A stretch of 64,000 nt of DNA from Alphaproteobacteria bacterium (GTDB lineage Bacteria > Pseudomonadota > Alphaproteobacteria > Caulobacterales > Maricaulaceae), in NCBI GenBank assembly GCA_024742735.1, contig JANSXV010000001.1:434001-498000 (forward strand), in the 5' to 3' direction. Position 1 is the stretch's first letter; each line of letters begins with the position of its first letter. The notes beneath the pieces are model-generated. The model saw only the letters and a program-made list of their open reading frames with translations. It did not search any database and was not told where the DNA came from. Below are positions 1 to 64,000 of the stretch, one piece after another. The position numbers and the translations under genes are program-made.

Positions 1-2
1 CG

Positions 3-575
3 AACATTGCATTCCTGCTGATGAATCTCGGTTTCATCGGCTTGCTGGTCTCCTTCTACAACGGGCTCGAGCCAATTACGGCGGTCGCCGGGATCATATG
101 TCTGATCGTCGGGCTCTATGCCCTCAACACCCTGCCCCTGAACTACGCCGGTGCGGCGCTGGTCCTGCTCGGCCTCGCCCTGCTGGTGGCGGAAGCCTTC
201 ATCGCGTCCGGCGGCCTTCTGGCGCTGGGCGGGCTCGCCGCGTTCACCATCGGCGCACTGATGCTGATCGACACAGATGTGGCGGCGTTCCGGCTGGACT
301 GGCGCCTGGTCGCGGGCGCGACGGCGGTTCTCGGCGGAACGGCATTCCTGCTGCTGACCTATGGTCTGGCGGCGCAAGGGCGCAAGGTCACGACAGGCGA
401 ACAGGGTCTGATCGGTCAGACCGGGACCGTGCTGGACTGGTCTGGCGGTCAGGGCCATGTCCATGTGGATGGCGAACGCTGGAAGGCGCGCTCGAGCGAT
501 GCGCTCGCCCAAGGCGATGAGATCAAGGTCACCCGCGTCGAAGGCCTGACGCTGGTGGTGAGGAAAACAAGATGA
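3..575 (+). CDS. NfeD family membrane protein, 5'-truncated by window edge
   Basis: The reading frame is open from base 3 to the stop at 575; the first in-frame ATG is at 21 but the frame continues upstream, so this is the C-terminal part of a longer protein. It shows three to four hydrophobic membrane segments (rich in Leu/Gly/Ala, about the first 115 residues) followed by a soluble domain of about 60 residues with the GQTG and GERWKA features of the NfeD C-terminal OB-fold. Long NfeD proteins carry an N-terminal ClpP-like serine protease domain that would lie outside the window. It is followed directly by a slipin gene; NfeD-slipin pairing is a well-known conserved operon in which the NfeD partner acts with a stomatin-like protein at membrane microdomains. 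Confidence 0.85.
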
Positions 576-631
576 AGCCGGCCACCCCAGCCCCTGCAGA
601 ACCGGCGTCCGTATTTGAAGGAGTGTCAGCC

Positions 632-1465
632 ATGGCTGATTTCGGTCTGAATCTCGGCGTGTTCATCGCCTTCGCGGTCCTCCTGATCGTGATCCTGTCA
701 TCAGCGATCAAGATCTTGCGGGAATACGAGCGCGCCGTGGTCTTCACCCTTGGCCGTTACACCGGCACAGCCGGTCCGGGCCTGATCCTGCTGATCCCCG
801 GCATCCAGCAGATGGTGCGCGTGGACATCCGCACCATCGCTGAAGACGTACCGAGCCAGGACGTGATCAGCCAGGACAACGTGTCGGTGAAGGTCAACGC
901 CGTGATCTATTATCGCATCGTCGATCCCAACAAGGCGATCAACCAGGTTGAGGATTTCCGCATGGCCACCAGCCAGCTGGCCCAGACAACGCTGCGCAGC
1001 GTGCTGGGCAAGCACGAGCTGGACGAGATGCTGGCCGAGCGCGACAAGCTGAACGCCGACATCCAGCAGATCCTCGATGACCAGACCGAGGCCTGGGGCA
1101 TCAAGGTCGCCAATGTCGAGATCAAGCACGTGGACCTGGACAGCTCCATGATCCGCGCCATCGCCCGCCAGGCTGAAGCCGAGCGAGAGCGGCGCGCCAA
1201 GATCATTTCCGCCGAGGGTGAACAGCAGGCCGCCCAGAAGCTGGCCGAAGCCGCCAAGATACTGGCCAGCGAAGAAGGCTCCATGCAGCTCCGCTATCTC
1301 GGCACGCTGACAGAGCTCGGCAATGAAGGGACGTCGACCATCGTCTTCCCGATGCCGATCGACCTGCTGCGCCGGTTCTCCGGCCTGATCGACGATGTGG
1401 CCGGTCCGGCGGGTGAGCGGCCGAAGCGCCCGTCCTCCGGGTTGAGCGAGGGATCGGATACGTGA
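632..1465 (+). CDS. Slipin (stomatin/SPFH/band 7 family protein)
   Basis: A 277-residue SPFH-domain protein: one N-terminal membrane segment (about residues 8-28), then the band 7 domain beginning near [13 protein letters not shown] and continuing through [25 protein letters not shown], and an Ala/Glu-rich helical stretch (about 180-215) typical of stomatin oligomerisation. I chose the ATG at 632 because GAAGGAG lies 8 bases upstream; the frame is open to an ATG at 572 that would overlap the NfeD stop and add 20 residues without family similarity. Its 3' end overlaps the next gene by 4 bases. The family forms membrane-associated oligomers and is the usual NfeD partner. Confidence 0.9.
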
Positions 1466-2136
1466 CCGCACATGTAATTTCGCCGCCGGCGGCGACGACA
1501 ATTCCGGTTGAAGGAGGCGGGGCTTTCCCGGTGCGCCGCATCTACTGCGTCGGACGCAACTACGCTGACCATGCCCGTGAGATGGGCGCCGATCCGGACC
1601 GCGAGCCGCCCTTCTTCTTCTCCAAGCCGCGCGACGCGGTCATCACGGCGGAAGCGGTCCCCTACCCGCCGGCGACGGCGGACCTGCACCATGAAGTCGA
1701 GCTAGTGCTCGCAGTCGGCGGTTCGGGCGCGGACCTGACCCCTCAGGAGGCCGGTTCGCTGACGTTCGGCGCCGCAGTGGGCGTTGACCTGACACGGCGC
1801 GACTTGCAGGCCGAGGCCAAGAAGGCGGGCCGTCCCTGGGATATGGCGAAGGGCTTCGACGCCTCCGCGCCGATCGGGCTCATCCGGCCTGGCCCGGCTC
1901 CGGCTTCGGGCGCGATCAGGTTGAGTGTTGATGGCGAGCCGAGGCAGGCTGGCGACCTGTCGCAGATGATCTGGGCCAATGGCGAAATCCTGAGCCACCT
2001 GTCTCGTCTGGTGCGCCTTGAGCCCGGCGACCTTGTGTTCACGGGAACCCCGGCTGGGGTCGGTGCTGTGACTCGCGGCCAGCAGGTGGAAGCTTGGGCC
2101 GCCGATTTGCCGCCGCTGCGCTTCAAGCTGTTCTGA
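1462..2136 (+). CDS. Fumarylacetoacetate hydrolase (FAH) family protein
   Basis: A 224-residue single-domain FAH-family enzyme, starting at a GTG that overlaps the slipin stop (GTGA). The N-terminal motif [16 protein letters not shown], the FFFSKPRDA segment, the metal-binding HHEVELVL region and [14 protein letters not shown] are hallmarks of the small fumarylpyruvate hydrolase/acylpyruvase branch, in which two acidic residues and the Glu of the HxEVEL motif bind Mg2+. The family cleaves C-C bonds in beta-diketo or oxaloacetate-like substrates; the real substrate cannot be read from sequence. Its position before kynA suggests aromatic or amino-acid catabolism, but this is only context. Confidence 0.85.
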
Positions 2137-2222
2137 TCCGCAGCTGCCTTCGTCACCGCTTTGCTGCGCTTGCCCCCTGCCCTCGCGCCGGATATCCCCC
2201 GGCTTGAGAAGGAGGACACGCC

Positions 2223-3071
2223 ATGGCCGACCGGCTGCGCACCGCCGTCGATCTCGACGGCGAGGACATTCACTGGGATCCGGCCGACGACCTGTCCTAT
2301 GGCCGGTACCTGAAGCTTGATCAGGTCACCGGCGCTCAGACACCGCTCACCGACGAGCATGACGAGATGATGTTCATCATCATCCACCAGGCCAGCGAGC
2401 TGTGGCTGAAGCTGTGCCTGCACGAGCTGGACGCCGCCATCGCGCTGATCAGGGCCGACCAGTCACGTCCGGCCATGAAGAACCTTGCGCGCATCGCCCG
2501 GGTTCAGGAGCAGCTGACCCAGTCCTGGTCGGTGCTCGCCACCATGACGCCGGCCGACTATCTGCGCTTCCGCGACAAGCTGGGCCAGAGCTCGGGCTTC
2601 CAGTCCTGGCAGTACCGCTGCATGGAGTATCGCCTGGGCAACAAGAACAAGAAGATGGCCCGTGTGTTCGCCCGTGAACCCGAAGCCCTTGAAAAGGTGC
2701 AGGCCGCCCTCGCTGCACCGAGCCTTTATGACGAGACCCTGCGCTTCGCCGCGCGCCAGGGCGCGGGTCTTCCCGCTGAGGTTCTGGAGCGGGACTGGAG
2801 CGAGGAATACCGGCCCAACGACGCTGTGGAGGCGTTCTGGCGGGAGGTGTATCTCGACACGGGACGCTGGTGGGAGCTCTACGAGTTCGCGGAGAAGCTC
2901 GTCGATCTGGAACAGAAGTTCCAGCAATGGCGCTTCAACCACATGAAGACGGTGGAGCGCATCATCGGCTTCCGCCGCGGCACCGGGGGCAGCGGCGGCG
3001 TCAGCTATCTGGTCAAGGCTCTGGATATCCGCCTGTTTCCGGAGCTATGGACGGTCCGCACACAGGTCTGA
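2223..3071 (+). CDS. kynA: Tryptophan 2,3-dioxygenase
   Basis: A 282-residue heme-dependent tryptophan 2,3-dioxygenase, which opens the indole ring to give N-formylkynurenine as the first step of the kynurenine pathway. Family landmarks are the YGRYLKLDQVTGAQ segment near the N-terminus, HDEMMFIIIHQASELWLKL (including the His that contacts the indole), the FRDKLGQSSGFQSWQYR stretch (approximate residues 114-140, substrate carboxylate binding) and RWRFNHMKTVERIIGFRRGTGGSGGVSYL at the C-terminus with the proximal heme His and the substrate loop. Length is normal for bacterial enzymes. A strong AGAAGGAGG ribosome-binding site precedes the ATG. No kynB or kynU lies nearby; a serine dehydratase and an AsnC-type domain follow instead. 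Confidence 0.96.
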   Translation: MADRLRTAVDLDGEDIHWDPADDLSYGRYLKLDQVTGAQTPLTDEHDEMMFIIIHQASELWLKLCLHELDAAIALIRADQSRPAMKNLARIARVQEQLTQSWSVLATMTPADYLRFRDKLGQSSGFQSWQYRCMEYRLGNKNKKMARVFAREPEALEKVQAALAAPSLYDETLRFAARQGAGLPAEVLERDWSEEYRPNDAVEAFWREVYLDTGRWWELYEFAEKLVDLEQKFQQWRFNHMKTVERIIGFRRGTGGSGGVSYLVKALDIRLFPELWTVRTQV

Positions 3072-3089
3072 ACCGAAAGGAAGCGCGCC

Positions 3090-3356
3090 ATGCGCCAGTT
3101 CTACATCTTCATCAAGTGCGAGCTGGGACGGACCTATGAGGTCGCCTCCAAGATCGTGGACACCGTCGAGGAAACCCGCCAGGTCCATTCGGTCTCCGGC
3201 GCGTTCGATCTGCTCGCCCAGTTCTCGGTCCCGTCCGAAGCCGATATCGGCCGGTTCGTGAACCAGAAGATCCAGACGATCAACGGCGTGGCCGACACCC
3301 AGACCATCATCTGTTTCAACGCCTTCACCCCGGACCGGGGGCTGGGCGAAGACTGA
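3090..3356 (+). CDS. Stand-alone Lrp/AsnC ligand-binding (RAM) domain protein
   Basis: An 88-residue protein that is only the effector-binding half of an Lrp/AsnC regulator: there is no helix-turn-helix. The alpha-beta sandwich pattern (FYIFIKCELGRTYEVASKIVDTVEE, SGAFDLLAQFSV, QTINGVADTQTIICF) is clear. Such stand-alone RAM proteins oligomerise and bind amino acids. It sits 18 bases after kynA and its stop overlaps the sdaA start (TGATG), so it is probably co-transcribed with both; a role in sensing an amino acid linked to these enzymes is inference. Confidence 0.85.
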   Translation: MRQFYIFIKCELGRTYEVASKIVDTVEETRQVHSVSGAFDLLAQFSVPSEADIGRFVNQKIQTINGVADTQTIICFNAFTPDRGLGED

Positions 3357-4738
3357 TGCATTTCGGCGTCTTCGACCTGTTCAAGATCGGCGTCGGCCCG
3401 TCGAGCTCGCACACCGTCGGGCCGATGAAGGCCGCGCGGCTGTTCCTGGAACGGATCGATGCCGAGCACGGCCTGACCGCCATCGCCCGTGTGCAGGCCG
3501 AAGCCTATGGCTCGCTCGCCCTGACCGGTTCAGGCCACGCCACGGACAAGGCGATCCTGTGGGGCCTGGAAGGCGTGGAGCCCGAGAGCGCGAATCCCGA
3601 CGCCCTGCCGGGCCGGATCGAGCGGATCGACGCTGAGAAGACGATCAAACTCCTGGACCGCCGTGAGGTCGCGTTCGATCGCGCAACGGACCTCCTCTTC
3701 AAGGGCGAGATCCGCCTGCCCTTCCACTCGAACGCCATGAAATTCAGCGCCTTCGATGATCAGGGCGAGGCGCTGCGCGAAGAGATCTGGTACTCCATCG
3801 GCGGCGGCTTCGTCATCGATGAGGCCGAAGCGGGCCGCAATTCCGCCGCGGAGGCCCTGACCGGCGAGCCCTACCCGTTCAACACGTGCGACGAGCTCTT
3901 GGAGATCGGTAAGCGCACGGGGATGTCCATCCCCGACATCATGCTGGCCAATGAGACAGCCTTCCGCTCCGAGGACGAGGTGCGTGCGCGCATCGCCGAC
4001 ATCGCCTCGGCCATGGAGGACTGCATCGAACGCGGCACGCGGCTCGACGGCGAACTGCCGGGTGGTTTGAAGGTCAAGCGCCGCGCGCCCGCCTTGCGCC
4101 GTCGGCTCATGGCCGAAGCGGCGCGAGCCGAGACCGATCCGTTGGCGTCCATGGAGTGGGTCAATCTGTGGGCCATGGCGGTCAATGAGGAGAACGCGGC
4201 CGGCGGCAAGGTCGTCACCGCGCCCACCAATGGCGCGGCGGGCATCATCCCGGCCGTCGCGCGCTATTTCGACCGCCATCACCGGCGCACGAAGGACACC
4301 GGCGCCATGGCGCGCTTCTTCCTGACGGCCGCGGCCATCGGCGCGCTCTACAAGCAGAACGCCTCGATCTCAGGGGCCGAAGCCGGCTGCCAGGGCGAGG
4401 TGGGCGTCGCCTGTTCCATGGCCGCCGGCGGCCTCGCCGCGGCGCTGGGCGGGACCAACAGCCAGATCGAGTGCGCGGCGGAAATCGCCATGGAGCACAA
4501 TCTGGGCCTGACCTGCGATCCGGTCGGCGGGCTGGTGCAGATCCCCTGCATCGAGCGCAACGCCATCGGCGCCATCAAGGCCATCAACGCCGCGCGCCTG
4601 GCCATGATGGGCGAGAACCAGCACAAGGTGAGCCTGGATCAGGTCATCGAAACCATGCGCCAGACCGCGCTGGACATGAACGACAAGTACAAGGAAACCA
4701 GCACGGGCGGCCTCGCCGTAAACGTGCCGGTGTGTTGA
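3356..4738 (+). CDS. sdaA: L-serine ammonia-lyase, iron-sulfur dependent
   Basis: A 460-residue single-chain L-serine dehydratase converting L-serine to pyruvate and ammonia. The N-terminal beta domain begins VFDLFKIGVGPSSSHTVGPM, the standard family signature, and the alpha domain carries NGAAGIIPAV, the GAEAGCQGEVGVACSMAAG cysteine-rich stretch and the LGLTCDPVGGLVQIPCIERN motif that holds [4Fe-4S] ligands. The very last residue is Cys, as in type II enzymes whose C-terminal cysteine caps the cluster in the resting state. Length is normal. Start overlaps the previous stop by one base, giving tight coupling to the RAM-domain gene. Confidence 0.96.
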   Translation: MHFGVFDLFKIGVGPSSSHTVGPMKAARLFLERIDAEHGLTAIARVQAEAYGSLALTGSGHATDKAILWGLEGVEPESANPDALPGRIERIDAEKTIKLLDRREVAFDRATDLLFKGEIRLPFHSNAMKFSAFDDQGEALREEIWYSIGGGFVIDEAEAGRNSAAEALTGEPYPFNTCDELLEIGKRTGMSIPDIMLANETAFRSEDEVRARIADIASAMEDCIERGTRLDGELPGGLKVKRRAPALRRRLMAEAARAETDPLASMEWVNLWAMAVNEENAAGGKVVTAPTNGAAGIIPAVARYFDRHHRRTKDTGAMARFFLTAAAIGALYKQNASISGAEAGCQGEVGVACSMAAGGLAAALGGTNSQIECAAEIAMEHNLGLTCDPVGGLVQIPCIERNAIGAIKAINAARLAMMGENQHKVSLDQVIETMRQTALDMNDKYKETSTGGLAVNVPVC

Positions 4739-4755
4739 GGACATTCCAAACATGA

Positions 4756-4847
4756 GCCCCCGGCCAGGTGCGTCAGCGCGCCGAGCCGGGGCCTCTTGCC
4801 GATTGATCCTGCAGGTCCCGGCTCTGCGCTTCTCTTGGCCGGGAGTT
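4756..4847. repeat. Paired intergenic palindromic element, copy 1
   Basis: Two GC-rich imperfect palindromes (4756-4794 and 4813-4847) face each other in the 123-base gap between the convergent sdaA and scoB genes. The left unit ends in GAGCCGGGGCCT and the right unit begins AGGTCCCGGCTC and ends TTGGCCGGGAGTTC. The same two-unit layout recurs at 7417-7503 and 14288-14398. Each unit can form a stem-loop; here the pair may also serve as a bidirectional terminator, although no U-tract is present. Confidence 0.65.
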
Positions 4848-4861
4848 CATGACGGTAAGCC

Positions 4862-5509
4862 TTAAGCCGCCACCCCTTCGGCGACCTTGTACTTCGCCTC
4901 GGTCTTGGCCGCGATTTCGTCTAGCGTGACGTCCGGCGCCAGCTCCACCAGGAGCAGGCCGTCCTCGGTCACGTCAAAGACGCCCAGCGTCGTGATGATG
5001 CGATCCACGCAGCCCGTGCCGGTCAGCGGCAGGGAGCATTCGTGCAGCAGCTTGGTCTCGCCAGCCTTGTTGGTGTGATCCATGATCACGACCACGCGCT
5101 GCACGCCGGCGACCAGATCCATGGCGCCGCCCATGCCTTTGACCATCTTGCCCGGGATCATCCAGTTGGCGATGTCGCCCTTCTCTGAGACCTCCATGGC
5201 TCCCAGGATCGACAGGTTGATATGCCCGCCGCGGATCATGGCGAAGCTGTCGGCCGAGCTGAAATAGCTGGTGTGCGGCAGTTCGGTGATGGTCTGCTTG
5301 CCCGCATTGATGAGGTCGGCGTCGACTTCCGTCTCGCGCGGGAACGGGCCCATGCCCAGCATGCCGTTCTCCGACTGCAGGGTCACGTCCATGCCTTCAG
5401 GGATATAGTTCGCCACCAGGGTCGGGATGCCGATCCCCAGATTGACGTAGAAGCCGTCGGCAAGCTCTTTCGCAGCGCGTTCGGCGAGTTGGTCGCGTGT
5501 CCAGGCCAT
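4862..5509 (-). CDS. scoB: 3-oxoacid CoA-transferase subunit B
   Basis: A 215-residue beta subunit of a succinyl-CoA:3-ketoacid (acetoacetate) CoA-transferase. Landmarks are the N-terminal [17 protein letters not shown], the [12 protein letters not shown] motif containing the catalytic Glu that forms the acyl-anhydride/CoA thioester, and the [12 protein letters not shown] and [21 protein letters not shown] segments. An AGGAGA ribosome-binding site precedes the ATG. It follows scoA by 24 bases and the two subunits form the active heterotetramer. The role is ketone-body or acetoacetate activation, and in this organism may also link to PHB turnover (phaC lies at 44 kb). Confidence 0.96.
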
Positions 5510-5533
5510 GTCTCTCTCCTAAAGCTCTGCTGA

Positions 5534-6229
5534 TCAGCTGCGCGTGGTGCGCTGTTCGATGCGCTTTTCATGCTGCCCTTGAATCAGGCGCTGCACGAAA
5601 ATGCCCGGCGTATGAATGTGATCGGGATCCAGCTCGCCGACCTCGACGATCTCCTCGACCTCGGCGACGGTCACCTTGCCGGCGGTCGCCATCATCGGAT
5701 TGAAGTTCCGTGCCGTCTTGCGATAGACGAGATTGCCCGCCTTGTCGGCCTTCCAGGCCTTCACGATGGACAGATCGGCGACCAGGCCGGTCTCCATGAT
5801 GTAGGTCTCGCCGTTGAACTCCTTGTGCTCCTTGCCTTCAGCAACCAGCGTGCCGACCCCGGTCTTGGTATAGAAGCCCGGAATGCCCGCCCCGCCGGCG
5901 CGGCAGCGCTCGGCGAGCGTACCTTGCGGATTGAATTCCAGCTCAAGCTCGCCGTTCAGGTACTGGGTCTCGAACGTCTTGTTCTCACCCACATAGGAGC
6001 TGATCATCTTCTTGATCTGCCGGGTGTGCAGCAGCAGGCCCAGGCCGAAATCGTCAACGCCGGCGTTGTTGGAGATCACCGTCAGATCCGTCGCGCCGGA
6101 ATCGCGCAGGGCGATGATCAGGTTCTCCGGAATGCCGCACAGGCCGAACCCGCCGGCCATCACCGTCATGCCGTCGAAGGTCAGCCCGGAAAGGGCTGAT
6201 TTCGCGTCTGCATAGATCTTGTCAGCCAC
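5534..6229 (-). CDS. scoA: 3-oxoacid CoA-transferase subunit A
   Basis: A 231-residue alpha subunit with the family features [19 protein letters not shown] near the N-terminus, [15 protein letters not shown] and the [20 protein letters not shown] glycine-rich segment that binds CoA. I place the start at the GTG at 6229 because GAGGAG lies 8 bases upstream and the product then begins (M)[12 protein letters not shown], as in homologues; an in-frame ATG at 6256 would add nine residues without a good ribosome-binding site. First gene of the scoAB pair. Confidence 0.95.
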
Positions 6230-6291
6230 GTCGGCCTCTCCTCTGTCGAGTTTCAACGCTCGTTTAAAAACAGAGCGCCGTTATACCCAAT

Positions 6292-7212
6292 TCAGTTCGT
6301 GTTTCCAGCCTCGCCTGCACGCTCTTCGCGAAGCCGGTCGATCTCCACTGCGAAGGCGCCGCCGAAGAACACGGCATAGCTCGTCCAGTACACCCACAGA
6401 AGGAAGACGATCAACGCGCCCAGCGGGCCATAGATCGTCGGGTTCACCACCGTGGACACGTAGAGCGTGAAGCCCTTCGATGCGCCCAGCCAGGCCAGCG
6501 TCGCGACGCCCGCCCCGGTCAGCGAGGCGCGCCAGCTGGTCTCGCCCGCGCGCTGCATGACATAGCGGTACAGAAGGCTCAAGGCGATCAGCATGGCGGT
6601 GAAGCTGGCGGTCCATTCATTGAACAGGCCGGCGGCGGCGTCAGCGGCCTCCGACCCGAAGAAGCGCAGCGCCGGCCGGACCAGGTTCGGGACGGTCAGC
6701 ACGACCAGATTGGCTGCGATCAGCAGCGAGCCGCCCGCCATGACCGCGCCCATGGCCAGGAGGTTGAAGTGCAGAATGTTGCGCAGATCTCCACGCCGGG
6801 CGATCTGGTTCAGCCCTGCGATGATGGCTTTCGCGCCGCGGGCTGAGGCGAACAGCGCGATCAGGCCGGCCACAGCGCCCTGAACCGTCAGCGAGATGTT
6901 CGATGTGCCGGCGAGCCCGGAGAGCTGGGTGTTCAGGAAATTGCTGGCCGCCGGCGGCAAGACGCCGGTCAATTCAAGGCGGGTGACCTGATTAAGGGCG
7001 TCGTCGGTGGAGAAGATCAGGCCATAGACCGCGATCCCGACGAGCACGGCCGGAAACAGCGCCAACAGGCCGAAAAACCCCGCCCCACCGGCGAACAGCA
7101 TCACCTCGCGCGCCATCATGCGGTCGACCGTGCGCACGAACACCCTGACGACAGGATTTCGCCCGATCGCAGCGAATATGGATTTCAGGACGGGCAGGTA
7201 TCGGCGCGGCAT
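6292..7212 (-). CDS. YihY/BrkB family inner-membrane protein
   Basis: A 306-residue multi-spanning membrane protein of the YihY/virulence factor BrkB family. The N-terminal amphipathic stretch is followed by about six hydrophobic helices, with the family's ALFPAVLVGIAVYGLIF segment (about residues 50-68) and the C-terminal GPLGALIVFLLWVYWTSYAVFFGGAFAVEI signature. Its biochemical function is not established; the name 'ribonuclease BN' attached to older entries is a misassignment. It sits alone on the minus strand upstream of scoA with an ordinary gap, and there is no strong ribosome-binding site before the ATG chosen here. Confidence 0.88.
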   Translation of the reverse strand: MPRRYLPVLKSIFAAIGRNPVVRVFVRTVDRMMAREVMLFAGGAGFFGLLALFPAVLVGIAVYGLIFSTDDALNQVTRLELTGVLPPAASNFLNTQLSGLAGTSNISLTVQGAVAGLIALFASARGAKAIIAGLNQIARRGDLRNILHFNLLAMGAVMAGGSLLIAANLVVLTVPNLVRPALRFFGSEAADAAAGLFNEWTASFTAMLIALSLLYRYVMQRAGETSWRASLTGAGVATLAWLGASKGFTLYVSTVVNPTIYGPLGALIVFLLWVYWTSYAVFFGGAFAVEIDRLREERAGEAGNTN

Positions 7213-7520
7213 GGGTCACGGTCGGGCTCGGCGCCGCGCCGCCGCGCTCGGGGCGCGCCGGCCGGCTGGAAGGACCGGCTGGCGCGCCCGCCCGGAGGTC
7301 CGGGGCGGCGCGGCGTGCCGGCGGGACTGACATACGCCGGAACCGCCGCCGCGCAAAGGACTTGAGCGGATCGGGCCTGAACGGGGCTTGAACCGGGGTT
7401 TGAAAGAAGACGATTTGATTTCCCGGCCAAGCGAAGCGCAGAGCCGGGACCTCAGCGTTCATCCTTCACCATGTCCCGGTTGACCGCGTGGCCGGGGTTT
7501 CAAGTGTCCCAGGTGTGGGT
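7213..7520. other. 308-base non-coding gap between two minus-strand genes
   Basis: No credible gene. The left part (7213-7330) is extremely GC-rich with short inverted repeats such as GGCCGGCTGGAAGGACCGGC near 7258-7282; the right part contains the second copy of the paired palindromic element (7417-7503). It must hold the promoter of the YihY gene, but I cannot point to a convincing -35/-10 pair. Confidence 0.5.
7417..7503. repeat. Paired intergenic palindromic element, copy 2
   Basis: Unit one (7417-7452) reads TTTCCCGGCCAAGCG...GAGCCGGGACCT and unit two (about 7471-7503) reads TGTCCCGGTTG...GTGGCCGGGGTTTCAA in the opposite orientation, 18 bases apart. The layout matches the copies at 4756-4847 and 14288-14398, so this is a dispersed repeat family rather than a chance hairpin. 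Confidence 0.65.
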
Positions 7521-8669
7521 TCACCCCACCACGCCGGACTCCTTCAGCGTCTTGATCCGGCCGTCATCAAAGCCCCAGTCAGACAGAATCGCTTCCCCGT
7601 CCGCGCCGGGCTTGGGTCCGGGCCCCTGGACAGCGCCGGGCGTGCGGGAAAAGCGCGGCGCAGCGGCTGACTGCACGACGCCGTCCACGCCCGTGAAGCT
7701 GTCTCGCGCGGCCATGTGGGGATGGGCCGCCGCCTCGTCCGTGGACAGAACAGGGGCGAAGCAGGCGTCCGTGCCTTCCAGCAGCGCGCACCAGTCCGCC
7801 TGGGACTTGCTCTTGAATGTCTCTTCGAACGCCGCGCGCATGGCCGGCCAGGTCGAGGCGTCGTACTGGTTCTTCATCCCCTCGTGGTCAGACAGGCCCA
7901 GCTTCTCGATCAGGATGGCGAAGAATTCCGGCTCCAGCGGCGCAATCGAGATGAATTTGCCGTCGGAGCATTCATAGCAGTCATAAAACGGCGCGCCCCC
8001 ATCCAGCAGATTCCGGCCGCGCGGCTGGGCCCAGAGCCCCATGGCGGCCAGCTGGTGGATGGCGCCCATCAAATGGGTCGCGCCATCCACGATCGCTGCA
8101 TCCACCACCTGGCCCTCGCCGGTCGCCCGGGCGTGGTGCAGCGCTGCCAGAACGCCGACGGCAAGATACAGGGACCCCCCGCCGAAATCACCCACAAGAT
8201 TGAGCGGGGGGACCGGCTTGTCTTGCGGGCCGATGGCGTCAAGCGCGCCGGTGATCGCGATATAGTTGAGATCGTGGCCGGCTGCGTGGGCGAGCGGGCC
8301 GTGCTGGCCCCAACCGGTCATGCGGCCATAAACAAGTTTCGGATTGGCCTTGAGACAGACGTCGGGTCCAAGACCCAGCCGTTCCATTACGCCGGGCCGA
8401 TATCCCTCGAGCAGGATGTCAGCTGACTTCAGGATATCCAGGCAAAGGTCGACCGCGCCGTCTTTTTTCAGATTGACCCCGATCGACCTGCGGCCGCGCG
8501 CCAGCACCTCCTCAGCACCGCCGCCATGGGCGCCGGGCCGGTCGATCCGGATGACATCCGCGCCCAGATCACTGAGCAACATGGCGCAAAACGGGGCAGG
8601 TCCGAGGCCGACAAATTCCACGACTTTAACGCCGCGCAAAGGCCCTTGTGCTTTGTTGGAGGTCTGCAT
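7521..8669 (-). CDS. CaiB/BaiF family CoA transferase, alpha-methylacyl-CoA racemase type
   Basis: A 382-residue class III CoA-transferase-fold protein. The N-terminus GPLRGVKVVEFVGLGPAPFCAMLLSDLGADVIRIDRPG is typical, and the pair GHDLNYIAITGAL (His) plus NLVGDFGGGSLYL (Asp) matches the His/Asp acid-base pair of alpha-methylacyl-CoA racemases, so racemisation of 2-methyl-branched acyl-CoA thioesters is the best guess. The frame is open to 8975, but the product similarity starts at the ATG at 8669; upstream sequence would overlap the divergent gene and looks non-coding. It is transcribed divergently from the PopA-like gene. Confidence 0.88.
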   Translation of the reverse strand: MQTSNKAQGPLRGVKVVEFVGLGPAPFCAMLLSDLGADVIRIDRPGAHGGGAEEVLARGRRSIGVNLKKDGAVDLCLDILKSADILLEGYRPGVMERLGLGPDVCLKANPKLVYGRMTGWGQHGPLAHAAGHDLNYIAITGALDAIGPQDKPVPPLNLVGDFGGGSLYLAVGVLAALHHARATGEGQVVDAAIVDGATHLMGAIHQLAAMGLWAQPRGRNLLDGGAPFYDCYECSDGKFISIAPLEPEFFAILIEKLGLSDHEGMKNQYDASTWPAMRAAFEETFKSKSQADWCALLEGTDACFAPVLSTDEAAAHPHMAARDSFTGVDGVVQSAAAPRFSRTPGAVQGPGPKPGADGEAILSDWGFDDGRIKTLKESGVVG

Positions 8670-8769
8670 GAAGGCGGTCCGATAAACAAACAAGACGTCT
8701 GGGTGGAAAATGGTTGTGACACTGAACACACGGCTCCACAATGAGGCCGGGTCAGCGCGCGGGGGGGCT

Positions 8770-10035
8770 ATGGGCAGAGCCCTGTCCATTATTCTGGTTG
8801 ATGACGCCGACGAAGCCGGCGCGGAAGCGCTCGCCGGCCTTTCGGCGCTTGGACTGTCCGTGCGGCGGGAGCGTCTGGGCGGACTGGCCGAGGCCATCGA
8901 GCAGGACACGCCCGACGCCATCGTCTCTTTCGGCGAAATTGAAGGCGGAACCGGCGCCATTCCCCACCTGTCCATCGGCGTGCGCGACCCGTCGGCGGCC
9001 GCCTTCCTTCGCGCGCCGGCCCATGCGGTTCAGATCGCTGGCCGCTTGCGCGCCCTGGTGCGTCTGACCGTGCTGGAGGACATGGCCCGCCTGCGCATGT
9101 CTGACGCCCAGGCCGCCGGGGTTCCCGCCGGGCCGCCCCAGGTGGGCCCTGATGAGTCCACGATCCTGTTCGTCGGAGCGCCCTGCCCTGCCTTCATGCG
9201 CCTGCAGCACGCCATGGCGGGCGCACGCGTGGAGACGATCGCGGCTTTCTCGACCTTCACCGCCTTCGACTATCTGCATGAACGCGCATTCGACGCGGTC
9301 ATTCTGAACACCGACCCGAACCCGGAGCTCGCCCACACAGTCTGCTCGGCCATGCGCCGCAACACCCGCCTCTATCACACCCCGGCGATCCTGCTGACCC
9401 GGGGCGAAGGCTACGCCCAGGCCGACGAAGCCTTTGCGCGCGGCGCGTCGGATGTTCTGTCCGCCGATGCTGATGAAGCGGAAATGCGCGAGCGCATCAC
9501 GACGCTGGGCATGGAACGCCGCCGGCGCCGGCGCGCCAAGGCGATGCTGGAAGCGTGCCGCGCCGCCAGCCTGATGGATGCGCGCAGCGATCTGTTCGGC
9601 GCGGATTTCGGCCTTCGCCACACCGACAGCCTGCTCCTGGACCGGCGTCGGACCGGCCGGCGGCTGACCATGGTCGGCCTCACCGCCCACGCCCCAACGG
9701 ATGCCGGCCCTGATCGGATCGGCGCGGCCCTGGACCAGTTCGCGGCCATGCTGCGCCATTGTGTGCGCGCGGAGGATCTCGCCGTTCGCCGCACCGATGA
9801 CGAGTTTTACCTGGCCCTGCCGAACACCCCGGCGGATGAGGCCAAGATGGTGGCTGACCGCATCTGCGCCATCGCGGAATGCACCGCCTATGAGGGCGCG
9901 GATCCGACGCGGCCCTTCCGGCTGACGCTGGCTTCCAACGTCATCGAACCGGACCGGGACGCCTCCGCGATGCAGGCGATCGAGGCGGCCCTCTCGGTCA
10001 CCCGGGAGCCGCGCCGCTTCGCCGCCTACGCCTAG
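8770..10035 (+). CDS. PopA-like c-di-GMP effector: two degenerate receiver domains plus inactive GGDEF
   Basis: A 421-residue protein with REC-REC-GGDEF layout. The first receiver-like domain (about 5-125) has Ser (residue 53) where the phosphoacceptor Asp is expected; in the second (about 130-245) the position is Asn180 (AVILNTD), so neither looks phosphorylatable. The C-terminal GGDEF-like domain has TDDEF (342-346) instead of GG(D/E)EF, predicting no cyclase activity, yet the inhibitory-site motif RAED (333-336) stands exactly five residues before it. An intact c-di-GMP-binding I-site with a dead active site and two receivers is the pattern of Caulobacter PopA, which localises CtrA for ClpXP degradation. 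Its stop overlaps the convergent mfd stop by 4 bases. The start is uncertain (8710 also possible). Confidence 0.75.
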   Translation: MGRALSIILVDDADEAGAEALAGLSALGLSVRRERLGGLAEAIEQDTPDAIVSFGEIEGGTGAIPHLSIGVRDPSAAAFLRAPAHAVQIAGRLRALVRLTVLEDMARLRMSDAQAAGVPAGPPQVGPDESTILFVGAPCPAFMRLQHAMAGARVETIAAFSTFTAFDYLHERAFDAVILNTDPNPELAHTVCSAMRRNTRLYHTPAILLTRGEGYAQADEAFARGASDVLSADADEAEMRERITTLGMERRRRRRAKAMLEACRAASLMDARSDLFGADFGLRHTDSLLLDRRRTGRRLTMVGLTAHAPTDAGPDRIGAALDQFAAMLRHCVRAEDLAVRRTDDEFYLALPNTPADEAKMVADRICAIAECTAYEGADPTRPFRLTLASNVIEPDRDASAMQAIEAALSVTREPRRFAAYA

Positions 10036-13000
10036 GCGGCGCGCTTGCCCGCCATGGCTGCGTCCACCACGGGCGCCAGCAGGCGCTGCACGCCTTTCAG
10101 ACGGTCGGCGACATCGGGGAACTCGCCGCGCATGACCAGCGTATTGTCGGGGCGGATCTTGTAGTCCGCAGGCCGCTTGGCCATGAGCTCCACAAGCCGT
10201 GCGGGATCCTCGAAGGCGTGGTCGCGGAACGTCGCCACGGCGCCCTTGGGTCCGGCGTCGAGCTTGGAGATTCCCGCGCGCTTGCACAGCCCCTTGATCG
10301 CCACGACCTGCATCAGGCTCTCCACCTCCTCCGGCAGCGAGCCGAACCGGTCGATCAGCTCGGCGGCGAAGGCTTCGCGCTCCTGCTTTGTCTCGAGGCC
10401 GGACAGGCGGCGATAGAGCGCCATGCGCACGTCGAGGTCGGGCACATAGTCCTCGGGGATCAGCACCGCCGCGCCGATATTGATGGCCGGCGACCAGTCC
10501 TTGCTGTCGGCGGGCTCCTCGCCCTGCAGGCTCGCGACGGCCTCCTCCAGCATGGACTGGTAGAGCTCCACGCCGACATCCTTGATGTGCCCGGACTGCT
10601 CCTCGCCCAGCAGATTGCCGCCGCCGCGCAGGTCCAGGTCGTGGCTCGCCAGGGTGAAGCCGGCGCCCAGACTGTCCAGGCTCTGGAGCACCTTCAAACG
10701 CTTGTCCGCGCCGTCGGTGATCTTCTGGTTGGCCGGCGTCGTCAGGAAGGCGTAGGCGCGCGCCTTGGAGCGCCCCACCCGGCCGCGCAATTGATAGAGC
10801 TGGGCCAGTCCGAACCGGTCGGCGCGATGGACGATCAGAGTGTTGGCGGTCGGAATGTCGATGCCGGATTCCACGATGGTTGTGGAGAGCAGCACGTCAT
10901 AGCGGCCCTCGTAGAACGCCGTCATGACGTCCTCCAGCTCGGACGCGGCCATCTGACCGTGGCCGATGACGAAGCTGACCTCCGGCACGCGTTCGCGCAG
11001 GAATTCAGCGGCTTCCTCAAGATCCTTGATGCGCGGCACGACGAAGAAGCTCTGCCCGCCGCGATAGCGTTCTCGCAGCAAGGCTTCGCGCAGCGTCACC
11101 GGATCGAACGGCGTCACATAGGTGCGCACGGCCAGCCGGTCGACGGGCGGGGTGGCGATGATGGACAGGTCGCGAATGCCGCTCATGGCCAGCTGCAGCG
11201 TGCGCGGGATCGGCGTGGCGGTGAGCGTCAGCACGTGCACGTCGGCCTTCAGCGCTTTCAGGCGTTCCTTGTGCTTGACCCCGAAATGCTGCTCCTCATC
11301 GATCACCAGCAGCCCGATGCGCTTGAACTTCACGGTCTTGGCCAGCAGGGCGTGGGTGCCCACGACGATGTCGACTTCGCCGCTCTCCAGATCCTTGCGG
11401 GTCTGGGCGGCCTCCTTGGCTCCGACCAGGCGGGAGAGCTGGCGCACCTTCACCGGCCAGCCTTTGAAGCGCTCGACGAAATTATTGTAGTGCTGGCGCG
11501 CCAGCAGGGTCGTGGGCGCGATCACAGCGACCTGATTGCCGGTCATGGCGGTGATGAAGGCTGCGCGCAGGGCGACCTCGGTCTTGCCGAAGCCCACATC
11601 GCCGCAGATCAGCCTGTCCATGGGACGCCCGCGCCCCAGATCCTCGAACACGTCGTCGATGGCGTTGAGCTGGTCATCGGTCTCCGCAAACGGGAAGCGC
11701 GCCGCGAATTCGTCATACAGCCCTGAGGGCGGTTCGATGACCTCCGCGTCGCGGGCGTTGCGCTGGGCGGCGATCTTGATCAGTTCGTCGGCCATGTCGC
11801 GCAGGCGCTTTTTCGCCTTGGCCTTGCGCGCCTGCCAGGCCGCCCCGCCCAGCTTGTCCAGCTGCGCGGATTCGTTCTCCTGACCATAGCGGGAGAGAAG
11901 CTCGATATTCTCCACCGGCAGGTAGAGCTTGGCCTGACCGGAATATTCCAGCTCCAGGCAGTCATGGGGCGCCGCGCCCACGTCCAGCGTCTTAAGGCCC
12001 AGATACCGGCCCAGACCATGGTCGGCATGGACCACCAGATCGCCGGGCGAGAGCGAGCCGGCCTCGGCGATGACGTCGGCGGCCTTGCGGCGCTTGCGTG
12101 GCCGGGCAAGGCGATCGCCCAGCACGTCCTGCTCGGAGATGACGGCGAGGCTTTGAGTCTCAAACCCGCGCTCCAGCGGCAGGACGATGCGCAGGACGAC
12201 GTTCTTCTGCGCCTCTGAAACGGCGTTCCAGTCTTCCGCCGGCAGGATCGGCGCCAGGCCATGCTCGCCCAGCACGCCGCCCAGGCGCTCCGACGCGCCG
12301 TCGCTCCAGCTGGCGAAGATCACCCGCTTGCCGGACTGGCGCAGGGAGACGGCGTGTTTGGCGGCCACGTCGAAGACATTCTGGTCGGCCTGGCGTTCAG
12401 CGGCGAAGGTGCGGCCCTGCTTGCCGCCCATGTCGATCGTGTTTTCCCCGGCCTCCTGAAACGCCGTGAAGCGCCGCGCGGCGCGCGCCTCCAGCAGCCC
12501 GTCCCATTCGGCCTCGGACAGGTACATGGCTTCGGGTTCGATGGCGCGATAGGCCGGCGCGCCCATGGCGCCGGCGCCGGATTTCGCCGCCTCCTTGCGC
12601 GCCTCGTAATAGTCCTGGATCTGCTCAAGCCGCTCTTCGCGGGCGTCCTTGACCAGCGGATCCAGCCCGATCAACGCGCCTTCGCCGGCATAGTCGAACA
12701 CGGTGTCGAGCTGCTCATGGAACAGGGCCAGCCAGTGCTCCGCCCCGGCCGGACGCGCGCCCGCGCTGACGCTGTCATAGATGGGATCGCCCGACCCGGC
12801 CGCGCCGAAGCGCTTCAGAAATCCGGAGCGGAAGCGCGAGATGGAGGCCTCATCCAGCACGATCTCGCTGACCGGGGTGAAGGCGGCTTCCTTCAGCTGT
12901 TCGAGAGAGCGCTGGGTCTCCGCATCGAAAGAGCGCACGCTCTCCAGCGTGTCGCCGAAGAAATCCAGACGCACAGGCTCGCCTGAATCCGCCGGCCACA

Positions 13001-13517
13001 CATCCACCACGCCGCCGCGAATGGCGAAATCGCCCCGCTCGGTCACCGTGGCGGCACGGGTATAGCCGTTCTGGGCGAGATGCTGTTTCAGCGCCTCGAT
13101 ATCGAGCGTTTCACCCGGGCGCGCGACCAGACCGCCCGACGCCATCGCGATGCGCGGCGCGCAGCGCTGCAGCGCGCTGGCCACGGTGGTCACGACGATC
13201 AGCGGGCTATTCCCCTCACCCCGGTTCGCCAGGCGATGCAGGGCCCCGGCCCGGCGCGCCGCCGTGCGCGGGCTGGGCGAGATCCGGTCATAGGGCTGAC
13301 AGTCCCAGCCGGGCAGCGAAACCCGCTCCAGATCCGGCGCGAAAAAGCCGCACGCCGCCTCGAAACTGCGCGCCCGCGCCGCGTCCGAGGCGATGAACAG
13401 GCCGATCCCGCCGCGCGCGCGCAGCGCATCGCAGAAGATCAGCGCATCAAACCCCTCCGGCGCCCCGCACACGGTCAGCGCTTTGTCACTGCGTGCAAGC
13501 TGTTCCAGATCGGTCAC
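10032..13517 (-). CDS. mfd: Transcription-repair coupling factor
   Basis: An 1161-residue Mfd, the ATP-dependent translocase that removes stalled RNA polymerase and recruits UvrA. Domains in order: UvrB-like N-terminal modules (about 1-350), the RNA-polymerase-interacting CarD-like domain (about 490-570, containing SPGDLVVHADHGLGRYLGL), two RecA-like helicase domains with Walker A GDVGFGKTEVALRAAF (about 635-650), DEEQHFGVKH (Walker B), LTATPIPRTLQLAMSG and QLRGRVGRSKARAYAF, and the C-terminal TRCF domain. Length is normal. It shares its stop tetranucleotide with the convergent PopA-like gene and follows sdhE on the same strand. Confidence 0.98.
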   Translation of the reverse strand: MTDLEQLARSDKALTVCGAPEGFDALIFCDALRARGGIGLFIASDAARARSFEAACGFFAPDLERVSLPGWDCQPYDRISPSPRTAARRAGALHRLANRGEGNSPLIVVTTVASALQRCAPRIAMASGGLVARPGETLDIEALKQHLAQNGYTRAATVTERGDFAIRGGVVDVWPADSGEPVRLDFFGDTLESVRSFDAETQRSLEQLKEAAFTPVSEIVLDEASISRFRSGFLKRFGAAGSGDPIYDSVSAGARPAGAEHWLALFHEQLDTVFDYAGEGALIGLDPLVKDAREERLEQIQDYYEARKEAAKSGAGAMGAPAYRAIEPEAMYLSEAEWDGLLEARAARRFTAFQEAGENTIDMGGKQGRTFAAERQADQNVFDVAAKHAVSLRQSGKRVIFASWSDGASERLGGVLGEHGLAPILPAEDWNAVSEAQKNVVLRIVLPLERGFETQSLAVISEQDVLGDRLARPRKRRKAADVIAEAGSLSPGDLVVHADHGLGRYLGLKTLDVGAAPHDCLELEYSGQAKLYLPVENIELLSRYGQENESAQLDKLGGAAWQARKAKAKKRLRDMADELIKIAAQRNARDAEVIEPPSGLYDEFAARFPFAETDDQLNAIDDVFEDLGRGRPMDRLICGDVGFGKTEVALRAAFITAMTGNQVAVIAPTTLLARQHYNNFVERFKGWPVKVRQLSRLVGAKEAAQTRKDLESGEVDIVVGTHALLAKTVKFKRIGLLVIDEEQHFGVKHKERLKALKADVHVLTLTATPIPRTLQLAMSGIRDLSIIATPPVDRLAVRTYVTPFDPVTLREALLRERYRGGQSFFVVPRIKDLEEAAEFLRERVPEVSFVIGHGQMAASELEDVMTAFYEGRYDVLLSTTIVESGIDIPTANTLIVHRADRFGLAQLYQLRGRVGRSKARAYAFLTTPANQKITDGADKRLKVLQSLDSLGAGFTLASHDLDLRGGGNLLGEEQSGHIKDVGVELYQSMLEEAVASLQGEEPADSKDWSPAINIGAAVLIPEDYVPDLDVRMALYRRLSGLETKQEREAFAAELIDRFGSLPEEVESLMQVVAIKGLCKRAGISKLDAGPKGAVATFRDHAFEDPARLVELMAKRPADYKIRPDNTLVMRGEFPDVADRLKGVQRLLAPVVDAAMAGKRAA

Positions 13518-13541
13518 GGCTCAATCCTCAAACGCAAATAG

Positions 13542-13571
13542 CCCGCAGCCCCAAATTGGCAGGGGTGCGGG
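13542..13571. other. Hairpin just upstream of mfd
   Basis: CCCGCA-g-CCCC (13542-13552) pairs with GGGG-TGCGGG (13562-13571) around a nine-base loop. On the minus strand it lies between sdhE and mfd, about 25 bases before the mfd start, and lacks a proper U-tract. It could act as a weak terminator or a 5' structure in the mfd leader; I cannot tell which. Confidence 0.35.
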
Positions 13572-13620
13572 TCTTTACCTCCACAAGCACTCGAGTGCCT
13601 GAGCGCCCTTTTGTCCATCG

Positions 13621-13691
13621 TCACCCTGAACTTGTTTCAGGGCCCAGTTCAACGCAGCGCCCCGATGGGTCCCGGATCAAGTCCGGGATGA
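13621..13691. repeat. Intergenic inverted repeat, alphaproteobacterial TCATCCCGGACTTGATCC-type
   Basis: Two 26-base arms (13621-13646 and 13666-13691) are imperfect inverted copies of each other; the right arm contains CCCGGATCAAGTCCGGGATG, the left arm the diverged CCCTGAACTTGTTTCAGGG. Sequences of this form are widespread between genes in alphaproteobacterial genomes. It lies in the sdhE-mfd gap. Confidence 0.7.
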
Positions 13692-13716
13692 CGAATATAA
13701 AGCCTGATCGCGGACC

Positions 13717-14040
13717 CTAAACCGACGGCCCGTCGCCCAGCTCCGCCTTGGCCTCGAAGCGGAAGGCCTTCAGCTGGCGCAGCACCGGCCCGTCATAATT
13801 CTCCGGCGTCTCCGCGCGCCCGCAGATCCAGGCATAGACCTCGGTGTCCGGCGCATCTAGAAGACGCTCGAACTCGTCGACCTCCTCAGGGCTCAAGCCG
13901 TCCAGCTTGTCCTCGGCGAACCGGCCCATGATCAGGTCGGCCTCCTTGAACCCCCGCCGCCAGGCGCGAAAGGTCAGCCGCTTGCGCCGGTCTTCGGGGT
14001 TCAGCGGCGTGTTCGGATCGGAAAAGGGATCATCACTCAT
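13717..14040 (-). CDS. sdhE: SdhE family FAD assembly factor (succinate dehydrogenase assembly factor 2)
   Basis: A 107-residue protein with the SdhE fold and its diagnostic RGxxE motif (RGFKE, in the segment RRGFKEADLIMGRF). SdhE promotes covalent attachment of FAD to the flavoprotein subunit of succinate dehydrogenase. I use the ATG at 14040 (MSDDPFSD); the frame is open to 14097 but the extra 19 residues have no family similarity. The C-terminal segment DTEVYAWICGRAETPENYDG is also typical. It is followed downstream on the same strand by mfd. Confidence 0.92.
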   Translation of the reverse strand: MSDDPFSDPNTPLNPEDRRKRLTFRAWRRGFKEADLIMGRFAEDKLDGLSPEEVDEFERLLDAPDTEVYAWICGRAETPENYDGPVLRQLKAFRFEAKAELGDGPSV

Positions 14041-14176
14041 GGCCGCGTATGTAGCGCGGAGGTGGGTGGGGGTGAAGGGGTGAGCGCTGGTCCGCAAAGC
14101 GGATGAAAGGGTCCGGGGGACCCTTTCAAAGCAGCGAACGGGCCGGCAGGCCCAGGCCCAGCGTGTCGACCCTTCC

Positions 14177-14264
14177 CTCTCTTCTCCAGCGAAAGCTGGA
14201 GCCCAGTTTCACTATGCGCTGCGTCTAGAAGTCCTGGGTCCCAGCTTTCGCTGGGAAAGAGCGA
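14177..14264. repeat. Intergenic inverted repeat, CCAGCGAAAGCTGG type
   Basis: Arms at about 14179-14205 (containing CCAGCGAAAGCTGG) and 14234-14263 (containing CCCAGCTTTCGCTGGG) are inverted relative to each other, and each arm is itself a palindrome. It lies in the 414-base gap between the divergent sdhE and recG genes; sequence outside this repeat and the paired element at 14288-14398 shows nothing gene-like. Confidence 0.65.
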
Positions 14265-14287
14265 GGAGGCATCTTTGTCTTAGGAGC

Positions 14288-14398
14288 TGAATTCCCGGAC
14301 AAGCCGCGAAGCGGCGCCGATCCGGGACCTGTGTCAAGGTCAAGCGAGACCGCTGAGAGGTCCCGGCTCAGCGCGCTTCGCGCTTGGCCGGGAATTCA
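14288..14398. repeat. Paired intergenic palindromic element, copy 3
   Basis: Unit one (14288-14330) contains ATTCCCGGACAAGC...GATCCGGGACCT; unit two (14358-14398) contains AGGTCCCGGCTCAGCG...TTGGCCGGGAATTC in opposite orientation. This is the most symmetrical of the three copies and lies 57 bases before the recG start, so it occupies the likely recG promoter/leader region. Confidence 0.65.
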
Positions 14399-14454
14399 AA
14401 CGGGTGACGCACAGCTCTTCCCCTCTCCGCCCCTCGGCGCAACACTGCCGCCCC

Positions 14455-16545
14455 ATGCGCCCCCAGATTCTCTTCCCCCTCTTCGCCGACATCACCACGC
14501 TGAAGGGCGTCGGGCCGCGCATCGCTGCGCTGATCGAGAAGGCGGCGGGGGGATCGCGGGTGAAGGATCTGGCGTTGACGGCGCCGACGGGGCTGGTGGA
14601 TCGCACGCGGCGGCTGTCCATCAGCGACGCCGGCGATCTGGGCGGGCTGGTGACGCTGGTGGCGGAGGTGGAGGCGCACATTCCGCGCCCCACGATGAAG
14701 CAGCCCTACAAGGTGCGCCTGCGCGACGAGACGGGATTTCTGCATCTGACCTTCTTCAACGCCAGGGCCGATTATCTGCGCCGGGTGCTGCCGGAGGGGA
14801 CGCGGCGGGTGGTGTCGGGCAAGGCCGAGCGCTTCGGCAGCGAGGTGCAGATCGTCCACCCTGATCTGATCGCTGCGCCCGACGAGATCGCCGAGGCGGA
14901 TCTTCTCCAGCCGGTCTATCCGCTGACGGCGGGACTGAGCGCCGGGGTGATGCGCAAGGCCGTGCGCGCCGCGCTGGAGGCCTGCCCCGCACTGCCCGAA
15001 TGGATCGACGAGGCATTGCGGACCCGCGAGTGCTGGACCGCGTGGCGCAAGAGCCTGGAGACGCTGCACAGCCCGGACTCTGGCCGCGCGCTGGAGCCGG
15101 ACGCGCCTGCGCGCCGGCGTCTGGCCTTTGACGAGCTGTTCGCCCATCAGCTGGCCCTGAAGATCGCCCGCAAGGAGCGGCGCGCGCGCCGGGGCCGGCC
15201 TTTGTCCGGTGACGGGCGGATCGTGCAGGCGGTGCTGAAGCACGCCCCGTTTACGCCGACCGGCGCGCAGGTGAAGGCGTTCGAAGCCGCGAAGGCGGAC
15301 ATGGAGAGCGAGCATCGCATGATGCGCCTGGTCCATGGCGATGTGGGGTCGGGCAAGACTTTCGTCGCCGCCCTGGCCGCCGCCCACGCCGCCGAGGCCG
15401 GCGCGCAGACTGCGCTGATGGCGCCCACCGAGATCGTCGCGCGCCAGCACGCCAAGGTGCTGAGCGAACTGCTGGAGCCGGCCGGGGTGCGGGTCGCGGC
15501 CCTGACTGGACGGGATACGGGGCGCGTGCGTGCGGAGATCACTGAGGCGATCCGGAGCGGCGAGGCCCAGGTCGTCTGCGGCACCCACGCCCTGTTCCAG
15601 GAAAGCGTGGACTTTGCAGATCTGGGCCTGGTGGTGATCGACGAGCAGCACCGCTTCGGCGTCTCAGACCGGCGCAAGCTGACCTTGAAGGGCCAGGCGC
15701 CCGACGTGCTGGCCATGAGCGCGACGCCGATCCCGCGCACGCTGACGCTCGCCGCGTTCGGCGATCTGGACGTCAGCCGGCTGGATGAAAAGCCCGCCGG
15801 GCGTGTGCCGCCGGACACGCGCGTGATCAATGCCGAGCGTTTGAGCGATGTGGTCCAGGGTCTGGGCCGGGCCATCAGGCAGGGCGAGCGGGCCTACTGG
15901 GTCTGCCCGCTGGTGGAGGAGAGCGACGTCTCCGACATGGCCGCAGCCGAAGCGCGCCATCACATGCTGGGCGAGATGCTGCCCGGCGTGCGGGTCGGTC
16001 TGGTCCATGGCCGCATGCCGGCGCGTGAGAAGCAGGCCGCAGCGGAGGCGTTCCGCGCCGGCGAGATCGATCTGCTGGTCGCCACGACCGTCATCGAGGT
16101 GGGCGTGGATGCGCCGGACGCCACCATCATGGTGATCGAGCATGCCGAGCGCTTCGGCCTCGCTCAGCTGCACCAGCTGCGCGGGCGCGTGGGGCGCGGC
16201 GACAAGGCCTCGCGCTGCCTCCTCCTCTATCACGGGAAGCTGGGTGAGACGGCGCGGGCGCGCCTGGACGTCATGCGGCGCACCGATGACGGCTTCGTCA
16301 TCGCGGAAGAGGACTGGAAGCTGCGCGGTTCCGGCGATCCGCTGGGCCTGCGCCAGTCGGGCCTGCCGGACTATCGCATCGCCGATCTCGCAGCCCATGC
16401 CGATCTGCTGGAGCTCGCCAGCGATGCGGCGGCCTATGAGGTGGCCAAGGAGGCCATGTTCGAAGGCGAGCGCGGCGAGGCGCTGCGGGTGCTGCTGTAC
16501 CTGTTCGAACGCGATGAAGGCGTCAGGCTGATGAGGAGCGGATGA
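14455..16545 (+). CDS. recG: ATP-dependent DNA helicase RecG
   Basis: A 696-residue RecG, the branch-migration helicase that remodels stalled forks. The N-terminal wedge domain starts PLFADITTLKGVGPRIAALIEKA and includes the OB-fold to about residue 240; the helicase core has Walker A GDVGSGKTFVAAL (about 293-306), DEQH (about 395-398), SATPIPRTLTLAAFG and QLHQLRGRVGRGDKASRCLLLY. I use the ATG at 14455, which gives MRPQILFPLFAD and normal length; the frame is open upstream to 14404, but those codons look non-coding. No clear ribosome-binding site is visible. Convergent with the DUF502 gene. Confidence 0.97.
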   Translation: MRPQILFPLFADITTLKGVGPRIAALIEKAAGGSRVKDLALTAPTGLVDRTRRLSISDAGDLGGLVTLVAEVEAHIPRPTMKQPYKVRLRDETGFLHLTFFNARADYLRRVLPEGTRRVVSGKAERFGSEVQIVHPDLIAAPDEIAEADLLQPVYPLTAGLSAGVMRKAVRAALEACPALPEWIDEALRTRECWTAWRKSLETLHSPDSGRALEPDAPARRRLAFDELFAHQLALKIARKERRARRGRPLSGDGRIVQAVLKHAPFTPTGAQVKAFEAAKADMESEHRMMRLVHGDVGSGKTFVAALAAAHAAEAGAQTALMAPTEIVARQHAKVLSELLEPAGVRVAALTGRDTGRVRAEITEAIRSGEAQVVCGTHALFQESVDFADLGLVVIDEQHRFGVSDRRKLTLKGQAPDVLAMSATPIPRTLTLAAFGDLDVSRLDEKPAGRVPPDTRVINAERLSDVVQGLGRAIRQGERAYWVCPLVEESDVSDMAAAEARHHMLGEMLPGVRVGLVHGRMPAREKQAAAEAFRAGEIDLLVATTVIEVGVDAPDATIMVIEHAERFGLAQLHQLRGRVGRGDKASRCLLLYHGKLGETARARLDVMRRTDDGFVIAEEDWKLRGSGDPLGLRQSGLPDYRIADLAAHADLLELASDAAAYEVAKEAMFEGERGEALRVLLYLFERDEGVRLMRSG

Positions 16546-16676
16546 GGCGCTTCTCCGCCCCGCCTCGCTTGCGTCTATTATGTCGCTCAGCTCTTTGACA
16601 TCGCCGGCGCGGAGCGACCCGAACGATCAGGCTCGAAGCCGTGGTGGTGGTAGTAGTCGTAGTAGGTGTCGAAATC

Positions 16677-17399
16677 CTAGGGTTTTTCAGATTTTTCTGA
16701 AGCGTCGTCTTCCTCGCGCTCCGGATCATCAGGCATCGCTCCGGCCCCCGCCTTGACCGGCGCATCAGCGGGGATCGCGCCCTCGGGCAGGCGGTCCGGC
16801 GTCACCATGCCGAAGGAGATGATCAGCTTGGCCGCTTCCTCAACGCTCAGATCGAGCGCGATGGCCTTCGATCTGGGGATGAACAGCAGAAAGCCCGAGG
16901 TCGGGTTCGGCGTCGTCGGGATGAACACCCCGATCACCTCGTCGCCCTTGCCCACGACCGACTTGATCACGCCCTTGCCGTGGGAGGCCACGAAGGCGAC
17001 GGCATAGCTGCCGGCCATGGGATACTCCACCAGAACAACTTCCTGGAAAGCGTTGCTCTGGCTCTGGAAAACGGTTTCGACGATCTGTTTGAGCGCGGAG
17101 TAGATATTGCGGATCAGCGGCACGCCGTTCACGATCCGCTCGCCGATATCCAGCAAGGTCCGCCCGAAGATGTTCGCCGCCAGCGCGCCCAGCAGCGTCA
17201 GCGCCAGGATGCCGATCAGCAGGCCCATGCCCGGAATGGCGAAGGGCAGATAGCTCTCCGGGTTGTACCGCGCCGGGATCAGCGGCTTGATCACACGGTC
17301 AACGAAGCTGACGAAGGTGATGATCAGCCAGATCGTGATCCCGATGGGCGCCGCCACCACCAGGCCGGTCAGGAAGCGGTTTCGAAGCCAGCGCAGCAT
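16677..17399 (-). CDS. DUF502 family membrane protein
   Basis: A 240-residue protein with two N-terminal membrane helices (about 7-30 and 52-80, the second rich in Gly/Leu/Ala) and the conserved DUF502 segments IPLIRNIYSALKQIVETV-like and PTTPNPTSGFLLFIP. The family is widespread in Proteobacteria and of unknown biochemical role. The tail is strongly acidic (EREEDDASEKSEK). After the TAG stop the same frame continues for 29 codons with a Tyr/His-rich, coding-like sequence before a TGA at 16587, which may be a lost C-terminus or a readthrough extension (see findings). Convergent with recG. Confidence 0.88.
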   Translation of the reverse strand: MLRWLRNRFLTGLVVAAPIGITIWLIITFVSFVDRVIKPLIPARYNPESYLPFAIPGMGLLIGILALTLLGALAANIFGRTLLDIGERIVNGVPLIRNIYSALKQIVETVFQSQSNAFQEVVLVEYPMAGSYAVAFVASHGKGVIKSVVGKGDEVIGVFIPTTPNPTSGFLLFIPRSKAIALDLSVEEAAKLIISFGMVTPDRLPEGAIPADAPVKAGAGAMPDDPEREEDDASEKSEKP

Positions 17400-17525
17400 G
17401 GAACGGGTCCTCAAGTGAAAGCCAGGCGGCGCGCGCCCCAAAGGTGACACCTGCCGTGCGGCGACGGCGAAATCAAGGCGCCGCGAGACTTGCCAGATTT
17501 GTGCGCTGCAGCCTAGCGTCAGCCC

Positions 17526-18740
17526 ATGACGACAGACCAGCCCGCACGCCGCCCGAACCTGATCCTGCGCCTCATGCTGGCGGCGGGCGCGGTGTTCCTG
17601 GCGTTGCTTGTGGCGGCGTCCATCGTATTCCGGGACGACATCTACCAGTCCCTTCTGGATCCCGGCATACCCTTCCAGACCTATACGCCCCCCGCCGCAC
17701 CGGACTACGCCCTCGAAGAGACCTGGGCGGCGCTGCCGGAGGCGCCGGATCCTGAGGCCCCGGCGGTCTTTTTCATTCACGCCACCACCTATGACGGCGG
17801 CGCCCACTGGAACGCGCCCTATGACCGGCCCCAGGAAGCTGAAGAGGTCGCCGAGGTCGTCATTCCAAACTTTGCGGCTCCGTTCCTGGCCGGCGGCGGC
17901 CAGCTTTATGCACCCCGCTACCGGCAGGCCTCGCTCTACACCTTCATGAACAATCGCGAGGATGCAGTTTCCGCCCGGATGCTGGCGTCTGAGGATATCC
18001 AGGCGGCGTTTGACGCCTTCCTGGCCCGCATTGATGACGATCAGCCGATCATCTTGGTCGGCGTCGGTCAGGGCGCGCTTCATGGCCTGAAGGTGCTGAT
18101 CGATCAGGTCGCGCCGTCCCGTAGCCTGCGCAACCGGCTCGCGGCGGCCTACCTGCTCGAGGCGCCGACGCCGACCGACCTGTTCGAGGGCGCTCTGAGC
18201 GCCCTGCCCCCCTGCCGGACCCCAGAGGATGTGCGCTGTGTCATCAGCTACAACACGGCCCGCCAGGATGAGCGCGAGCGAATCTTTGCGCTGTCGGAGC
18301 GCTCCATGACCTGGAATGGCGAGGGTGAGTTGAGCTTCGTCACGGATCGGGCGCTGCTCTGCGTCAATCCGCTGCTGTGGAGCACGACGGAGGATTTCGC
18401 ACCCGCCAGGCTCCATCGCGGCGGCGCGGCGGCGGAGGGCCTGACGCTGGACGATGCGCCCTCAGCCATGGCCAATCAGACGGGAGCACAGTGTCAGAAC
18501 GGCGTGTTGATGATCGAGCGCCCCCGCGCCAGCGCCCTGCGGCGCGCCGGGCGGCTGGGCGAGGACCGGCGCTCGCCAGACTTCAACCTGTTCTATCGCG
18601 ATCTTCAGCTGGATGTTCAGCGCCGGCTTGAAATCCTGGACGCCATCCGCACGGAAGAAGCCCGCTATGCGCCGCCGCTGGGAGACCCCATCGAGGTCGA
18701 CCAGGCTGACGTCATCCCCGTCGATCCGCCGCGCAACTAG
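17526..18740 (+). CDS. DUF3089 family alpha/beta-hydrolase-like protein lacking the nucleophile serine
   Basis: A 404-residue protein with one N-terminal membrane anchor (about 12-34) and a periplasmic DUF3089 domain: VFFIHATTYDGGAHWNAPYD and the PRYRQASLYTF segment are typical. At the nucleophile elbow, where the family has a GHSQG-type motif, this protein reads GVGQG (179-183), so the Ser is Gly181. The domain may therefore be a non-catalytic relative. It precedes, convergently, the heptose/KDO genes, and its TAG stop overlaps the hldE stop by 4 bases. Confidence 0.8.
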   Translation: MTTDQPARRPNLILRLMLAAGAVFLALLVAASIVFRDDIYQSLLDPGIPFQTYTPPAAPDYALEETWAALPEAPDPEAPAVFFIHATTYDGGAHWNAPYDRPQEAEEVAEVVIPNFAAPFLAGGGQLYAPRYRQASLYTFMNNREDAVSARMLASEDIQAAFDAFLARIDDDQPIILVGVGQGALHGLKVLIDQVAPSRSLRNRLAAAYLLEAPTPTDLFEGALSALPPCRTPEDVRCVISYNTARQDERERIFALSERSMTWNGEGELSFVTDRALLCVNPLLWSTTEDFAPARLHRGGAAAEGLTLDDAPSAMANQTGAQCQNGVLMIERPRASALRRAGRLGEDRRSPDFNLFYRDLQLDVQRRLEILDAIRTEEARYAPPLGDPIEVDQADVIPVDPPRN

Positions 18741-20200
18741 AGCCCCTTGAGCCGGTCTACGAAGCGCGTCGTCGACACACCCGGCACCAGCGGCGCCAGG
18801 ACAACCTCGCCGCCGCGGCTCTTTACGAACGCGGCGCCGGGCAGATCGTCGGCGACATAATCGGCGCCCTTGATCAGAACATCGGGCGCCAGCGCTTCAA
18901 TCAACTCCTGAGGCGTGTCCTCTTCGAACACGACCACCCGGTCGACCATTTCCAGCGAAGCCAGCATGACCGCGCGCGTCACCGCGTCGTTCACTGGCCG
19001 ATCAGGACCCTTCAGCCGCTTGACGGACTCATCGGAGTTCAACCCAACCACCAGCCGGTCGCAGACCGAGGCGGCGTGGCGCAGGACCGCCAGGTGACCG
19101 GGATGCAGGATATCGAAACATCCATTGGTGAAGCCGACCCGCAGGCCTTCCGCGTTCCAGCGCTCACAAAGCGCGGCCGCTGCACTGCGGTCGAGAATGC
19201 GCCAGTCGGGCGCGTCCGCGCCGACGGCGGCGTCTTCGAGAATTTCCTCGGCGGTCACGACCGCCGTGCCAGGCTTGCCGACCGCAACGCCGGCGGCCAT
19301 GTCCGCGAGCGCCATGGCGTCCGGCAGCGACAGCCGCGCGGCCAGTCCCAGCGACAGGGCCGCCAGCGCCGTGTCGCCTGCGCCGGACACGTCGAACACG
19401 TCACGCTGGCGCGAGCGGTGATGGTGGAAGCGGCCCTCTGCGTCCAGCAGGCACATACCGGCGCCGCCGCGCGTGACCAGCAGGGCGTCGGTGCGCGGCA
19501 GGCGCGCCTTCAAGGCCGAGAGCGCCGCCTCGGCGTCGTCATTGGTGCTTACCGGGCGCCCGGTCTCGGAGGCCAGTTCATCGGCGTTCGGCTTGATCAC
19601 CGTCGCGCCGTCATAGCGGGTGAAGTCCGCGCCCCGGGGATCGACGCTGACCGGAACGCCCGCCGCGCGCGCCGCCTCGATGATCCGGCCGATCAGATCG
19701 GGCTGCAGAACACCGCGTCCGTAGTCGGACAGGATCACCACGTCTGCGCCAGGCATGGCGGCCTCGATCTGCGCCATGACCGCGTCCTGGGTGGCGGCGT
19801 CGAGCCCGGCTTGGGGGTCGCGGTCCACGCAGAACATCTGCTGGTTATTGGACACATAGCGGATCTTGGACGGCGTCGCCCGCGCGGGCGCCCGAACCAG
19901 CCGCGCATCATCACCACAGGCGTCTTTCGCCAGCTGTTCAGCCGATACGCCCTCAGGGTCGTCGCCGATCACCGAAACAAGGCGGACTTTCCCGCCGAGG
20001 CTCGCCGCGTTGCGTGCGAGATTGCCCGCCCCGCCGAGCATGGCCATGCGACGTTTCTCCGACAGGATCGGAACCGGCGCCTCGCGCGAAATCCGCTCAA
20101 CGCCGCCATAGACGAAGCTGTCGAAAATCAGATCGCCGACCACAAGGGCGGTGCGATCCTTGAGCTGCTTCAGAAGTCGGGCGGCGCGCTCGCGCTGCAT
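18737..20200 (-). CDS. hldE: Bifunctional heptose 7-phosphate kinase / heptose 1-phosphate adenylyltransferase
   Basis: A 487-residue HldE (RfaE) making ADP-heptose for the LPS inner core. The N-terminal ribokinase-like kinase (about 1-320) has GGAGNLARNAASLGG and the catalytic DVSGAGDTALAALSLGLA motif; the C-terminal nucleotidyltransferase (about 350-487) has TNGCFDILHPGHLAVLRHA (HxGH) and GLNSDESVKRLKGPDRP. Length is normal for the fused form. A GGGGG-type ribosome-binding site precedes the ATG; kdsA lies 13 bases upstream, so the two are probably one operon for LPS core synthesis. Confidence 0.96.
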   Translation of the reverse strand: MQRERAARLLKQLKDRTALVVGDLIFDSFVYGGVERISREAPVPILSEKRRMAMLGGAGNLARNAASLGGKVRLVSVIGDDPEGVSAEQLAKDACGDDARLVRAPARATPSKIRYVSNNQQMFCVDRDPQAGLDAATQDAVMAQIEAAMPGADVVILSDYGRGVLQPDLIGRIIEAARAAGVPVSVDPRGADFTRYDGATVIKPNADELASETGRPVSTNDDAEAALSALKARLPRTDALLVTRGGAGMCLLDAEGRFHHHRSRQRDVFDVSGAGDTALAALSLGLAARLSLPDAMALADMAAGVAVGKPGTAVVTAEEILEDAAVGADAPDWRILDRSAAAALCERWNAEGLRVGFTNGCFDILHPGHLAVLRHAASVCDRLVVGLNSDESVKRLKGPDRPVNDAVTRAVMLASLEMVDRVVVFEEDTPQELIEALAPDVLIKGADYVADDLPGAAFVKSRGGEVVLAPLVPGVSTTRFVDRLKGL

Positions 20201-20213
20201 GGCGGCCCCCTGT

Positions 20214-21074
20214 CTAAAGCGCCGTGACCGGGCGCGCCTTGGCCAGCTCGTCGAACGCTTTCAGATCGCGCAGGATTTCCTCAAACCGGTCAAGCGGGAT
20301 CATGTTCGGCCCGTCGCTGGGCGCATTATCGGGATCGGGATGCGTTTCCATGAAGACCGCCGCGATTCCGAGAGACACGGCGGCCCGCGCCAGATGCGGC
20401 GCGAACTGGCGCTGACCGCCCGATGACGTGCCCTGACCGCCAGGCTGCTGGACGGCGTGGGTGGCGTCGAGCACCACCGGGGCGCCGCTGCGCTTCATGA
20501 TGGGGATGGAGCGCATGTCCACGACGAGCGTGTTGTAGCCGAAGCTGACGCCCCGCTCTGTCGCCAGGATGTTGGCGTTGCCTGCGCCGGTGATCTTGCC
20601 CAGCACATTGTCCATGTCCCACGGCGCAAGGAACTGGCCCTTCTTGACGTTGATCACCTTGCCGGTCTCGGCCGCCGCGATCAGCAGATCGGTCTGCCGG
20701 CACAGGAAGGCCGGGATCTGCAGCACGTCCACGGCCTGCGCGGCGATCGCGCACTGCTCGGCGGTGTGGATGTCGGTCAGCACCGGCAGGCCCGTGGTCT
20801 CGCGGATCTCGGCGAAGACCGGCAGAGAAGCCTCCAGCCCCATGCCGCGCTTGCCGGACAGGCTGGTCCTGTTCGCCTTGTCGAAGCTGGTCTTGTAGAT
20901 GAGATTCAGACCGACCCGGTCCGCGATCTCCTTCAGCGCCGCGGAAACCTCAAGACCGTGCTCCCGGCTTTCCAGCTGGCACGGCCCCGCGATGATGGTC
21001 AGCGGCAGGTCATTACCGATCCTGTAGGCGTCGCCGGACGGGCGCGGAACTTCAACGACGGTGTTCGGGCTCAT
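20214..21074 (-). CDS. kdsA: 3-deoxy-8-phosphooctulonate synthase (KDO-8-phosphate synthase)
   Basis: A 286-residue KdsA, which condenses phosphoenolpyruvate with arabinose 5-phosphate to give KDO-8-phosphate for LPS. Motifs: IIAGPCQLES near the N-terminus, YKTSFDKANRTSLSGKRG, TDIHTAEQ, QIPAFLCRQTDLL, the NVKKGQFLAPWDM lysine segment, VLDATHAVQQPGG and the C-terminal METHPDPDNAPSDGPNM metal/substrate loop. The ATG has AGGAGG nine bases upstream. First gene of a kdsA-hldE operon; its promoter must overlap the divergent RpoE-type promoter of the photolyase operon. Confidence 0.97.
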   Translation of the reverse strand: MSPNTVVEVPRPSGDAYRIGNDLPLTIIAGPCQLESREHGLEVSAALKEIADRVGLNLIYKTSFDKANRTSLSGKRGMGLEASLPVFAEIRETTGLPVLTDIHTAEQCAIAAQAVDVLQIPAFLCRQTDLLIAAAETGKVINVKKGQFLAPWDMDNVLGKITGAGNANILATERGVSFGYNTLVVDMRSIPIMKRSGAPVVLDATHAVQQPGGQGTSSGGQRQFAPHLARAAVSLGIAAVFMETHPDPDNAPSDGPNMIPLDRFEEILRDLKAFDELAKARPVTAL

Positions 21075-21113
21075 GATGGATGCCTCCTGCCGGATCAGCG
21101 CTGCATGACGCGT

Positions 21114-21142
21114 TGATCCGAGATCTCTTGTATCGCGTAATA
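21114..21142 (+). promoter_or_regulatory. RpoE/ChrR-type sigma promoter of the photolyase-CFA operon
   Basis: TGATCC (21114-21119), an 18-base spacer, then TAATA (21138-21142). The known promoter consensus of the singlet-oxygen sigma factor RpoE of Rhodobacter sphaeroides is about TGATCC-N18-TAAGA. It is placed about 70 bases before the photolyase ATG. An equivalent promoter drives the chrR operon at the other end of the cluster. Confidence 0.75.
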
Positions 21143-21210
21143 ATCCATGACCGATCTTCGGTCACGCCTTACGCTGCGCCTGCATCGCCATTGAGATTCA
21201 AAGCCATTTC

Positions 21211-22647
21211 ATGACTGACGCTCCCGCCCTTGTATGGTTCCGCAACGATCTGCGCCTTTCTGACAACCCCGCCCTCCTCGCCGCCGCCGCATCCGGCCGT
21301 GGGCTGATCGCGGTCTATGTGCTCGACGACGAGAACGCCGGCGAGTGGGCCATGGGCGGCGCGAGCCGCTGGTGGCTGCACCATTCCCTTGAGAGTTTGG
21401 CGCGCGACATTGAAGCACTGGGTGGGGCGCTGACACTGCGCCGGGGCGACGCCGCGACGCTTATTCCGGAGTTGGTCGAAGAGACCGGGGCGGCATCTGT
21501 GTACTGGAACCGGGCCTACGAGCCCTGGGCGATCACCCGCGACAAGCAGATCAAATCCGCGCTGACCGAAGCCGGCGTGGAGGCGCGCTCGTTTAACGGC
21601 GCGCTGATCGTCGAGCCCTGGGAGATCAGCACCAAGCAGGGCAAGCCCTACAAGGTCTTCACGCCCTTCTGGCGCGCCCTGAAGGCCGATCATGCGCCCG
21701 CAGAGCCGGCTGGACGCCCTGACACGGTGCGATTCGCCAAGGCGCCTGTATCTGACCGGATCAAGGACTGGGTGCTCTTGCCGAAAAGGCCGGATTGGGC
21801 GGGCGGCCTGCGTGATGCCTGGACGCCGGGTGAACCCGGCGCACACGGACGTCTGGGGGGCTTCATCCAGCATCGCATGGCCGATTATGACAGCGCCCGG
21901 AACATCCCCGGGATCAGCGGAACGTCCGGGCTGTCGCCCCACCTCCATTTCGGTGAGATCTCACCACGCCAGGTCTGGCACGCCGTACGCAACGCCGACG
22001 GCGGCTTAAGCGAAGACGCCGACAGCTTTCTCAGCGAAATCGGCTGGCGGGAGTTCAGCTATAATCTTCTTTTCCATTTCCCTGACCTGCCCGACCAGAA
22101 TTTCCAGCCCAGGTTCGACGCCTTCGACTGGACCGGGACCGACGAGCACTTCAGAGCCTGGACCAGGGGCCTTACCGGCTATCCCATCGTCGACGCGGGG
22201 ATGCGCGAACTGTGGGCCACCGGCTGGATGCATAATCGGGTACGCATGATCGTGGGCAGCTTCCTCATCAAGGACCTGATGATCCACTGGCGCCGCGGCG
22301 AGGCCTGGTTCTGGGACACGCTCGTGGACGCAGATCTCGCCAGCAATGCGGCTGGCTGGCAGTGGGTCGCGGGATCCGGCGCGGACGCCGCGCCCTACTT
22401 TCGCATCTTCAATCCAGTCAGCCAGAGTGAAAAATTCGATCCGAACGGCGATTATGTGCGTAAATGGGTTCCAGAGCTTAAGGGGTTGCCGAAGAAGGCT
22501 ATTCACGCCCCCTGGACGGCGGACCGGGAGACCCTGTCGAGGGCCGGTGTCGTTCTGGGGCGGAATTATCCCCGGCCTATCGTCGACCATGGCGAAGCGC
22601 GCAAGCGCGCTCTCGCCGCATTTGAGAAGATCAAGGACGCTGCATGA
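21211..22647 (+). CDS. phrB: Deoxyribodipyrimidine photo-lyase (class I CPD photolyase)
   Basis: A 478-residue cryptochrome/photolyase protein that repairs cyclobutane pyrimidine dimers with light. It has the N-terminal alpha/beta antenna domain (LVWFRNDLRLSDNPALLAAAA) and the FAD-binding C-terminal domain with GLSPHLHFGEISPRQVW, FLSEIGWREFSYNLLFHFP, GYPIVDAGMRELWATGWMHNRVRMIVGSFLIKDL and WFWDTLVDADLASNAAGWQWVAGSG, all classic class I features. First gene of a four-gene operon with overlapping coding ends, under an RpoE-type promoter; photolyase is also in the R. sphaeroides RpoE regulon. Confidence 0.96.
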   Translation: MTDAPALVWFRNDLRLSDNPALLAAAASGRGLIAVYVLDDENAGEWAMGGASRWWLHHSLESLARDIEALGGALTLRRGDAATLIPELVEETGAASVYWNRAYEPWAITRDKQIKSALTEAGVEARSFNGALIVEPWEISTKQGKPYKVFTPFWRALKADHAPAEPAGRPDTVRFAKAPVSDRIKDWVLLPKRPDWAGGLRDAWTPGEPGAHGRLGGFIQHRMADYDSARNIPGISGTSGLSPHLHFGEISPRQVWHAVRNADGGLSEDADSFLSEIGWREFSYNLLFHFPDLPDQNFQPRFDAFDWTGTDEHFRAWTRGLTGYPIVDAGMRELWATGWMHNRVRMIVGSFLIKDLMIHWRRGEAWFWDTLVDADLASNAAGWQWVAGSGADAAPYFRIFNPVSQSEKFDPNGDYVRKWVPELKGLPKKAIHAPWTADRETLSRAGVVLGRNYPRPIVDHGEARKRALAAFEKIKDAA

Positions 22648-24011
22648 GCGATATCGAGCCCATCCTCACCCGCCGGTCGAAAATCGCCGTCATCGGCGCC
22701 GGCGTCAGCGGACTGGGCGCCGCCTGGGCGCTGCGGGACGTCCATGACGTCACGCTGTTTGAAAAGCGCGATCGTCTGGGAGGCCACGCCAACACCGTCA
22801 CGATCGACTATGACGGACGGGCCATCGACGTCGACACCGGCTTCATCGTCTTCAACACGCTGAACTACCCCAATCTGACAGCTCTGTTCGAGCATCTGGG
22901 CGTCGCTCATTTCGGCTCAGACATGAGTTTCGGGTTCTCGCTGGACAAGTCGCTGGAGTGGTCGTCGAACGGGCTGTCCGGGCTGCTGGCCGATCCGATG
23001 AACCTCGCACGCCCGACCTTCCTGCGCATGGTTCGCGACATCCTCCGGTTCAATGACCGGGCCCAGAAGGACCTGGCCTCAGGCTCGCTGTTCGGCCTTT
23101 CGCTGGGCCAGTATCTCGATCAGCTCTCGATGAGCGCCCAGTTCCGGCACAACTACCTTCTGCCCATGGGCGCCGCGATCTGGTCGTCCACCGAGGCCGA
23201 GATGGAAGCCTACCCGGCCGAGGCGTTCGTTCGCTTCTTCAACAATCACCGCCTGATGCACGTCTCCCGGCCCAAATGGGGCACGGTCAAGGGCGGCAGC
23301 CGGGTCTATGTCCAGAAGATCAGGGCGGATCTTGAGGCGGCCGGCGCAACGTTCGGGCCGGGGGTCGAGACTGTCCGCCGCCTGCCGGACGGCGTGATCG
23401 TCACCGATGCCGAGGGTCAGGACCATCGCTTCGACGAGGTCATTCTGGCCTGTCACTCAGATCAGGCGCTGAAAATGCTGGCCGATGCGGACCCGGAGGA
23501 GCGCGACATGCTCGCCGCGATCCCTTACGCGCCGAACGAAGCCGTGCTTCATCGCGACCAGACGCTCGTGCCGCGCCGCCGCAACGCCCGCGCCGCCTGG
23601 TCCTATCTGCGCGAAGCCGGACATCCGGGTGCGGCGGTGACCTACGACATGAACCGTCTGCAGAACATACCCGCCGACAAGCCGCTCTTCGTCACGCTGA
23701 ACCCTGCCCGCGAACCTGATCCGGCGCTGACATTCGGGCGCTATCAGTACGACCATCCCCAGTTCACCGCGCCGGGCATGGCGGCCCAGCGGATTTTCAA
23801 CCGGATCCAGGGGGTGCGCCGCACCTGGTTCGCAGGGGCCTGGCTCGGCTACGGCTTCCACGAAGACGGTCTTCGGGCGGGGCTGCGCGCAGCCCTGCGC
23901 CTGGGCGGCCAGATCCCCTGGGCCTTTGCGGAAGGGGACATCTCTGGCGGCCCCTGGGCGGAGCGCGCCGGCGCCGGGCGCCCTTCAGGACAGGTCTCGG
24001 CCGCCGAATGA
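22644..24011 (+). CDS. FAD-dependent amine-oxidase-fold oxidoreductase
   Basis: A 455-residue flavoprotein with an N-terminal dinucleotide-binding motif (IAVIGAGVSGLGAAWALR, about 12-29), the LGGHANTVTIDYDGRAIDVDTGFIVFN signature of this COG2907-like group and a C-terminal FAD-contacting GAWLGYGFHEDGLRAG. The start overlaps the photolyase stop (ATGA) and the stop overlaps the DUF1365 start. In alphaproteobacteria and others this protein occurs with DUF1365 and cyclopropane-synthase-like methyltransferases, pointing to fatty-acyl chain modification in membrane lipids. The exact reaction is not readable from sequence. Confidence 0.88.
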   Translation: MSDIEPILTRRSKIAVIGAGVSGLGAAWALRDVHDVTLFEKRDRLGGHANTVTIDYDGRAIDVDTGFIVFNTLNYPNLTALFEHLGVAHFGSDMSFGFSLDKSLEWSSNGLSGLLADPMNLARPTFLRMVRDILRFNDRAQKDLASGSLFGLSLGQYLDQLSMSAQFRHNYLLPMGAAIWSSTEAEMEAYPAEAFVRFFNNHRLMHVSRPKWGTVKGGSRVYVQKIRADLEAAGATFGPGVETVRRLPDGVIVTDAEGQDHRFDEVILACHSDQALKMLADADPEERDMLAAIPYAPNEAVLHRDQTLVPRRRNARAAWSYLREAGHPGAAVTYDMNRLQNIPADKPLFVTLNPAREPDPALTFGRYQYDHPQFTAPGMAAQRIFNRIQGVRRTWFAGAWLGYGFHEDGLRAGLRAALRLGGQIPWAFAEGDISGGPWAERAGAGRPSGQVSAAE

Positions 24012-24808
24012 CCGCCGCAGCAGAGCTCTACATCGGACGCACAGTCCATGAGCGGCGCATGCCGTTCTCACACCGGTTCAGCTATCGCATCGCCTCGCTG
24101 ATGGTGGACCTGGATCGCTTGACCGAGGCGGCTGGACAGAGCCGGCTGTTCTCGATCAACCGGCTTAATCTTTACAGCTTTTTTGAACGAGACCACGGCC
24201 CGCGCGACGGCGGATCGCTGAAGGCGTGGGCGCACGAGCGCTTCGCCGAAGCCGGCGTCGCAGTGGACAATGCGCGCATCCGCCTCCTGTGCGCGCCGCG
24301 CGTGCTGAACTATGTGTTCAACCCGCTCTCCATCTATTTCGCCGAAGACTACGACGATGGCCGTCTGCGCGGCGTCATCTACCAGGTGCACAACACGTTC
24401 GGTGACGACCACGCCTATGTCGCGCCGTGTGAAGGCGGAGGGGCCGAGCGGCAGAGTGTGGACAAGCGGTTTCATGTGTCGCCCTTTTTCGACATCGGCG
24501 GGCGTTACGAATTCACGCTGCGCCAGCCTGACGACCAGTTCCGCCTGACGATCTTCAAGCAGCGCGAGGCCGGTCCCGACTTCATGGCCACCATGGCGAT
24601 GAAGCGCGAGGCCCTCACTACGGGCGCCCTCGTCCGCCTCGCCGCGACCCAGCCTCTGTCCACCCTGAAGACGATCTCCGCGATCCATTTCGAGGCCCTG
24701 CGTCTCTGGATCAAAGGTGCGAAATATCACAGTCGTCCCGCCCCGCCGGCGGACGCGACGACGGCCCGGCTGGGCCATGACGAGCCCGCCCAGCTTGGTG
24801 ACAACTGA
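24008..24808 (+). CDS. DUF1365 family protein
   Basis: A 266-residue DUF1365 protein. Typical segments are the N-terminal GRTVHERRMPFSHRFSYRI, LLCAPRVLNYVFNPLSIYF, VYQVHNTFGD-like and DKRFHVSPFFDIGGRYEF. The family has no assigned activity but is almost always found between a COG2907 FAD oxidoreductase and a CFA-type methyltransferase, as here. It probably acts with them on membrane fatty acids. Its start overlaps the preceding stop by 4 bases. Confidence 0.9.
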   Translation: MTAAAELYIGRTVHERRMPFSHRFSYRIASLMVDLDRLTEAAGQSRLFSINRLNLYSFFERDHGPRDGGSLKAWAHERFAEAGVAVDNARIRLLCAPRVLNYVFNPLSIYFAEDYDDGRLRGVIYQVHNTFGDDHAYVAPCEGGGAERQSVDKRFHVSPFFDIGGRYEFTLRQPDDQFRLTIFKQREAGPDFMATMAMKREALTTGALVRLAATQPLSTLKTISAIHFEALRLWIKGAKYHSRPAPPADATTARLGHDEPAQLGDN

Positions 24809-24851
24809 CTTTGCGTTTATCTTCAAGCGCGGAAACGCGACGGAGCCCGAG

Positions 24852-26093
24852 ATGACTTACGCCGCTGAAGACTTCACGATTCCCGCCGACCCGCGCGCGA
24901 TCGACCGCCTGGACGGCATACCGCGCGGCGGCCGGTTCGCGCTGAAAATGCTCCTGAAAATGAAGGAAGGTTCGCTGGACGTCGTGCTGCCCGACGGGCG
25001 CAAGATCAGTTTTCAGGGCGAGTATCCCGGCCCTTCAGCAGAGATCCGGCTCGCCAATTTCGCCGTCATCCGCCGCGCTCTGGCCGGCGGAGATGTGGGC
25101 TTTGCGGAAAGCTATATGGATGGTGACTGGTCGACGCCTGATCTGCCGGCGGTGCTGACGGTCTTCTCCGCCAATCTTGACCGGATGTCCGGCATCGTCG
25201 CGGGCGGCCCGGTGACCCGTTTCTTCCACTGGCTCTACCACCGCCTTCGCGCCAACACGAAAGCAGGTGCGCGCAAGAATATCGAAGCCCACTACGATCT
25301 GGGCAATGATTTCTACGAGCTCTGGCTCGACCCCTCCATGACCTACTCCTCGGCGAAGTTCGCCAGCCCGGACCAAGAGCTGGAGGACGCTCAGCGTGAG
25401 AAATATGCGGCGTTGGCCCGCTCCATTGATCTGAAGGCGGATGAAAGCGTGCTTGAGATCGGCTGCGGCTGGGGCGGGTTCGCCGAATACGCCGCAAAAG
25501 AGATCGGCGCGAACGTGACCTGCCTGACGCTCTCGCCCTCGCAGCGGGACTATGCGCTGGAGCGCATGCAGGCGCACCAGCTGTCCGAAAAGGTCGAGAT
25601 CAAGCTTCAGGATTACCGCGATGAGACCGGGCGCTACGACAAGGTGGCCTCCATCGAGATGTTCGAAGCTGTCGGCCAGGAATACTGGCCCAGCTTCTTC
25701 TCCAAAGTGGCTGAAGTCCTGAAGCCCGGCGGACGGGCCGGACTTCAGATCATTACGATCCGGGACGATCTGTTCGAGACCTATTCCAAACGGGCCGACT
25801 TCATTCAGCGCTACATCTTCCCTGGGGGCGTCCTGCCCAGCGTCGAACGTCTGGAAGAGCAGTTCTCGAGCGCCGGCCTGAAGTTCGATGGGATGGACGC
25901 GTTCGGCCTGGACTATGCGGAAACGCTGAACCGCTGGCTGCATCGCTTCGGCGACGCCTGGAACGAAATCCGGCCCATGGGCTTTGACGACCGGTTCAAG
26001 CGCATGTGGGATTTCTACCTCGCCTATTGCGAGGCGGGCTTCCGCACAGGGCGCATCGACGTGGCGCAGTTCGCTGTCAGCCGCGAAGCCTGA
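24852..26093 (+). CDS. Cyclopropane-fatty-acyl-phospholipid synthase family methyltransferase
   Basis: A 413-residue SAM-dependent methyltransferase of the CFA synthase family. It has HYDLGNDFYELWLDPSMTYS, the SAM-binding VLEIGCGWGGFAEYAA (about 200-215) and ASIEMFEAVGQEYWPSFF. At the position of E. coli Cfa Cys139 (YSC) this enzyme has Ser167 (MTYSSAKF), so it may be a variant methylase rather than a standard cyclopropane maker. I use the ATG at 24852 with GGAG upstream; the frame is open to 24717, overlapping DUF1365. Last gene of the RpoE-type operon; convergent with an SDR gene. Confidence 0.88.
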   Translation: MTYAAEDFTIPADPRAIDRLDGIPRGGRFALKMLLKMKEGSLDVVLPDGRKISFQGEYPGPSAEIRLANFAVIRRALAGGDVGFAESYMDGDWSTPDLPAVLTVFSANLDRMSGIVAGGPVTRFFHWLYHRLRANTKAGARKNIEAHYDLGNDFYELWLDPSMTYSSAKFASPDQELEDAQREKYAALARSIDLKADESVLEIGCGWGGFAEYAAKEIGANVTCLTLSPSQRDYALERMQAHQLSEKVEIKLQDYRDETGRYDKVASIEMFEAVGQEYWPSFFSKVAEVLKPGGRAGLQIITIRDDLFETYSKRADFIQRYIFPGGVLPSVERLEEQFSSAGLKFDGMDAFGLDYAETLNRWLHRFGDAWNEIRPMGFDDRFKRMWDFYLAYCEAGFRTGRIDVAQFAVSREA

Positions 26094-26109
26094 CCGGCGA
26101 CCGTCGCGA

Positions 26110-26907
26110 TCACGACGGCGGCTTGTTCCAACCGGTCTGCTTGCGCACCAGATTGATGTGCCAGTCGCGCGGCAGGGCGTAGATCGCTTTGAGCATCCAG
26201 GTGAAACGGCGTGGAAAGGTGATTTCGAAGCGCTTTGATTTCAGTCCGGACACGATACGGCCTGCGGCCGTGTCGGCGCTGACCATGAACGGCTTGGGAA
26301 ATTCATTATCGTCCTGGGCCGGCGTTTCGACAAAGCCCGGCGTGATCGCCTGAACCAGAACACCGTAGCGGTGAAGCTCGATCCGGTAGCATTCGGCCAT
26401 GTTCACAAGCGCCGCCTTGCTCGCGCCATAGGCCGAAGCGGTCGGCATCCCGCCGAACGCCGTCGCCGAGGATACGATGGCGATCTGCCCTGCTCCGCGC
26501 TCGACCATAAGCGGCGTGATGGCGCACAGACACGCCGCCGTGCCGTTGAGATTGACGGCGAACGTCTTCGCGTAGTCCTCGAAATCCGGATTGGCGGCGT
26601 CGATGGAGAGATAGATGCCGGCGTTCAGGATCGCGCGCGCGATCGGGCCTTGCTCGGCTTCAATCCGGGCGACCGCCTGCCTGACCGCATCGGGATCCGA
26701 AATGTCTGCAGGCGCGGCGAAGACCTGGCCCGGGAGAGCCGCCTCGAGCGCCTTGAGCTTGTCTTCGGAACGCGCGGTGACGGCGACCCGCCAGCCCTGC
26801 CGGACAAGGCGCTCGACCAGTTTTTCACCGATTCCGGAGCTTGCGCCCGTGACCCAGCACAGCCCGTCCGAGGGTTTCGCAGGCGATGGGTTGAAGGGCC
26901 CGGTCAT
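26110..26907 (-). CDS. Short-chain dehydrogenase/reductase (SDR)
   Basis: A 265-residue classical SDR with the cofactor motif VTGASSGIGEKL (about 19-30), ILNAGIYL, the catalytic Ser in IVSSATAFGG and the YGASK active-site motif (YxxxK). The C-terminal region resembles SDRs of lipid or fatty-acid metabolism, with a KxxRFEITFPRRFTWMLKAIYALP-type tail. The start overlaps the FeS photolyase stop by 4 bases, and it is the last gene of the chrR operon. Oxidation or reduction of a lipid-derived carbonyl is a plausible role, from context only. Confidence 0.88.
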   Translation of the reverse strand: MTGPFNPSPAKPSDGLCWVTGASSGIGEKLVERLVRQGWRVAVTARSEDKLKALEAALPGQVFAAPADISDPDAVRQAVARIEAEQGPIARAILNAGIYLSIDAANPDFEDYAKTFAVNLNGTAACLCAITPLMVERGAGQIAIVSSATAFGGMPTASAYGASKAALVNMAECYRIELHRYGVLVQAITPGFVETPAQDDNEFPKPFMVSADTAAGRIVSGLKSKRFEITFPRRFTWMLKAIYALPRDWHINLVRKQTGWNKPPS

Positions 26908-28448
26908 GCGCTTTTCCTTTCCGCTTCAAGTCCGATGCGCTTGAAGAAGCGCCGGGAATCTTCGCGCACCGCGTGGCGCTTGTCATCGCCCATGCGGTCC
27001 AGCGTCTTGTAGATCATGCCCAGGCGATGATTGCCCCGGAGTTCGTCCTCATTCTCGATCAGGAAGTTCCAGTACAGGTAGTTGAACGGGCAGGCCTCCG
27101 GTCCGTTCTTCTTTGTGACATGATAGCGGCAGGACTTGCAGCTATCGCTCATCTTGTTGATGTAGGCCCCTGACGCCGCATAAGGTTTCGTCGCCATGAG
27201 TCCGCCGTCTGCATAGAGCGCCATGCCATGGGTGTTCGGCGCCTCCACCCATTCATAGGCGTCGGCGTAGACCAGCAGGTACCACTCGTTGACCGCTGCG
27301 GGATCGATGCCGGCGAGCAGGGCGAAATTGCCCGTCACCATGAGGCGCTGGATGTGATGGGCGTAGGCGTGGCGCTTGGTCGTGAGGATCGCATCGCGCA
27401 GGCACGCCATCTCGGTTTCGCCTGTCCAGTAAAATTCCGGAAGCGGTCGCTGGGCGTTCAGCGCATTGCGCTCCAGATAGTCCGGCATGAAGCACCAGTA
27501 GATGCCGCGCACGAACTCGCGCCATCCAAGGATCTGGCGGATGAAACCCTCGACCGCGTTCAGCGGCGCAACACCGTCGTAATAGGCCTTCTCCGCGCGT
27601 TTGCAGACCGTCAGGGGATCAAGGAGGCCGGCGTTGAGATATAGAGAGAGCACCGAGTGGAACAGAAAGGCCTCCCCCTGCTTCATGGCGTCCTGATAGG
27701 CGCCGAAATCGGGAAGGGCCTCTGTGATGAACCAGTCGAGCTGGGCTTCTGCGTCCTCAGCCGTCACCGCGAACCAGAAGTCCTCCAGATCTCCAAAATG
27801 GTCGGAGAAGCGCTGGGCGACCTGATTGATAACCGTGCGGGTGATGTCGTCGGGCTCGACGCGGTGGCGTTCGGGGATCGTGATATCTGGCGGCAGGCGC
27901 TCACGATTGTCGTGGTCGAAATTCCACTGTCCGCCTTCAGGCTGATCGCCATCCATCAAGATGCCGGTTTCGCGCCGCAGCTCGCGATAGAAGTATTCCA
28001 TGGTCAGCCGCTTCTTGCCCTCGGCCCAGGTGTTGAAGCGATCCAGCGGCGCGATGAAGCGATCGTCACGACGAATGTCCACCGGCACGCCGAAGTGTTC
28101 CGACCACCCGCGCATCGCCTCGCGAAGACGATGTTCGCCTGGCTCGACGACCACGACCTTATCGAACCCTCCGCCCTGAAGGGCGCGCTCGACCTCTCCA
28201 GCCAGCGAGCCGGCGTTGGCGTCGTCATCAATGCGGGTGTAGCGCACCGACATCTGCCGGGATTCAAGCTCCGCCGCGAAATGGCGCATGGCGGAGAACA
28301 GAAAGGCGATCTTCTTCTTGTGGTGCTTCACATAGGTCGCTTCTTCGCCGACCTCGGCCATCAGCACGACATCACCCGCCTCATAGTCCCGCAGCGAAGC
28401 CAGAGACGCAGACAGCTGGTCGCCAAGCACCAGGCGGAGCGTCGCCAT
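26904..28448 (-). CDS. FeS-BCP type (6-4) photolyase/cryptochrome (PhrB/CryB family)
   Basis: A 514-residue protein of the iron-sulfur bacterial cryptochrome and photolyase class, which repairs (6-4) photoproducts in Agrobacterium PhrB. It starts RLVLGDQLSASLASL and carries the FAD-domain motifs GWREFVRGIYW and HHIQRLMVTGNFALLAGI. Cysteines at 349, 437, 440 and 453 (TEMACL, SDSCKSCRYH, GPEACPFNYLYW) have exactly the spacing of the four [4Fe-4S] ligands of PhrB. It is thus a second, mechanistically distinct photolyase in this cluster. Overlaps the DUF6134 gene stop by one base; CryB belongs to the RpoE regulon in Rhodobacter. Confidence 0.93.
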   Translation of the reverse strand: MATLRLVLGDQLSASLASLRDYEAGDVVLMAEVGEEATYVKHHKKKIAFLFSAMRHFAAELESRQMSVRYTRIDDDANAGSLAGEVERALQGGGFDKVVVVEPGEHRLREAMRGWSEHFGVPVDIRRDDRFIAPLDRFNTWAEGKKRLTMEYFYRELRRETGILMDGDQPEGGQWNFDHDNRERLPPDITIPERHRVEPDDITRTVINQVAQRFSDHFGDLEDFWFAVTAEDAEAQLDWFITEALPDFGAYQDAMKQGEAFLFHSVLSLYLNAGLLDPLTVCKRAEKAYYDGVAPLNAVEGFIRQILGWREFVRGIYWCFMPDYLERNALNAQRPLPEFYWTGETEMACLRDAILTTKRHAYAHHIQRLMVTGNFALLAGIDPAAVNEWYLLVYADAYEWVEAPNTHGMALYADGGLMATKPYAASGAYINKMSDSCKSCRYHVTKKNGPEACPFNYLYWNFLIENEDELRGNHRLGMIYKTLDRMGDDKRHAVREDSRRFFKRIGLEAERKSA

Positions 28449-29131
28449 CAGCCCGTGACCGGGTCGGCGCGCCGGACATAGCGAATGGTCTGGCCGCGCG
28501 CCTCGAACTCACAGCCGGCCCAGCGGCCGTTGGCGTCGTAGTACAGATCGACGACCAGCGAGCTCGACAGGCGGATATGGCGGACCTCGATCATGCCGCC
28601 ATCGCCTTCAATCTCGGTCATTCCGAGATCCTCCACCACTGTCTCCATGACCGTGCCATGCTCGGTGTTGAGCATCTGGGTCATCTCGGGCGGGTAGCCA
28701 TGCCAGTGTGAGGAGGACAGGATTTCCGGCTGAAGGGTCAGCGAGACCGGGTTCTCGTCCGGGTCTTCGCCATTAACGCGGATCTCGCCATCCTCCAGGC
28801 GGGCTGAAACCTGGTAGGTGTTTCCGTCCTTCAAAGTCTCCGACTCAAGGCTCAGCAGGCGCCAATCGCGCCAGCGCTCGACCGCGTCATGCTCATACCG
28901 GAAAGCCGTGATGGGACCGAAACCGGCGCGCAGTCGAATCGTGGAGCGGGCGATGATGTCGCCACCATCCCGTTCAAAGCGCACCGCGTGGGAGCCGAAC
29001 TCGATATCGCCCTTTCGGTAGACGTCAAACACGATCTCCTCGCCTGCCGCAGGCTCGGGATAGCCATCAGCGAAAGCAAGCGGGGCGGCGGCGAGCAAAG
29101 CCCCGATCAGGGCGAAAGCGCGAAACAGCAT
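28448..29131 (-). CDS. Secreted DUF6134 family protein
   Basis: A 227-residue protein with an N-terminal signal peptide (MLFRAFALIGALLAAAPLAFA, cut near residue 21). The mature part is a beta-rich domain beginning with GEEIVFDVYRKGDIEFGSH and continuing through IRLRAGFGPITAFRYEHDAVERWRDWRLLSL, typical of DUF6134, which resembles DUF3108-type periplasmic lipid-handling beta-barrels. Function unknown. It is located inside the chrR operon between an SDR and the FeS photolyase and so is probably part of the same stress response, perhaps in the envelope. Confidence 0.85.
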   Translation of the reverse strand: MLFRAFALIGALLAAAPLAFADGYPEPAAGEEIVFDVYRKGDIEFGSHAVRFERDGGDIIARSTIRLRAGFGPITAFRYEHDAVERWRDWRLLSLESETLKDGNTYQVSARLEDGEIRVNGEDPDENPVSLTLQPEILSSSHWHGYPPEMTQMLNTEHGTVMETVVEDLGMTEIEGDGGMIEVRHIRLSSSLVVDLYYDANGRWAGCEFEARGQTIRYVRRADPVTG

Positions 29132-29134
29132 GGA

Positions 29135-29857
29135 TTATCCTTTCGTGCGCACACGGGACCGGCCGCCATCGACCGGGAAGACCTGGCCGGTGATCCAGCC
29201 AGCCTCATCAGACAACAGGAAGGCGGCAAGCGCCGCAGCGTCGTCAGCTTTGCCCAGGCGCTCCAGGGCATGCATCTTGGCCAGGCCGTCGCGCATCTTG
29301 TCATTGGACAGAAGCGGCTGGGCGATGCCGGTGTCGAGAAGGCTGGGCGCGACGGCGTTGATGCGCGCCTTGGGCGCCCATTCTGCAGCAACCGCCCGCG
29401 TCAGGCCTTCCACAGCGCCCTTCGCCATGGAGATCGCTGCGTGGCTGACAAAGCCCTGCCCCACCGCAACGGTCGAGAACAGCACCGCCGACCCGTCATT
29501 CTTCTTCAAGTGAGGCTCCGCCAGGCGCAGCGCCTCGGCGGCGGAAACGGCATTGAGCTCGATGCTCTCGCGCGCCATGTCGCGTGTCATGCGGCGCAGC
29601 GGCGCCAGGTCGATCGAGCCGGCCGCGAATGCGAGCCCGGCCAGATCACCGTCGTCCGCGGCGGCTTCGACGGCGGCCTCGATCTGGTCGCTGTCCAGAA
29701 CGTCGCATGCCTTGAACGGAGCATCGAGCTCCTTGGCCAGGGCGCCTAATGCATCCTCATCGCGTCCGGCGAGGAAGACCTTGCCTCCGCGCGCATTCAG
29801 CTTGCGTGCGAGCGCTGAACCAACACCGCCCGTCGCTCCGAAAATCAATGTCGTCAT
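29135..29857 (-). CDS. SDR-fold protein lacking the catalytic tyrosine
   Basis: A 240-residue Rossmann-fold SDR with a clear cofactor motif (LIFGATGGVGSALA, residues 4-17) and the C-terminal INAVAPSLLDTGIA and DEAGWITGQVFPVDGG motifs. At the active site Ser128 is present (FSTVAVG) but the YxxxK motif reads ISMAK (142-146), so Tyr is replaced by Ile while Lys is kept. Activity may be altered or lost. I use the ATG at 29857, preceded by GAGGTGG; the frame is open to 29968 without support. Second gene of the chrR operon. Confidence 0.85.
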   Translation of the reverse strand: MTTLIFGATGGVGSALARKLNARGGKVFLAGRDEDALGALAKELDAPFKACDVLDSDQIEAAVEAAADDGDLAGLAFAAGSIDLAPLRRMTRDMARESIELNAVSAAEALRLAEPHLKKNDGSAVLFSTVAVGQGFVSHAAISMAKGAVEGLTRAVAAEWAPKARINAVAPSLLDTGIAQPLLSNDKMRDGLAKMHALERLGKADDAAALAAFLLSDEAGWITGQVFPVDGGRSRVRTKG

Positions 29858-29877
29858 GACCACCTCGTGGTCTGCTG

Positions 29878-30537
29878 TCAGAAAAGGCGGCCCAGCACTC
29901 GGTCGGCCAGGGCCAGAATGGGGTTGGTCGGCTTTAACTGCCCGAACTCGACGACCAGGCAGAGGCACGCCTCCTCCCCATCAACGACCGGCCGGTGCAT
30001 ATGCCCGGACGCGGCATGGCAAACCTCGCCGGGGCCATAGCGGCCAACCTCATCGCGGAACGCCCCGGACATAACCAGCGTGAGCTCGTCGCCCCCGTGA
30101 GCGTGTTCCGGCGCCCGCCACCCGACTGGAAGCTTCAGAAGGCGGACGTGCACGCCCGGCTCGCAGAGCGAGTGGATGACATATTCTTCCATACCGCCGA
30201 AACGGCGGTCCCAGACGATCGGCTCTCCATCGGAAAGAATGCGCTCAAGGGCCCTGGGAAAGACGCTTGATTGTGTGACCGCCTCGCCTGCGGCGGCTGT
30301 TTCGAAGCCGCCGAGTTCGGCCACCGTCCGCGTGTAGAGGTCTATGCTGACCGGAGCGACCGGACCACATTCAAGCAAAGCGCCGAACGCTGTCTCGGCG
30401 GCGCTGAGCCGGCCGGCGGCGTCGTCGTTCAGCTCCGCCTGACAGGCGGCCAGAACGCGCACGGCGACCGGCGCCGCCCCTGAAGCGGCGTCCAGTACAA
30501 GGCCCTCATCGAGCAGGGTGTTTAGTTTGTGTGTCAT
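29878..30537 (-). CDS. chrR: ChrR-like cupin protein (RpoE anti-sigma factor family)
   Basis: A 219-residue protein (from the ATG at 30537) with a short N-terminal anti-sigma-like region and a C-terminal cupin. Numbering from the GTG at 30540, the cupin zinc ligands of Rhodobacter ChrR are conserved: HxHGGDE (His146, His148, Glu152) and the His of HMHRP (His182). In the N-terminal zinc site (His-His-Cys-Cys in ChrR) only two ligands remain (His4, Cys33); the other two align with Val29 and Glu36. No ECF sigma gene lies next to it, unlike the usual rpoE-chrR pair. It heads a five-gene operon under an RpoE-type promoter that overlaps its start. Confidence 0.8.
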   Translation of the reverse strand: MTHKLNTLLDEGLVLDAASGAAPVAVRVLAACQAELNDDAAGRLSAAETAFGALLECGPVAPVSIDLYTRTVAELGGFETAAAGEAVTQSSVFPRALERILSDGEPIVWDRRFGGMEEYVIHSLCEPGVHVRLLKLPVGWRAPEHAHGGDELTLVMSGAFRDEVGRYGPGEVCHAASGHMHRPVVDGEEACLCLVVEFGQLKPTNPILALADRVLGRLF

Positions 30538-30544
30538 CACTCAG

Positions 30545-30573
30545 TTCTACGTGCCGCCAAGCTAGACGGATCA
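30545..30573 (-). promoter_or_regulatory. RpoE/ChrR-type sigma promoter of the chrR operon
   Basis: On the minus strand TGATCC (30573-30568), an 18-base spacer and TAGAA (30549-30545). Spacing and -35 are identical to the promoter at 21114-21142. Initiation 6-7 bases past the -10 would fall at 30540-30537, on the start codon itself, predicting a leaderless mRNA. Confidence 0.75.
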
Positions 30574-30656
30574 CATGAATGAGAGCGCTTTTTCATCACG
30601 TTGCACATCGCACGTCACGCGCCTAGCCTCCGCGCCGACAGTTCAAGGAGCCGCCC

Positions 30657-31661
30657 ATGTCCGCCCCCGCCCGTTCGATCATCGATCTCATCGGTCACAC
30701 GCCGCTTCTGCGTCTGAACAAGGTGTCTCAGGAAACCGGCTGCGAGATTCTCGGCAAGGCCGAGTTTCTCAATCCGGGCGGTTCAGTGAAAGACCGTGCG
30801 GCGCTTGGCATCATTCGTGAAGCGGAGAAATCCGGCGCGCTCAAACCGGGCGGCACGATCGTGGAAGGCACCGCCGGCAATACCGGAATCGGTCTGGCCA
30901 TGGTCGGCCGCGCGCTCGGCTATCGCGTCGTGATCGTGTTTCCGCGTACCCAGTCCAAGGAAAAAGCCGACGCGATCCGGCTCATGGGCGCCGAGCTGAT
31001 CATGGTCGATGCGGTGCCCTACTCCAATCCCAACCACTATGCCCGCTATTCCGGCCGCCTGGCCGAAGAGCTGAACGCCAGCGAGCCCAACGGGGCGATC
31101 TGGGCCAACCAGTTCGACAACACCGCAAACCGGCTCGCCCATGCTCAAACCACCGGGCCGGAGATCTGGGACCAGACGGGCGGCAAGGTCGACGCCTTCG
31201 TCGCAGCCGTCGGCTCAGGCGGCACGATCGCGGGGGTGTCCGACGCCCTGAAGACGCGCTCAAAAGACGTGAAGATCGCTCTGGCTGATCCCGGCGGCGC
31301 AGCCCTCTACGGCTATTACGCGCACGGCGAGTTGAAGGCGGAAGGCACGTCGATCACCGAAGGCATCGGCCAGAGCCGGATCACCGCCAACCTTGAAGGC
31401 GCGGAGATCGATGAGGCGTTCCGTATCCCGGACGAAGAGGCGCTTAAGATCCTCTACGATCTGGTGCTGGAGGAAGGACTTTGCCTTGGCGGTTCAGCCG
31501 GGATCAATATCGCAGGCGCAGTGCGCATGGCGCGCAAGCTCGGCCCCGGCCACACCATCGTCACCATCCTGTGTGACCACGGATCGCGCTATCAGTCCAA
31601 GCTCTACAATCCCGAATTCTTGAAGGAAAAGGGGCTGCCGACTCCGCCCTGGCTCAACTGA
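30657..31661 (+). CDS. cysK: Cysteine synthase A (O-acetylserine sulfhydrylase)
   Basis: A 334-residue PLP enzyme making cysteine from O-acetylserine and sulfide. It has LIGHTPLLRLNKVS, the PLP lysine in FLNPGGSVKDRAAL, the substrate loop EGTAGNTGIGLAM and the glycine-rich PLP-phosphate loop VGSGGTIAGVSDALK. Slightly longer than E. coli CysK (323). AAGGAG lies eight bases before the ATG. Transcribed divergently from chrR, so its promoter overlaps the RpoE-type site. Confidence 0.94.
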   Translation: MSAPARSIIDLIGHTPLLRLNKVSQETGCEILGKAEFLNPGGSVKDRAALGIIREAEKSGALKPGGTIVEGTAGNTGIGLAMVGRALGYRVVIVFPRTQSKEKADAIRLMGAELIMVDAVPYSNPNHYARYSGRLAEELNASEPNGAIWANQFDNTANRLAHAQTTGPEIWDQTGGKVDAFVAAVGSGGTIAGVSDALKTRSKDVKIALADPGGAALYGYYAHGELKAEGTSITEGIGQSRITANLEGAEIDEAFRIPDEEALKILYDLVLEEGLCLGGSAGINIAGAVRMARKLGPGHTIVTILCDHGSRYQSKLYNPEFLKEKGLPTPPWLN

Positions 31662-31665
31662 AGCC

Positions 31666-32724
31666 TCACCGGAAGGGCGGCGCGTACAGCAGTCCGCCCC
31701 GGGTCCACTGGGCATTCAGCCCGCGACGCAAGCCGAGCGCGCTGCCGGTCCCCAGGTGGCGTTCGAAGATTTCACCGTAATTGCCCCGGGCTTCGATCGC
31801 CTTCATGGCGAAGTCGGGCGAGAGACCGAGCGCCGCCCCGATCTCATCCTCGGCGCCAAGCAAGCGAAGGACTTCGGGATTGCGCGCGTCTTGCGCCTGG
31901 GCGGCGGCGTTGGACGCCGTCAAGCCGTATTCCTCGGCCGCAATCAGGGCGAACAGCACCCACCGGGCCGCCTCGGCGAAGTCGGGATCGCTGGCGCGCA
32001 CGACCGGGCCCAGAGGCTCCTTGGAGATCACGTCCGGCAGGATCACATGGTCTTCCGGCCCGTCCAGGCTGCGACGCAAACCGGCCAGGGACGAGACGTC
32101 ATTGGTGAAGGCCTCGCACTGTCCCTCGGAGTAGGCCTGCAGCCCCTCCTGTGGGGTATCGACCAGAACTTCTTCAAAGCTCAGTCCGTAGGTCGCGGCG
32201 TAGTCGTCAAGATTGAGGGCCGTGGTCGTGGCCGGCATGACGCAGATGCGCGCGCCGTCCAGCTCGCGCGCGCTTGCAACGCCAAGGTCGCGGGGCGTCA
32301 GGAAGCCCTGCCCGTCGTAATAATACGTGCCGACAAACGTCACATCGCGCTGGGCGTCGCGTGCGAAGGTCCAGCTGGTGTTGCGCAAAAGGATGTCGGC
32401 GCGCCCGTCACTGAGCGCCTCAAAGCGCTCCGCCGTGGTCAGCGGCACGAAGTCTACGGCGTCCGCGTCGCCCAGGAAGGCCGCAGCGTAGGCATGGCAG
32501 AGATCGACCTCGAAGCCGCGCCATTCACCGTCCTGCTCTTCGGCGAAGCCGGCAAGTCCGGTATCGACGCCGCATCGCAGCATGCCGCGCTCGCGCACCT
32601 CCGCCAGCGTCCCGCCGACCGCCGCCAGATCGCTCTGAGAGGCCGCAAATCCCAACGCGAAGGCCGTCGCGGCGCGCGCCAGACGGCGAGGTCTGAACAG
32701 GTCGAACAAGGTGGGCGCTGTCAT
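31666..32724 (-). CDS. Amino-acid ABC transporter substrate-binding protein (family 3)
   Basis: A 352-residue periplasmic binding protein resembling general L-amino-acid binding proteins such as AapJ. The N-terminal basic/hydrophobic stretch to about residue 35 looks like a signal peptide. The SBP family 3 core includes LAEVRERGMLRCGVDTGLAGFAEEQDGEWRGFEVDLCHAYAAAFLGD and DILLRNTSWTFARDAQRDVTF. No permease or ATPase gene lies beside it, so it is an orphan here; partners may be elsewhere. Convergent with cysK and divergent from metC. Confidence 0.9.
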   Translation of the reverse strand: MTAPTLFDLFRPRRLARAATAFALGFAASQSDLAAVGGTLAEVRERGMLRCGVDTGLAGFAEEQDGEWRGFEVDLCHAYAAAFLGDADAVDFVPLTTAERFEALSDGRADILLRNTSWTFARDAQRDVTFVGTYYYDGQGFLTPRDLGVASARELDGARICVMPATTTALNLDDYAATYGLSFEEVLVDTPQEGLQAYSEGQCEAFTNDVSSLAGLRRSLDGPEDHVILPDVISKEPLGPVVRASDPDFAEAARWVLFALIAAEEYGLTASNAAAQAQDARNPEVLRLLGAEDEIGAALGLSPDFAMKAIEARGNYGEIFERHLGTGSALGLRRGLNAQWTRGGLLYAPPFR

Positions 32725-32792
32725 TGCGAGGCCGCCCTTTTCAGCGATATCGAGACTTGCAGGGTGTAACGAACCGTGGATGCTCAGTCGAC

Positions 32793-33929
32793 ATGAAACG
32801 CGATACGCGCCTTATCCATTCCGGCCGCCCCAAGGGCGCGGACGGCTATGTGAACGCACCGGTCGGACGAGCCTCCACGGTCCTCGCCCCGTCCACCGAC
32901 GAGCTCTACGGCCCGACCCCGCCGCGCCGCCATTATGGCCGCGGTGGCGTCAGCCCTAATGGCGAACTGCGCCGCGCGCTGTGCGAGCTGTATGAGGCCG
33001 ACCACTGCGCATTGGCTTCCTCCGGGCTGGCCGCCGTCGTTCTTGCGATCAGAACGGCCATAGACGGGCCGGGCGAAGTGCTGATCACCGACAGCGTCTA
33101 TGGCCCGGTGCGCCGCTTCTGCGATGAGGAGCTGCCGCGCCTGGGCGTCACCCCGCGCTACTACGATCCGCGGATCGGCGCCGGCATCAAGCAGCTGACC
33201 AGTGATCAGACCCGGATGATCCTGCTGGAATCACCAGGCTCGCTGACCTTTGAGGTGCAGGACATCGCCGCCATCGCCGAAGCCGCACAGGCGGTGGGCG
33301 CGAAGACCGTCATCGACGATACCTGGAGCGCCGGTGTCCTGATGAACCCGCTCGACCACGGGATCGACTACGCCGCCCAGGCCCTGACGAAATATGTCGG
33401 CGGGCATTCAGACTTCCTGGCCGGCGCCGTCACCGCCCGGAGCGAGGCCGCTGAGGCCCTGCGATCTCGCGAGAGTCTTTACGGACAGCATGTCTCCCCC
33501 GACGACGCGTTTCTGGCGCTCCGCGGGTTCCGGACCCTGTCACTTCGGTTGGAGCGCTCAGGGGCGAACAGCGTGATTCTCGCCGAGCGGCTGGCTGAGC
33601 TGCCAGCCGTCGCCCATGTGCTTCATCCAGCACATGAGAAGTTTCCAGATAATGCTCTATATAAAAAATACTTTTCGGGGCCCGCCGGCTGCTTCTCCAT
33701 CGTTCTGGACGGTGTCAGCCCACGCGACGGCGAGACCATGGCGGAGCGGCTGACGCTGTTCGGCATGGGCTTTTCCTGGGGCGGGTTCGAAAGCCTTGTT
33801 CTGCCCTGCGACCGTCAGATCCGCCGCACGGCGGTCCCCTGGAAGGAGGATGGCGCTCTGCTGCGCTTCGCCATCGGGCTGGAGGACGTCGATGATCTCT
33901 GGGCCGATCTGGAGCAGGCTTTCGCCTGA
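32793..33929 (+). CDS. metC: Cystathionine beta-lyase
   Basis: A 378-residue PLP-dependent Cys/Met metabolism enzyme converting cystathionine to homocysteine. Family motifs: DTRLIHSGRP at the N-terminus, ASSGLAAVVLAI, ESPGSLTFEVQDI, the IDDTWSAGVL Asp, and the PLP lysine in ALTKYVGGHSDFLAG. The C-terminal SWGGFESLVLPCD is typical of MetC. I use the ATG at 32793; the open frame from 32724 precedes the similarity. Close to cysK, giving a small sulfur amino-acid neighbourhood. Confidence 0.93.
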   Translation: MKRDTRLIHSGRPKGADGYVNAPVGRASTVLAPSTDELYGPTPPRRHYGRGGVSPNGELRRALCELYEADHCALASSGLAAVVLAIRTAIDGPGEVLITDSVYGPVRRFCDEELPRLGVTPRYYDPRIGAGIKQLTSDQTRMILLESPGSLTFEVQDIAAIAEAAQAVGAKTVIDDTWSAGVLMNPLDHGIDYAAQALTKYVGGHSDFLAGAVTARSEAAEALRSRESLYGQHVSPDDAFLALRGFRTLSLRLERSGANSVILAERLAELPAVAHVLHPAHEKFPDNALYKKYFSGPAGCFSIVLDGVSPRDGETMAERLTLFGMGFSWGGFESLVLPCDRQIRRTAVPWKEDGALLRFAIGLEDVDDLWADLEQAFA

Positions 33930-33990
33930 CGCATAGCCAGCTTGCACGCCCGCCCTTGCTGGCGGCGTCCGGACATGTGAGGGGGAGCGC

Positions 33991-34022
33991 GCGCGGTTCG
34001 CAAGGGCCGCGCTTTTTGTTTT
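33991..34022 (+). terminator. Rho-independent terminator after metC
   Basis: GCGCGG (33991-33996), ten-base loop, CCGCGC (34007-34012) followed by TTTTTGTTTT. It lies 60 bases after the metC stop and before the SulP gene. Confidence 0.75.
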
Positions 34023-34046
34023 CAAGATTGGCCCACAGGCTTTCCC

Positions 34047-35684
34047 ATGGTGAAGACGACCCTGGCCGCGCTCGTCGCGCGCCTGCCCTCCGATGAGACC
34101 GAAGCAGTCCTGTCCCTCAAAGACCCGGCGCGGATCAAGACCGAGGTGCTGGCCGGCCTGACCGTCGCCCTCGCCCTGGTTCCCGAAGCCGTCGCCTTCG
34201 CGTTTGTGGCCGGTGTGGAGCCGCTGGTGGGGCTTTACGCCGCCTTCATCGTCGGACTGGTCACCGCCGTGTTCGGCGGACGGCCCGGCATGATCTCCGG
34301 GGCCACGGGTGCGCTGGCCGTGGTGATGGTCTCGCTCGTCGCCTTGCACGGCGTGGAATACCTGTTCGCGACGGTGGTGCTCATGGGTCTGCTCCAGCTT
34401 GCGGCCGGGATATTCAGGCTGGGGAAGTTCATTCGCCTGGTTCCGACCCCGGTCATGCTGGGCTTCGTTAACGGCCTGGCGATCGTGATCTTCATGGCCC
34501 AACTGGGCCAGTTCCAGGTTCCCGGTACGGGCGGCGGCGGCCATGGCCACAGCCTGGCCGACGCTCAATGGCTGACCGGCATGCCTCTGGCCCTGATGCT
34601 GGGGCTGACCGGGCTGACCATGCTGGTGATCTGGGTGACCCCGAAAATCACCAAGGCGGTCCCCGCCCCCCTCGCCGGCATTCTTGTGACCGCCGCGATC
34701 GTCATTGGCCTTGGACTGGACGCCCCGCGCGTGGGCGATCTCGCCTCCATCGAAGGCGGCCTGCCGCAGTTTCACATTCCGGCCGTTCCGCTCACGTTCG
34801 AGACGCTGATGATCATCCTGCCTTACGCCGTGATCCTGGCGGCCATCGGGCTGATCGAAAGCCTTCTGACCCTCAATGTCGTGGGCGAAGCGACGGGCAA
34901 GCGCGGCGGCGCCTCCCAGGAGTGCGTGGCTCAGGGCAGCGCAAACCTGATCACCGGCTTCTTCGGAGGCATGGGCGGCTGCGCCATGATCGGCCAGTCG
35001 GTGATCAATGTGCAGTCCGGCGCCCGGACCCGGCTCGCGGCGATCGCCGCAGCGCTGTTCCTGCTGGGCTTCATCCTGTTCGGGTCCGGCCTGATCGAGA
35101 TGATCCCGCTGGCGGCGCTGACCGGCGTCATGTTCATGGTGGTGATCGGAACGTTCGCCTGGCGCAGCCTGTTGATCCTGCGCAAGATTCCGAAGTCGGA
35201 CGCCCTGGTGATCATTCTGGTGACGGCGGTGACGGTTCAGTTCGATCTGGCGGTGGCGGTGGTCGCCGGGGTGATCGTCTCGGCCCTGGTCTACGCCTGG
35301 AAGACGGCCAAACGCCTGCACGTCTCCTCCCATGACAGCGTGACCGTGCCGGGGGCCAAGACCTACGTGCTCGAAGGCCCGCTTTTCTTCGCCTCGACCG
35401 ACAACTTCGCCGAGCTCTTCGATGTCCAGGGAGATCCCGAGATTGTCATCGTCGATTTCATGAATTCGCGCGTGGTCGATCAGTCCGCGCTACAGGCGAT
35501 CGAGGATCTGGCCGCCAAGTATGAGGCCCAGGGCAAGACGCTGCGCCTTCGCCACCTCTCACGAGACTGCCACAGCCTGCTGACGCGCGCCGGCCAGCTC
35601 ATGATCGATTCCGATGATGACCCAGATTACCAGCTCGCGGTGGATTATCAGGTGAAACCCGGCGCCCTCGGCGGCGGGCACTAG
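34047..35684 (+). CDS. SulP family inorganic anion transporter with STAS domain
   Basis: A 545-residue transporter with about 12-14 membrane helices (residues 30-420) including the family motif LALVPEAVAFAFVAGVEPLVGLYAAF and GGRPGMISGATGALAVVMV, and a C-terminal STAS domain (about 430-530: TYVLEGPLFFASTDNFAELFD, IVDFMNSRVVDQSALQAIEDL). A His/Gly-rich loop (GTGGGGHGH) lies near residue 160. The family moves sulfate, bicarbonate or other anions; here the nearby cysK/metC favour sulfate, but several bacterial SulPs carry bicarbonate with Na+. Substrate is unresolved. Confidence 0.93.
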   Translation: MVKTTLAALVARLPSDETEAVLSLKDPARIKTEVLAGLTVALALVPEAVAFAFVAGVEPLVGLYAAFIVGLVTAVFGGRPGMISGATGALAVVMVSLVALHGVEYLFATVVLMGLLQLAAGIFRLGKFIRLVPTPVMLGFVNGLAIVIFMAQLGQFQVPGTGGGGHGHSLADAQWLTGMPLALMLGLTGLTMLVIWVTPKITKAVPAPLAGILVTAAIVIGLGLDAPRVGDLASIEGGLPQFHIPAVPLTFETLMIILPYAVILAAIGLIESLLTLNVVGEATGKRGGASQECVAQGSANLITGFFGGMGGCAMIGQSVINVQSGARTRLAAIAAALFLLGFILFGSGLIEMIPLAALTGVMFMVVIGTFAWRSLLILRKIPKSDALVIILVTAVTVQFDLAVAVVAGVIVSALVYAWKTAKRLHVSSHDSVTVPGAKTYVLEGPLFFASTDNFAELFDVQGDPEIVIVDFMNSRVVDQSALQAIEDLAAKYEAQGKTLRLRHLSRDCHSLLTRAGQLMIDSDDDPDYQLAVDYQVKPGALGGGH

Positions 35685-35702
35685 CACGCCGCCAGCTGCT
35701 GG

Positions 35703-35776
35703 CGACCCCGGCAGGACTCGAACCTGCAGCCGTCGGATTAGAAGTCCGGTGCTCTATCCAGTTGAGCTACGGGGCC
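35703..35776 (-). tRNA. tRNA-Arg (anticodon TCT)
   Basis: Full cloverleaf on the minus strand: acceptor GGCCCCG at the 5' end pairs with CGGGGTC, the anticodon loop is CTTCTAA between CCGGA and TCCGA-like arms, and the T-loop is GGTTCGAGTCC. The CCA end is encoded (35702-35700). Confidence 0.95.
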
Positions 35777-35803
35777 GAACCCGCCGGGCCTGAGTGAGCC
35801 GGT

Positions 35804-36109
35804 CTAATGCGACCAGGGCTCCTTGCGGTCGGCGGAGAAGTTGTCGGCGTAGACCTTGATGCGGCGCGGCGTCTCGCGCGCTTCCAGCACCTGAAAGGCG
35901 ATCCCATGGCGGCGCGCGTATTCGACCGCTTCTTCCTTGGTGTCGAAGTCCAGCTTCACCTGGCGCGTGGTGTCCGCTGAGCTCGCCCAGCCCATAAGCG
36001 GGTCAGGCCGTTTGGCCTTGGACGGTTCGAATTCGAGGCGCCAGCGCTTCGTCTTGGCGCGCCCGGACTGCATGGCGGTTTTCGAAGGTCTGTAGATCCG
36101 CGCGAACAT
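35804..36109 (-). CDS. ETC complex I subunit (NDUFS4-like, NADH-ubiquinone oxidoreductase accessory protein)
   Basis: A 101-residue protein of the ETC complex I subunit family, homologous to mitochondrial NDUFS4 (18-kDa subunit) and found in alphaproteobacteria. It starts FARIYRPSKTAMQSGRAKTKRWRLEFEP and contains DPLMGWASSADTTRQVKLDFDTKEEAVEYARRHG, the family core. It stabilises the NADH-binding arm of complex I. Start could also be the GTG at 36118. The gene lies between two tRNA genes on the same strand. Confidence 0.93.
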   Translation of the reverse strand: MFARIYRPSKTAMQSGRAKTKRWRLEFEPSKAKRPDPLMGWASSADTTRQVKLDFDTKEEAVEYARRHGIAFQVLEARETPRRIKVYADNFSADRKEPWSH

Positions 36110-36165
36110 GCTCGTCACTCGCCTCGTCGTGATCCGGGCCCGATGGAACCGGTTTGAAGAAATGG

Positions 36166-36239
36166 TCGGGGCGGCTGGATTCGAACCAACGACCCTCTGC
36201 TCCCAAAGCAGATGCGCTACCAGGCTGCGCTACGCCCCG
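36166..36239 (-). tRNA. tRNA-Pro (anticodon TGG)
   Basis: Minus-strand cloverleaf: 5' CGGGGCG pairs with CGCCCCG, D arm TAGCGCAGCCTGGTAGCGCA, anticodon loop TTTGGGA and T-loop GGTTCGAATCC. CCA is encoded at 36165-36163. Confidence 0.95.
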
Positions 36240-36292
36240 CTATTTGATCATCGTGCGCGGTGTACGGCGCGCCGCAGCCCAAGGCAAGCCGC

Positions 36293-36886
36293 TCAACCCT
36301 CGCTCGGCTCACCCTCTGCATCGCGTTCGTCCGGTTCAGACCCGCCTTCATCCGTTTGCGTCTCCGCAGGGGCGGCGGGCGTGTCTTCAGCCGTCCCGAA
36401 CCAGCGATGCCGGACCACGTCGCCCGGCGCGATCCCGAGCTCGGCGGCGCGGCCGGAATTGATCTCCAGTACGGACAGGACCGGTACGTCGGAATAGAGC
36501 TGGCGGCGGGACATGGGCTGCGCGCCGGTGATGATCTTGGCGATTGTTCCGTCGGAGCGGATATAGGCGATATCGAGACCGATCAGCGTGTTCTCCATCC
36601 AGATGGAGACCACGCGCTCTTCCTGGAAATCGAACAGCATACCCTCATCCGCACCCATGCTCTCACGATGCATGAGGCCCCGCTGACGCGCTTCCGGCGT
36701 CTCGGCGAGCTCGACGGTGAGCGTCACCGGCCCGTTCGCGGTGTCGATCACGACCGGTTCCGGCCCGCCATACTCTACGACCGCATCCGGTGCAGTCGGG
36801 TCAGACACCTGTGCGACAGCGCAGGCGGTGGAGATCATCAGGGCGGAGAACGCCGCAAGGACGCTGGAGATCAATCGGGTCATCAT
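36293..36886 (-). CDS. Secreted DUF192 family protein
   Basis: A 197-residue protein with an N-terminal signal peptide ([25 protein letters not shown]). The DUF192 core follows: [50 protein letters not shown] and [20 protein letters not shown]. The family is a small periplasmic beta-barrel of unknown function. The C-terminal 25 residues are an acidic, low-complexity tail. Start chosen at the first of two adjacent ATGs; the frame is open to 36922. Confidence 0.9.
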
Positions 36887-36942
36887 GGCTCGAAAGCTAG
36901 CGCCGCCGGCCAGCCCGCGCAATCGACCAAACCCACTCCCGC

Positions 36943-38619
36943 CTACTCAAGGGCAGCGCTCACGGCGGGCGCATGCCAGAGCTGTTCCACATGCAGGATT
37001 CCGAGCTCGCTGACGCCTGGGTCGGGAAGCAGGGTCGGCGACTGGTTCAGCCGCTCCGGCGCGGTCAGGGCGATCTCAAGCGCCTCCCTGGAGTATTGAT
37101 GGGGCCGCTGCCGCCACCCGATGGCGCCTTCGAAGAAGAAGCCGGCGTCAGACGGCAAACCGCCGCTGCATAGGTACAGCTCCAGCTGAACACGGGCGAC
37201 ATGGTAGGCCGCCGCCATGCGCGCCGGGTGGGTTTGCGGCAGACGATTGACGACTTCGGCCCCGCCCAGAATGCCGCCGCCATGGACGATCTGGATCGGA
37301 TCAAGGAGGGGATCGCACCGATCCGCCTGGGAATCCCAGACGAGCAGGCTTTCCAGCAAAAAAGCCACGCCTTCGTCCGCCCGAATGCCGACGGGATCAG
37401 GCGAGACGATCCGAAGGCCCAGCCCCGCCGCGACGGCGGCTTCGTCAGCCATCCCGAATTCGGCCAGCACCGAAGCGTACTGGAGCACGACATTGCCCCG
37501 CTCCACCCATAGGCCGAGGTCTTCAAACCGGTCGGCGCGAGCCAGGATGCGTTCCAGGCTGGTGCGGGCTTCGTCCCATTCGCCAAGCGCGAGTTGGGCG
37601 CGGGCCGCGGCATATTCGCCTCGCCACCACAGGCGGAAATCCTTTTCAGCAGACAGCCCGTCTGACAGGGCCGCCCAGACGTCAATCGCGCTTCGCGGAG
37701 CCGCGCGCCGAATATGCACATCCATCAAGGTGACGTTCAACCAGTCATCCGCCGGACCCCGCGCGCCTTGAGCAAGGCCTGCCACGACGGCGTCCGCCGC
37801 TCGGCTCACCTGGCCGGAAGCAAGTGCGACACGGGCCTCGGCCAGCCGGCACCGCGGCGTCGCCTCCTCCAAGGCGGCGAGCGGGTCCGCAAAAGCCTGC
37901 GCTAGCAGCGGCTCAGCCTCCTCAAGGGAGTAGGCTGCACCCAGTGCTTCCGCCCACCGGCACAAGGCCTCGCGCGCTTCGGCGGAGGCCTCTCCGTGCT
38001 CGAGGGCGGCGGACTGATAGGCTTCTTCCTCGTAATAGCTCCCGACGGACGAGATCGAGTAATCGAAGGGGTCCCCGGACGTTTCGTCATAATTTCCGTT
38101 CCAGAGCGGAAGGATATCGATCATCGCCTCCAGAGCGCCGAATTCGGCCAGGATCGGCTCCGGGCTGACGTCAAACTCCCGATAGGCCTCAGCGAGCCGG
38201 ATATGGCGCAGATCATAGAGCAGCGCTTGTTCACCCGCCCCGTACCGGTGCGCTGCGATGAGCTGCCGGAGGCTGACATCGTAGGCGCTGACGGCACGCC
38301 CATCGTAGTCGTCGGGCCGGAAAATCGCCGCCATGACCGGTTCATAGACCCTGGGCGAGGCCAGGCCCGCCGCGATCGCGTCCGGGTCCGTGATGGCGGC
38401 GTCCGCAAGGGCGATCGCTGCGTCGATCTGATCGCGCGCCACCAGCGAAGCGATGATCGCTTCAAGCGCCTCCGGGTCCGAAACTGCGTTGCGCGCTTCA
38501 GCGACAACGAGCCCGGCCGTGCGGTCCAGGGTGGCCTGGAAGCTGTGGTCAGAAGCCAGGCCCGGCGCTGCGAGACATAGCCAGGCAAACCCGATCAGAA
38601 TGCTGCGAAGTGTGATCAT
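36943..38619 (-). CDS. Secreted helical-repeat protein of unknown function
   Basis: A 558-residue protein that I do not recognise as a named family. It has a signal peptide ([23 protein letters not shown], about residues 1-23) and then is almost wholly alpha-helical, Ala/Glu/Leu-rich, with degenerate TPR-like units (for example around residues 225-265 and 330-370). It is monocistronic and divergent from ppa. Codon usage resembles the neighbours. The TPR-like architecture suggests a protein-binding role in the periplasm, which is inference. Confidence 0.75.
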
Positions 38620-38777
38620 CCCAAAGCCTGGCTTGTGCGTCTACGAACCCTCGCGCCTTACTGTTACACCAGCGGCGGGCGCCTGCGAGTCCCTATTCGC
38701 CCGCAGAAAACCCCTTGCGGCGGGCGCACGGGCGCGGTTTATGCGCCGCAACAATCCAAATTTCGACGGAGAACGCC

Positions 38778-39305
38778 ATGCGCATCGAGAAGATCAGCAG
38801 CGGTCAGAACCCGCCCGAGGACATCAACGTCATCGTCGAAGTCCCGGTCGGCGGTCAGCCGGTCAAGTACGAGCTCGACAAGGACGCCGGCACGGTGTTC
38901 GTGGACCGCTTCCTCCACACGCCCATGCGCTATCCGTGCAATTACGGATTCATGCCGCACACCCTGTCTGATGACGGGGATCCGATCGATGTCATGGTGC
39001 TGGGTCAGACCGAGCTGATCCCGGGATGCGTCGTGCGCGCCCGGCCCGTCGGCGTTTTGCTGATGGAAGATGAAAGCGGGCAGGACGAAAAGATACTTGC
39101 AGCGCCTCATCCCAAGCTGTCGCCCTTCTATTCCGACATCAAGGACTACACCGACGTCCACGAAGCGCAGTTGGCGCGGATCACCCACTTCTTCGAGCAC
39201 TACAAGGATCTCGAACCTCGCAAGTGGGTGAAAGTCGAAGGCTGGCACGGCGTCGCCCGCGCGCAGGAACTGATCATGCAGGCGATCGAGCGCGCCAAAG
39301 GCTAG
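38778..39305 (+). CDS. ppa: Inorganic pyrophosphatase (family I)
   Basis: A 175-residue soluble pyrophosphatase that hydrolyses PPi to phosphate. The active-site segments are complete: [45 protein letters not shown] (the DxDPxD metal motif), [13 protein letters not shown] and [17 protein letters not shown]. Length is standard. The ATG at 38778 is preceded by CGGAG; the frame is open to 38715. Its TAG stop overlaps the convergent monooxygenase stop by 4 bases. Confidence 0.97.
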
Positions 39306-40933
39306 GCGTCCGGTCCCTCAAACATCAGGCTGGCATGGCCCTGGGCCATGTCGGCCTCGATGGCGGCGCGAAATGCCGGCGCACCCCCTAAGAACGCAAA
39401 CCCCGGCCTTGGCGACTGGCCCGGATCCGGGGCGCCTGTGAACCAGGACCCCTGCCGGCCGATCACGGTCAGGGGCGCGACAGCGTCGACGAGTGCTCCC
39501 CATTCAGCCACCGCCTCGGCCCGCGCTTCAACACGCGCAGCACCGGATCGCTCAGCATGGCCGATGGCGCTGGCGACCCACTGCGCCGTCATTTCCAGGC
39601 ATCGCGGCTGGTTGCACATGACGGCCGCGCTCTGCGGCCCGCCCAACATGAAAAAATTGGGAAAGCCTGGCGCCATGACGCCGACATGGGTCGCGATCTC
39701 ATCCGGCCAGCCTGCGTCCAGCCGCTCGCCCGACCCGTTGTAAATCGCGGTTGCGCGGTACGGTCCGGTCACCGCCTCGAACCCTGTTGCGAGAACAAGC
39801 AGATCAAGCGCGATCACCCGCCCGCTCGCAAGCTCCAGACCTTCGGGCAGAGCGCGGCGAATCGGCTCGGCAGCAAGGCTGACAAGGTCGACATTCGAAC
39901 GATTGAACACCTCGTAATAGCCCTGCTCCAGCGGCGGCCGGCGCGCCCCGAACGGCTCGGTCGGGACAAGCTGCCCGGCGAGCCCCGGATCGTCGAGCCG
40001 GGCGCGGATTTTGTCGGCCAGAAATGCGCAGGCCAGAGCGTTGGCGTCGGGATCGGTCAGGACATCACGGTAATTGCCGAACCAGAAACCGAGGCCGGGG
40101 CCGTCATACAGGGCCTGAAACACCCGTTCGCGGCGCTCCGCGCTGACCCCTAGGGCGCGCCTTGGATTTGCCGTGTGCAGAAAGGCCCCTTCGCTCTTCG
40201 CACAGGCCCTGGCGGCGTCTGCGGCCGCGACCCGGCGTTCTTCAGGTCCAAGGGGTTCGGCTGGACCGTTGTTGAGCGGCAGGCACCAGTGCGGCCGGCG
40301 CTGGAGCACGGTCAGATGGCCGGCCTCGCGGGCGATCGGCGGGATGACCTGAACGCCCGACGCACCTGTGCCCAACACCGCAACACGGCGGCCGGTGAGT
40401 GCGACACCGCCATCAGGCCACTCGGCTGTATGGACGAGCTCTCCCTCAAAGGCTTCGAAGCCGTCGATCAACGGGCGCTTCGGCTGCGACAAGGCGCCCA
40501 TGGCGCTGATCAGATGTCGCGCGGTGCGTATCCCGCCGGTGTCGTCAGTCAGCCTCCAGAGCCGCGCCTCGCCGTCCCACCGGGCGGACCGGACCCGAAC
40601 ACCAAAGTGGATGGATCGCAGCAGGTCTTTCGATCGCGCCACATGCTCGAGATAAGCCAGCACTTCCGTCCCGGCGGCGAAGACCTCCATCCAGGACCAG
40701 CCTTCGGCAAGGGCGGGATCGGCCAGGAACTGATACGAGACAGCCTCTGAATCGCAGCGTGCGCCGGGATAGCGATTGTCCCGCCATGTCCCGCCGATGC
40801 GGTCGCCGGCTTCCAGGATAAGCGCCCCGACGCCTGCTTCGCGCAGCGCCATGAGCTGGGCGAGTCCGGCGACGCCGGCGCCGATGATGATCACGGGCGC
40901 AGAAGGTGATGGAGTTGAAGCCGTGGCCGCCAT
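39302..40933 (-). CDS. Type I Baeyer-Villiger monooxygenase (flavin-containing)
   Basis: A 543-residue FAD- and NADPH-binding monooxygenase. Two Rossmann motifs ([14 protein letters not shown], about 14-27; [14 protein letters not shown], about 184-197) flank the diagnostic FxGxxxHxxxW fingerprint [12 protein letters not shown] (residues 162-173), with [21 protein letters not shown] before it. Such enzymes insert oxygen next to ketones (cyclohexanone, steroid or other). I start at 40933 because similarity begins there; the frame is open to 40975. No companion esterase lies adjacent, so the substrate is unknown. Confidence 0.9.
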
Positions 40934-41029
40934 TACGCGATGAGGACGTGCAGGAGCGCGCAAGTCAACGCGCACACCTCAAGGAGCTGTGAAGCAGTGA
41001 ACGCGGCTGGATGAAAAACACGCCGATGG

Positions 41030-41101
41030 CAGGCCCTAGGGGAATCGAACCCCTCTTTCCAGGTTGAAAACCTGGCGTCCTAACCGATAGACGAAGGGCC
41101 C
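41030..41101 (-). tRNA. tRNA-Glu (anticodon TTC)
   Basis: Minus-strand cloverleaf: 5' GGGCCCT pairs with AGGGCCT (one G-U at the end), D arm TCGTCTATCGGTTAGGAC, anticodon loop TTTTCAA within CCAGG/CCTGG and T-loop GGTTCGATTCC. CCA is encoded at 41029-41027. Confidence 0.95.
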
Positions 41102-41192
41102 GCATCGGCGTGGAGCGGTGATATATCGAAGCCCCCTGCCCGTTGCAAGCGGCGTGAACGGAAATTTGCATACGCCAGGGCGCGCCCGAGCG

Positions 41193-42977
41193 CTATTCGG
41201 CGATCGCCAGATCCTCCAGATGCAACTCTGCGCGCTTGCCGAACCGGTTGTCCTCAGCCTTCAGCTTGCCCGCTGCGTGGAAGACCGCATCACCCGATCC
41301 CAGCAGAGCCTGGCCCATGGGCTCATCGGCGCAGCGGAATGCGATGCCCTGCACGGTCGCACCTGAAGAAGCCTGGAAGGTGAAGCGCACATGGTCGGCC
41401 CCGACGCGCTGAGCATAGGTCCGGCGCAGGTCGGCCAGTGCGAATCGCGGCTCCGGATTGCCGGCCCCGTAAGGAGCGGCGGCGGACAATGCGTTGCAGA
41501 ACTCGAAATCGATCGCGGCGGGATGAACGATAGCGTCCACAGCGTACTGGCGCGCTTCCACAGCGCCGGCCCACGCCTCGGCCAGAGCCTCGCTCAGGAA
41601 GGCGCGCAGGTCCTCGATCCGGTCGCTTTGCACGGTGAGGCCGCAGGCCATGGCGTGCCCGCCGCCCGCAACCAGGAGCTCCTCCTCCCGCGCGCGCGCC
41701 ACGGCTGAGCCCAGATCCACGCCCGGAACCGAGCGTCCGGACCCCTTGGCGAGCCCGGTTTCCGGATCTCTGCCAATCACGATAGAAGGCCTGTTGAAGC
41801 GTTCCTTCAGCCGCCCGGCGGCGATCCCGATCACGCCGGGATGCCAGTGATCGCCAGCCGCGATGAGGATCGGGTCGTTGTCGGTAAGACCTGCCGCCTC
41901 CGCTTGGGCCACGGCGCCGTCCAGAACTTCGGCCTCAATCGCGCGGCGCTCGGCGTTCAGGACATCAAGCTGCTCGGCGATGGCGCGGGCCTCCACCGGG
42001 TCCGTCGTGATCAGGAGCCGGGCGCCCAGATCGGACTTGCCGACCCGACCGCCGGCGTTGATGCGTGGACCGAGCAGGAAGCCGGCGTGATACGCGCTCG
42101 CCGCTCCGGTCACGCCCGCGACTTCGGCCAGAGCCTTTAACCCGGGACGAGCCCAGCCGCTCATGAGCTTCAGGCCCTGGGTGACGATCGCCCGGTTCAC
42201 CCCGGTCAGGGGCACGACGTCGCAAATCGTACCGAGCGCAGCGAGATCGGCGAAGCCAAGGATATCCGGCTCGGAGCGGCCCTCGAATGCGCCACGCCGG
42301 CGGCCTTCCCGGTTCAGCGCCGCCAGCAGCACAAAGGTGACCCCGGCGGCCGCCATGTGGCCGCAGCCCGAGGCGTCGCCCGGCTGGTTGGGGTTGACCA
42401 GGGAAGCGGCCTGCGGCGGGACGCCGTCCATGAGGTGGTGATCGACCACACCGACGGTCAGACCGATCTTTGCAGCCGCTGCGAGCGGCTCCACTGACGC
42501 CGCGCCGCAATCGAGCGTGATCACCAGCTCCGCGCCGGCCTCGTGCAGCCCCTGCAGGGCCGCTGTGTTCGGGCCGTAGCCTTCCTCGATGCGGTCCGGC
42601 ACGTAGATCAGCGCCTCGGCGCCGACCGCTCTCAGCCAGCCATGAAGCTGGGCGGCGCTGGTTGCTCCGTCCACATCATAATCTGCGAACAGGGCGATCT
42701 TGGAGCCAGCCTCCACCGCGTCCCAGATCAGGGCCGCGCAGGCGTCCATGCCGGTGAAGCTGGACGGATCGGGGAAGAAGTCCCTGAGCTTGGGCGCAAG
42801 GAACCGGCCGGCGGTCTCCGCCGTCACGCCCCGGGACGCCAGCAGGCGCGCCAGCGCGTCGCTGACGCCTGCCGTGCGCGCAATGGATGACGCCACCGCG
42901 TCATCGGCCGGGGTCAGCCGCCAGCTGCGTCCCTTCAGGGAGGACCGGACACCGAAAAGCGCGTCGCCGCCCGCCAT
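41193..42977 (-). CDS. recJ: Single-stranded-DNA-specific exonuclease RecJ
   Basis: A 594-residue RecJ, the 5'-3' ssDNA exonuclease of recombination and mismatch repair. The DHH phosphoesterase motifs are all present: ALFADYDVDGATSAAQL (motif I), LDCGA (II), VVDHHLMDG (III, DHH) and ADLAALGTICDVVPL (IV); the DHHA1 domain has GGRVGKSDLGARLL and the C-terminal GGGHAMACGLTV. Length is normal. AGGAG lies just upstream of the ATG, within the region of the glpX stop, so the two genes are tightly coupled. Confidence 0.96.
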   Translation of the reverse strand: MAGGDALFGVRSSLKGRSWRLTPADDAVASSIARTAGVSDALARLLASRGVTAETAGRFLAPKLRDFFPDPSSFTGMDACAALIWDAVEAGSKIALFADYDVDGATSAAQLHGWLRAVGAEALIYVPDRIEEGYGPNTAALQGLHEAGAELVITLDCGAASVEPLAAAAKIGLTVGVVDHHLMDGVPPQAASLVNPNQPGDASGCGHMAAAGVTFVLLAALNREGRRRGAFEGRSEPDILGFADLAALGTICDVVPLTGVNRAIVTQGLKLMSGWARPGLKALAEVAGVTGAASAYHAGFLLGPRINAGGRVGKSDLGARLLITTDPVEARAIAEQLDVLNAERRAIEAEVLDGAVAQAEAAGLTDNDPILIAAGDHWHPGVIGIAAGRLKERFNRPSIVIGRDPETGLAKGSGRSVPGVDLGSAVARAREEELLVAGGGHAMACGLTVQSDRIEDLRAFLSEALAEAWAGAVEARQYAVDAIVHPAAIDFEFCNALSAAAPYGAGNPEPRFALADLRRTYAQRVGADHVRFTFQASSGATVQGIAFRCADEPMGQALLGSGDAVFHAAGKLKAEDNRFGKRAELHLEDLAIAE

Positions 42978-42983
42978 GGTCTC

Positions 42984-43937
42984 CTAGACCGGACGGCGGG
43001 TGCGGATCTTGCGGCGCAGGCCCGTCACCGAGGAGAGCAACAGCGTCTCGGTCTCCACATAGCCGGCGCCTTCGCGCACGCCCTGCACCAGATCACCCTC
43101 GGTCACGCCTGCGGCAATGAACAGACAATCCTGGGAGGCCAGCTCGGTCAGATCGTACTTGCGGTCCAGGTCCGTGATGCCGGCCCGCTCGGCGCGGGCA
43201 CGCTCATCATCGTTGCGGAAGTGCAGACGGCCCTGCATCTGGCCGCCGAGGCACCGCAGCGCGGCAGCGCCGAGCACACCCTCCGGAGCGCCTCCGCGAC
43301 CGATATAGAGGTCTGCGGCGCCATCAGGGTCAGCGGCGCTGATCACGCCGGCCACATCGCCGTCGGAGATCATCATGATGCGCACGCCCGCAGAGCGCAG
43401 GCTTTCCACGATCCCGTCATGGCGCTCGCGATCCAGCACGCAGGCGGTCACGTCTTCAGCTTTCACGCCCCGCGCCCGCGCGATCGCGGTCGCGTTCTCA
43501 GCTGCGGTCGCGTCCAGATCAATGACGCCGGCCGGCAGACCCGGACCGCACGCGATCTTGTCCATATAGGTGTCCGGCGCATGCAGCAGGCCGCCGCGCG
43601 GCGCCAGGGCGAGCACGGCGAGCGCATTGTTCATGCCTTTCGCGGTCAGAGACGTGCCTTCCAGCGGGTCCAGGGCGATATCGATCTCGATGCCTTCGCC
43701 CAGCCCGACTTCCTCGCCGATATAGAGCATGGGCGCTTCATCGCGCTCACCTTCGCCGATGACGATGCGGCCTTTCATGGCCATGGCGTTCAGACCGGTC
43801 CGCATGGCGTCGACGGCGGCCTGGTCGGCGGCGATCTTGTCGCCGCGCCCGGTGAGTTTGGATGCAGCGATGGCGGCCAGTTCGGCGGCGTCAACGGCCT
43901 GGTTGGCGAGCATTTCGAGGGCGCGGCCCTTGGACAT
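42984..43937 (-). CDS. glpX: Fructose-1,6-bisphosphatase, class II
   Basis: A 317-residue GlpX-type phosphatase for gluconeogenesis. Signatures: KGRIVIGEGERDEAPMLYIGEEVG, the metal motif DPLEGTSLTAKGMNNALAVLAL, MISDGDVAGVI and IGRGGAPEGVLGAAALRCLGG. I use the ATG at 43937 (MSKGRALEML); an open frame runs to 44033 with no similarity. It is followed six bases later by recJ and preceded by a small lipoprotein gene. Confidence 0.95.
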   Translation of the reverse strand: MSKGRALEMLANQAVDAAELAAIAASKLTGRGDKIAADQAAVDAMRTGLNAMAMKGRIVIGEGERDEAPMLYIGEEVGLGEGIEIDIALDPLEGTSLTAKGMNNALAVLALAPRGGLLHAPDTYMDKIACGPGLPAGVIDLDATAAENATAIARARGVKAEDVTACVLDRERHDGIVESLRSAGVRIMMISDGDVAGVISAADPDGAADLYIGRGGAPEGVLGAAALRCLGGQMQGRLHFRNDDERARAERAGITDLDRKYDLTELASQDCLFIAAGVTEGDLVQGVREGAGYVETETLLLSSVTGLRRKIRTRRPV

Positions 43938-43971
43938 GGATCGACCTTTCACGTGTTCGTCGTTTTGGTAT

Positions 43972-44283
43972 TCAACGCGGTTCAGGCGGCCGGGCGCGTT
44001 CTCGCGCTTCGACCACGAATTCGGCGGTATCAAGGGTTGGCGCGCGCAGGCGCAGGCCGGCGAGGCGTATGGTCTGTCCGCGCATCTGGGTGGTCACCGC
44101 GGACGTCAGCAGCTCCCGGCGCAGATCCAGGTCCAGAGGCTCGGTGTTCACTGAAGCCGGCGCTTCGCCTGGCGGTGCGTCAGCCAGCAGCGTATCGGCC
44201 CAGCCCGGTTCAGCCGGATTGGGGGCGATGGCGCACGCGCTGAGAGCTGCGAGGGCGAGACTTATGGCGAGCAATCTGACCAT
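43972..44283 (-). CDS. Small putative lipoprotein
   Basis: A 103-residue protein with a lipoprotein signal peptide: MVRLLAISLALAALSAC with lipobox LSAC (Cys17). The mature part (about 86 residues) has a predicted beta-rich region (RGQTIRLAGLRLRAP) and no family I recognise. It lies 34 bases upstream of glpX on the same strand, divergent from phaC, so its promoter lies in the region holding the CTATAC-N5-GTATAG palindrome. Confidence 0.72.
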   Translation of the reverse strand: MVRLLAISLALAALSACAIAPNPAEPGWADTLLADAPPGEAPASVNTEPLDLDLRRELLTSAVTTQMRGQTIRLAGLRLRAPTLDTAEFVVEARERARPPEPR

Positions 44284-44331
44284 GGATGAAATCGGCGGCC
44301 TCCTGACCGGTGGACGCGGTCGCAGGTATCT

Positions 44332-44348
44332 CTATACGGTTCGTATAG
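44332..44348. promoter_or_regulatory. Palindrome CTATAC-N5-GTATAG, candidate operator of phaC/lipoprotein genes
   Basis: A perfect 6+5+6 inverted repeat in the 98-base divergent region, 34 bases before the phaC ATG and 49 bases from the lipoprotein ATG. The form and length fit a dimeric helix-turn-helix repressor such as a TetR-family protein; no such gene lies nearby. Confidence 0.5.
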
Positions 44349-44381
44349 TTGGTGTCACGCCCTTCCACGGAGTTCACGGTC

Positions 44382-46421
44382 ATGGCTGACGAAACCCCGC
44401 GCAAGACCGCCCCGTCCAGACGCCGGAAACCGGCCGCTGGAGCCGCGAAGAAGCCGGCGGCCAAGGCCAGCGCCGCAGCCAGCAAGGCCACCAGGCCCAG
44501 GCCGGCCGGCAAAGGTGCGAAATCGCCTGCGTCAAAGACGAACTCGGCTCCCAAGGATGCAAAACCGGCCGGCGCCGAAGCGAAACCGGCCGATCCAAAT
44601 GCCGTGAGCTTCAGTTTCGACCAGTTCAACCCGATGAGCCCGGAGGAGCTGGAGCATCTGGAAGAGGTCTCGCGCAACGTCATGCAGACGGCGCTGAAGA
44701 GCCAGAAGCTCATGAGCGATGTCATGCGCCGCTCGCTGGAGGGCGACCAGTCGCTCCTGCCCCAGGCTGACCCGCTGCATGCAACGCCGGAACTGTTGCA
44801 GACCTGGGAGAACATCCTGTCTGACCCTGAGCTTCTGCTTCAGGCTCAGTCCGATCTCTATCGCGGCTATCTCGACCTGTGGTCCGGTGCGACCAAGCGC
44901 CTGTTCAGCGGGGAAGAGACGCCGCCCGCCATAGAGCCTGAGAAGGGCGACAAGCGCTGGCGCTCCAAGGCCTGGTCAGACAACCCCATGTTCGACGCCA
45001 TGAAGCAGTCCTACCTGCTCAATCAGCGCTTCCTCATGGGGCTGGTGTCGGGCGCCAAGGGCGTCGATGAAGCGACCAAACGCAAGGTCCAGTTCGTCAC
45101 CCGGCAGATGGTCGACGCGATGTCGCCGACGAATTTCGCCATGACCAATCCGGACGTGCTGGAAGAGACCTACAAGACCCGCGGTGAGAATCTCACACGC
45201 GGGCTCATGCACCTGGTCAGCGATCTGGAGCGCGGCGACGGGCGCCTGGCTCTGTCGCAGACCGACATGGAAGGCTTCGAGGTCGGCAAGGATCTGGCCG
45301 CCACGCCCGGCGAAGTGATTTTCCGCAACGAAGTCATGGAGCTGATCCAGTACGCGCCCTCCACAGATAAGGTCCGCAAGCGCCCGCTGCTGATCGCGCC
45401 GCCCTGGATCAACAAATTCTACATCATGGACCTGCGCGAGAAGAGCTCGATGATCCGTTGGCTGGTGGGTCAGGGCTTCACGGTCTTCCTGATCAGCTGG
45501 GTCAATCCCGCCCCGGACATGAAGGACGCCACCTTCGAGGACTATATCCGTAAGGGCCTGTTCACCGCGCTGGAGAAGGTCGAGGAGTCCACCGGCGAGC
45601 GTCAGGTCGACACGGTGGGCTACTGCATCGGCGGCACCATGCTGGGTACGGCGCTGGCCTTGATGGCGAAGGAAGGCGATGACCGGATCGCGTCAGCCAC
45701 CTTCTTCGCCGCCCAGCATGACTTTGAACTGGCCGGCGAGCTTCTGGTGTTCATCGACGAAGAATGGTTCGGCGAGATCGAACGCCTCATGGACGCCCAG
45801 GGAGGCGTGCTGGACGGGCGGACCATGGCCGACACGTTCAACATGCTGCGAAGCAACGACCTGATCTGGTCGTTCGTGATCAACAACTACCTGCTCGGCC
45901 GCCAGCCCCAAGCCTTTGACCTTCTGTACTGGAACGCCGACCAGACCCGCATGCCCAAGCGGCTGCATCTGTATTATCTCGACACCTTCTATCGAAAGAA
46001 CATGCTGGCGAAAGGCCAGCTGGAGCTGGGCGGGCATCGCCTGAGCCTTTCGGACGTGAAGATCCCGATCTTCATGCAGGCCTCCAAGGAGGACCACATC
46101 GCTCCGGCTGACAGCGTCTATCGCTCCGCCAAGCTGTTCGGTGGTCCGGTCCAGTACATGATGGCCGGATCCGGCCATATCGCCGGCGTGGTCAATCATC
46201 CCGACGCCAACAAGTACCAGCACTGGGTCAACACCAGGCTGCCCGAAAGCCGCGAAGACTGGCTCGCCGAGGCCGAGGAACATCCAGGTTCATGGTGGAT
46301 GCACTGGAAGGACTGGCTTTACGCCATGGACAGCGAACTGGTCCCCGCGCGCGAGCCCGGCGGCGGCAAGCTGGAGCCGATCTGCCCGGCCCCTGGCGAG
46401 TACGTGAAGGTGAGGAGCTAA
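44382..46421 (+). CDS. phaC: Class I poly(3-hydroxyalkanoate) synthase with Ala/Lys-rich N-terminal extension
   Basis: A 679-residue PHA synthase, about 80-100 residues longer than usual. Residues about 7-72 are a low-complexity Ala/Lys/Pro stretch like the histone-H1-like tails of PhaF-type phasins; the synthase domain starts near SFDQFNPMSPEEL. The catalytic triad is visible: Cys415 in the lipase-like box GYCIGG, Asp571 (KEDHIAP) and His599 (GSGHIAG). RPLLIAPPWINKFYIMDL is typical. The ATG at 44382 follows a palindrome that may be an operator. It polymerises 3-hydroxyacyl-CoA to storage polyester. No phaA/phaB or phasin gene is adjacent. Confidence 0.95.
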   Translation: MADETPRKTAPSRRRKPAAGAAKKPAAKASAAASKATRPRPAGKGAKSPASKTNSAPKDAKPAGAEAKPADPNAVSFSFDQFNPMSPEELEHLEEVSRNVMQTALKSQKLMSDVMRRSLEGDQSLLPQADPLHATPELLQTWENILSDPELLLQAQSDLYRGYLDLWSGATKRLFSGEETPPAIEPEKGDKRWRSKAWSDNPMFDAMKQSYLLNQRFLMGLVSGAKGVDEATKRKVQFVTRQMVDAMSPTNFAMTNPDVLEETYKTRGENLTRGLMHLVSDLERGDGRLALSQTDMEGFEVGKDLAATPGEVIFRNEVMELIQYAPSTDKVRKRPLLIAPPWINKFYIMDLREKSSMIRWLVGQGFTVFLISWVNPAPDMKDATFEDYIRKGLFTALEKVEESTGERQVDTVGYCIGGTMLGTALALMAKEGDDRIASATFFAAQHDFELAGELLVFIDEEWFGEIERLMDAQGGVLDGRTMADTFNMLRSNDLIWSFVINNYLLGRQPQAFDLLYWNADQTRMPKRLHLYYLDTFYRKNMLAKGQLELGGHRLSLSDVKIPIFMQASKEDHIAPADSVYRSAKLFGGPVQYMMAGSGHIAGVVNHPDANKYQHWVNTRLPESREDWLAEAEEHPGSWWMHWKDWLYAMDSELVPAREPGGGKLEPICPAPGEYVKVRS

Positions 46422-46422
46422 A

Positions 46423-46809
46423 GTGCCGGGTTTCTCTCCTGGCGACTATGCCAGCCGCAAGCCATCGGAAGATCATACATGGTGGTTCACGCCAGAGGCG
46501 CCGCACTACAGATTTTTCAGCCGTCACCAGGTCGAGGAAAATCGTTGGGTGGGGCTCGCTGATTACGAATTCAAGGACGGCACATCACTGCCCAGAACTC
46601 TCGGACTTATTCAAAACGCTTTTATCATCGACAACGAAAATCGAGTGGTGAAACAACTCATTGCGAAAACTATGGTTCAAATGGAGTCCTATATCGTCCG
46701 TGTGGATGGGGCCGATCCGGTCTACCTTTATACGTTCAGGGGCGACGTCCATCGGCTGGACGTTCGCAATCTGGAGCTAGAATTCAGTCACATCATTCAG
46801 AAGTACTAA
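46423..46809 (+). CDS. Hypothetical protein, lower-GC orphan
   Basis: A 128-residue protein, not recognised. It starts at GTG one base after the phaC stop, with AGGAG at the end of phaC. The composition is clearly less GC-rich than the neighbours, with more Asn/Lys/Ile/Phe and AT-ending codons, suggesting recent transfer. It has several aromatic residues (Trp20, Trp21, Tyr/Phe clusters), no signal peptide and no membrane segment. Function unknown; co-transcription with phaC is likely from spacing. Confidence 0.65.
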   Translation: MPGFSPGDYASRKPSEDHTWWFTPEAPHYRFFSRHQVEENRWVGLADYEFKDGTSLPRTLGLIQNAFIIDNENRVVKQLIAKTMVQMESYIVRVDGADPVYLYTFRGDVHRLDVRNLELEFSHIIQKY

Positions 46810-46822
46810 CCCTATATGGCCC

Positions 46823-47335
46823 TCATCGCCCCGCCGCCTCGAACTTCTTCAGCGCCTCATCCACCGGATACTCGCTCGTGCCCACCGTCTCGTAGCGCCG
46901 GCGTGCTTCTTCCTCGAAAGCGCCAATGAGATAGCGGATGGCGCGGGTGCGGTTGGTGTCGACCAGCATCTGCAGGACCGGATTGCCGAAGCGGTAGCGG
47001 ATCCAGAAATCCACCAGGGTCGAGCCGTCATCCAACGCATGGAAGCGCCACTGATTGGCCAGGTCATGGAACGGGCCGGCGATGTAGTCGACATCGATCA
47101 GCCGTTCTGACCTGTCGAGGCGCACGCGCGTTGAGAATTTCTCGCGGACGAAGCGGTAGCGCACGCGCGCCTCGGCATCGAGGACGCCGGTCCCCTCCTC
47201 CACCTGGTCGCGCGTCACGCGCATGGCGCTGATCAGCTTGATGAATTTGGGATAGGCCCGGACATCGCTGACGAGGTCGAACAGATCGTCCGGCCTGTGG
47301 CGCAGGCGAAGGCGCTCCACATGCTCCGCGCTCAT
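46823..47335 (-). CDS. RatA/COQ10 family START-like protein
   Basis: A 170-residue START/polyketide-cyclase-like protein. HRPDDLFDLVSDVRAYPKFIKLISAMRV, LDAEARVRYRFVREKFSTRVRLD and the C-terminal FGNPVLQMLVDTNRTRAIRYLIGAFEEEARRRY are typical of the RatA/Coq10 group. Coq10 binds ubiquinone and is needed for efficient respiration; the 'toxin RatA' name comes from E. coli and may not apply. It lies eight bases after lipA on the same strand, an arrangement common in alphaproteobacteria. Confidence 0.92.
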   Translation of the reverse strand: MSAEHVERLRLRHRPDDLFDLVSDVRAYPKFIKLISAMRVTRDQVEEGTGVLDAEARVRYRFVREKFSTRVRLDRSERLIDVDYIAGPFHDLANQWRFHALDDGSTLVDFWIRYRFGNPVLQMLVDTNRTRAIRYLIGAFEEEARRRYETVGTSEYPVDEALKKFEAAGR

Positions 47336-47343
47336 CGGAACGC

Positions 47344-48312
47344 TCAGGCCTTCCGGCCGGCCGCCAGCGCCGCCTCACGGGCCTCGCGCAGCTTCTTGAA
47401 GTCGTCCCCGGCGTGATAGCTTGAGCGGGTCAGCGGCGTCGCGGAGACCATCAGGAAGCCCTTGGCCCGGGCGATGGTCTCGTAGCCCTTGAACTCTTCC
47501 GGCGTCACGTAGCGTGCGACGGCGGCGTGCTTGCGCGTGGGCTGCAGGTACTGGCCGATGGTCAGGAAATCGATGCCGGCCGAACGCATGTCGTCCATGA
47601 CCTGCATCACCTCCTCCTTGGTTTCACCCAGGCCGACCATGATGCCGGACTTGGTGAACTGGGAGGGATCACGCTCCTTCACGCGCTCCAGAAGGCGCAG
47701 GGAGTGGTAATAGCGCGAGCCGGGCCGGATGGAGAGATACAGCCGCGGCACGGTCTCCAGATTGTGGTTGAACACGTCCGGCCTGGCGTCGATGACGATT
47801 TCCGCCGCGCCGGGCTTCCTCAGGAAATCCGGGGTCAGGATCTCGATCGTCGTGCCCGGGCAGTGGGCGCGGATCTGGCGAATCACTTCGGCGAAATGCT
47901 CCGCGCCGCCATCGGCCAGATCATCGCGGTCCACCGAGGTGATCACCACGTGCTTCAGGCCCATGGTCGCGGTCGCCTCGGCCACGCGTCGCGGCTCGTC
48001 AGGGTCCAGCGCGTTGGGCAGGCCGGTCTTCACATTGCAGAAGCTGCACGCGCGCGTGCACGTGTCGCCCATGATCATGAAGGTGGCGTGCTTTTCCGCC
48101 CAGCACTCGCCGATATTGGGGCAGCCGGCCTCCTCGCACACCGTGACGAGATTGTTCTCCTTCACCGTCTTGCGGGTCTCGGCGAAGACCCCGCCGGCGG
48201 GCGCTTTGACCCGGATCCAGTCAGGTTTGCGCAGGACTTCGGTGTCCGGGCGCTTCTGCTTTTCCGGATGCCGGGCGGCGCGGGCGGATTTTGCGTCTAT
48301 GAGCGTAGCCAT
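47344..48312 (-). CDS. lipA: Lipoyl synthase
   Basis: A 322-residue radical-SAM enzyme that inserts two sulfurs into octanoyl chains. Both cluster motifs are present: the auxiliary CxxxxCxxxxxC ([12 protein letters not shown]) and the radical-SAM CTRACSFCN, with [10 protein letters not shown]-like and [37 protein letters not shown] downstream. I use the ATG at 48312 ([18 protein letters not shown]); the frame is open to 48363. It serves the lpdA product encoded 2.6 kb upstream; three envelope genes intervene. Confidence 0.97.
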
Positions 48313-48365
48313 GGCGCGGAACATGGACCTGTCAGGGGGAAGGTTCAAGCAGGCGGGCGCCAAGT

Positions 48366-48397
48366 AAAAGGCCCGGCGAACATCTGTCCGCCGGGCC
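48366..48397 (-). terminator. Rho-independent terminator of the polymer-forming/lipoprotein genes
   Basis: Perfect nine-base stem GGCCCGGCG (48370-48378) / CGCCGGGCC (48389-48397), ten-base loop, followed on the minus strand by TTTT. It lies downstream of the bactofilin-like gene and isolates lipA from it. Confidence 0.8.
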
Positions 48398-48425
48398 CTC
48401 GTCTCACGCCTTCAGGTCTTGAGGA

Positions 48426-49685
48426 TCAGACCGCAACGGCCGCGCCGTCGATCACCGGCCCGTCATCGCGCGTCTGACGGTCGAAGATCGCCAGCGTCCA
48501 GGCGCCGAAGCCGATGCAGTTCACGATCAGACCGATGAGAATGCCGATCGGCGGAACCACATGCAGCGCTGTGATCACCAGCATGACCGCCCCCAGCGAA
48601 CCGACCCGCAACAGGAAGCCAGCCTGACCGCCAGACCGGTTGAACACCAGGTCCCCGATCACCACGCCGCCGAAGACGAAGGCGAGGAAGTACATGATCG
48701 GTGTCGCCAGGATCACAAGCGGCGCCAGCAGGATGCCGACCACGGTCGCCACGAGCAGCACCGCGAGCGTCAGCATGATCAGCCAGAACGTCGCGTACAG
48801 GATCAGGCCCAGACCACCGGACACCCACGGCCGTGCGCGGAAGCGCTCGGAGATGCGGCCCATGGAACGCGGGAAGAGCAACGCGATAAAGACGCCCAGG
48901 ATGAAGGCGCTGGAAGCGAACACGCCTCCGACCGCCCAGAATCCCGGCCAGTCGGCGAACCGGATGTTCGGACCATCAAATTCGATATCGTCCATGTCGA
49001 ACCGGGTCTCGATATATTCCAGCTCGCCCACCTGCGCGCCTTCGTCGATACTGGGCCGGTTGGGCGAGCGCACGGTCACCGGGCCGGTGATCACCGCCGC
49101 ATCGTCGATGAACACCTCGCGGGCGTAGATCTCCAGCGGACCCTCCACGACCCCGCTGATATGAACTTCAGCGCCGCGAAGCTCGGTCCTGCCCGATGAG
49201 CGGCCTTCCATATAGACTTCGCGCGCGGCGATATTGGCGCCGCCGGCCAGGTGAGCGGAGGGTTCGATCACGACCAAGGCCCCGCGAATCTCGGCCTGAC
49301 CGCCGACCATCGCGGACACCACGACATCCGCGGCGCCGATCTCCAGGTCGCCGAGAACAGAATTCATCACAGACACCGATGCGCCGAAGAGCTCGGCGTC
49401 ACCTGCGACTTCGCCGTCCATATTGATGTCGGCGGCCGCGATGGTGAGGTCCTGGCCCACGTTCACCTCGAACTGAACGTCAGCGGCGGCGACGAACACG
49501 TCCCCGCGAACTGTGCCGGACGCGTTCACGTCGGCGGCGAAGATCCGGACGTCGTCCGTTTCATTGAGCTCAAGATTGAGGTCACCGCCGATATACTGGC
49601 CGGCGAGGGCTGGCGCGCTTGCGGCCCCAACGATCAGGGCTGCGGCGGCGAAACTGCGAAGGCGCTTGAAGAAATCAGTCATCAT
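48426..49685 (-). CDS. Polymer-forming (bactofilin-like) repeat protein fused to membrane domain
   Basis: A 419-residue protein with signal peptide (MMTDFFKRLRSFAAAALIVGAASAPALA), then a right-handed beta-helix-like array of short Gly/Val/Ala repeats (about 30-230; for example GDVFVAAADVQFE, DLTIAAADINMDG, GDLEIGAADVVVS), and a C-terminal half with about five membrane helices (about 270-405). The array resembles the polymer-forming cytoskeletal/bactofilin fold but is exported and membrane-tethered. GAAGGAAGG precedes the start; the frame is open to 49787. Same strand as the lipoprotein gene 16 bases upstream. Confidence 0.82.
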   Translation of the reverse strand: MMTDFFKRLRSFAAAALIVGAASAPALAGQYIGGDLNLELNETDDVRIFAADVNASGTVRGDVFVAAADVQFEVNVGQDLTIAAADINMDGEVAGDAELFGASVSVMNSVLGDLEIGAADVVVSAMVGGQAEIRGALVVIEPSAHLAGGANIAAREVYMEGRSSGRTELRGAEVHISGVVEGPLEIYAREVFIDDAAVITGPVTVRSPNRPSIDEGAQVGELEYIETRFDMDDIEFDGPNIRFADWPGFWAVGGVFASSAFILGVFIALLFPRSMGRISERFRARPWVSGGLGLILYATFWLIMLTLAVLLVATVVGILLAPLVILATPIMYFLAFVFGGVVIGDLVFNRSGGQAGFLLRVGSLGAVMLVITALHVVPPIGILIGLIVNCIGFGAWTLAIFDRQTRDDGPVIDGAAVAV

Positions 49686-49701
49686 TGTTCCTTCCTTCCG
49701 C

Positions 49702-49953
49702 TTAATTGCGGGCACGCACGTCGCCGTGCGCGTTTGGGCGAGCGTCTGCGGCGTCGCCGCGGCGAGTGTCGGTGTCCAGGGCGTCACCGGCGGTCTTGTC
49801 GCCGCCGTCTGATGCGCTGGAGTCCGAAGACTGGTTGATCAGCCGGACGCGTTCTCCGTCGGAGGCCTGGCCCGATGAGGCCAGCTCCACGTCGATGCAG
49901 GCTGTCAACATGATCGCCGTTGCGGCGGCGACTGTGAGGAGGAGACGTTTCAC
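49702..49953 (-). CDS. Small putative lipoprotein
   Basis: An 83-residue protein starting at GTG (49953) with lipoprotein signal (V/M)KRLLLTVAAATAIMLTAC, lipobox LTAC. The rest is a Ser/Asp/Gly-rich linker ending in charged residues (TDTRRGDAADARPNAHGDVRARN), without a recognisable domain. An in-frame ATG at 49992 would place the tandem operator inside the coding region, so I prefer the GTG. Probably co-transcribed with the downstream polymer-forming gene. Confidence 0.65.
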   Translation of the reverse strand: MKRLLLTVAAATAIMLTACIDVELASSGQASDGERVRLINQSSDSSASDGGDKTAGDALDTDTRRGDAADARPNAHGDVRARN

Positions 49954-49990
49954 GGGGTTTGCCCCTTTTGCTTCGTCTGTACGACCAACC

Positions 49991-50026
49991 ATATCGAAAC
50001 TCGATATCATATCGAAACTCGATATC
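49991..50026. promoter_or_regulatory. Two tandem 18-bp palindromic operators
   Basis: The 18-mer ATATCGAAACTCGATATC occurs twice in direct, gapless tandem (49991-50008, 50009-50026). Each is an inverted repeat ATATCGA-AAC-TCGATAT. They lie 40-75 bases upstream of the lipoprotein start in an AT-rich stretch, where a repressor or activator site is expected. The cognate regulator is not in the window. Confidence 0.6.
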
Positions 50027-50047
50027 AAATAGTTTTTTTTCGAAAAA

Positions 50048-50063
50048 CGATAAATTTTTATCG
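50048..50063. promoter_or_regulatory. AT-rich palindrome CGATAAA-TT-TTTATCG
   Basis: A perfect 7+2+7 inverted repeat 21 bases beyond the tandem operators, within an AT-rich segment (50027-50062) unlike the surrounding DNA. It is probably part of the same promoter region, either an operator half-related to TATCGA or a -10/-35 element. Confidence 0.4.
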
Positions 50064-50085
50064 AATGCCTTGGGATTCCAGGGAA

Positions 50086-50115
50086 AGAAAAAGGCCTGCG
50101 GCGGGACCGCAGGCC
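50086..50115 (-). terminator. Rho-independent terminator after the secreted repeat gene
   Basis: GGCCTGCGG (50093-50101), five-base loop, CCGCAGGCC (50107-50115), then on the minus strand a T-rich run (TTTTTCTTT). Lies 28 bases after the stop of the gene at 50144-50824. Confidence 0.82.
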
Positions 50116-50143
50116 TTGTCGCGTTCGCCAGTGGGCGGAGCGT

Positions 50144-50824
50144 CTAGTCGCAGCGCTCGCCTTCGCGCGCGGTGTAGCGCACCTGGGAGACATCGACGCC
50201 GCTTGCGAAGACCGGGGGGCTGTCAGCCAGCACGGTGATCGGACCGGCGAAGCTCGCGTCCGCGCCGAATGTCACTTCATGGGCGCAGATCGACGCGCCG
50301 CCGGGCAGACGCCCGTTGATCTCCACTTCCGAGCGGTCGCCGCGGGGCTGACCGCGCCAGTTACGCTCCCGGCCGGAGCCCTTGATGACGACCTCACCCC
50401 TCGCCTCGCCAGCGAACTCCAGGGCCCCGACCGTGGCCGTCAGGCCCTCAGCGAAGTCCCCTGTCAGCTCGGCCGCGCCGGCGTTCAGCTCGACCGGTCC
50501 CGCGAAAGATCCGTTCAGCTCCACCGCGCCGCCATTGATCAGGGTCGCCCCGCCGACGGACCCGGTGACATCGGCTGCTCCGCCATTGACTTCCAGGTCG
50601 CCGCCGATGCGCGCGTCCACATCAACCGCGCCGCCGTTCATCTCGACCCAGCCGCCGACGCGCCCGCTCAGGCTGATGGCGGCGCCGTTCATCTCCACAT
50701 TGCCGTCGGTGTCGACGTTGCGGCTGCCGGCGATGCCGTCAAACGTGGTGGTCGGCCCGCTCTGGGCCTGGACGCAGCCGGCCGTCAGCGACAGCGCGGC
50801 GGCGGCGAGTACGATCAATCTCAT
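50144..50824 (-). CDS. Secreted beta-helix-like repeat protein
   Basis: A 226-residue protein with an N-terminal export signal (MRLIVLAAAALSLTAGCVQAQ; an LTAGC could serve as lipobox). The mature part is a series of about 10-residue repeats of the form NGGAVxVxGxxGGxVEL (GGWVEMNGGAVDVD, GGDLEVNGGAADVT, GGATLINGGAVELN), as in DUF4097/polymer-forming beta-helix proteins. GAGGACAGG precedes the ATG. The C-terminal region (CAHEVTFGADASFAGPITVLADSPP) echoes the neighbouring polymer-forming protein, suggesting common origin. It has its own terminator, so it is a separate transcript. Confidence 0.78.
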   Translation of the reverse strand: MRLIVLAAAALSLTAGCVQAQSGPTTTFDGIAGSRNVDTDGNVEMNGAAISLSGRVGGWVEMNGGAVDVDARIGGDLEVNGGAADVTGSVGGATLINGGAVELNGSFAGPVELNAGAAELTGDFAEGLTATVGALEFAGEARGEVVIKGSGRERNWRGQPRGDRSEVEINGRLPGGASICAHEVTFGADASFAGPITVLADSPPVFASGVDVSQVRYTAREGERCD

Positions 50825-50938
50825 ATCCTGTCCTCTCGACTTCGTGGACGGCGGAACGCCGGCCTCAGCGACACGATGCTTCCGGCGGTTTGCCTGGATG
50901 CAGCCGTCAGATGAAATCTTGGACAGGTTCCAGCGACG

Positions 50939-52351
50939 TCAGATGTGGATGACGCGGTCGTACGCATCCAGGACGGACTCGTGCATCATCTCGCTCAGCG
51001 TCGGATGCGGGAAGATCGTATGCATGAGTTCCGCTTCGGTGGTCTCAAGCGTCTTGCCGACCGCGTAGCCCTGGATCAGCTCGGTGACTTCCGCACCCAC
51101 CATGTGGGCGCCCAGCAGCTCGCCGGTTTCAGCGTTGAAGATCGTCTTCACCAGGCCCTGGTCCTCGCCCAGAGCGATGGCCTTGCCGTTTCCGACAAAC
51201 GGGAACCGCCCGACGCGGATCTTGTGACCGGCCTCTTTGGCCTTCGCCTCGGTCAGGCCGACGCTGGCCACCTGGGGATGGCAATAAGTGCATCCGGGAA
51301 TGTTTGTCTTGTCCATGGGATGGGGGCTCTGGCCGGCGATCGCCTCGACGCAAATCACGCCCTCATGGCTGGCCTTATGGGCGAGCCATGGCGCCCCGGT
51401 CACGTCACCGATGGCGTAAAGCCCTTTCACCCCAGTCCGGCCGTAACCGTCCGCGACCACATGACCGCGCTCGACCGTGACGCCGAGATCCTCAAGGCCA
51501 AGCCCTTCGACATTGCCGGTGATTCCGATGGCGAGAATCACCTTGTCCACGTGTAGCGTCTCGGACTTGCCGGACTTCAGCTTGATCTCGGCCTTTACGC
51601 CGTCAGCGCCCGACTTGAGGCCGCCGACCTGGGCTTCAGTGTGAATGGTGACGCCGCGCTTCTTGAAGGCCTTTTGCGCGAAGGCGGAGATTTCCGCATC
51701 CTCAGCCGGCAGGATCCGGTCGACCATCTCCACCACGGTCACATCCGCGCCCATGGCGTCGTAGAAGCTGGCGAACTCCATGCCGATGGCGCCTGATCCG
51801 ATCACCAGCAGGGAGTTCGGCATGGCGTCAGGGACCATGGCCTCCTTGTAGGTCCAGATATGCTTGCCGTCGGGCGCCAGACCAGCTTGAGGAATCGTCC
51901 GCGCACGCGCGCCCGTCGCCAGGATGACGTGATTGGCGGAGTGCGAGGTCTCACCGTCCTTGCCTTTCACGACGACCTTCGGCGCTTCGCCGCCCTTCTC
52001 AAGGCGGGCCTCGCCTTCGATCACTTCGATCTTGTGCTTCTTCATAAGCATCGAAACGCCGGAAGACAGCCGCCCGGCGACTTTGCGCGAGCGTTTCACG
52101 ATCGCATCGAGGTCAAATCCGATATTGTCAGCCTTCAGCCCGAATTCCGCCGCCCGGTGGAACAGCTCATAGATGTCTGCCGTGCGAAGCAGCGCCTTGG
52201 TGGGGATGCAACCCCAATTGAGGCAGACGCCGCCCATGTGCTCGCGCTCGACGACAGCGGTCTTGAAGCCCAGCTGGGCAGCCCGGATCGCGGCGACGTA
52301 TCCCCCCGGCCCTCCGCCAATCACGATGATGTCAAACGTCGAGCCGGCCAT
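50939..52351 (-). CDS. lpdA: Dihydrolipoyl dehydrogenase
   Basis: A 470-residue E3 component of 2-oxoacid dehydrogenase complexes, oxidising dihydrolipoamide with FAD and NAD+. FAD motif [21 protein letters not shown], redox-active disulfide [18 protein letters not shown] motif [39 protein letters not shown] and the C-terminal [17 protein letters not shown] with the catalytic His-Glu pair are all present. AGGAGA precedes the ATG. lipA follows after an inserted three-gene envelope block. Confidence 0.97.
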
Positions 52352-52525
52352 AAGCGTCTCCTGAGCAATATTCTGTGAGACTGCTTGTGAACAGGCGCAG
52401 GCGTGAAATCAACCGGGCAATACGCTAGGACCCGAGAGCTTGGTTAACAGGCATACAACCATACCGGGACGCCAAAATAAGATTTTCCTTTCAGTTGTTC
52501 GCGATCGGAGGCAGAGTTGTACGGT

Positions 52526-52542
52526 CGTCAGCCCCTCTGACG
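52526..52542 (+). other. Small leader hairpin before the collar-protein operon
   Basis: CGTCAG (52526-52531), five-base loop, CTGACG (52537-52542), ending just before the GGGAGGAA ribosome-binding site of the first tail-collar gene. It could influence translation or mRNA stability. Confidence 0.35.
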
Positions 52543-52562
52543 GCGATGCTGGGAGGAATTAA

Positions 52563-53156
52563 ATGATACGCATGACACTGGCGGCGGCCGCCGCCCTTGG
52601 CGCGGCCGTGATCGCGGCCCCTGAGGCCACCTCGCAAGAGCCCTTTATCGGGGAGATTCGCGTTTTCCCGTACACGTTCTGCCCCCGTTTCTGGGAGCCC
52701 GCGGCGGGTCAAACCATCGCAATTACATCGAACACGGCGCTGTACTCGCTTTACGGCACCACGTTCGGAGGCAATGGCACGACGACCTTCAACCTGCCTG
52801 ATCTGCGCGGCCGCAGTCCCATGGGAATCGGTCAAGGCCCCGGCCTGACCTTCCGCCAGCAAGGCCAGATGCCCGGCCAGGAGCGGGTGACGCTCACGAT
52901 CGCCGAGATGCCGGCGCACAACCATGCGGTCCTCGGATCTTCAGCCGGCGGGAACGCCAGCTCGATAAACAATGCCGGGTTCGGGAACTTCACCGGAGTC
53001 ATAGATTCCTATCGCAGCTCTGGAACCTTGACCCAGGCGACGCGGACCGACGCGCTCTCCACCGCCGGCGGGAGCCAGTCCCACGAGAACCGTCAGCCCA
53101 GCCTTGCCCTTCGCTACTGCGTGGCGATGCAGGGCCTTTATCCGTCACGGCCGTGA
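52563..53156 (+). CDS. Secreted phage tail-collar domain protein (MdpB-like), copy 1
   Basis: A 197-residue protein with a signal peptide (MIRMTLAAAAALGAAVIAAPEATS) and a tail-collar domain. Markers: FIGEIRVFPYTFCPRFW, SLYGTTFGGNGTTTFNLPDLRGRSPMGIGQGPGL, EMPAHNH, and C-terminal LRYCVAMQGLYP. Two cysteines (in FCP and YCV) are conserved in all three copies and may form a disulfide. The domain is found in phage tail fibres and in bacterial microcystin-dependent-protein-like secreted proteins; there are no other phage genes here. GGAGG precedes the ATG. First of three tandem paralogues. Confidence 0.88.
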   Translation: MIRMTLAAAAALGAAVIAAPEATSQEPFIGEIRVFPYTFCPRFWEPAAGQTIAITSNTALYSLYGTTFGGNGTTTFNLPDLRGRSPMGIGQGPGLTFRQQGQMPGQERVTLTIAEMPAHNHAVLGSSAGGNASSINNAGFGNFTGVIDSYRSSGTLTQATRTDALSTAGGSQSHENRQPSLALRYCVAMQGLYPSRP

Positions 53157-53170
53157 GCGAGGCGAATGAT

Positions 53171-53764
53171 ATGAAGAAGTTCTTACTGACAGCCGTCAGC
53201 GCCGCGCTCATGAGCCTCGGCGCCGGCGCCGCTGCGAATGCGCAGCAACCCGTTCTCGGAGAGATGCGGATCCTGCCCTACACCTTCTGCCCCCAGGGCT
53301 GGGCCCTTGCTGACGGATCCCTGATCCCCATCAGCCAGTACAACGCGCTGTTTTCCCTGTATGGGACCACTTACGGCGGGGACGGGCGAACCACGTTCGC
53401 CCTGCCGGACATGCGCGGGCGCATGGCCATGAATCACGGACAAGGCCCGGGGCTCACACCGCGAATCCTCGGCCAGCGATTCGGTCAGGAAACGGTGACC
53501 CTGACGATCAGCGAAATGCCGCAGCACAGTCATACGCTGCGCGGAACGTCGGCGGCCCCGAATTCGCGGAGCCTGCAGAACGCAAGCTGGGGCGATTTCC
53601 AGGGCACGTTCAACGCCTATACCGCGAACGGCCCGCTCGACCAGACGGCACGTGCAGACGCGGTGTCCGACACTGGCGGCAGCCAGGCCCACCAGAACAT
53701 TCAACCGGTGCTGGTGCTGCGTCATTGCGTGGCGATGGTCGGCATCTATCCGCCGCGCAATTGA
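53171..53764 (+). CDS. Secreted phage tail-collar domain protein, copy 2
   Basis: A 197-residue paralogue. The ATG at 53171 gives a normal signal peptide (MKKFLLTAVSAALMSLGAGAAANA); a GTG at 53153 overlaps the previous stop and would add six residues. Core motifs GEMRILPYTFCPQGW, SLYGTTYGGDGRTTFALPDMRGRMAMNHGQGPGL, SEMPQHSH and LRHCVAMVGIYPPRN are as in the other copies. Middle segments between the His-rich motif and the C-terminus differ most, as expected if that loop sets specificity. Confidence 0.87.
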   Translation: MKKFLLTAVSAALMSLGAGAAANAQQPVLGEMRILPYTFCPQGWALADGSLIPISQYNALFSLYGTTYGGDGRTTFALPDMRGRMAMNHGQGPGLTPRILGQRFGQETVTLTISEMPQHSHTLRGTSAAPNSRSLQNASWGDFQGTFNAYTANGPLDQTARADAVSDTGGSQAHQNIQPVLVLRHCVAMVGIYPPRN

Positions 53765-53778
53765 TCAGGAGACAGACC

Positions 53779-54384
53779 ATGAATTCGATGATGAAAGCGG
53801 GCCTTTCGATTTTCGCCCTGTCTCTGGCCGCCATTCCTGCGGCGCAGGCCCAAGTGGGCGACCCCTTTATCGGTGAGATGCGGATGTTCCCGGCAACTTT
53901 TTGTCCCGACCAATGGGCTGAAGCGGCTGGCCAGCTCCTGCCGATCAGTTCCAACCAGGCGCTGTTCAGCCTCTACGGAACCCAGTTCGGCGGCGATGGC
54001 CGCACGAGCTTCGCCCTGCCGGATCTGCGCGGACGCGTGCCGGTCGGGATCGGCCAGGGACCAGGCCTGTCCATGTATCAGCAGGGTCAGAGCTGGGGCA
54101 TTGAAGACGTCACGCTGACCGTGGCCGAGCTGCCGGCGCACAGCCATCAGATTCAAGCCACAGCGGACGCACCTGATGTCGGCGCTCTCAACGGTCATGG
54201 CTGGGGCGAATTCCCGCAATCAGCTCCGGGGGACGCCTACAATACCGGTGGCGCACTCAACGAATCGGCACGTCCAGAGACCATCGCGAACAACGGTGGC
54301 AATCTGGCCCATAACAATATCGCCCCTGTCCAGGTGACGCGCTTCTGTGTCGCCCTGAACGGGCTCTACCCTCCGCGCAACTAG
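53779..54384 (+). CDS. Secreted phage tail-collar domain protein, copy 3
   Basis: A 201-residue paralogue with signal peptide (MNSMMKAGLSIFALSLAAIPAAQA) after an AGGAGA ribosome-binding site. GEMRMFPATFCPDQWAEAAGQLLPIS, SLYGTQFGGDGRTSFALPDLRGRVPVGIGQGPGL, ELPAHSH and TRFCVALNGLYPPRN define the family. It closes the operon, followed by a strong terminator. All three proteins are exported, so they are probably surface or extracellular; the ligand is unknown. Confidence 0.87.
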   Translation: MNSMMKAGLSIFALSLAAIPAAQAQVGDPFIGEMRMFPATFCPDQWAEAAGQLLPISSNQALFSLYGTQFGGDGRTSFALPDLRGRVPVGIGQGPGLSMYQQGQSWGIEDVTLTVAELPAHSHQIQATADAPDVGALNGHGWGEFPQSAPGDAYNTGGALNESARPETIANNGGNLAHNNIAPVQVTRFCVALNGLYPPRN

Positions 54385-54405
54385 GCCGATGGGCTAGCTG
54401 CAACA

Positions 54406-54441
54406 CGGGCCGGGCGGCGCTGCCGCCTGGCCCGTTTTCTT
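54406..54441 (+). terminator. Rho-independent terminator of the collar-protein operon
   Basis: CGGGCC...GCGGC, GCT loop, GCCGC...GGCCCG (54406-54434) followed by TTTTCTTT. A 13-base near-perfect stem. Confidence 0.88.
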
Positions 54442-54507
54442 TGGCGCAAGGGATTGAACCCAATCGGCTTCGCGCGAAGATGGGCTCGACGAACAATGGA
54501 GCCGCTT

Positions 54508-55410
54508 ATGACTGTCGAAGCCCTGCGTACGCCGGACGACTGCTTCAGGGACCTGCCGGACTGGTCGTTCGAGCCTGGCTATATCGATGATTTGCCCGGC
54601 TATGAAGGCCTGCGCATGGCGGTCGTGGATGAAGGCCCCGGGACCGGCGCGCCGGTCTTTCTGTGCCTGCATGGCGAACCGAGCTGGGGGTATCTCTATC
54701 GCAAGATGGCGCCGATCTTCCTCGCGGCAGGCGCACGCGTCGTCATTCCCGACCTGTTCGGGTTCGGCCGTTCCGACAAGCCGGTCGACGACGCGGTCTA
54801 CACCTTCCACTGGCACCGCAATGCCCTGAAGGCCCTCATCGAGCGTCTGGACCTCAGCGATGTCTGCCTGGTCTGTCAGGACTGGGGCGGCGTTCTTGGG
54901 CTCACCCTGCCCATGGACTATCCAGACCGCTTCACTCGGCTTTTGGTGATGAACACCGCCATCGGGATCGGCAAGGGCGCGAGCGAGGGCTTCATGGCCT
55001 GGCGCGACTATATGGCGAACACGCCTGACCTGGACGTCGGGCGCCTGCTCCAGCGCGCGACGCCGGGGATGAGTGATCCAGAGGCGGCGGCCTACTCCGC
55101 CCCCTTCCCCGACCATCGCTACAAGGCCGGCGTACGCCGCTTCCCCCAGCTCGTACCTGTCTCGCCGGACATGGACGGCGTGGACACCGGGCTGGCCGCG
55201 GCGAAGTTCTGGTCACAGGACTGGACCGGTGAGAGCTTCATGGCCGTGGGAATGCAGGACCCTGTGCTGGGGCCGGATACGATGAGCTGGCTGCGCAAGA
55301 CCATCAGGGACTGCCCGGAGCCCATGGAGATCGCCGAGGGCGGCCATTTCGTTCAGGAATGGGGCGGGCCGATCGCAAAGGCCGCGCTGGAGCGCTTCAA
55401 CCTGGCTTAG
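54508..55410 (+). CDS. Haloalkane dehalogenase, subfamily I (DhlA-like)
   Basis: A 300-residue alpha/beta-hydrolase closely patterned on Xanthobacter DhlA. The catalytic pentad is complete: nucleophile Asp125 and halide-binding Trp126 (CQDWGG), Glu57 in HGEPSW, cap-domain Trp165 (GFMAWRDY, matching DhlA Trp175), Asp251 (GMQDPVLGPD) and His280 (GGHFVQEWG). It hydrolyses haloalkanes to alcohol plus halide. The ATG at 54508 aligns with the family start; another at 54496 is possible. Its TAG stop overlaps the convergent GT39 TAA. No haloacid dehalogenase or dehydrogenase is adjacent. Confidence 0.93.
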   Translation: MTVEALRTPDDCFRDLPDWSFEPGYIDDLPGYEGLRMAVVDEGPGTGAPVFLCLHGEPSWGYLYRKMAPIFLAAGARVVIPDLFGFGRSDKPVDDAVYTFHWHRNALKALIERLDLSDVCLVCQDWGGVLGLTLPMDYPDRFTRLLVMNTAIGIGKGASEGFMAWRDYMANTPDLDVGRLLQRATPGMSDPEAAAYSAPFPDHRYKAGVRRFPQLVPVSPDMDGVDTGLAAAKFWSQDWTGESFMAVGMQDPVLGPDTMSWLRKTIRDCPEPMEIAEGGHFVQEWGGPIAKAALERFNLA

Positions 55411-57113
55411 ATTTGCGGCGCCGAGACGCGCGAATGCTCCAGCGTCAGGATGGTCAGGTACAGATCGTCGCCCTTGACCGCGTTATAGCCGTCATAACGG
55501 CCAAGCACGCGCACCCCTTCGCCCGCCTCTGACAGGGCGGCGTCAAAGTCCGCCCGCCACCTGTCGTCGACAATCGCGACGCCGCAATCGATGCGCTCCA
55601 GAAGCGCCCGCGCAGCGTCGGCGCCGTCATAGGCCAGCCAGGTTTGCGTGCCGAGATTGAACGCCAGAGACGGCTCGCGGTAACCGCCCATCACCACATC
55701 CATGGACGGGCAGCCTTCAAGCGTCTCGACAAAATCGCCGAGCCGGTCCGACGTCCACAGCCGGTCCATGGCCGGGATCGCGAAGGCGAAGGCGCAGGTG
55801 TAAAGCGCCGCCGCCGACGCGCCGCTGACAAACAGGCGTTCCAGCGAGGGCCGGGCCGCCAGCGCCAGGATCGCGCCGGCCGCCACGACGCCGAACGCGA
55901 TTGTGAGATAGGCGGCGAAGGTCTGGGGCTGATCCAGCTCCTGATTGGCGATGACCGGCGCCGCTGACAGCACAAGCGCCACGACGGCCGCCAGGCCGGC
56001 GAAGACCCAGTGCAGCGCTTTCGCCTTTCCCGAGGCGAGCAGCACGCCCGCCTGGGTCAGGCCCAGCCCGATCAGAAGGCCGATCGCCGGAAAGCTTGGA
56101 AGGGTATAGTGCGGCAGCTTGGTCGCCACGATCTCGAACACAACATAGGTCGGCACGATCCAGGCGATCAGGAACTTTACCTCATCACGGTCTCGCAGCC
56201 TCCACGCGGTCAGCCCCGCCAGACCCAGAAGCGCCACGCCCGGCCACAGCGTCAGCGCAGTCATGCCCAGGTGAAAGCCCAGCGGACCAGAATGGGCCTC
56301 CTGCGCTTCGCCGACCTTGCCCAGCATGGAGTGTCCGATCGCCTCCAGGGCGAACGCCCAGTCTGTGGCGAGATTGATGGCGATGAACCACGGCGTGAAA
56401 ATCGCCAGCGCCAGAAGGACGCCCGGCAGCGGGCGGACCTTCAACAGAAGACCTGCATCACGCTTCCACAGGGCGAAGCCTGCCAGCGTCAGCAGCGTGA
56501 TCATCGCGAAGATCGGACCCTTGATCAGAAGCGTGGCGCCGAGCGCGCCCCAAAGCACGGCGGGCCAGCCCCAGAAGGCTGGGCGGCGCTGCTTTATCTC
56601 GATCATCAGCACCATGAGCGCGGCCTGGGCGAACATCCCGGCGCCGAGCAGGACGGCATCGGTCTTTGCCGTGCGCGCCTCCACGCTGAGAACCAGCGTC
56701 GTCGCCAGCACGACGCCCGCCGCCAATCCAACCGGAGGCGAGAATAACCGCGCGCCTAGCCACGCGGTGATCGCGACGGCGATCAGCGCGAACACGAAAC
56801 CCGGCAGGCGATGGGCCCCGATGGGCGCCTCCGCGCCGCCGAAGGGTTGGGCGAACAGGCTTTGAAGCCAGTAGGAACCGGCGGGCTGCTTGTGCCGGTC
56901 ATACTCCTGGAAATTGATGTTGAGATAGTCGCCGGTCTCCATCATCTGCCGGCTGGCCTGGGCATAGCGGGACTCGTCACGGTCCATGGCCGGGATCGCG
57001 AACAGGCCCGGCGCCAGCGCGATGAAGGCCAGCAGCATCAGGGCGATCCAGGCCGGCCGGCGCAGTCCGCCACGCTCCGGCCGATCAGTCAGGCGTTCCA
57101 GGAGGTTGCTCAC
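55407..57113 (-). CDS. Glycosyltransferase family 39 membrane protein (ArnT-like)
   Basis: A 568-residue polytopic GT-C glycosyltransferase with about 12 membrane helices. The first periplasmic loop has the acidic MDRDESRYAQASRQMMETGDYLNINFQEYDRHKQPAGSYWL segment that in ArnT/PMT enzymes binds the polyprenyl-phosphate sugar. It probably transfers a sugar from undecaprenyl-phosphate to lipid A or a polysaccharide. The GT2 gene just upstream overlaps its start by 4 bases and would provide the polyprenyl-phosphate sugar donor. Confidence 0.9.
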   Translation of the reverse strand: MSNLLERLTDRPERGGLRRPAWIALMLLAFIALAPGLFAIPAMDRDESRYAQASRQMMETGDYLNINFQEYDRHKQPAGSYWLQSLFAQPFGGAEAPIGAHRLPGFVFALIAVAITAWLGARLFSPPVGLAAGVVLATTLVLSVEARTAKTDAVLLGAGMFAQAALMVLMIEIKQRRPAFWGWPAVLWGALGATLLIKGPIFAMITLLTLAGFALWKRDAGLLLKVRPLPGVLLALAIFTPWFIAINLATDWAFALEAIGHSMLGKVGEAQEAHSGPLGFHLGMTALTLWPGVALLGLAGLTAWRLRDRDEVKFLIAWIVPTYVVFEIVATKLPHYTLPSFPAIGLLIGLGLTQAGVLLASGKAKALHWVFAGLAAVVALVLSAAPVIANQELDQPQTFAAYLTIAFGVVAAGAILALAARPSLERLFVSGASAAALYTCAFAFAIPAMDRLWTSDRLGDFVETLEGCPSMDVVMGGYREPSLAFNLGTQTWLAYDGADAARALLERIDCGVAIVDDRWRADFDAALSEAGEGVRVLGRYDGYNAVKGDDLYLTILTLEHSRVSAPQI

Positions 57114-57868
57114 TGCACACGCTCACGCGTTTCCGGGCGCAGCAGGAGCTGGCCGCCGGGCACATGGGTGCGCCGCATCAGCCAGATCACGCCCATCAGA
57201 TCGAACAGACCCGCGATCGCGCGGCCGAAATTGGTGTATTTCGAGCTGCCGGCCGCCCGAGGCCGGTTCACGACATCCACGCACGCCACGCCATAACCCA
57301 GGTGCCGGGTCCAGGCCGGGAGATAGCGGTGCAGCGCATCGAAGAACGGCATGGCCAGAAACAGGTCGCGAACGATCAGCTTCAGGCCGCACGCCGTGTC
57401 CGGACAGTCATCGTTCAATAGGCTGCGGCGCAGGCCATTGGCGAAACGGGACGCGAATTTTCGATTGGCGCCGTCAGTGCGGTTGGTCCGGCATCCGGCG
57501 ACCACGCCGACCTCCCCGATGGTGGCCAGATCGACTGCCTTGGCCATATCGACGATCGAGCGCGGGTCGTCCTGCCCGTCCCCATCCATGGTCGCGACCC
57601 AGACGGCCTTCGCTTCGATCATGCCCGTGCGCAGCGCCGCGCTTTTCCCTGAGCGTTCGGGGTGGCGAACGACTTTCAGCCGGGGTTCGCTCTGAGACAG
57701 GTCCGCCAGCGCGCCGGCCGTGTCGTCTGCCGAGCCGTCATCCACCACGATGATCTCGAAACTTTCAAACGCGGTATCGAAAACGCCGACGGCCTCCGAG
57801 ACCACCTCGGCGATGCTCTCCGCCTCTTCATAGGCGGGTATGACGACAGAGAGCATGGGCGCGGCCAT
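57110..57868 (-). CDS. Glycosyltransferase family 2, polyprenyl-phosphate sugar synthase type
   Basis: A 252-residue GT2 with LSVVIPAYEEAESIAEVV, VVDDGSADDTAG and MDGDGQDDPRSI (DxD), as in dolichyl-phosphate mannose synthase/ArnC-like enzymes. One hydrophobic segment (VRDLFLAMPFFDALHRYLPAW, about 160-180) may associate with the membrane. It overlaps the GT39 gene and likely makes its lipid-linked donor. An alternative start lies at 57856. Confidence 0.9.
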   Translation of the reverse strand: MAAPMLSVVIPAYEEAESIAEVVSEAVGVFDTAFESFEIIVVDDGSADDTAGALADLSQSEPRLKVVRHPERSGKSAALRTGMIEAKAVWVATMDGDGQDDPRSIVDMAKAVDLATIGEVGVVAGCRTNRTDGANRKFASRFANGLRRSLLNDDCPDTACGLKLIVRDLFLAMPFFDALHRYLPAWTRHLGYGVACVDVVNRPRAAGSSKYTNFGRAIAGLFDLMGVIWLMRRTHVPGGQLLLRPETRERVQ

Positions 57869-57943
57869 GGGGCATCCCGCGAAGCTTCAGACTTGCAAGC
57901 GTGTTACCCCGAACCCGCAGGCGCGGGCAATGCGCGCGGCGCC

Positions 57944-59053
57944 TTATGAACGGGTCGGGCGGACGGTATTCGCAGCAAAACCGGTCCTGAGGACAGCCAG
58001 CGCGCCGGGGACCTCGCTCAGGGCCCGCCCTCCCTCGGCCTGCTCATACTCCGTCCAGCCGCTGGTCCATCGAAACACCGCCCAGTTCAGCCCGGCCGCC
58101 TCATAGGCGTCGATCCTGTGCTGGAGATAGTCCGTGAGATCAGGGGCGCTCGCTGGAGCGCCAAACTCCAGGACGCCAACCGCGCCCAGGCGCCGCGCAG
58201 GCGCTTGCGAGGCTGATTTGCGATCAAACCTGGCATGCGCAGCCCCGTTGGGATGCGTGTACCGCCACGGCGAATAGTCATGGGTGATCAGAACCGGCGC
58301 GGGTCCTGCCGCTTCACGCAGCGCATCGGCTTCTTCCAGGCGCGCCCACCTGTCCGGGCTCAAGAGCAAGGGGGCGCCCAAGCTCCGCCCTTCGCAGGCC
58401 CCCACAATTTCGCGCGCCATGCGCGGCCAGACCTCTGGCCGCCCCAGATCCATCCCGTTCGGCTCCTCCATGGCCAGCACGCCGGCGCAGGCGGGATGCG
58501 CGCCGAACCGCTCCAGCGTCCAGACGACCATGCGGATCCAGGCCGCCTGCTTGTCTTCGTCGCGCCAGAGGCTGTCATCATAGAGGCGGGCCGGATACCA
58601 GCTCTCTTCGGGGTGGAAGGCGAACGCGCTGCGCCCGGGACCGGACCGCAGGCAAAGCGTCGTGAAAAGGCCGCGCGTCAGGCAGCGATCGAGCCATGTT
58701 GCTATATGGTCCTCAATCACCGGATCGACTTCAAACGGCGCCGTCTCGGAGAACGGCCCCGGCCCGGACCAGCTGGCGAGATTCGCCCCGGCCTCGGCCA
58801 GACTGTCCAGAGCCGCATCGGTGACGGGCGATCCCAGAGGTCCGGGGCCCAGAAAGCTGGGACCGTCCAGCTCCGGATAGACCTGGCGCTGCACGAACAC
58901 TGCGCCGCGAAGGTGAGGCCCGTCTTCGCGCCGCCATAAACTCTCACGGGACGATGCAGGCCGGCTCGTCAGTCTGAGACCGCTCGGCGCGAAGGCGCCG
59001 GCGCTCAGCCCCGCCGCCACCCCAAGGACCGCTCTGCGCGATGGCCTGATCAC
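57944..59053 (-). CDS. Tat-exported glycoside hydrolase-like (GH5/cellulase-type TIM barrel) protein
   Basis: A 369-residue protein with a Tat-type signal (SRRAVLGVAAGLSAGAFA) and a TIM-barrel pattern. The segment GVLAMEEPNG (Glu196/197) resembles the GH5 acid/base NEPN motif, THDYSPWRYTHP the His/Tyr motif, and GVLEFGAP (Glu296) the nucleophile. Family level similarity is distant, so substrate is unknown. It overlaps the acyltransferase gene start by 4 bases and shares an operon with it, in a polysaccharide locus where a periplasmic glycosidase could trim or turn over the polymer. Confidence 0.72.
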   Translation of the reverse strand: MIRPSRRAVLGVAAGLSAGAFAPSGLRLTSRPASSRESLWRREDGPHLRGAVFVQRQVYPELDGPSFLGPGPLGSPVTDAALDSLAEAGANLASWSGPGPFSETAPFEVDPVIEDHIATWLDRCLTRGLFTTLCLRSGPGRSAFAFHPEESWYPARLYDDSLWRDEDKQAAWIRMVVWTLERFGAHPACAGVLAMEEPNGMDLGRPEVWPRMAREIVGACEGRSLGAPLLLSPDRWARLEEADALREAAGPAPVLITHDYSPWRYTHPNGAAHARFDRKSASQAPARRLGAVGVLEFGAPASAPDLTDYLQHRIDAYEAAGLNWAVFRWTSGWTEYEQAEGGRALSEVPGALAVLRTGFAANTVRPTRS

Positions 59054-60132
59054 GCCGCGCGGAATCCAGCGATACGGTCGATGCGCCGGAAGACCCGCCC
59101 CGGCAGATCGGTCAGGGGGCCGAGCTTCAGTTCGGCCGCCAGCGTCTCGGTCGCATGGGCGAGCCGCCGCGCCGCAGCCGCGGCGCCCGTCCCCGCGAAA
59201 CCGCTGACGATCGGGAACTGCCAGTCCGCCAGCGCCGCCTTGTAGCGATAATCGCCACCGCCCAGGTGGATCTCGCTGACGCTGTGTTCCCTGGCCGCTT
59301 CAAGAATGCGCACCAGCAGGGCGTTGCCGCTGCCTTCTTTCTGGAACGCCGGATCGTAGGCGGGGAACCAGTAATGCAGGACACCGCCTCCCATCATGCC
59401 GAAGTGGACGGCCGCCAGCTCGCCGTCGACCTTCAGGCTCGACACGACGCCTCGGGCGCCAGACTGCGCCTCCGAGCGGAGCAGCGCCTCCACCAGCTTG
59501 CGGGTCCAGGCCACGGAAAACACGTCGAAATGGCCAGTCCGGCGATACTGGTCGGACTTCCAGACGAACATGGCCTCAAGGGCTTCAGGCGCACGGTCGT
59601 CGAAGCAGAATTCGACCGCGCCATGGCGCTCGGTCAGCTTGCGTTCCGAGACCAGAATGGTCCGCAGCGTATTGCCGCCCGGCTTCTTGCGCCGTGACTT
59701 CCAGACGTCGAACCCCTCGCGCAGATCAATGACCCAGCTCCCATCCGGGGCGCCTCCGAGCTCCGCGAAAGCCGACTGGGCGCCGAGCGCACCGTGAAAG
59801 TCGAAGACGCTGACGCCTGCGCGCGCGAGCATTTCGGTCAGATCTTCTCCATCACCGACCTGACCGACAAGACCGTGGTGATCGCTCAACGGTCCGCCAA
59901 GTGGGCGCGCATGACCGAGAAGGCCGAGCTGCAGCGGCAGGAACGCGACCGGCGCGCCGGCTTCAGTCTTCACGACCACACGCACATCACCGCGCACGTG
60001 CGCCATGGCGTCAAGATAGCCGAGCGAGAAATACGGGCTGGCGATTTCCGGCGCGCGCGCCTGAAGATGACGCCACGCCGCGCGCTCATCCTGGGACAGC
60101 TTGTCCGCCGTCTTGATTGTGACCTCGGCCAT
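59050..60132 (-). CDS. CelD/FemAB-type GNAT acyltransferase (HfsK-like)
   Basis: A 360-residue cytoplasmic acyltransferase of the BioF2-like/CelD/BcsL GNAT family: two GNAT modules with EISLGGGDYRYKAAL-like segment near the C-terminus (SEIHLGGGDYRYKAALADW) and GELAAVHFGMMGGGVLHYWFPAYDPAFQKEGSGNALL. Caulobacter HfsK, which modifies the holdfast polysaccharide, belongs to this family. The ATG at 60132 removes eight residues from the open frame at 60156. It is divergent from the flippase gene. Confidence 0.82.
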   Translation of the reverse strand: MAEVTIKTADKLSQDERAAWRHLQARAPEIASPYFSLGYLDAMAHVRGDVRVVVKTEAGAPVAFLPLQLGLLGHARPLGGPLSDHHGLVGQVGDGEDLTEMLARAGVSVFDFHGALGAQSAFAELGGAPDGSWVIDLREGFDVWKSRRKKPGGNTLRTILVSERKLTERHGAVEFCFDDRAPEALEAMFVWKSDQYRRTGHFDVFSVAWTRKLVEALLRSEAQSGARGVVSSLKVDGELAAVHFGMMGGGVLHYWFPAYDPAFQKEGSGNALLVRILEAAREHSVSEIHLGGGDYRYKAALADWQFPIVSGFAGTGAAAAARRLAHATETLAAELKLGPLTDLPGRVFRRIDRIAGFRAA

Positions 60133-60277
60133 GAAAGCCGCCCTCCAACGCGTCAAAACAAGTCAAAACGAACAGCGTTAAATCCGTCTTCAGGCCGCCC
60201 ATGCATATTTCATTCCGGGTTTTCGGACCGGTCCCGCTCTTGCATGGGGCGCAGCGGGTCAGGACAGCGGACGGTTC

Positions 60278-61729
60278 ATGCTTAATCGCCATCTCCTTGC
60301 GTATCTGCCGGTCTATCTGGCGCAAGGCCTCGTCGGGTTCGGCGCGGTGGCTGTGTTCACGCGCCTCCTGTCGCCGGAAGAGTACGGACGGTATGTCCTG
60401 ATCCTGGCCGCTGCGTCCCTGATCGGCACGCTGGCCTTCACCTGGCTCGATGCCGCCGTAGCGCGCCACCATGCCAGAGCCGCTGCACGCGGGCGTCTGC
60501 CCGGCCAGCTGTTCACCGCCTGGAAGCTCTACGCCCTTCTTGCGGCTCCGGCCGCGATTCTGGGCGGACTGGCTCTCTGGCTCGCGCCGCTCGGGGCCGA
60601 GCTTAAGGCCGCATGCAGCTTCGCCTTCGTCTATACGCTGATCCGGTCCGGCCTGACCCTCGCTCTGGAGACCCGGCGCGCCGGTGGAGAGGCCTGGCGT
60701 TATTCGCTGCTGGAGACCTTCACGCTGTCGGCCGGTTTCGCGCTTGGCGTCGTGTTCGTCAGCGCAGGCGGGCTCGGCGCGGCCGGCCCGTTCGCTGGAA
60801 TGGCGCTGGCCGCCGCGATCGCCTTTCTGATCGATGCGCCTGTTTTGCTGTCGAAATCCAAGCGCGATCGCGCCGACTCCAAACGCGCCGCGGCGTTCTT
60901 CGCCTATGGCGCTCCGGTGGCCGTGTCCCTGATCTTCGAACACCTGCTCAGCGTCGGCGACCGCTTCGTGATCGCGGCCTTCCTGGGTGAAGCGGCGACC
61001 GGCGCCTATGCGGCCGGCTACGCCGTGGCCGATCGCTCGCTGTCCATCGTATTTCTGTGGCTCGGCACGACGACCGGGCCTTTGCTGATCGCCGCCCTGG
61101 AGCATCGTGGCCGCGCTGCAGCCCGGGACGTCGCACGCAACACCGCCGGCCTCATGGCGCTGATCGGCTTTCCCGCCGCAGCCGGCCTCGCCCTGGTGTC
61201 AGGCGATGTCGCCCGGCTCCTGATCGGCGCGGAGATCGCCGGGCAAGCCGCCAATGTCATCCCCTTCATCGCGCTGTCCGGCCTGATGAACGGGATCATG
61301 ACCTTCTATTTCCACGAAGCTTACATCCTCGGCCGGCGGCCGCGCGCCATGGCGATGATCATGGCCTCCGCGGCCATCCTCAATCTTGTCCTGAACCTCA
61401 TCTTGACCCCGCGCTTCGGGCTGACCGGCGCCGCGCTGGCGACCGTGATCGCCTATGGCGCTGCGCTTGTGACCTGCGCGGTCCATGGCCGGGCCGCCTT
61501 CCCCTTGCCTGTGCCTGTGAAGGCCTGGTCCAGCGCCGCCCTGGCGACCGGCGTCATGGCCGTCGTGCTGGTGATCCTGCCGTCACCGGACGCCGCATTC
61601 GCGGCCCTGATCGTGAAGGTGGGCGGTGGCGTTGCGGCCTACGGCGCGGCCGCATTGCTGCTGGATGTGGCGGGTTGCCGGTCTTTCGTACTGGCCCGGC
61701 TTAGCACGCCGAAGGAGGCGCAGGCATGA
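60278..61729 (+). CDS. Polysaccharide flippase (Wzx/MOP superfamily, HfsF-like)
   Basis: A 483-residue polytopic protein with 12-14 membrane helices of the oligosaccharide-flippase family: LAYLPVYLAQGLVGFGAVAVFTRLLSPEEYGRYVLIL at the N-terminus and AAGYAVADRSLSIVFLWLGTTTGPLL midway are typical. It moves undecaprenyl-linked glycans across the inner membrane. It is followed without gap by GT2 and deacetylase genes, the order of hfsF-hfsG-hfsH in Caulobacter. The 146-base divergent gap before it contains a direct repeat of GTCAAAAC. Confidence 0.88.
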   Translation: MLNRHLLAYLPVYLAQGLVGFGAVAVFTRLLSPEEYGRYVLILAAASLIGTLAFTWLDAAVARHHARAAARGRLPGQLFTAWKLYALLAAPAAILGGLALWLAPLGAELKAACSFAFVYTLIRSGLTLALETRRAGGEAWRYSLLETFTLSAGFALGVVFVSAGGLGAAGPFAGMALAAAIAFLIDAPVLLSKSKRDRADSKRAAAFFAYGAPVAVSLIFEHLLSVGDRFVIAAFLGEAATGAYAAGYAVADRSLSIVFLWLGTTTGPLLIAALEHRGRAAARDVARNTAGLMALIGFPAAAGLALVSGDVARLLIGAEIAGQAANVIPFIALSGLMNGIMTFYFHEAYILGRRPRAMAMIMASAAILNLVLNLILTPRFGLTGAALATVIAYGAALVTCAVHGRAAFPLPVPVKAWSSAALATGVMAVVLVILPSPDAAFAALIVKVGGGVAAYGAAALLLDVAGCRSFVLARLSTPKEAQA

Positions 61730-62652
61730 CCGGCCCGATGACGGAAACGCTGCACAATGCCGCCTGGGCGCAATGCCAGGCGGTCCGGCTTTCTGTGCTG
61801 ATCCCCTTCTACAATGACGATCCGCGCCCCCTGATCACGGCGCTGACGACCACCCTGCCCGAAGGTGTGGAGATCCTCGCCCTCGATGACGGCCGACCGG
61901 ATCATGCGCTCAACTCCCTGGTCGCATCGGCGGTTAATGACCTGAAGTCGCCCTGCGCCCTTCTGACCTCGCGGATCAATCGAGGCCGCTCCGCAGCCCG
62001 CAACCGGCTGGCTCAGGCCTCGCGGGGGGCCTGGCTTCTGTTTCTCGACGCCGACATGGTCCCGGGCCCGGACTTTATCACCCGCTGGCTGCTCGCCATG
62101 GAGAATACCGGCGCCGACGCCCTGTTCGGCGGCTACAAGCCTGGCGTTCCGACCTCTGATACCCGGGTCCATGCCTGCCTCGCTGCTGCAAGCGATCCGG
62201 CGGATGCTGCAGAGCGGTCGCGCATCGGTGCGACAGCGGTGTGCTCATCCAATCTGGCCGCCCGGCGCGAGGTTCTTCACACGATCCCGTTTGAAGAAAG
62301 CTACGCAGGATGGGGCTGGGAGGACGTGGACTGGGCGCTCAGCGCCGCGCAGCAATTCCGGCTCGGCCATATCGACAATCCCGCCAGCCATGCCGGGCTC
62401 GAGACCGTCGATGAGCTCCTGTCGAAGTTCGCGCGCTCCGGCGAGAACTTTGCACGATTGCTGCAGCGCCATCCTGATTATGCTGCGCGCCCTGGCGCAA
62501 AGCTCGCCCTCCTGCTGCAGAGATTCAGGCTCGGCTGGGCCGCCCGCCTCGCCGGGTCGACCGCCGCGCGCCTGCCCTTGCCGGCTCACCTGCGTGTGCT
62601 GGGCCTGAAGCTCTACCGCGCCGGCGTCGGCGCGAAGGCGGTCAAAGCATGA
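61726..62652 (+). CDS. Glycosyltransferase family 2 (HfsG-like)
   Basis: A 308-residue GT2 with RLSVLIPFYNDDPRPLITAL, ILALDDGRPDHAL, GRSAARNRLAQASRGAWLLFLDADMVPGPDFI (donor-binding and DxD) and YAGWGWEDVDWALSAAQQ, which contains the acceptor-site ED motif. It adds sugars to the lipid-linked repeat. Start overlaps the flippase stop (ATGA), and its stop overlaps the deacetylase start. Confidence 0.9.
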   Translation: MTGPMTETLHNAAWAQCQAVRLSVLIPFYNDDPRPLITALTTTLPEGVEILALDDGRPDHALNSLVASAVNDLKSPCALLTSRINRGRSAARNRLAQASRGAWLLFLDADMVPGPDFITRWLLAMENTGADALFGGYKPGVPTSDTRVHACLAAASDPADAAERSRIGATAVCSSNLAARREVLHTIPFEESYAGWGWEDVDWALSAAQQFRLGHIDNPASHAGLETVDELLSKFARSGENFARLLQRHPDYAARPGAKLALLLQRFRLGWAARLAGSTAARLPLPAHLRVLGLKLYRAGVGAKAVKA

Positions 62653-63419
62653 GCGAGGCCGCCTACATCCCGGCCTCGGGCTTGTCCGGCAAGCTGCAGC
62701 GCCTGTCCGCGCGCACCTTCGCGCGCGCGCCGCTGAGGATTAAGCTGGCGCGGCCCCTGGTCAGCTTCACGTTCGACGATTTCCCCAGGAGCGCCGCCAC
62801 GACGGGCGCAGCGCTTCTGGAAGCCAGGGGGTGGGCGGGGACCTATTTTGCTGCAGGCGGGTTCAAGGACCAGACGACCCACCACGGAGCCATGTTCGAC
62901 ATCGAAGACCTGAACCGCCTGACGGCGAACGGCCACGAGATCGCCTGTCACAGCTTCTCTCATCTCGATGCTTCATCCAGCCGGGACAGCCGCTTCCTGG
63001 AAGACGTCGAGCGCAACGCCGAATTCTTCACAGACGCCGGCCTGGATGCCGCGCAAACCTTCGCCTTTCCCTACGGCGAAGCGACGGCGGGCCTGAAGCG
63101 TGCGCTCATCAAACGCTACGGCGCTCTTCGCGGCGTGCGGCCTGGCGTCAATCGCGGAACTGCCGACCGGGCCCTGCTTAAAGCCGTTCCGCTGGATGGC
63201 GGGCTGGCGGGGCTTCAGCGCGCTGTCGACGCCGTGCGTGACGCCGCACGCGAGCCGGGCTGGCTCATCTTCTACGGCCATGATGTCCAGGACCTGCCAA
63301 CCACGTGGGGGTGCACGCCGGAATTCCTGGCCGCTGTTGTCGAGGCGGTCGAGGCGGTTAATGCCGACGTCCTGCCGATGAACCAGGCGCTCGCCCGCAT
63401 TGAGGGGGGCGCTGCATGA
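62649..63419 (+). CDS. Polysaccharide deacetylase (NodB family, HfsH-like)
   Basis: A 256-residue NodB-fold deacetylase. Active-site motifs: FTFDDFP (Asp43, Asp44; the first is the catalytic base), HEIACHSFSHLDAS (metal His101, His105), RGVRPGVNRG and FYGHDVQDLP near the C-terminus. It lacks a signal peptide, as does Caulobacter HfsH, which deacetylates the holdfast glycan and so makes it adhesive. Length matches HfsH closely. Overlaps both neighbours by 4 bases. Confidence 0.9.
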   Translation: MSEAAYIPASGLSGKLQRLSARTFARAPLRIKLARPLVSFTFDDFPRSAATTGAALLEARGWAGTYFAAGGFKDQTTHHGAMFDIEDLNRLTANGHEIACHSFSHLDASSSRDSRFLEDVERNAEFFTDAGLDAAQTFAFPYGEATAGLKRALIKRYGALRGVRPGVNRGTADRALLKAVPLDGGLAGLQRAVDAVRDAAREPGWLIFYGHDVQDLPTTWGCTPEFLAAVVEAVEAVNADVLPMNQALARIEGGAA

Positions 63420-64000
63420 CGCTTGCAGTCCTCATCCCGACCTTCCGCCGCAACGCCTCGCTCGAGCGGGCGCTGAAAAGCGTGTTCTCGCAAACCCTGA
63501 CCCCTGACCGGATCGTGGTGGCTGACAACTCTCCGGAAGGCGGCGCGCGGGACGTAATCGCTGCTCTGGAGGCTGAAGCGCCCTGCCCGCTCGTCTATGT
63601 GCACGCCTGCCAGCCTGGCGTCGCGAACGCCCGCAACGCCGGTTTCGCCGCGTGCGCCAATATGGACCGGATCGCCCAGCTGGACGACGATGAAAGCGCT
63701 TACCCGGGCTGGCTTGCGGCGCTCGCGGCCGTCGCCGACGCCACAGGGGCGGCTGTCGTATTCGGGCCGGTTGATCCGGAGGCTGAGGGCGCCGGCATAG
63801 CGCGCACCGCCTGGCTGCGCCGGCTTTATGCTCGCCTGCCGGAGCTGCCGGACGGCGTGACCACGAAGCCCTGGGGCTGCGGAAATTCCCTCATCGACCA
63901 GCGCGCCGGGAAGCTGCCGTCGCCACCCTTTGATCCGGCGGCGAACGAAACCGGCGGTGAGGACGACCGCCTGTTTTCAATCCTCGCCCGTAGCCGCGCT
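63416..64000 (+). CDS. Glycosyltransferase family 2, 3'-truncated by window edge
   Basis: The frame from the ATG at 63416 (overlapping the deacetylase stop) stays open to the window end, giving 195 residues of a GT2: LAVLIPTFRRNASLERALKSVFSQTL, VVADNSPEGG, GVANARNAGFAACANMDRIAQLDDDE (DxD) and GCGNSLIDQ with a C-terminal GGEDDRLF acceptor motif. It extends the polysaccharide operon; the complete product cannot be judged. Confidence 0.9.
   Translation, partial: MTLAVLIPTFRRNASLERALKSVFSQTLTPDRIVVADNSPEGGARDVIAALEAEAPCPLVYVHACQPGVANARNAGFAACANMDRIAQLDDDESAYPGWLAALAAVADATGAAVVFGPVDPEAEGAGIARTAWLRRLYARLPELPDGVTTKPWGCGNSLIDQRAGKLPSPPFDPAANETGGEDDRLFSILARSRA

Follow-up and report, generated by a model that had tools for sequence, protein, structure and literature searches.

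The window analysed here, a stretch of 64,000 nucleotides of alphaproteobacterial DNA, encloses a ChrR-like gene, chrR2, between two matching promoter-like sites and has no sigma factor gene beside it, which raises the question of which sigma factor reads these sites and what a ChrR-like protein does apart from its partner. Promoters of the Rhodobacter sphaeroides sigma factor RpoE (sigmaE) are of a TGATCC form. Exact matches to TGATCC-N18-TANNA were present at 21114-21142 (+) and 30545-30573 (-), as the first-pass annotation had reported, and they were the sole pair in the window; the chance expectation is 0.05 per 64,000 bases, and none of 100 dinucleotide shuffles contained two. The genome scan proposed in that annotation returned 20 matches with N17-19 (7 with N18), so the pattern alone is not specific genome-wide. 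A tighter form, TGATCC-N16-CGTA, occurred 8 times in the genome (reversed-pattern control, 0) and 94 times across 12 genomes (control, 7); all but 11 of these 94 sites (10 from G088, 1 from G044) were fetched.

The case for promoters is made instead by phylogenetic footprinting. Upstream of chrR2 the site was exact in 27 of 28 loci and had one mismatch in the other (L093, TGATCT). Of the phrA loci that could be tested, 20 in all, 18 had an exact site upstream and two (L071, L073) had none. This count omits L072, in which the start of phrA fell outside the stretch examined, and L070, in which the whole gene did; the L072 phrA site was seen later in L148. Fewer than 1% of shuffled upstream regions came within 0-1 mismatch of the site. 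The base 3′ of TGATCC was a purine in all 45 exact sites, outgroup loci with rpoE-chrR divergent from ufaDOM had the site on both sides (10 of 10), and in related genera and Rhizobiales the same site lies upstream of rpoE-chrR itself. We conclude from this conservation that both promoter-like sites are real and that both operons carry a conserved, predicted RpoE (sigmaE)-type promoter (Table 1). At the chrR2 operon, 7 nt separate the end of CGTA from the GTG at 30540, a distance that points to an mRNA that is probably leaderless or almost so.

Table 1. Genes and predicted promoters of the two operons (positions in the window).
Feature	Position	Strand	Basis or remark
sigmaE-type promoter, phrA-ufaDOM operon	21114..21139	+	TGATCC-N16-CGTA; exact before phrA in 18/20 testable loci
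phrA, DNA photolyase	21211..22647	+	PF00875/PF03441
ufaD-like FAD oxidoreductase, candidate fatty-acyl desaturase	22644..24011	+	PF01593/PF13450; family and gene order only
ufaO-like DUF1365 protein, candidate furan-forming oxygenase	24008..24808	+	PF07103, 253 bits
ufaM-like SAM methyltransferase, CFA/CMAS family	24852..26093	+	PF02353
sdr1, short-chain dehydrogenase 1, last gene of chrR2 operon	26110..26907	-	PF00106
cryB-like photolyase-related protein	26904..28448	-	PF04244
DUF6134 protein	28448..29131	-	PF19630
sdr2, short-chain dehydrogenase 2	29135..29857	-	PF13561
chrR2, orphan ChrR-like protein	29878..30540	-	start GTG 30540 or ATG 30537
sigmaE-type promoter, chrR2 operon	30548..30573	-	TGATCC-N16-CGTA; kept in 28/28 chrR2 loci

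All nine genes were present as first described, and the promoters do stand at the outer ends of two operons, with the small correction that these operons converge. A match to sdr2 lay beside chrR2 in only 4 of 28 loci (the window, L072, L078 and L096) and was absent there in most relatives. The downstream-gene table was built with a crude in-house ORF caller, and in one step only the 80 best of 197 confirmed stretches were kept.

The FAD oxidoreductase, DUF1365 and CFA-like genes had been recognized individually, but their joint identity as UfaD-UfaO-UfaM had been missed. UfaO is a DUF1365 protein, and R. palustris has a proven ufaD-ufaO-ufaM set in that gene order (PMC7380195). The three families in the window match the UfaM-UfaD-UfaO pathway of R. 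sphaeroides and R. palustris in the R. palustris order; unlike the pathway of that report, the putative set here shares one operon, behind phrA. The ufaM-like product scored below the NCBIfam CFA-synthase cut-offs and belongs to the CMAS family by PF02353, and 22 of the 28 loci have all three genes next to the chrR2 block. We infer that the trio is the methylated furan-fatty-acid set and that the organism may produce furan lipids.

This content recalls the R. sphaeroides RpoE (sigmaE)-ChrR system (ECF11; PMC6852236, PMC7074977), whose regulon, according to PMC7074977, includes phrA, cfaS/ufaM, RSP_1090/1091, an SDR, rpoHII and fasciclin. The likeness, already suggested in the first-pass annotation, extends to the sigma homologue and the promoter type and is borne out for phrA, ufaM, ufaD/ufaO (RSP_1091/1090), an SDR, an rpoHII-type sigma factor and fasciclin; cryB, which had been counted among the R. 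sphaeroides RpoE targets, is placed in the RpoHII regulon by the same paper. On gene content and promoters, we read the locus as the predicted core of a sigmaE/ECF11-type regulon, with phrA and ufaD-ufaO-ufaM converging on chrR, two SDRs, the DUF6134 gene and a second photolyase.

The idea that this regulon lies in one place did not hold. Conserved sites elsewhere precede genes for fasciclin, an RpoH-type sigma factor and redoxin, and probably a SOUL gene; the organism's own rpoH has TGAACC-N16-CGTA upstream, with one mismatch (read by eye). We rejected an rpoE beside the window's chrR, as none was found there. The rpoE-type ECF sigma gene lies at L035:7588-8169, on contig C19 of a 34-contig draft in which chrR2 is on C30, and stands beside an ialB-like gene and its own chrR (ChrR1). 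The closest solved relative of its product is R. sphaeroides RpoE (2q1z_A, E 3.7e-40), a comparison made for this one ECF product of the genome. No site was found upstream of rpoE in any of 12 loci (genus and g15), where the best match had 3-4 mismatches, the same as shuffles, and autoregulation through a degenerate site in the genus was rejected on these grounds. The rpoE-chrR1 spacer contained TTGA-N19-ATAT in 11 of 12 loci (0.3% of shuffles), which we take to resemble an RpoH-type promoter.

ChrR1 scored above the TIGR02451 cut-off of 124.5 bits (131.5 and 135.1). The zinc cysteines of its anti-sigma domain were missing in 12 of 12 genomes and the H-x24-H-x3-C-x2-C motif was broken; its structure model was poor (pLDDT 62.7) and was left unused. 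Beside rpoE, the family of the window organism has another zinc-less ChrR. Mean pairwise identity over 12 genomes was 76% for rpoE, 71% for ChrR1 and 47% for ChrR2.

The view of ChrR2 as the regulon's ordinary ChrR was not supported. The protein scored below the same cut-off (78.3 and 77.8 bits) and is encoded apart from the sigma gene. In R. sphaeroides ChrR, the anti-sigma-domain zinc is required (PMC6852236); in ChrR2, C35 and C38 were missing in 28 of 28 loci and H31 was retained in 7 of 28. The cupin zinc ligands H141, H143, E147 and H177 and the C187-C189 pair were retained in all 28. An AF2 model (pLDDT 86.8) retained a confidently modelled four-helix N-terminal domain and the two-domain ChrR fold, its best structural match being R. 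sphaeroides ChrR (2q1z; TM-score by target 0.80, rmsd 4.7). Compared with the zinc-binding anti-sigma proteins ChrR, RsrA and RslA (PMC6432622), ChrR2 has the fold and cupin domain of ChrR but lacks the zinc motif that is broken in ChrR1. We conclude that the window's ChrR is, as judged from its sequence, an orphan paralogue without the anti-sigma zinc site. Trees, weakly supported at depth, did not separate ChrR1 and ChrR2 in age. Given that ChrR1 is encoded next to rpoE and shows much the stronger conservation, the main anti-sigma factor of this organism may be a protein other than ChrR2.

We consider it fairly probable that the window is the core of a sigmaE (ECF11-type) singlet-oxygen/organic-peroxide regulon in which ChrR2 is a zinc-less orphan and an induced brake on sigmaE in trans. 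Photo-oxidative stress, the presumed signal, would release sigmaE, encoded on the other contig beside the ialB-like gene and ChrR1, and sigmaE would transcribe the converging operons from their TGATCC-N16-CGTA promoters. The first would yield PhrA and UfaD-UfaO-UfaM, with membrane acyl chains methylated, desaturated and oxidized to furan fatty acid, and the second ChrR2, the SDRs, the DUF6134 protein and the CryB-type photolyase. The operons would thus probably serve both to form a protective membrane lipid and to mend DNA damaged by light. ChrR2, most likely ChrR-folded, would bind sigmaE without zinc. Because rpoE has no sigmaE promoter, sigmaE would increase its own inhibitor but not itself. 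Several observations weigh against this reading: the zinc requirement of R. sphaeroides ChrR, the conservation gap between ChrR1 and ChrR2, the two phrA loci without a site and, as described below, lonely rpoE genes in genomes where no ChrR was found, unlinked chrR loci without the site and orphans that keep the zinc motif. In R. sphaeroides, rpoE-chrR is an induced locus adjoining RSP_1087-1091, and the zinc site of its ChrR is of the HHCC type; the window, unlike this, has a promoter-bearing operon with a zinc-less ChrR and no sigma gene, and the organism's rpoE-chrR1 stands elsewhere without the site.

Alternatively, ChrR2 might have given up its anti-sigma role and, with the cupin metal site kept, have become an enzyme or a sensor for products of lipid peroxidation, simply a further sigmaE target, with ChrR1 alone holding sigmaE. 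The loss of the anti-sigma cysteines alongside retention of the cupin ligands and C187-C189, each in 28 of 28 loci, is consistent with this idea, as are the lower conservation of ChrR2 and its score under the family cut-off. However, the N-terminal domain is retained, and the rpoE-adjacent ChrR1 also lacks the cysteines in 12 of 12 genomes, so that a ChrR of this lineage could remain functional without them. Moreover, genomes in which no ChrR match was linked yielded no ChrR candidate but the orphan, and we regard this alternative as less likely. It is far less probable that another ECF sigma factor reads both operons while sigmaE-ChrR1 does something else: the genome has 12 sigma-region-4 matches (not all ECF) and its rpoE lacks the site, but the same site precedes rpoE-chrR in related genera and Rhizobiales, the genes of the regulon are those known for sigmaE in R. 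sphaeroides, and beside the 2q1z_A-like rpoE product the next RpoE-like protein is only 35% identical to it. A self-contained light/singlet-oxygen regulon with its regulator ChrR inside the cluster as usual, suggested by the matched promoters with chrR between them, is scarcely credible given that the sigma gene, a better-scoring ChrR and other conserved sites lie elsewhere, that the enclosed ChrR is a divergent orphan and that the location of the regulon in one place is already contradicted.

The separation of rpoE from an orphan chrR is not confined to the window. Of 212 alphaproteobacterial genomes sampled, 10 showed a similar split. Nine of the ten had an rpoE without a neighbouring chrR and exactly one ChrR, an orphan, and the tenth (G292) combined a linked pair with a single lonely rpoE and a single orphan ChrR. 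Five Aliihoeflea/Mesorhizobium/Rhizobiaceae genomes had just one ChrR, again an orphan, with rpoE on a different contig; in G339 and G266, among the 212, rpoE was lonely and no ChrR was found. The site preceded none of 12 lonely rpoE genes with either the strict or the relaxed pattern, as against 37 (strict) or 50 (relaxed) of 53 linked ones. It preceded orphan chrR in 11 of 11 loci of one set (one as TGATCT) and 12 of 17 of a second, and was not found in the other 5 of the 17; one locus is common to both sets. The second set derives from 20 unlinked ChrR rows, one being the window itself and two (G195, G157) contig-end fragments that were not fetched; among the 17, L331 and L332 are partial and L330, which adjoins ialB and rlmN but where no match to rpoE reached the cut-off, is a doubtful orphan. 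By raw counts, the zinc motif was present in 51 linked ChrR proteins and absent from 2, against 2 and 9 for orphans (Fisher p 1e-7, one truncated locus excluded), and in a 55-row sample the figures were 19 and 6 against 9 and 21. A pair test on the cupin-domain tree was uninformative, and we dropped the association of orphan state with zinc loss as proof, as it is not established when the relatedness of the sequences is taken into account.

As a tentative though plausible generalization, we propose that several alphaproteobacterial lineages have such a split switch, in which a lonely rpoE (rlmN-ialB-rpoE) without its own sigmaE promoter has as its only anti-sigma factor an orphan ChrR, often near cysK, driven by sigmaE and in many lineages a zinc-site-free inhibitor. 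Lonely rpoE genes are in this respect like Bradyrhizobium japonicum EcfQ, a ROS-inducible alphaproteobacterial ECF sigma factor that, like other class 33 ECF sigmas, has no anti-sigma gene predicted nearby (PMC3420878); the portion of that account consulted does not mention an orphan ChrR. The sigmaE regulon is already known, and its split variant with a zinc-less ChrR appears to be new, as our full-text literature searches returned no paper that could be recognised as dealing with orphan or zinc-less ChrR proteins.

A ChrR-like brake parted from its sigma partner and without the usual zinc site suggests that a bacterial switch has been rewired. If so, an autoregulated sigma/anti-sigma operon would have become pure negative feedback, a different circuit that can be tested with reporters, and the orphan would be a candidate for the missing partner of lonely, 'anti-sigma-less' ECF factors such as EcfQ. 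A model-peptide study (PMC6432622) points to the anti-sigma zinc finger as the site of singlet-oxygen sensing by ChrR, while in vivo both the cupin domain and furan lipids are required (PMC6852236). Proteins without the finger that retain the cupin site, the ChrR fold and the sigmaE-type promoter offer a natural experiment on this question and, if the proposal is true, singlet oxygen would be sensed in the cupin domain or through furan lipids, not at the zinc finger.

A search of 119 genomes of the same family found matches to the window's ChrR in 64, and of the 15 genomes listed from the same genus, 14 have two ChrR matches; named relatives belong to Oceanicaulis, Alkalicaulis, Glycocaulis and Hyphobacterium. 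Stretches were taken around the best 29 matches in other genomes (27 of the window's type, 2 of the other), and 11 further loci were added for ChrR1. In a 63-row tree, the ChrR1 and ChrR2 types form separate clades.

The two promoter-like sites that the first-pass annotation had placed as bounds of the two operons, which converge, are present where it put them, and are the window's only matches to TGATCC-N18-TANNA (0.05 expected). This loose pattern is unspecific at genome scale, where spacings of N17-19 gave 20 matches, and conservation was therefore needed as the deciding test. All 28 loci with the window's ChrR type (the window counted) carry the site TGATCC-N16-CGTA, 27 exactly and one as TGATCT, 30-53 bases ahead of the aligned chrR2 start. 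Of 20 testable loci, 18 have an exact site upstream of phrA; L071 and L073 have none there. Fewer than 1% of shuffled upstream regions matched with 0 or 1 mismatch, and the 45 exact sites give the consensus TGATCCR-N15-CGTA. Because the -10 element of chrR2 ends 7 bases short of the GTG start, a distance alike in close relatives, the chrR2 mRNA is probably leaderless.

Besides phrA photolyase, the operons encode an FAD oxidoreductase, a DUF1365 protein, a CFA/CMAS-family methyltransferase, two SDRs, a DPRP/CryB-type photolyase and a DUF6134 protein. In R. sphaeroides a methylated furan fatty acid is produced by UfaD, UfaO (itself a DUF1365 protein) and UfaM, and in R. palustris ufaD-ufaO-ufaM correspond to RPA2571-2569 (excerpts of PMC7380195); the window has the same gene order, there behind phrA. 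By family and order these three genes are the furan-fatty-acid set, with that activity predicted. Part of a review ties this set to ChrR turnover under singlet oxygen (PMC6852236). In six relatives (L074-L077, L079 and L081) ufaD-ufaO-ufaM is not beside chrR2, and three of these genomes have phrA elsewhere with its own sigmaE-type site (L138, L141 and L166). The chrR2 operon thus varies towards its end: among the 28 loci sdr2 adjoins chrR2 in only 4, and cryB was not found in L081 and L095.

The earlier view of a singlet-oxygen regulon in one place does not hold. A ChrR-family search of the genome found two genes, chrR2 and, on contig C19, chrR1; the anticipated RpoE-like ECF sigma gene does exist, outside the window, paired with chrR1. 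The closest solved relative of its product is R. sphaeroides RpoE. Further sites also lie elsewhere: a genome scan for sites before other genes had been proposed, and the tightened TGATCC-N16-CGTA recovered such sites, the loose pattern being too unspecific. Scanning 12 genomes gave 94 matches (7 for the reversed-pattern control), 83 within stretches taken for gene assignment, and we counted genes downstream of sites in at least 2 of the 12 genomes (Table). Pfam and NCBIfam back the fasciclin, redoxin and RpoH assignments; the SOUL match is partial, just under its cut-off. Many single-genome sites fall within genes and are probably due to chance. The window's genome has 8 sites, 5 with plausible targets (the two window sites, fasciclin, redoxin, whose site lies within the end of the upstream gene, and SOUL), two within genes and one without a called downstream gene. 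Its rpoH orthologue (86% identical) is preceded by TGAACC-N16-CGTA, one base off by eye. The R. sphaeroides RpoE-regulon list likewise includes Phr, ufa, SDR, rpoHII and fasciclin (excerpt of PMC7074977); with these shared targets the regulon is therefore of a known kind, and regulon and enzymes are already known.

A BLUF blue-light photoreceptor gene (PF04940) lies directly upstream of the fasciclin gene with a sigmaE-type site. Genes of the SOUL-like (L133), fasciclin (L037) and CFA families follow sigmaE-type sites; these families include SAK1-dependent singlet-oxygen genes in Chlamydomonas (excerpt of PMC4067076).

Features of the window and its genome, and gene families downstream of TGATCC-N16-CGTA sites in the 12 genomes (L, locus stretch; C, contig)
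Feature	Position	Remark
chrR2	window	77.8 bits, under ChrR family cut-off
chrR2 promoter and start region	window 30573-30537
Tail of chrR2 operon	window 26110-29857, minus strand
CFA-family gene	window 24852-26093
rpoE, ECF sigma gene	L035:7588-8169	directly ahead of chrR1
rpoE-chrR1 spacer	L035 8170-8278
chrR1	C19:130296-130949	131.5 bits, over ChrR family cut-off
BLUF and fasciclin genes	L037:7086-7493 and 6421-6942	genome C26:41028-41056
Fasciclin		8 genomes
RpoH-type sigma		6 genomes
phrA		4 genomes: three stand-alone and L148 (cluster's own phrA of genome G080)
AhpC/TSA-redoxin protein		3 genomes, window's genome among them
SOUL-like protein		2 genomes, window's genome among them
YceI, weak match		2 genomes
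Two unnamed families		2 genomes each

Which gene carries the promoter differs between loci. Where outgroup rpoE-chrR is divergent from ufaD-ufaO-ufaM, the site stands on both sides (10 of 10), and in one outgroup locus, L098, the matches read rpoE-chrR-SDR-SDR-cryB, like the window's chrR2 operon plus a sigma gene in front; of a 20-locus set, the other 12 carry no site and no ufa genes. Within the window's genus and group g15, rpoE has no upstream site (0 of 12) and chrR2 has one.

Outside the ChrR2 group (L190-L204), 65 loci of a named-genome sample (best 80 of 197 confirmed stretches) had ChrR beside rpoE in 53, apart in 11 and cut by a contig end in 1. Each of the 11 orphan chrR genes carries the site, in L237 in the form TGATCT, and cysK is <500 bases away from 8 of them. 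Five genomes (three named Aliihoeflea, one Mesorhizobium and one Rhizobiaceae) gave no ChrR match besides the orphan, and their best rpoE is on a different contig; rlmN- and ialB-like neighbours were seen there by eye. A class-wide draw of 212 genomes gave 102 ChrR match rows, fragments counted separately (82 linked to rpoE, 20 unlinked), and 12 rpoE genes without a ChrR within 900 bases. Nine of these 12 genomes have an orphan as the sole ChrR found, G292 combines a linked pair with one lonely rpoE and one orphan, and in G339 and G266 no ChrR was found. Lonely rpoE loci have ialB (9 of 12) or rlmN (8 of 12) nearby and lack the site under the strict or relaxed pattern (0 of 12); among linked rpoE loci the strict pattern finds it in 37 of 53 and the relaxed one in 50 of 53. 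The site is present in 12 of 17 unlinked class-wide chrR loci, and cysK is close by in 9 of them; L322 and L239 are one and the same locus. In L320 and L321, which belong to families of the class other than the window's, the genes are ordered as in the window, phrA-ufaD-ufaO-ufaM facing sdr1-DUF6134-chrR, followed by cysK. L320 lacks site and zinc motif and L321 has both; splitting therefore does not require zinc loss, and zinc loss and the orphan state are not established as a correlated change.

Aligned to R. sphaeroides ChrR, ChrR2 lacks C35 and C38 of the zinc motif in 28 of 28 and keeps H31 in 7, while cupin ligands H141, H143, E147 and H177 and the C187/C189 pair are present in all 28. 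A less probable alternative is that ChrR2 gave up sigma binding and retained only its cupin function. ChrR1 of the window's genus and g15 itself lacks H31, C35 and C38 (12 of 12), with one histidine left, one residue off H6, and the cupin ligands present; in the same comparison outgroup L098 has the full motif and L097 the histidines without the cysteines. The ChrR2 structure model (pLDDT 86.8) best matches R. sphaeroides ChrR chains, and RseA has a similar helical bundle without zinc (excerpt of PMC6852236). ChrR1, the shared fold and RseA make zinc-free ChrR function plausible. Mean pairwise identity over the same 12 genomes is 47% for ChrR2, 71% for ChrR1 and 76% for RpoE. We class the locus as a sigmaE regulon; ChrR2 is counted as a homologue of ChrR outside the zinc anti-sigma family. 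Sigma factors that have no anti-sigma gene close by are already known in B. japonicum EcfQ and its relatives (excerpt of PMC3420878); the literature searches made listed no work recognisable as on orphan or zinc-less ChrR proteins.

Most likely, sigmaE would drive chrR2 but not itself, such that negative feedback replaces the usual coupled operon. Of 12 rpoE-chrR1 spacers, 11 keep TTGA-N19-ATAT, which might act as an RpoH-type promoter serving only chrR1. If so, rpoH being a sigmaE target, chrR1 would form a second, delayed brake.
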